In this document: positions 1-18,272 of the stretch, in pieces
Position numbering within the stretch: the stretch's first letter is position 1
Layout: each line of letters begins with the position of its first letter
Origin: Betaproteobacteria bacterium
Lineage (GTDB): Bacteria; Pseudomonadota; Gammaproteobacteria; Burkholderiales; UBA9220
Direction of reading: 5' to 3'
DNA: 18,272 bases
NCBI GenBank assembly: GCA_020061285.1
Contig: JAGUYQ010000221.1
Coordinates: forward strand, 1-18,272
Notes under the pieces: generated by a model
What the model was told of the DNA's origin: nothing
The model's database searches: none
What the model saw: only the letters and a program-made list of their open reading frames with translations
Translations under genes and position numbers: made by a program

Positions 1-23
1 GATCTGGTACGCTGATAGTTTCG

Positions 24-1439
24 TCAGCTTTGGGGAGTTTTCAATCTGGGACGGTGGTCGGCTTTTGTGGTGTCGCCCGTCAATCTGAACCGGAGTTCGT
101 GGGGTTTCTCGAAACGCGCCAGAATAGTGTAGTAGGTCCGCACGCTTTCCACGAAAATCACCGCCTGGCCGCCACGGCCATAGCCATGCTTGAGCTTGGT
201 GTAATAGGACGACTGGGTAAGCAGGGGGAGTATCTTTTTCAGGTCCGCCCACGAGTCTGGGTCCAGTTTCATGCGCTGGGCAAGAATCCGCCCATCTTCC
301 AGGTGCCCGTAACCCATGTTATAGGCCGCCAAGGCGAGCCATGTGCGGTCGGGTTCGGCGATACGCGTGGGGAGCATGTCCTTGAGGCTGGCAAGGTATT
401 TTGCCCCGGCACGAATACTTTGGCGGGGGTCCAGCCGGTTTGAAACACCAAGGTGGTCGGCGGTGTCCTCTGTCAACATCATGATTCCCCGCACACCTGT
501 CGGAGACGTGGCAAGGGGGTCCCAATGGGATTCCTGATATGCCAGCGCGGCTAGCAGGCGCCAGTCGATATCGCTTATTTCCTGCGCCTGGTAGAACAAT
601 TTGCGCAGAGGTGCTAAAAGAACATCCCGCTTATCCAAGATGCCAGCCACATCGGCGGACTCGAGCCGCTGAGTATGGCCATAATAGCGATCGATCAGCA
701 CTTTCAAAGTGCCGTCCTGCTTGATTTTTCCGAAAAATGCTTGGGCTTTCGCGATCAGTTGCGGATCGGCTCCCTTGGGAAAAGCCCAGGCGAGAGACTG
801 AGAACTGCTAAGGTTAAAGGCGCTGTCGATGTTTGGAATGTACGTTTTTGAGATATCAACAATATTAGAGTCGGCGACAGCATAATCAGTTTTTCCTTGC
901 GCTACCCTTTCCAGCAGTTCCTCGCTTTCCAGGACTTCTACTTCACGCCACTTCAGCTTGGGGTATTTTCCCTTCAGTTCTTCAAGGCGCTCGACATAAC
1001 TACTGCCCGCCACGACTTCAATACGTTTTCCAACAAGATCCCGAGCACTTCTTGGCTTTAGCGCGTTGGTATTGTAGACAACCTGTTGCTGAATAGTCTG
1101 GTAGGGCGTCACAAATTGGATAAGTTTTTGCCTCTCCGGGGTGATAGTTAATCCTGCCGCTGCCAGATGGGCTTGTTGCTGAAGTAGGGTAGGGATAATT
1201 TCGTTGAACTGGGGCGTAACGATGAAACGGGCTTGAACCCCCAGTTCCTGGGCAAACAACTCTACCAAGTCGTGTTCGATTCCTGCCACTTCCCCGGAAG
1301 CATCCTCATAATACGTGGTCGGGCTGTTGCGGGTTATAACCACCAGCTCTCCACTTTGAGAATAAGGTGGAATGGGCTTGGCGGATTGCCCGCAGGCCAA
1401 AAGATTAAGAAGGATTATTGCGGCGAAGAAATAACGCAT
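24..1439 (-). CDS. mltF: Membrane-bound lytic murein transglycosylase F (lipoprotein)
   Basis: A 471-residue protein with the two-domain layout of MltF. Residues 1-16 form a lipoprotein signal peptide with lipobox LLAC and acylated Cys16. Residues about 30-255 resemble the periplasmic solute-binding fold (SBP_bac_3), and about 275-440 form an SLT lysozyme-like domain. Glu303 in AYQESHWDP is the expected catalytic acid, followed by the typical GIMMLT and AAYNMGYGHL motifs. The family cleaves peptidoglycan glycan strands non-hydrolytically, leaving 1,6-anhydromuramyl ends, at the inner face of the outer membrane. I chose the ATG at 1439 because the signal peptide begins there. The frame stays open to 1616, but that extension reads antisense through tRNA-Ser. 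No convincing Shine-Dalgarno or promoter is visible. The half encoding the binding domain is noticeably AT-richer than the half encoding the SLT domain. The gene stands alone, and what follows it lies outside the window. Confidence 0.92.
   Translation of the reverse strand: MRYFFAAIILLNLLACGQSAKPIPPYSQSGELVVITRNSPTTYYEDASGEVAGIEHDLVELFAQELGVQARFIVTPQFNEIIPTLLQQQAHLAAAGLTITPERQKLIQFVTPYQTIQQQVVYNTNALKPRSARDLVGKRIEVVAGSSYVERLEELKGKYPKLKWREVEVLESEELLERVAQGKTDYAVADSNIVDISKTYIPNIDSAFNLSSSQSLAWAFPKGADPQLIAKAQAFFGKIKQDGTLKVLIDRYYGHTQRLESADVAGILDKRDVLLAPLRKLFYQAQEISDIDWRLLAALAYQESHWDPLATSPTGVRGIMMLTEDTADHLGVSNRLDPRQSIRAGAKYLASLKDMLPTRIAEPDRTWLALAAYNMGYGHLEDGRILAQRMKLDPDSWADLKKILPLLTQSSYYTKLKHGYGRGGQAVIFVESVRTYYTILARFEKPHELRFRLTGDTTKADHRPRLKTPQS
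1187..1194 (+). other. KOPS-like FtsK-orienting octamer (left side)
   Basis: GGGTAGGG matches the FtsK-orienting polar sequence GGGNAGGG known from E. coli. It points rightward, towards the dif-like site about 490 bases away. It is the only such octamer, in either orientation, that I found left of that site. Confidence 0.4.
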
Positions 1440-1501
1440 GACGGAAGTGTGGACAAGTTTCCCCCGTTTGTCCATTTTGGTCGCACGACCCATGCTTATG
1501 C

Positions 1502-1510
1502 TGGTAAAAT
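1502..1510 (+). promoter_or_regulatory. Candidate extended -10 promoter of tRNA-Ser
   Basis: TGGTAAAAT is an extended -10 element (TGn followed by TAAAAT), 13 bases before the first base of the tRNA. That distance suits a start site just upstream of the mature 5' end. The -35 region is poor: TTGGTC at 1477-1482 would be 22 bases away, so recognition would rest on the extended -10. Inferred from sequence only. Confidence 0.45.
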
Positions 1511-1523
1511 GCGCGTCTTTCGA

Positions 1524-1615
1524 GGAGAGGTGCCGGAGTGGTCGAACGGGGCAGACTCGAAATCTGTTGAACACCTCGCGGTGTTCCGAGGGTTCGAATC
1601 CCTCCCTCTCCGCCA
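1524..1615 (+). tRNA. tRNA-Ser(CGA)
   Basis: A class II tRNA with a long variable arm. The acceptor stem pairs GGAGAGG (1524-1530) with CCTCTCC (1605-1611), followed by discriminator G1612 and an encoded CCA (1613-1615). The anticodon stem is GCAGA/TCTGT, with loop CT-CGA-AA; the CGA anticodon at 1558-1560 reads UCG. The variable arm contains a self-complementary ACACC/GGTGT stem, and the T arm has the usual GGTTCGAATCC. The gene opposes mltF and is the nearest RNA gene to the dif-like site downstream. Confidence 0.97.
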
Positions 1616-1628
1616 AGCAGAATTTTTC

Positions 1629-1666
1629 ACAACGGCCCTGGTAGATTCATCGCTCAGGGCCGTTGT
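1629..1666 (+). terminator. Hairpin downstream of tRNA-Ser, probable terminator
   Basis: A perfect 12-bp inverted repeat: ACAACGGCCCTG at 1629-1640 and CAGGGCCGTTGT at 1655-1666, with a 14-base loop. It begins 14 bases after the tRNA CCA. The stem is strong, but the following T tract is weak (CATTATGCCCATTATTTT), so it may stop transcription inefficiently or serve as a 3' processing signal. It separates the tRNA from the dif-like site. Confidence 0.5.
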
Positions 1667-1679
1667 CATTATGCCCATT

Positions 1680-1707
1680 ATTTTACATAATATACATTAT
1701 GCGAAAT
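1680..1707 (-). other. dif: dif-like XerC/XerD recombination site
   Basis: Read on the minus strand, the site has left arm ATTTCGCATAA (1707-1697), central region TGTATA (1696-1691) and right arm TTATGTAAAAT (1690-1680). E. coli dif, as I recall it, is GGTGCGCATAA, TGTATA, TTATGTTAAAT. The match is 8/11 in the XerC arm, 6/6 in the centre and 10/11 in the XerD arm. In proteobacteria XerC and XerD act here with FtsK to resolve chromosome dimers at division, so one copy per chromosome at the terminus is expected. The site lies in a 209-base non-coding gap between two hairpins and is therefore shielded from transcription. A degenerate site used by a Xer-exploiting mobile element is the alternative, but no element is visible nearby. 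Confidence 0.85.
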
Positions 1708-1773
1708 ACTAACTTAAGCCGCGGAATGGTTTTGGGTTTTCTCCATCGTTTGACACGGTAAAACTAAAACAAA

Positions 1774-1802
1774 AAGCCCCGCACCTTCCGGTTACGGGGC
1801 TT
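1774..1802 (-). terminator. Rho-independent terminator of the rpsF-rplI operon
   Basis: On the minus strand AAGCCCCG pairs with CGGGGCTT across a 13-base loop, which itself can form a small ACC/GGT stem. It is followed directly by TTTTTGTTTTAG. It starts 22 bases beyond the rplI stop codon. This is a canonical intrinsic terminator for leftward transcription and marks the end of the ribosomal operon. Confidence 0.9.
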
Positions 1803-1824
1803 GGGCATCGTTGAGTTTTAACGA

Positions 1825-2274
1825 TTAGCTGGCACCGAGCACGGAGACCGTAATGTCGGCGGTAACGTCGGTGTGCAAAGCCAGGGTGACCGGGTAGTCG
1901 CCGATGGCCTTCAGGGGGCCGTTGGGCAGACGAATCTCGGCTTTGCTCACTACGGAGCCCTGCTCGGTCAGCGCTTCGGCGATGTCGGCGTTGGTGACGG
2001 AGCCGAACAGTTTGCCGTCAACACCGGCCTTGCGGGTGATTTGAAGCGTGTAACCTTCTAGCTTCTCGGCACGGCCTTGAGCGTCGGCCAGCTTCTCGGC
2101 CTGGATTTTTTCCAACTCAGCGCGGCGGGCTTCAAACTCAGCCATGTTGGAGGACGTGGCGCGCTTGGCTTTTCCCTGAGGGATTAGGAAATTGCGTGCA
2201 TAGCCATCCTTGACGCGAACTACATCGCCCAGTTGCCCCAGGTTGGCCACTTTTTCGATCAGAATGATTTCCAT
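1825..2274 (-). CDS. rplI: 50S ribosomal protein bL9
   Basis: A 149-residue protein, the normal length for bL9. The N-terminal RNA-binding domain opens with [36 protein letters not shown], the family signature. A charged connecting helix follows (about 45-75), then the C-terminal domain. L9 binds 23S rRNA near the base of the L1 stalk and helps maintain reading frame and subunit maturation. The start is well fixed by an AAGGAGG Shine-Dalgarno about seven bases upstream. It is the last gene of the operon, 12 bases after rpsR, with an intrinsic terminator just beyond its stop. No unusual feature is apparent. Confidence 0.98.
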
Positions 2275-2286
2275 GAGTGTGCCTCC

Positions 2287-2556
2287 TTAGTGCAGGTCGG
2301 TGTAAGGCAGCAGAGCCAGGAAACGGGCACGCTTAATCGCGACACCCAACTGACGCTGGTATTTAGCCTTGGTTCCGGTAATCCGGGACGGGATGATTTT
2401 GCCGTTCTCGGCGATGAAATCCTTCAGCAGGTCCAGGTCTTTGAAGTCGATTTCTTTAATGCCTTCTGCGGTGAAGCGGCAGTATTTACGACGCTTGTTG
2501 AAGCCGGAACCGCCGCGCTTGGGGCGATTGGGCTTTTTGGTATCTTTGCGAGCCAT
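2287..2556 (-). CDS. rpsR: 30S ribosomal protein bS18
   Basis: An 89-residue basic protein with the bS18 core [42 protein letters not shown] followed by [22 protein letters not shown]18 forms a heterodimer with S6 and binds the central domain of 16S rRNA on the 30S platform. The N-terminal extension (residues 1-20) is rich in Lys, Arg and Gly, as is usual in proteobacteria. Its ribosome binding site (AAAGAGG) lies inside the last codons of priB, and only two bases separate the priB stop from the rpsR ATG. Translation of the two genes is therefore probably coupled. Confidence 0.98.
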
Positions 2557-2558
2557 AA

Positions 2559-2864
2559 TTAACCTCTTTCGATCAATCTAATACTTTTCACATGGAGCAC
2601 CAGTCTGTAGCTGGTGCGACTTTTCTGGGCCATGAAGCCGGTGATTTCCACTAAGTCGCCGATCCTATTTTTCCCTGCGGCTTCCGCTGCATCCGCCACC
2701 GCCATCACGGGGACTTCGCACTGGACTTTGCGTCGCTGTCCCGCTTCGGCTTGTTCCGAATCGTGGCTGAGGGTAAAGGTGAGTATCGGCAATCCGCCCG
2801 GTGTATAGCGCAGGGGAGCGATTTCGCTGATCCTGCCGCACAGGGCGACGTGGTTGCACTCCAC
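2559..2864 (-). CDS. priB: Primosomal replication protein N (PriB)
   Basis: A 101-residue single-domain OB-fold protein, the usual size for PriB. Recognisable parts are [25 protein letters not shown] near the N-terminus and [27 protein letters not shown] at the end. PriB is related to single-stranded DNA-binding protein. It bridges PriA and DnaT or ssDNA to reload the replicative helicase at collapsed forks. The start codon is GTG at 2864, three bases after the rpsF stop, with no good Shine-Dalgarno, so initiation probably depends on ribosomes finishing rpsF. Its position between rpsF and rpsR is the classical beta/gammaproteobacterial arrangement. A short SSB-like annotation is the only plausible alternative. 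Confidence 0.93.
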
Positions 2865-2867
2865 CGT

Positions 2868-3254
2868 TTAGGCGGCTGCTTCTTCCGCCTTGGCTTCGGA
2901 GCCACTCTCGGAAGGCTGGAGCACTGACTTGGCCTTTTCTTCCCGCATCATGGGGGACGGCTGAGTCGCGGCTTCCTTCTTGCTCACCGTCAGGTGGCGC
3001 AGGACGGCGTCGTTGAAGCGGAAAGCATGTTCGAGTTCTTCCAGGGTTTCCTGGTCGCACTCGATGTTCATCAGAACATAGTGCGCCTTGTGAATTTTCT
3101 GGATCGGATAGGCCAGTTGGCGGCGGCCCCAATCTTCCAGGCGGTGAATCTGGCCGCTACGACCGGTAACCATGCCGCGATAGCGCTCGATCATACCGGG
3201 CACTTGTTCGCTCTGGTCGGGGTGAACAATGAAAATGACTTCGTAATGGCGCAT
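2868..3254 (-). CDS. rpsF: 30S ribosomal protein bS6
   Basis: A 128-residue protein beginning [25 protein letters not shown] and containing [26 protein letters not shown], both typical of bS6. The ferredoxin-like core ends near residue 95. The remaining tail, about 30 residues, is rich in Ala, Glu, Lys and Ser and looks unstructured, as in other proteobacterial S6 proteins whose C-terminus receives poly-glutamate. S6 pairs with S18 on the 30S platform. A clear AAGGAG Shine-Dalgarno lies eight bases before the ATG. It is the first gene of the operon, with a promoter about 115-140 bases upstream of the start codon and a leader that may bind the S6:S18 complex. Confidence 0.98.
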
Positions 3255-3274
3255 GAAAACTCCTTATGGATAAA

Positions 3275-3305
3275 ACCTCCCGTCATGCTCACGGTGAGGC
3301 AAGGT
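3275..3305 (-). promoter_or_regulatory. Candidate S6:S18 autoregulatory leader structure
   Basis: In the rpsF mRNA leader, read on the minus strand, an outer ACCT (3305-3302) can pair with AGGT (3278-3275). An inner CTCA/TGAG stem closes a CCG loop (3294-3292), with unpaired CATGACGGG on the 3' side. Known S6:S18-binding leaders carry a conserved CCG in a stem with a bulge, positioned before the rpsF ribosome binding site. The structure here ends six bases before AAGGAG. The resemblance is suggestive only: I have not folded it or compared it with homologues. Confidence 0.3.
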
Positions 3306-3367
3306 GATAAACTCGGCGTTCCTCGCTGCCGCATCCATGTTCTGGGGGCGAAAAACGAAAGCGACGG

Positions 3368-3396
3368 ATTTTACTCGGTTTTCAGGCGGGATGCAA
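3368..3396 (-). promoter_or_regulatory. Sigma-70-type promoter of rpsF operon
   Basis: On the minus strand TTGCAT (-35, 3396-3391) and TAAAAT (-10, 3373-3368) are separated by 17 bases. The -35 begins two bases after the rlmB stop codon. Transcription would start near 3360, giving a leader of about 105 bases before rpsF. The spacing and both hexamers are good for a housekeeping promoter, and the position matches the expected operon boundary. Confidence 0.65.
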
Positions 3397-3398
3397 AT

Positions 3399-4151
3399 TT
3401 AACCGCCGGCCATGCGGCGGCGGCGAGCTTCGTAGAGACAAATGCCGCTGGCTACGGAGACATTCAGGCTTTCCACGGTACCGAACATGGGGATGCGCGC
3501 CAACAGGTCGCAATTTTCCCGTGTCAGGCGGCGCATCCCCTCCCCCTCCGCTCCCATCACCAGGGCGACGGGGCCGTCAAGACGGGCGGTGGTAATGTCC
3601 GTTTCGGCTTCGTCAGCGGTGCCGACCACCCAGATGCCCCAATCGTCCTTCAATTCCCGCAGGGTTCGGGCAAGGTTGGTGACGGTAATGAAGGGTATGG
3701 CTTCCGCCGCGCCACTGGCCACTTTGCGCACGGTGGGAGTTAAGCCGACGGCACGGTCCTTGGGCGCAATGACGGCATGGGCACCCATGGCATCCGCCAC
3801 CCGTAGGCATGCCCCCAGGTTGTGGGGGTCCTGCACGCCATCGAGAACCAGCAGTAGCGCGGGCTCGGCCAGATTGTCCAATAGTTCGCCCAGGTCCTGA
3901 ATCGATGCTTTTACTTCAGACGTCACTTCGGCGATGACACCCTGGTGGCGGTTGTTGCCAACCATGCCATCGAGACGCTTGCGGTCCACCGGGATAACGC
4001 GCAGGCCAACGCCCTCGGCCAAGTGCAGCAGATCCCGCGCACGCTGGTCGCGCCGGTCCTGGTCAAAATAAATGCTGGCGATACCCTGGGGAGATTGACG
4101 GATGCGGCTTGCCACGGCATGGAAGCCGAAGATCAGTTTCTTGGCGCTCAT
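3399..4151 (-). CDS. rlmB: 23S rRNA (guanosine-2251-2'-O)-methyltransferase
   Basis: A 250-residue SPOUT-class methyltransferase. The N-terminal SpoU substrate-binding domain covers about residues 5-80 ([20 protein letters not shown]). The catalytic trefoil-knot domain has motif 1 [14 protein letters not shown] (Asn111, Arg117), motif 2 VMGAEGEGM (198-206) and motif 3 [10 protein letters not shown] (228-237). RlmB uses S-adenosylmethionine to methylate the ribose of G2251 in the P loop of 23S rRNA. Its ATG overlaps the last base of the rnr TGA (TGATG), so the two are co-transcribed and probably translationally coupled, an arrangement common in proteobacteria. The next promoter downstream starts immediately after its stop. 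Other SpoU-family enzymes such as TrmH are less likely given the rnr linkage. Confidence 0.95.
3538..3545 (-). other. KOPS-like FtsK-orienting octamer (nearest on right side)
   Basis: On the minus strand this reads GGGGAGGG, matching GGGNAGGG and pointing left towards the dif-like site. Further copies with the same orientation are at 4520-4527, 5632-5639, 7144-7151, 15212-15219 and 15217-15224. None in the opposite orientation was found right of the site. Confidence 0.4.
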
Positions 4152-6424
4152 CAGGACTTCTTCTTGTGCTTGGCGTGGCCCTTAGCCGCCTGTTTTTGTG
4201 GCTGGGCGGGTTTCTTTGCCGAAGCCTTGCGTTGGGCGCCGCCCTCTTCCCGAAGGGCCTGTTCGCCCTCGGGAAGATCAAGGGAAAAATCGATTTTGCT
4301 GGTTTCCAGGTCAACACGCACCAGCTTCACCTGTACCCGGTCGCCGAGACGGAAACGCTTGCCGCTACGCTCGCCCACCAATTGGTGCTTGGCCGGGTCA
4401 AAGTGATAGTAGTCGTTGCCAAGATCGGTGATATGGACCAAACCTTCCACATATACTTCATCCAGGGCGACGAATATGCCGAAACCGGTGACGCCGCTGA
4501 TGGTGCCGACGAAACTTTCCCCTACCCTGTCCTGCATGTAATAGCACTTGAGCCAGGCTTCCACATCCCGGGTGGCGTCGTCGGCGCGGCGCTCGGTCAT
4601 GGAGCAGTGCAGGCCCAGTTCGGACCAACTGCCTGGGCGATAATGCTCGCCGTTCAGCACTGCCTTGATGGCGCGGTGCACCAGCAAGTCGGGGTAGCGC
4701 CGGATGGGGGAGGTAAAGTGGGTGTAGGACTCGTAGGCCAGACCAAAGTGGCCCACATTGTCCGGACTATAAACCGCCTGTTGAAGGGATCTCAGCATTA
4801 CCGTTTGCAGCAACTGCGCATCGGGCCGGTCTTTGACCTTGGCCAGCAACTTGGCGTAATCCTTGGCGTGCGGATCGTCGTCACCGCCGAGGGACAAGCC
4901 GAATTCCCGCAGGAATTCATGCAGGTTCTCCAATTTTTCAGGCGTCGGACCTTCGTGGATGCGGTACAGGGTCGCGTGCTCGTGTTCGTGCAGGAAGTCT
5001 GAGGCGCACACGTTGGCGGCCAGCATACATTCCTCGATCAGGCGGTGGGCATCGTTGCGTTTTACCGGCACGATGCGCTCGATCTTGCCCTGATCGTTGA
5101 AGATCATTTGGGTTTCGATGGTTTCGAAGTCAATCGCCCCCCGCTTTTCACGGGCTTTGAGGAGTACGCCGAAAAGTTCGTACAGGTTCTGAATGTGGGG
5201 CAGCAATACTTTGTATTGTTTTGCATTTTCCCCGTCCGGCTGTTCCAGGATATCGGCCACCTTTGTATAGGTGAGGCGTGCATGGGAGAACATTACCGCC
5301 GGGTAGAAACGGTATTGCTTAATGTCGCCCTTGGCATCCACGCTCATGTCGCACACCATGCACAGCCGGTCCACTTCGGGATTGAGGGAACACAGGCCGT
5401 TGGACAGCACCTCCGGCAGCATGGGAATTACTCGCCGCGGGAAGTACACCGAGTTGCCCCGATTCAGGCCCTCCTTATCCAGCGCGTCGCCCGGTTGGAC
5501 GTAGTGGCTGACGTCGGCGATGGCTACAACCAGGCGGTAGCCTTTGCCCTGCTTCTCGCAGTACACAGCATCGTCAAAGTCGCGGGCGGTTTCGCCGTCG
5601 ATGGTTACCAGGGGCAGGTGACGAATGTCCTCCCTTCCCTTCATGTCCTTGTTTTGTACCGTGGGGGTGAACTTGGCGCACAGTTTTTCCACCTCCGGCG
5701 GGAATTCGTAGGGCAAATCGTGCTTGCGCAGGGCAATCTCGATTTCCATGCCGGGATCGGCGTAGTTGCCCAGCACCTCCACAACCCGGCCGATGGGCTG
5801 GGCGTACTTGTTGGGCTGTTGCATCAATTCTACCGTCACCACCTGACCGGGCTGCGCCCCGTTGTCTGCGCCGCCGGGGATCAGGATGTCCTGGTTGATG
5901 CGCTTGTTTTCCGCCACCACGAACAAAATGCCGTGGTCGGAAAAAAGGCGCCCCACCATGCGGTGGTTGACGTGTTCCAGCACCTCGACAATGGCGCCTT
6001 CGGGGCGACCGCGCCGGTCTGTGCCGATCACCCGGCCCATCACGATGTCCCGGTGCAGCACCTTGTGCATTTCCTTGGGACTCAAAAAAATATCCGGGCT
6101 GCCGTCGTCTGGCACCAGGAAGCCGAAGCCGTCGGCATGGCCTTCAATCCGGCCCTTGATTAGGTCCAGCTTGGAGGCGATACAGATGGCGTTCTTGCGA
6201 TTGCGCATGACCTGGCCATCGCGCTCCATGGCGCGCAGCCGGCGGGCGAATAGGTCGAGCTCGTCGTTCTGGATATCCAGCAGCTTGGCTAACTTCTCTT
6301 CGGCCACCGGCACGCCTTGATCGGCGAGAATTTGCAGAACGAACTCCCGGCTCGGAAGCGGATGATCGTATTTGTTTTTTTCCCTCTCCAAGAAGGGGTC
6401 TTGCAATCTTATGCTTTTAGTCAT
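4151..6424 (-). CDS. rnr: Ribonuclease R
   Basis: A 757-residue RNase II/R family 3'-5' exoribonuclease. In order: an N-terminal winged-helix region (about 22-85), two cold-shock/OB domains (about 90-240), the RNB catalytic domain (about 265-600), an S1 domain (about 634-716) and a Lys-rich tail (730-757). The catalytic metal ligands are visible in [14 protein letters not shown] (Asp276, Asp282, Asp284, Asp285). [16 protein letters not shown] (569-584) is the conserved RNA-binding stretch. RNase R degrades structured RNA, including rRNA fragments and tmRNA-tagged mRNA. The basic tail is shorter than in E. coli RNase R (813 residues in all). The ATG is plausible by homology ([21 protein letters not shown]), but the Shine-Dalgarno is weak. 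It diverges from tRNA-Leu with a 42-base gap. I see no clear promoter of its own, and any such promoter would have to lie antisense within the tRNA. Confidence 0.97.
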
Positions 6425-6452
6425 TTGACAACCGTCTTAATTTCCGTAAAAT
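6425..6452 (+). promoter_or_regulatory. Promoter of tRNA-Leu
   Basis: A perfect -35 TTGACA (6425-6430) and a -10 TAAAAT (6447-6452) are separated by 16 bases. Initiation would fall around 6459-6460, a few bases before the mature tRNA. The -35 box directly abuts the start codon of rnr on the other strand, so RNA polymerase bound here would cover the rnr translation-start region. Confidence 0.8.
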
Positions 6453-6466
6453 ACGCGGCTTCCGTT

Positions 6467-6553
6467 GCCCAGATGGCGGAATTGGTAGACGCGCTAGGTT
6501 CAGGTCCTAGTGGTGGCAACACTGTGGAGGTTCGAGTCCTCTTCTGGGCACCA
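6467..6553 (+). tRNA. tRNA-Leu(CAG)
   Basis: A class II tRNA of 87 bases with encoded CCA. The acceptor stem pairs GCCCAGA (6467-6473) with TCTGGGC (6543-6549), with discriminator A6550. The anticodon stem CTAGG/CCTAG holds the loop TT-CAG-GT. The CAG anticodon at 6501-6503 reads CUG, a preferred leucine codon in GC-rich genomes. It has a strong promoter and converges on purA, with which it shares a hairpin terminator. Confidence 0.98.
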
Positions 6554-6559
6554 AAGTTA

Positions 6560-6587
6560 AAAAGGCGATGCGCTTGCATCGCCTTTT
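6560..6587. terminator. Bidirectional intrinsic terminator (tRNA-Leu and purA)
   Basis: A 12-bp stem, AAAAGGCGATGC (6560-6571) with GCATCGCCTTTT (6576-6587), and a GCTT loop. On the plus strand it is followed by GTCTTTTC. On the minus strand CCTTTTTAAC lies at the foot of the stem. It starts seven bases after the tRNA CCA and ends 13 bases from the purA stop, so it can terminate both converging transcripts. Confidence 0.88.
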
Positions 6588-6600
6588 GTCTTTTCTAGGT

Positions 6601-9083
<2,483 letters not shown>

Positions 9084-9110
9084 TTTTTGGAAAAGTTAAG
9101 GTAGCTCTGC

Positions 9111-9302
9111 TCAAGAAGGGTTGGCCAGATACAGCAGCAACAGGCCCCCTAGCATTGACGTCATGCCGACGAAACGCAATTGCCCGTCGGAAAATTCAAC
9201 CATTTTGCGGAATGTCTGGCGCCACGCGGCTGGGGCAAGGAAGGGCAGCAAGCCTTCTATCACCAACATCAGCGCCAGAGCGTTCAGCAAATTTCCACTC
9301 AT
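9111..9302 (-). CDS. DUF2065 family small inner-membrane protein
   Basis: A 63-residue protein with two hydrophobic segments (about 5-22 and 43-60) flanking a short polar loop, WRQTFRKMVEFSDGQLRFVG. This matches the DUF2065/YjeT family, whose biochemical function is not established. Its ATG overlaps the hflC stop by four bases (ATGA), so it is almost certainly translated with hflC. The conserved position after hflK-hflC suggests a role at the same membrane complex, which is an inference from context. The second segment, MTSMLGGLLLLYLANPS, ends at the C-terminus. Confidence 0.88.
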   Translation of the reverse strand: MSGNLLNALALMLVIEGLLPFLAPAAWRQTFRKMVEFSDGQLRFVGMTSMLGGLLLLYLANPS

Positions 9303-10177
9303 TTACTGCCGGCCCTAGGGTGCTTCAGGTATTTGAAGAAATCCGAACTGGGGTCCAGCACCAGCACGTCGCTCTTGTTTTTGAAGCTCTCCCGGTAGGC
9401 CTGGAGACTGCGATAGAAAGCGTAAAACTCTGGATTCTGGCTGTAAGCTGCCGCATAGGTGGCCGAGGATTTGGCGTCGCCCTCGCCTTTGGTGCGTTGG
9501 GCGTCACGGTAGGCCTCGGCCAGTATCACTTCACGCTGGCGGTCGGCATCGGCGCGGATTTTCTCCGCTTCCGCAGAACCCTGCGAGCGCAACTCGTTGG
9601 CAACCCGTTTTCGCTCGGCCTCCATACGGCGATATACCGATTCGCTGACTTCCTGAGGAAGGTCCACACGCTTCAGTCGTACGTCCAGAACTTGGGCGCC
9701 GATTTTCCGTGCGTCCTGATCGGCCTTGGTGCGGAGGATCTCCATGATCTTGTCCCGTTCGCCGGAGACCACGTCATGCACCGTCCGCTTGCCGAACTCG
9801 GCACGCAGGCTGTCGTTGATGGTTTGCATCAGACGCCTCTCCGCCTGGACTTCGTCATTGCCGACACTGACGTAGTATTGTTTGACGTCAACGATGCGCC
9901 ATTTGGCATAGTAATCGACCAGGACGTTCTTTTTCTCGGAGGTGATGAAGCGTTCGGGCTCCGGGGTATCGATGGTGAGGATGCGCTTGTCGAAGAAACG
10001 CACGTTCTGCACCAGGGGCAATTTGAAGTACAGGCCGGGTTGAGTCTTGATCGAGACAATCTCCCCCAACTGGAAGACAACGGCCGCCTGACGCTGGTCG
10101 ACGGTAAAGAGGGAAAAACTCAGCACGGCAAAAGCGGCAACAGCGGCTACAACGAGGATGGAGAAATTTTGTTTCAC
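9299..10177 (-). CDS. hflC: HflC, membrane SPFH protein of the FtsH-HflKC complex
   Basis: A 292-residue protein with one N-terminal membrane segment (about 5-25). An SPFH/band-7 domain follows (about 25-190; QRQAAVVFQLGEIV, GLYFKLPLVQNVRFFDKRILT), then a charged helical region (RRMEAERKRVANELRSQGSAEAEKIRADADRQ). HflC pairs with HflK to form a large periplasmic cage around the FtsH protease and modulates its degradation of membrane proteins. The start is GTG at 10177, inside a four-base overlap with the hflK stop (GTGA), consistent with translational coupling and a fixed subunit ratio. It is somewhat shorter than E. coli HflC (334 residues), mainly through a missing internal insert, as is common in betaproteobacteria. 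Confidence 0.96.
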   Translation of the reverse strand: MKQNFSILVVAAVAAFAVLSFSLFTVDQRQAAVVFQLGEIVSIKTQPGLYFKLPLVQNVRFFDKRILTIDTPEPERFITSEKKNVLVDYYAKWRIVDVKQYYVSVGNDEVQAERRLMQTINDSLRAEFGKRTVHDVVSGERDKIMEILRTKADQDARKIGAQVLDVRLKRVDLPQEVSESVYRRMEAERKRVANELRSQGSAEAEKIRADADRQREVILAEAYRDAQRTKGEGDAKSSATYAAAYSQNPEFYAFYRSLQAYRESFKNKSDVLVLDPSSDFFKYLKHPRAGSK

Positions 10178-11376
10178 GGCCTTACCTCCCTGTCGCGGCT
10201 GCGAAAGGCATCGCGGGAGCGGAATGTGTTGTCGTTGGACGCTGGCGGGGTATCCTGCGTCGATGGCGCGCTTGAAACGGCCGGCTTCGGCATGGAGCTA
10301 TCGGCGGCACTTTGCTGGATCAGCTTGTCCAGGGGAAGGTACAGCAGGCTGTTACCGTTCTTCTGGTCCACCAGTACCTTACTGGTGCTAGTGAAGATTT
10401 GCTGCATGGCATCCAGGTAGAGACGGTCGCGGGTAACACCGGGGGCTTTGTTGTATTCCACCACCACCTGCTTGAAGCGGCTGGCGTCACCCTCTGCGTT
10501 GGCGATGACGCGTTGCTTGTAGCCCTCCGCTTCCTCCAGCAGGCGAGCGGCGGTGCCGCGGGCCTTGGGAATAACGTCGTTGGCGTAGGCTTGGCCTTCG
10601 TTTTTCTGGCGTTCCTTGTCTTGGCCGGCTTTCACCGCATCGTCAAAAGCGGCTTGAACCTGTTCCGGAGGCTGCGCATTTTGCATCGTCACCTTGCTGA
10701 TGGCGATGCCGGTTTTGTAACGATCGAGGATTTCCTGCATCAGCTTGGCTGCGTTGGAGGCGACATCTTCTCGCCCTTCGTACAGTACGAAGTCCATCTT
10801 GCTCTTGCCCACCACCTCGCGAATGGCCGTTTCGGCGGCTTGCCGCACGGCCTCATCCGGGTTGCGGTTGCTGAACAGATAGTCTTTGGGGTCTTTCAGG
10901 ATGTATTGCACGGCGAATTGGATATCGATGATATTCTCGTCATCCGTGAGCATCAGGGCTTCTTTCAACTGCTTGTTCTTGACGTTGTCGCGGTAACCGA
11001 TCTCTATCGTCCGCACTTGATCGAGATTGACAATTTCAACGCTTTCGACGGGATAGGGAAGGTGCCAGTGGGGGCCGGGCTGGGTCGTTTCGGCGTATTT
11101 GCCGAAACGCAGCACTACCCCCCGCTTGGCGGCATCGACGATATAGAAGCCACTACCCAGCCACACGGCAACGGCGGCGGCAACGAGCACGCCAACACCG
11201 GGTAGCTTGATGGGGCCGCCACTTGGCCCCTCGCTATCGCCAGAAGGACGGCCTCCGCCACCTTTACGACCGAACAGTTCGTTCAGCTTTTGGTTGAGCT
11301 TGCGCCACAACTCGTCCAAGTCGGGCGGGCCGTCGTTATTTTTCTTTCCTCCCCATTGCGGGTCGTTCCATGCCAT
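10174..11376 (-). CDS. hflK: HflK, membrane SPFH protein of the FtsH-HflKC complex
   Basis: A 400-residue protein. The cytoplasmic N-terminus is rich in Gly, Pro and Asn (MAWNDPQWGGKKNNDGPPDLDELW, then GRKGGGGRPSG), a hallmark of HflK. A membrane segment lies at about 59-80 and an SPFH domain at about 80-265 (GVVLRFGKYAETTQPGPHWHLPYPVESVEIVN). A helical coiled-coil region follows (to about 345), then a Ser/Pro/Thr-rich tail. The tail ends with a short tandem repeat, FRSRDAFRSRD. HflK and HflC assemble alternately around FtsH in the inner membrane. A CAGGAA Shine-Dalgarno precedes the ATG. The gene follows hflX by 25 bases. Confidence 0.97.
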   Translation of the reverse strand: MAWNDPQWGGKKNNDGPPDLDELWRKLNQKLNELFGRKGGGGRPSGDSEGPSGGPIKLPGVGVLVAAAVAVWLGSGFYIVDAAKRGVVLRFGKYAETTQPGPHWHLPYPVESVEIVNLDQVRTIEIGYRDNVKNKQLKEALMLTDDENIIDIQFAVQYILKDPKDYLFSNRNPDEAVRQAAETAIREVVGKSKMDFVLYEGREDVASNAAKLMQEILDRYKTGIAISKVTMQNAQPPEQVQAAFDDAVKAGQDKERQKNEGQAYANDVIPKARGTAARLLEEAEGYKQRVIANAEGDASRFKQVVVEYNKAPGVTRDRLYLDAMQQIFTSTSKVLVDQKNGNSLLYLPLDKLIQQSAADSSMPKPAVSSAPSTQDTPPASNDNTFRSRDAFRSRDREVRP

Positions 11377-11401
11377 AACGTATTCCTGAGTTTTATTCGG
11401 T

Positions 11402-12553
11402 TCAGCACTGGGGGCCGGGGATGTGACTTACCGTAGCGCTTTCTTCCGGCCGGTTTTGAAGACGGGTTGCCTCCACCGTTTCAGCGAGGGCTTGGCGTAC
11501 ATATTCCAGGCCATCGCCGGTTCGGGCACTCACGCGTACAGCGGCGATTTTACCATACTCATCCCGCTCCACTCCCGATGAGAGTCCTTTGAGGTCGATT
11601 TTGTTCATTACTTTTACCTGGGGGATGGTATCGGCACCGATTTCCACCAAGACTTTATTGACTTCCTCGATTTGTTGCGCGTAGTTGCTACTGCTGGCAT
11701 CCACCACGTGGAGCAGTAAATCGGCCTGGATGGCCTCCTCCAGGGTAGCGCGAAAAGCCGCCACCAAACTGTGGGGCAAATGTTTGATGAAGCCCACCGT
11801 GTCCGACAGGACCACTGTGCCGCTTTCCGGCAGGAAAAGGCGTCGAGAGGTAGTGTCCAATGTAGCGAAGAGTTGGTCCGCCGCATAGGCCTTGGCATGG
11901 GTCATGGCGTTGAACAAGGTGGATTTGCCGGCATTGGTGTAGCCGACCAGGGATACCGACAAGGTATCGGATCGCTGTCGCGCGCGACGCTGAATCTTGC
12001 GCTGGCGCTGGATGGTGGCCAGCTTCCCTTTCAGCAGTTTTACACGCTTACCCAGCAGGCGGCGGTCCGTCTCCAACTGGGTTTCACCTGGCCCGCGCAG
12101 GCCGATTCCCCCCCGTTGACGTTCCAAGTGAGACCATCCGCGAACCAGGCGGGTAGAAAGGTGTTCCAGTTGCGCCAATTCCACCTGCAATTTGCCTTCA
12201 TGGCTGCGGGCGCGTTGGGCAAAAATATCCAGAATCAGGGTGGTTCGATCGATTACCCGGCAGTCGAGAGCCCTTTCCAGGTTCCGCTCCTGAGCGGCGG
12301 AAAGCTCGTGGTTGAAGACCGTGAGAGCGGCCCGGCTCTCTTTCAGCGCCAGGGCTACCTCATCCACTTTCCCGCTGCCGGCAAACAAGGCGGCATCAGG
12401 CCGTGAACGCCGTCCTTTGATCACTTCGACGATTTCGAGGCCGGCGCTTTCGACCAGCCGACACAACTCCTCTACATCTTCGTCGTAATCCGTCTGGCCG
12501 AAGTCCAGGCTGACCAGGACCGCCTTGTCCCCGCCTTCGGGACGGTCAAACAT
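11402..12553 (-). CDS. hflX: Ribosome-associated GTPase HflX
   Basis: A 383-residue Obg-HflX family GTPase. The N-terminal HflX domain (about 10-115) contains GRRSRPDAALFAGSGKVDEV. A helical linker carries the Gly-rich RGGIGLRGPGETQLETDRR (147-165). The G domain has G1 GYTNAGKS (204-211), G3 DTVG (251-254) and G4 NKID (317-320). HflX splits stalled 70S ribosomes, especially after heat stress. Its ATG shares one base with the hfq TGA (TGATG), so expression follows hfq. The C-terminal tail is short, which accounts for most of the difference from E. coli HflX (426 residues). The hfq-hflX-hflK-hflC order is the classical one. Confidence 0.97.
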   Translation of the reverse strand: MFDRPEGGDKAVLVSLDFGQTDYDEDVEELCRLVESAGLEIVEVIKGRRSRPDAALFAGSGKVDEVALALKESRAALTVFNHELSAAQERNLERALDCRVIDRTTLILDIFAQRARSHEGKLQVELAQLEHLSTRLVRGWSHLERQRGGIGLRGPGETQLETDRRLLGKRVKLLKGKLATIQRQRKIQRRARQRSDTLSVSLVGYTNAGKSTLFNAMTHAKAYAADQLFATLDTTSRRLFLPESGTVVLSDTVGFIKHLPHSLVAAFRATLEEAIQADLLLHVVDASSSNYAQQIEEVNKVLVEIGADTIPQVKVMNKIDLKGLSSGVERDEYGKIAAVRVSARTGDGLEYVRQALAETVEATRLQNRPEESATVSHIPGPQC

Positions 12554-12798
12554 CAGGATTCTTGTTGGGGTGCGTGCTCGAAGGGAATATTGACCGGACG
12601 AGCCGGCACAACCGTAGAAATGGCGTGCTTATAAACCATTTGGGTAACGGAGTTCTTCAGCAACACCACATACTGGTCGAAGGAATCAATGTGCCCTTGC
12701 AGTTTGATGCCGTTCACCAGGTAGATCGACACGGGAACATGTTCCTTGCGCAGGATGTTCAGGAAGGGGTCTTGTAACATTTGCCCTTTTGCACTCAT
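12553..12798 (-). CDS. hfq: RNA chaperone Hfq
   Basis: An 81-residue Sm-like protein that forms a homohexamer, pairing small RNAs with mRNAs. It starts [35 protein letters not shown] and carries the Sm2 motif [11 protein letters not shown]. Proximal-face residues are present: Gln9, Tyr43 (Phe42 in E. coli), Lys57 and His58. The rim patch is RKEH rather than the RRER of E. coli, so it has fewer arginines; this is known to weaken RNA annealing in some Hfq proteins. The acidic C-terminal tail is short. I chose the ATG at 12798; an in-frame TTG at 12810 overlaps what is really the GGAG Shine-Dalgarno. It is first in its transcription unit after a 174-base gap. Confidence 0.98.
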
Positions 12799-12828
12799 TT
12801 GCAACTCCAAAAGTTATTTTAGTTCAGT

Positions 12829-12857
12829 GTAATAGATTATTTAGTTAAGGCAGCCAA
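12829..12857 (-). promoter_or_regulatory. Candidate promoter of hfq operon
   Basis: On the minus strand TTGGCT (12857-12852) and TATTAC (12834-12829) are 17 bases apart in an AT-rich part of the der-hfq gap. Each hexamer matches consensus at four of six positions, so the call is weak. The position, about 30-60 bases upstream of hfq, suits an operon start. Read-through from der may also contribute, because no intrinsic terminator with a T tract follows der. Confidence 0.3.
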
Positions 12858-12972
12858 AGAAGAATATAGGCAACCTCGGAACTCGGTTACTTATATTAAC
12901 CCACTTTGCGGATTCTGCCAGCCCATTTTTCGTGCTTCCGTCAAGGTGACGGCAAGCTGCATCAGGGCGGCT

Positions 12973-14370
12973 TCAGCCGTACGTTTTATTGCGAAAACGC
13001 TTTTCCCGGCGGGCCTTGTTTTCCTGGCGCTTGGTCAGGGGCGCGGCTTTCTTGTCGGCGTAGGGGTTGTGCCCCTGCTTGAACTGCACCCGCAACGGGG
13101 TCCCCTGGAGTTTGAAGGCTTCGCGGAAGGTTTTTTCCAGGTAGCGGCGGTAATGCTCCGGCACGTTTTCCAAGGCGTTGCCATGAATGACGATCACCGG
13201 CGGGTTGCTCCCGCCCTGGTGGGCATAGCGTAGTTTGGGGCGGTGGAGGCCGACGATGGGCGGTTGATGTTTAGCCACGGCATCTTGGAGAATGCGAGTA
13301 AGCTTGGGGGTAGACAGCTTCGCCATGGCTGCTGCATAGGCCACATTTATTGAAGCCAGCAGGTTGCCGAGACCACTGCCCTTGAGGGCGGAGATGTAAT
13401 GGATGCGGGCAAAAGCGAGAAAGCTCAGCTTACGCTCCATATCCGCCTTGATGCGCTCCCGTTCTTCCCTATCCAAACCATCCCATTTGTTGAGTGCCAC
13501 CACCAGTGCCCGACCGCTTTCGAGAATGAAGCCGGCGATATGGGCATCCTGTTCGGAAATGTCCTGGCGGGCGTCGAGGACCAGCACTACCACGTTGGCG
13601 TCCTCGATGGCCTGGAGTGTTTTGACCACCGAGAATTTTTCTATCGATTCAAATACCTTTCCCCGCCGCCGGAGGCCGGCGGTGTCGATCAGGGTGTAGT
13701 GCTGGCCATCCCGGTCGAAGTCCACATAAATGCTGTCTCGCGTGGTGCCAGGCAGGTCGAAAGCGATGACCCTCTCCTCCCCTACCAGGCTGTTGATCAG
13801 GGTGGATTTCCCCACGTTGGGGCGGCCGACCACGGCGATTTTTGGGTGGTCGTCCTCGTCTTCCCCTTCTGTTTCATAAGGAAAGTCCTCCAGGGCAAGC
13901 TCCACCAAGTGGTGGACATTGTCCCCGTGGGTGGCGGAGATGGGATAGGGCTCGCCGAGGCCGAGTTCGTAGAACTCCGCCGCCACCACCTGGCGAGGCA
14001 AGCCTTCCGCCTTGTTGACCGCCACCAGCACCTTGCAATTGGACTTGCGCAGGCGGTCGGCAATGATCTTGTCTTGAGGCGTCATGCCCTGGCGGGCATC
14101 CACCACGAACACCGCCACGTCGGCTTCGTCCACAGCCAACAGGGTCTGTTTGGCCATTTCATAAAAAATACCGTCGCTCGCCACCGGCTCGAAACCGCCC
14201 GTGTCCACCACCAGGAAAGGTTTTTCGCCGACCACGCCATGGCCGTAGTGACGGTCCCGGGTCAGGCCTGGCATGTCCGCCACGATGGCGTCGCGGCTCT
14301 TGGTGAGGCGGTTGAACAAGGTCGATTTGCCGACATTAGGGCGACCGACCAAAGCGAGAGTGGGTTTCAT
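12973..14370 (-). CDS. der: Ribosome biogenesis GTPase Der (EngA)
   Basis: A 465-residue protein with two tandem G domains, the unique trait of Der. Domain 1 has GRPNVGKS (9-16), DTGG (56-59) and NKAE (119-122). Domain 2 has GRPNVGKS (182-189), DTAG (229-232) and NKWD (294-297). An acidic linker (EGEDEDD, 168-174) separates them. A KH-like domain (about 354-440) and a very basic tail ([17 protein letters not shown]) follow. Der binds the 50S subunit and is essential for its late assembly. The first G4 motif is NKAE rather than NKxD, a known peculiarity of this family. It begins 18 bases after bamB. The Shine-Dalgarno is poor, and CGGAG lies rather far upstream. Confidence 0.98.
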
Positions 14371-14388
14371 GACTGCTGGCGTGCTCCG

Positions 14389-15573
14389 TTATTGGGGGCG
14401 GATGACATATAGGCCACCCTTGCTGGTCTGCACCAGTACCCCGCCGCCGACATCCAGGGGGCGGGCACGGATGGGGCTGCCGTCGGTGGCGATGCGCCCG
14501 GCAAAGGAACCGTCGTCACGGGAGAGGAAGTGGACGTAGCCTTCCAGATCGCCAATGACCACGTAGCGTCCCAATACGGCCGGCGCAGAGAGTTGGCGAG
14601 CCGTCAGCTTGTCCTGCTTCCACATGCTGGCGCCGCTGGCCCGATCGAGGGCGACCACCGCCCCTTTGGCATCGCTGATGTAAACGTTGTAGGAATCGAC
14701 CGCCAAGCCGGAAAAGCTGGACATGTCCCGGGCCCAAACAATATTCCCGCTGGGAATGTCGATGCACACCACCCGGCCTTGGTAGGCCACGGCGTAGATT
14801 TGGCCGCTATTCGACACCGGTGTGCTGGTGATGTCGGCGATACGCTCCAGTTCGGTAACACCGTGGGGAAGCGCCACGTTGGCTTCCCAGCCCACCGCGC
14901 CGCTGCCGAGGTCAAGGGCCGACAGCTTGCCGCCGGCAAAACCGGAAAACACCGCCCCCCGCTCCGCTATGGCGCCCGCATAGCTACGCAGGGTCAGGGC
15001 CGGGTTGGGACGCTGATAGGTCCATTTACGTTTGCCGTCGCGTGCATCCAGGCCGTAGAGGCGGCCATCGCCGGTGCGCACCACCACCATGTCGTTGAGA
15101 ATGGCGGGGGCGCTCAGCACCTCGCCGCTGACTCGGGACTGCCACAAGGGGTGCCCGTCCTCCTCGTCAAAGGCCAGGACTTGCGCTTCGGGGGTGCCGA
15201 CCACCACGATCCCCTCCCCTGCCCCGACGCCGCCGGAAAGTTTTTTCCCGGCATCCGCCGTCCACACCGTGCGGCCGCTGTCGGCTTCGAAGCGGGCTAT
15301 CTTGCCGTCGTGCCCGGCGGCAAAAACGCTGTTGCCGTAAAGTGCCGGCGACAGGACAAAATCCCCCGCGTCGCCCACCGAGGCACGCCATCCCGTGGCT
15401 AAGGTGATGGACGGTTTGAAATCGGTCAGGGCCGCGGGCTTGACGCTGTTGTCCTTGCCGCCGAAAAGACCGAAACCGGTGGTGACGTTTTCCTTCAGAT
15501 TGGAGCAGGCGGCGAGCTGGGTTGCCAGCCCTAGGGCCAACAGAATGCGGGCTGCGGGGTGGAGATTGATCAT
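14389..15573 (-). CDS. bamB: Outer membrane assembly lipoprotein BamB
   Basis: A 394-residue lipoprotein with signal peptide and lipobox LAAC (Cys23). The rest is a beta-propeller of PQQ-like repeats, seen as recurring units such as GKIARFEADSGRTVWTADAG, AQVLAFDEEDGHPLWQSRV, GRLYGLDARDGKRKWTYQ and GAVVALDRASGASMWKQD, ending near GGLYVIRPQ. BamB is a periplasm-facing accessory subunit of the BAM complex and helps feed outer-membrane proteins to BamA. A GGGAGG Shine-Dalgarno lies before the ATG, and only two bases separate it from yfgM. The yfgM-bamB-der order is widely conserved. PQQ-dependent dehydrogenase is excluded by length and by the lipobox. Confidence 0.96.
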   Translation of the reverse strand: MINLHPAARILLALGLATQLAACSNLKENVTTGFGLFGGKDNSVKPAALTDFKPSITLATGWRASVGDAGDFVLSPALYGNSVFAAGHDGKIARFEADSGRTVWTADAGKKLSGGVGAGEGIVVVGTPEAQVLAFDEEDGHPLWQSRVSGEVLSAPAILNDMVVVRTGDGRLYGLDARDGKRKWTYQRPNPALTLRSYAGAIAERGAVFSGFAGGKLSALDLGSGAVGWEANVALPHGVTELERIADITSTPVSNSGQIYAVAYQGRVVCIDIPSGNIVWARDMSSFSGLAVDSYNVYISDAKGAVVALDRASGASMWKQDKLTARQLSAPAVLGRYVVIGDLEGYVHFLSRDDGSFAGRIATDGSPIRARPLDVGGGVLVQTSKGGLYVIRPQ

Positions 15574-15575
15574 GG

Positions 15576-16202
15576 TCAGCCTCCCAGGGCGTCGAGTTTC
15601 ATTTGCACCAAGTTGCGGTATTCACCCTTCTGGTCCAGTTTCTCCAGGGCGGTGCGGTAGGCCTTCTTCGCTTCCTCGGATTTTCCCTGGGCGGATAGAA
15701 CGTCGCCCTTGAGGTCGGCGTAGAGGCCGTCGAAAGCCGCGTCGTGCTTAGCCGCCAGAAGCGTGCCCACCTCGTCGTATTGCTTCTCCTGCAACATTAG
15801 TCCAGCCAGCCGTAGGCGGGCGGTATCCTGAAGCTGGGATTCCTTGGCGTGTTCCACCACCCATTGCAACTGGGCCTTGGCGCTCTTTTCGTCGCCGTTG
15901 CTGGAATTAGCGGCGGAGGCGATCATGGCCGCACGGGCGGCATAGGGGGTGGAGGGATATTTCTCCATCAACTGCCCGGCGGCGTCCCGGACTTTTTTCA
16001 GGTCGCGCATCTGCAAGGCGTCCTGCAAGCCCTGGTAAAGGCCGGCGGCGTTGGCGGTCTGGGTTTTCTGGTAATGGCGCCAGCCCTGGATGCCGGCGGC
16101 AACCGCGATACCCAAGGCTGCGGCGATGATTACGGTTTTGCCGTGCTGTTTCCACCACGCCTTGAGGGCGTCCAGTTGTTCCTGCTCTTCGAGGTCGTAC
16201 AT
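15576..16202 (-). CDS. yfgM: YfgM-type TPR protein, ancillary SecYEG translocon subunit
   Basis: A 208-residue protein. A cytoplasmic N-terminus (MYDLEEQEQLDALKAWWKQHG) leads to one membrane segment (about 22-41), then a periplasmic helical domain with tetratricopeptide-like repeats (for example QLQDTARLRLAGLMLQEKQYDEV and YADLKGDVLSAQGKSEEAKKAYRTAL). This matches the YfgM/TPR_21 (DUF2133) family. In E. coli YfgM associates with PpiD at the SecYEG translocon and hands secreted proteins to periplasmic chaperones. Placement directly before bamB fits a role in envelope protein biogenesis. The Shine-Dalgarno is weak. The gene begins 19 bases after the hisS stop. Confidence 0.92.
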   Translation of the reverse strand: MYDLEEQEQLDALKAWWKQHGKTVIIAAALGIAVAAGIQGWRHYQKTQTANAAGLYQGLQDALQMRDLKKVRDAAGQLMEKYPSTPYAARAAMIASAANSSNGDEKSAKAQLQWVVEHAKESQLQDTARLRLAGLMLQEKQYDEVGTLLAAKHDAAFDGLYADLKGDVLSAQGKSEEAKKAYRTALEKLDQKGEYRNLVQMKLDALGG

Positions 16203-16221
16203 GTGGTTTTCCCGTTATGGT

Positions 16222-17484
16222 TTAACGTTGTTTGAGAATGTCGGCGGCATCAGCCACGCCGAGCCGTGATTGTTCCCCAGGTCCTCGCAGGGGCTTGACG
16301 GCGATTTGTCCCACAGCGGCTTCATCGTCGCCGATGATCAGGGCATAGCGGGCGCCGCTTTGGTCAGCCTTTTTCATCTGGGACTTGAAGCTGCCCCCGC
16401 CGCAGTGCAATACGATACGGGCACCGGCATCCCGCAAGCGCTCCACGGCGTCCAAGGCGAACCGGTCCGCCGCCTCGCCCACATGGACGACGTAGGCATC
16501 CGGGGACGGGAGAGGAACGTCCACTTTCTGTTCTTCCATCAGGGCCAGCAAGCGCTCCACCCCCATGGCGAAGCCGCAAGCTGGCGCGGGCTTGCCGCCC
16601 AGTTGTTCGACTAAGCCGTCGTAACGGCCACCGGCACACACCGTGCCTTGGGCGCCAAGGCGATCGGTGACCCATTCGAACACGCTGTAATTGTAATAGT
16701 CCAAGCCCCGCACCAGCCGGGTATTGATCTCGAAATCCACCCCTGCGCAGCGCAGCATTCCTTGCAGGTCCTCGAAGTGCTTTAGGGCATCTTCACCCAA
16801 ATCGTCCAGCAGCCGCGGAGCACCCTCGATAATGCCTTGCATCGCCGGATTCTTGCTATCCAGCACCCGTAACGGGTTGGTGTGGAGGCGGCGCTGGGAA
16901 TCCTCGTCCAGTTGGCCGGCATGGCCTTCCAGGTATTTCACCAGCCGAGCGCGGTAGCGGGCCCGGTCATCGCTGCTGCCCAGGGTGTTGATCTGGAGAG
17001 CGATGTCGCCCAATCCAAGGTTTTTCCACAGGCGCGCACCCATGATGATTTGCTCGGCGTCCATATCCGGCCCGGCATAGCCGAGCGACTCCACCCCCAC
17101 TTGGTGGAACTGGCGGTAACGCCCCTTCTGGGGGCGCTCATGACGGAACATCGGACCCATGTACCACAAGCGTTGGGGCGCATTGTACAGCAGGTTGTGT
17201 TGCAGCACGGCACGAACGCAGCCGGCGGTGCCTTCCGGGCGCAGGGTCAGGCTTTCGCCGTTGAGGCTGTCGATGAAGGAGTACATCTCCTTTTCGACGA
17301 TATCGGTCACTTCGCCGATGGCGCGCTTGAATAGACTGGTCTGCTCGACGATGGGCATGCGGATGTTGCGGTAGCCGTAGGCGGAAAGCCAATCTCGCAC
17401 GGTTTCCTCGAAAAACTCCCATACGTGGGAGTGCTCGGGAAGAATGTCGTTCATGCCGCGCACGGCCTGGATGGTATTGCTCAT
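16222..17484 (-). CDS. hisS: Histidine--tRNA ligase
   Basis: A 420-residue class II aminoacyl-tRNA synthetase. It begins [22 protein letters not shown] (motif 1 region). It carries [13 protein letters not shown] (80-92), motif 2 [17 protein letters not shown] (112-128), the HisRS signature [15 protein letters not shown] (257-271) and motif 3 [12 protein letters not shown] (304-315). The C-terminal anticodon-binding domain runs from about 328 to the end. The enzyme charges tRNA-His with histidine in the cytoplasm. The conserved Arg259 of RGLDYY and the full set of motifs separate it from the catalytically inactive HisZ paralogue in the same window. It lies 37 bases after ispG. The Shine-Dalgarno is weak. 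Confidence 0.98.
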
Positions 17485-17521
17485 AATGCTTTGAAATAAT
17501 TGAGGGTGAATGGGAGGCGGC

Positions 17522-18272
17522 TCAGTCCTGCGCCTTGTCGGTTTTCATGGCGGAAATTTTGGCGCGGATGCGTTGTTCCAGCAGGTCAACCAGCCCTTCC
17601 TCCTTGAGTTTTTCCTCCGGCTTTCCGTCCACGTACAGCAGCAAGTTGGGTGAACCGCCGGTAACGCCCAGGTGGGCTTCCCGCGCCTCGCCGGGGCCGT
17701 TCACCACGCAGCCGATAACGGCCACGTCCAGGTGCTCGGTGACGTCTTCCAGCCTTTCCTCCAAGGCGTTGACCGTCTTGATGACGTCGAACTCCTGGCG
17801 GGAACAGGTGGGGCAGGCGATGATGTTGATCCCCTTCTGCCGCAGGTGCAGGCTTTTCAGAATGTCGAAGCCGACTTTCACCTCCTCCACCACATCCGCA
17901 GCCAGGGAAACCCGCAGGGTGTCGCCGATGCCCTGGGCCAGCAACAGCCCCAGGCCGACGGCGGACTTGACGCTGCCGGAGCGCAAGCCCCCTGCTTCGG
18001 TTATGCCGAGGTGAAGAGGCTGTTCGATCTGGCCGGCCAGGAGCTTGTAGGCTTCCACGGTGGTGAAGACGTCGGAGGCTTTGAGGCTGACCTTGAAGTC
18101 GGGGAAATTGAGTTTTTCGAGAATCTCGATATGGCGCAGGGCGGATTCCACCAGGGCTTCGGGGGTGGGTTCGCCGTATTTCTGCTGCAAGTCCTTCTCC
18201 AGGGAGCCGGCGTTGACGCCGATGCGTATGGAAATGCCGTGATCCCGGGCGGATTCGACCACCGTCCTCACC
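17522..18272 (-). CDS. ispG: (E)-4-hydroxy-3-methylbut-2-enyl-diphosphate synthase, 5' end outside window
   Basis: About 249 C-terminal residues are present; the gene continues past the right edge, so its start is not visible. The fragment has [14 protein letters not shown], then the [4Fe-4S] ligands: CPTC (Cys153 and Cys156 of the fragment) and GCVVNGPGE (Cys188, with Glu195 as the fourth ligand). IspG (GcpE) reductively converts methylerythritol cyclodiphosphate to HMBPP in the MEP isoprenoid pathway, using electrons from flavodoxin or ferredoxin. The spacing and C-terminus match the proteobacterial form without the central insertion (E. coli is 372 residues). It precedes hisS, a common proteobacterial arrangement. 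Confidence 0.97.

Follow-up and report, generated by a model that had tools for sequence, protein, structure and literature searches.

A 28-bp site between tRNA-Ser and rplI that is almost certainly the chromosomal dif of a Gallionellaceae-like betaproteobacterium

The space between tRNA-Ser and rplI in the stretch of betaproteobacterial DNA analysed here (the window, 18,272 nucleotides) raises the question of whether a near-palindromic 28-mer within it is the chromosomal dif site, as the initial annotation had claimed. We found the 28-mer, ATTTCGCATAATGTATATTATGTAAAAT, at the stated position (1680-1707, minus strand), and comparison with the Escherichia coli dif sequence printed in PMC3025954 gave identity at 24 of 28 positions, the same figure as that claimed. 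The 6-bp centre and the inner arms, described earlier as intact, are both identical to the printed E. coli site, and the proposed outer extension of the dyad is present, with arms at 1679-1691 and 1696-1708 that are 85% complementary. The site shows the structure of its class, being 28 bp long with two 11-bp imperfect inverted arms flanking the 6-bp centre. A search of the window with a two-arm dif pattern, allowing up to 3 mismatches, returned this single place, while shuffled sequences (n = 200) gave a mean of 0.00; a second row at the same position is the other-strand reading of the same near-palindrome and not an extra site. In light of these features and of the comparisons with related genomes described below, we regard the 28-mer as almost certainly the chromosomal dif of a Gallionellaceae-like betaproteobacterium. 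The features of the locus are listed here, with the arms of dif assigned by homology and the layout of arms and centre following that given in PMC2731167.

24..1439, minus strand: mltF-like lytic transglycosylase (SBP_bac_3 and SLT domains); the open reading frame extends to 1616, and the start at 1439 was chosen
1524..1615, plus strand: tRNA-Ser(CGA), the left neighbour of dif (1524-1612 in Rfam)
1629..1666, plus strand: hairpin in the space from tRNA-Ser to dif; its 12-bp stem is perfect and no T run follows
1680..1690, minus strand: putative XerD arm of dif, TTATGTAAAAT
1691..1696, minus strand: centre of dif, TGTATA, 6 bp
1697..1707, minus strand: putative XerC arm of dif, ATTTCGCATAA
1774..1802, minus strand: hairpin resembling a terminator, closing the rplI operon (our own reading)
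1825..2274, minus strand: rplI (ribosomal protein L9)
2287..3254, minus strand: rpsR, PriB-like single-stranded DNA-binding protein and rpsF, forming with rplI an rpsF-priB-rpsR-rplI cluster

No non-coding gap is longer than the one that holds dif (1616-1824, 209 nt) by our reading of the open reading frame list, in agreement with the initial annotation, once a DUF2065 gene is counted; this gene lies at 9111-9302, within a rival 215-nt gap between hisZ and hflC. The two hairpins said to bracket the site were also found, with stems at 1629-1640/1655-1666 and 1774-1781/1795-1802. Because a T run follows it on the minus strand, we take the hairpin at 1774-1802 to terminate the rplI operon, and similar hairpins were seen by eye after rplI in the two most similar loci, L001 and L002. 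A terminator scan that allowed loops of 3-8 nt listed neither hairpin; the exact arms here stand 14 and 13 nt apart. The stretch 1616-1680, which contains the hairpin with the 12-bp stem, had a z-score of -4.9. Rfam searches of 1400-2400 at the gathering threshold returned nothing besides the tRNA. The spacing between rplI and dif in the window is 117 bp.

Two repeats at the site were also noted. An 8-bp direct repeat, CATTATGC, occurs at 1667-1674 and 1695-1702, with one copy inside dif and the other 28 bp off. Separately, both the window and genome G002 have a repeat of GGCATAAT immediately beyond the XerD arm, which was considered as a possible extra half-site. By eye, this repeat is absent in G001, G003, G004 and the other flanks inspected, and we therefore treated it as chance.

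We then examined how the site is distributed among related genomes. Each of the four genomes of the family of G002 contained one match to the dif pattern at up to 3 mismatches, with no second copy in either G001 or G002. Across the order, 262 of 399 genomes were matched at this threshold, 259 of them once and three (G022, G081 and G314) twice, as read from the table. A reversed-pattern control matched a single genome of the 399 (G019). No match at 3 mismatches was found in the remaining 137 of the 399, which may be a mixture of incomplete genomes and genomes with more diverged sites. The 26-bp core of the window dif is identical to the single matches in G003, G103 and G117.

The neighbourhood of the site was compared with that in the closest relatives. 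The rplI gene of the window is 91% identical to that of L001 (Proteobacteria bacterium SKS4.bin89) and 89% identical to that of L002 (Gallionellaceae bacterium UBA2239, genome G002), and 10.5 kb of the window aligns to these loci at 84% and 82%, respectively. In L002 the gene order is rplI, lexA, imuA, imuB, dnaE2, dif, tRNA-Thr, tRNA-Ser(CGA), mltF and serS, where lexA, imuA, imuB, dnaE2 and serS were named by reading the translations, and its dif matches that of the window at 25 of 28 positions. The lexA-imuA-imuB-dnaE2 segment (L002 10597-16416) resembles a mutasome cassette for SOS mutagenesis, and separates rplI from dif in this genome. The dif of G001 matches that of the window at 27 of 28 positions and has rplI on the same contig, 28.6 kb off. 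The interval between them is occupied by a 28,454-bp Tn3-type transposon (G001:C56:61084-89537; L120, L121) with inverted ends and a Tn3 transposase, flanked on both sides by the 5-bp target duplication AACAA. Among its genes are those for two RND efflux pumps, a heavy-metal P-type ATPase, a two-component system and a tyrosine recombinase. Subtracting the transposon brings rplI and dif of G001 to about 134 bp from each other, a spacing close to that in the window, and the hairpin that follows rplI is conserved. The contig of G001 ends on the other side of dif, and on another contig (C35) tRNA-Ser and mltF come about 400 bp after the start; since dif stands at a contig end, the order dif-tRNA-Ser-mltF in this genome is only inferred.

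Outside these genomes, rplI and dif were not seen close together. On the dif contigs of G003 and G004 (8.4 and 12.4 kb), no mltF, serS or tRNA was found; a search for rplI gave nothing in G003, and placed it on a different contig from dif in G004. Among 72 rplI loci (best 40 of 73 rows), with flanks that reach 10 kb at most and in many cases less, a good dif-like 28-mer was present in L002 only, the next best reaching 19 of 28 positions. Where both lie on a single contig, they are 47 kb apart in G365 and farther in the other cases. The window and its two closest relatives are thus the only places where rplI and dif were seen in close neighbourhood. Among the papers searched, none joined a dif site and rplI, and none joined dif, Gallionella and the terminus.

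These comparisons bear on other explanations of the site. Dif-like sites are carried by filamentous phages, as described in PMC3025954, and the insertions seen at this neighbourhood in G001 (the transposon) and G002 (the mutasome-like cassette) could be taken to mean that the 28-mer was left by, or serves for the attachment of, a phage or other element using XerCD, or that it resolves plasmid dimers, in place of being the chromosome's own dif. However, the window dif is directly flanked by housekeeping genes and a tRNA, with no element genes and no second dif-like site in the window, and at an E-value of 1e-5 neither the phage nor the plasmid collections contained a match to the 215-bp intergenic region. 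The match in each of G001 and G002 is a single one and lies in the same neighbourhood. We therefore consider an origin of this kind very improbable. 

Still less credible is a promoter or other transcription signal whose likeness to dif is accidental. Four sigma-70-like hexamer pairs were found in 1200-2400 where 0.5 were expected, and three of them overlap dif (two on the plus strand and one on the minus strand), but these hexamers are partly a consequence of ATAAT in the dif arms, and it is the complete two-arm site, extending beyond the hexamers, that is found throughout the order, mostly as a single copy in each genome. That the 28-mer is an old, inactive dif with a working copy elsewhere is likewise barely plausible: the searches for further copies covered relatives, but the arms and centre fit the dif class, and neither G001 nor G002 has another copy within 3 mismatches.

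We utilized GC skew to place the site relative to the replication terminus. Within the window the skew is weak, with no clear switch. On the 188,934-bp contig of G002 that carries dif (G002:C65), the cumulative skew is maximal at 116,078 and dif lies at 123,746, a gap of 7.7 kb. Mean skew is +0.026 to the left of dif and -0.028 to the right, so that its sign changes across the site. Permuting 1-kb blocks 20,000 times never produced a difference of this size, and with 5-kb blocks the fraction that did so was 0.00045. The initial reading of the 28-mer as the XerCD/FtsK site is thus supported, as the sequence is that of a dif, and the corresponding locus of G002 carries the only dif of that genome (up to 3 mismatches), close to the skew maximum of its contig.

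Distances between dif and dnaA were determined in other members of the order. Among the matches listed, 43 dif matches lie on contig C1, of which 30 were chosen by eye and the remaining 13 were taken up afterwards; 29 genomes (26 + 3) with dif and dnaA both on C1 were kept, and 14 were left out because dnaA was on another contig. With genome sizes rounded to 0.1 Mb, and C1 not necessarily the whole chromosome, the circular distance was at least 0.44 of genome length in 21 of the 29 and at least 0.37 in 27, six of these falling between 0.37 and 0.44. The exceptions were G216 (0.07) and G314 (0.27). The corresponding counts in the first subset (n = 26) were 20 and 24, and the three later cases, worked by hand, gave 0.41 (G194), 0.42 (G378) and 0.47 (G268). 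Taken together, the results from relatives suggest that dif is placed at the terminus.

Five relatives were searched for the recombination machinery. XerD scored over the cut-off in all five, while XerC did so in four and the FtsK gamma domain was found in four, G003 being the miss in both cases; beyond its XerD gene, G003 gave only partial or weaker matches, and FtsK gamma was not found there. We also examined the FtsK-orienting sequence KOPS, GGGNAGGG. KOPS point toward dif in 55 of 87 cases in G002, 21 of 28 in G001 and 7 of 7 in the window (pooled, 83 toward and 39 away), with the count in the window also tied to the coding strand. Among octamers of the same composition, the bias of KOPS ranked 20 of 56 (68% vs 66% pooled). 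Since other 6G+1A octamers are biased alike, we dropped KOPS polarity as independent support; the bias fits a strand switch at dif, and not KOPS as such.

An ftsK gene was observed near dif in G002, where a 764-aa open reading frame with an FtsK gamma domain (116,142-118,436) lies 5.3 kb from the site (L112-L113, G002:C65:116142-123773). It is followed by open reading frames of 202 and 435 aa, which agree in order and length with lolA and rarA, and then by serS and mltF. The same order from ftsK to mltF occurs at the head of C35 in G001 (L124, G001:C35:403-7605), where the open reading frame carries FtsK domains, and by the inferred order of contigs ftsK is probably about as close to dif in that genome. 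Only 23 bp of the window lie beyond the mltF stop, which leaves ftsK out of view there. In 26 other members of the order, the nearest ftsK was within 25 kb of dif in two (G367 and G253, with 2 and 3 matches, respectively) and more than 25 kb away in 24, with G365 at 934 kb. According to PMC3025954, xerC is mostly near dif and xerD near the origin, with ftsK mostly between them; among the matches listed in our literature search, no title on linkage of ftsK and dif was found. We take the closeness of ftsK and dif to be chance synteny, unless a wider count differs. It is unlikely that this lineage keeps its dimer-resolution site and the motor gene together (ftsK-lolA-rarA-serS-mltF-tRNA-dif in G002) because their closeness is useful, for example because the terminus is segregated last or remains close to the septum.

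By analogy with the family of dif sites, XerCD binding, FtsK dependence and recombination may all be inferred for the window dif. XerC would occupy the left arm of the site and XerD the right arm. FtsK, located at the division septum, would pump the terminus region toward dif and then activate XerD, and the two recombinases would exchange strands between both dif copies of a chromosome dimer, giving monomers. The site points to where replication ends in a little-known betaproteobacterial lineage, whose fragmented genomes can be ordered with it as a reference point. In addition, the space between rplI and dif is a place of large insertions in two relatives.

The window dif is an ordinary one of an already known type, and leaves views of Xer recombination unchanged. 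It departs from the E. coli site in PMC3025954 at positions 1, 2, 4 and 24. Agreement is closer with four sites taken from the table of betaproteobacterial dif sequences in PMC2731167 (Carnoy and Roten 2009): 27 of 28 positions for Methylobacillus flagellatus, and 26 of 28 each for Thiobacillus denitrificans, Nitrosomonas europaea and Bordetella pertussis. The sites of M. flagellatus, T. denitrificans and N. europaea have the same arms and centre as that of the window; the one or two differing letters fall at positions 2, 7 or 24. Other betaproteobacterial sites in that table, such as that of Burkholderia mallei, look more diverged. The sites of M. flagellatus, T. denitrificans and N. europaea and the window dif are also alike in lying near the skew maximum, as seen for the latter in its relatives.
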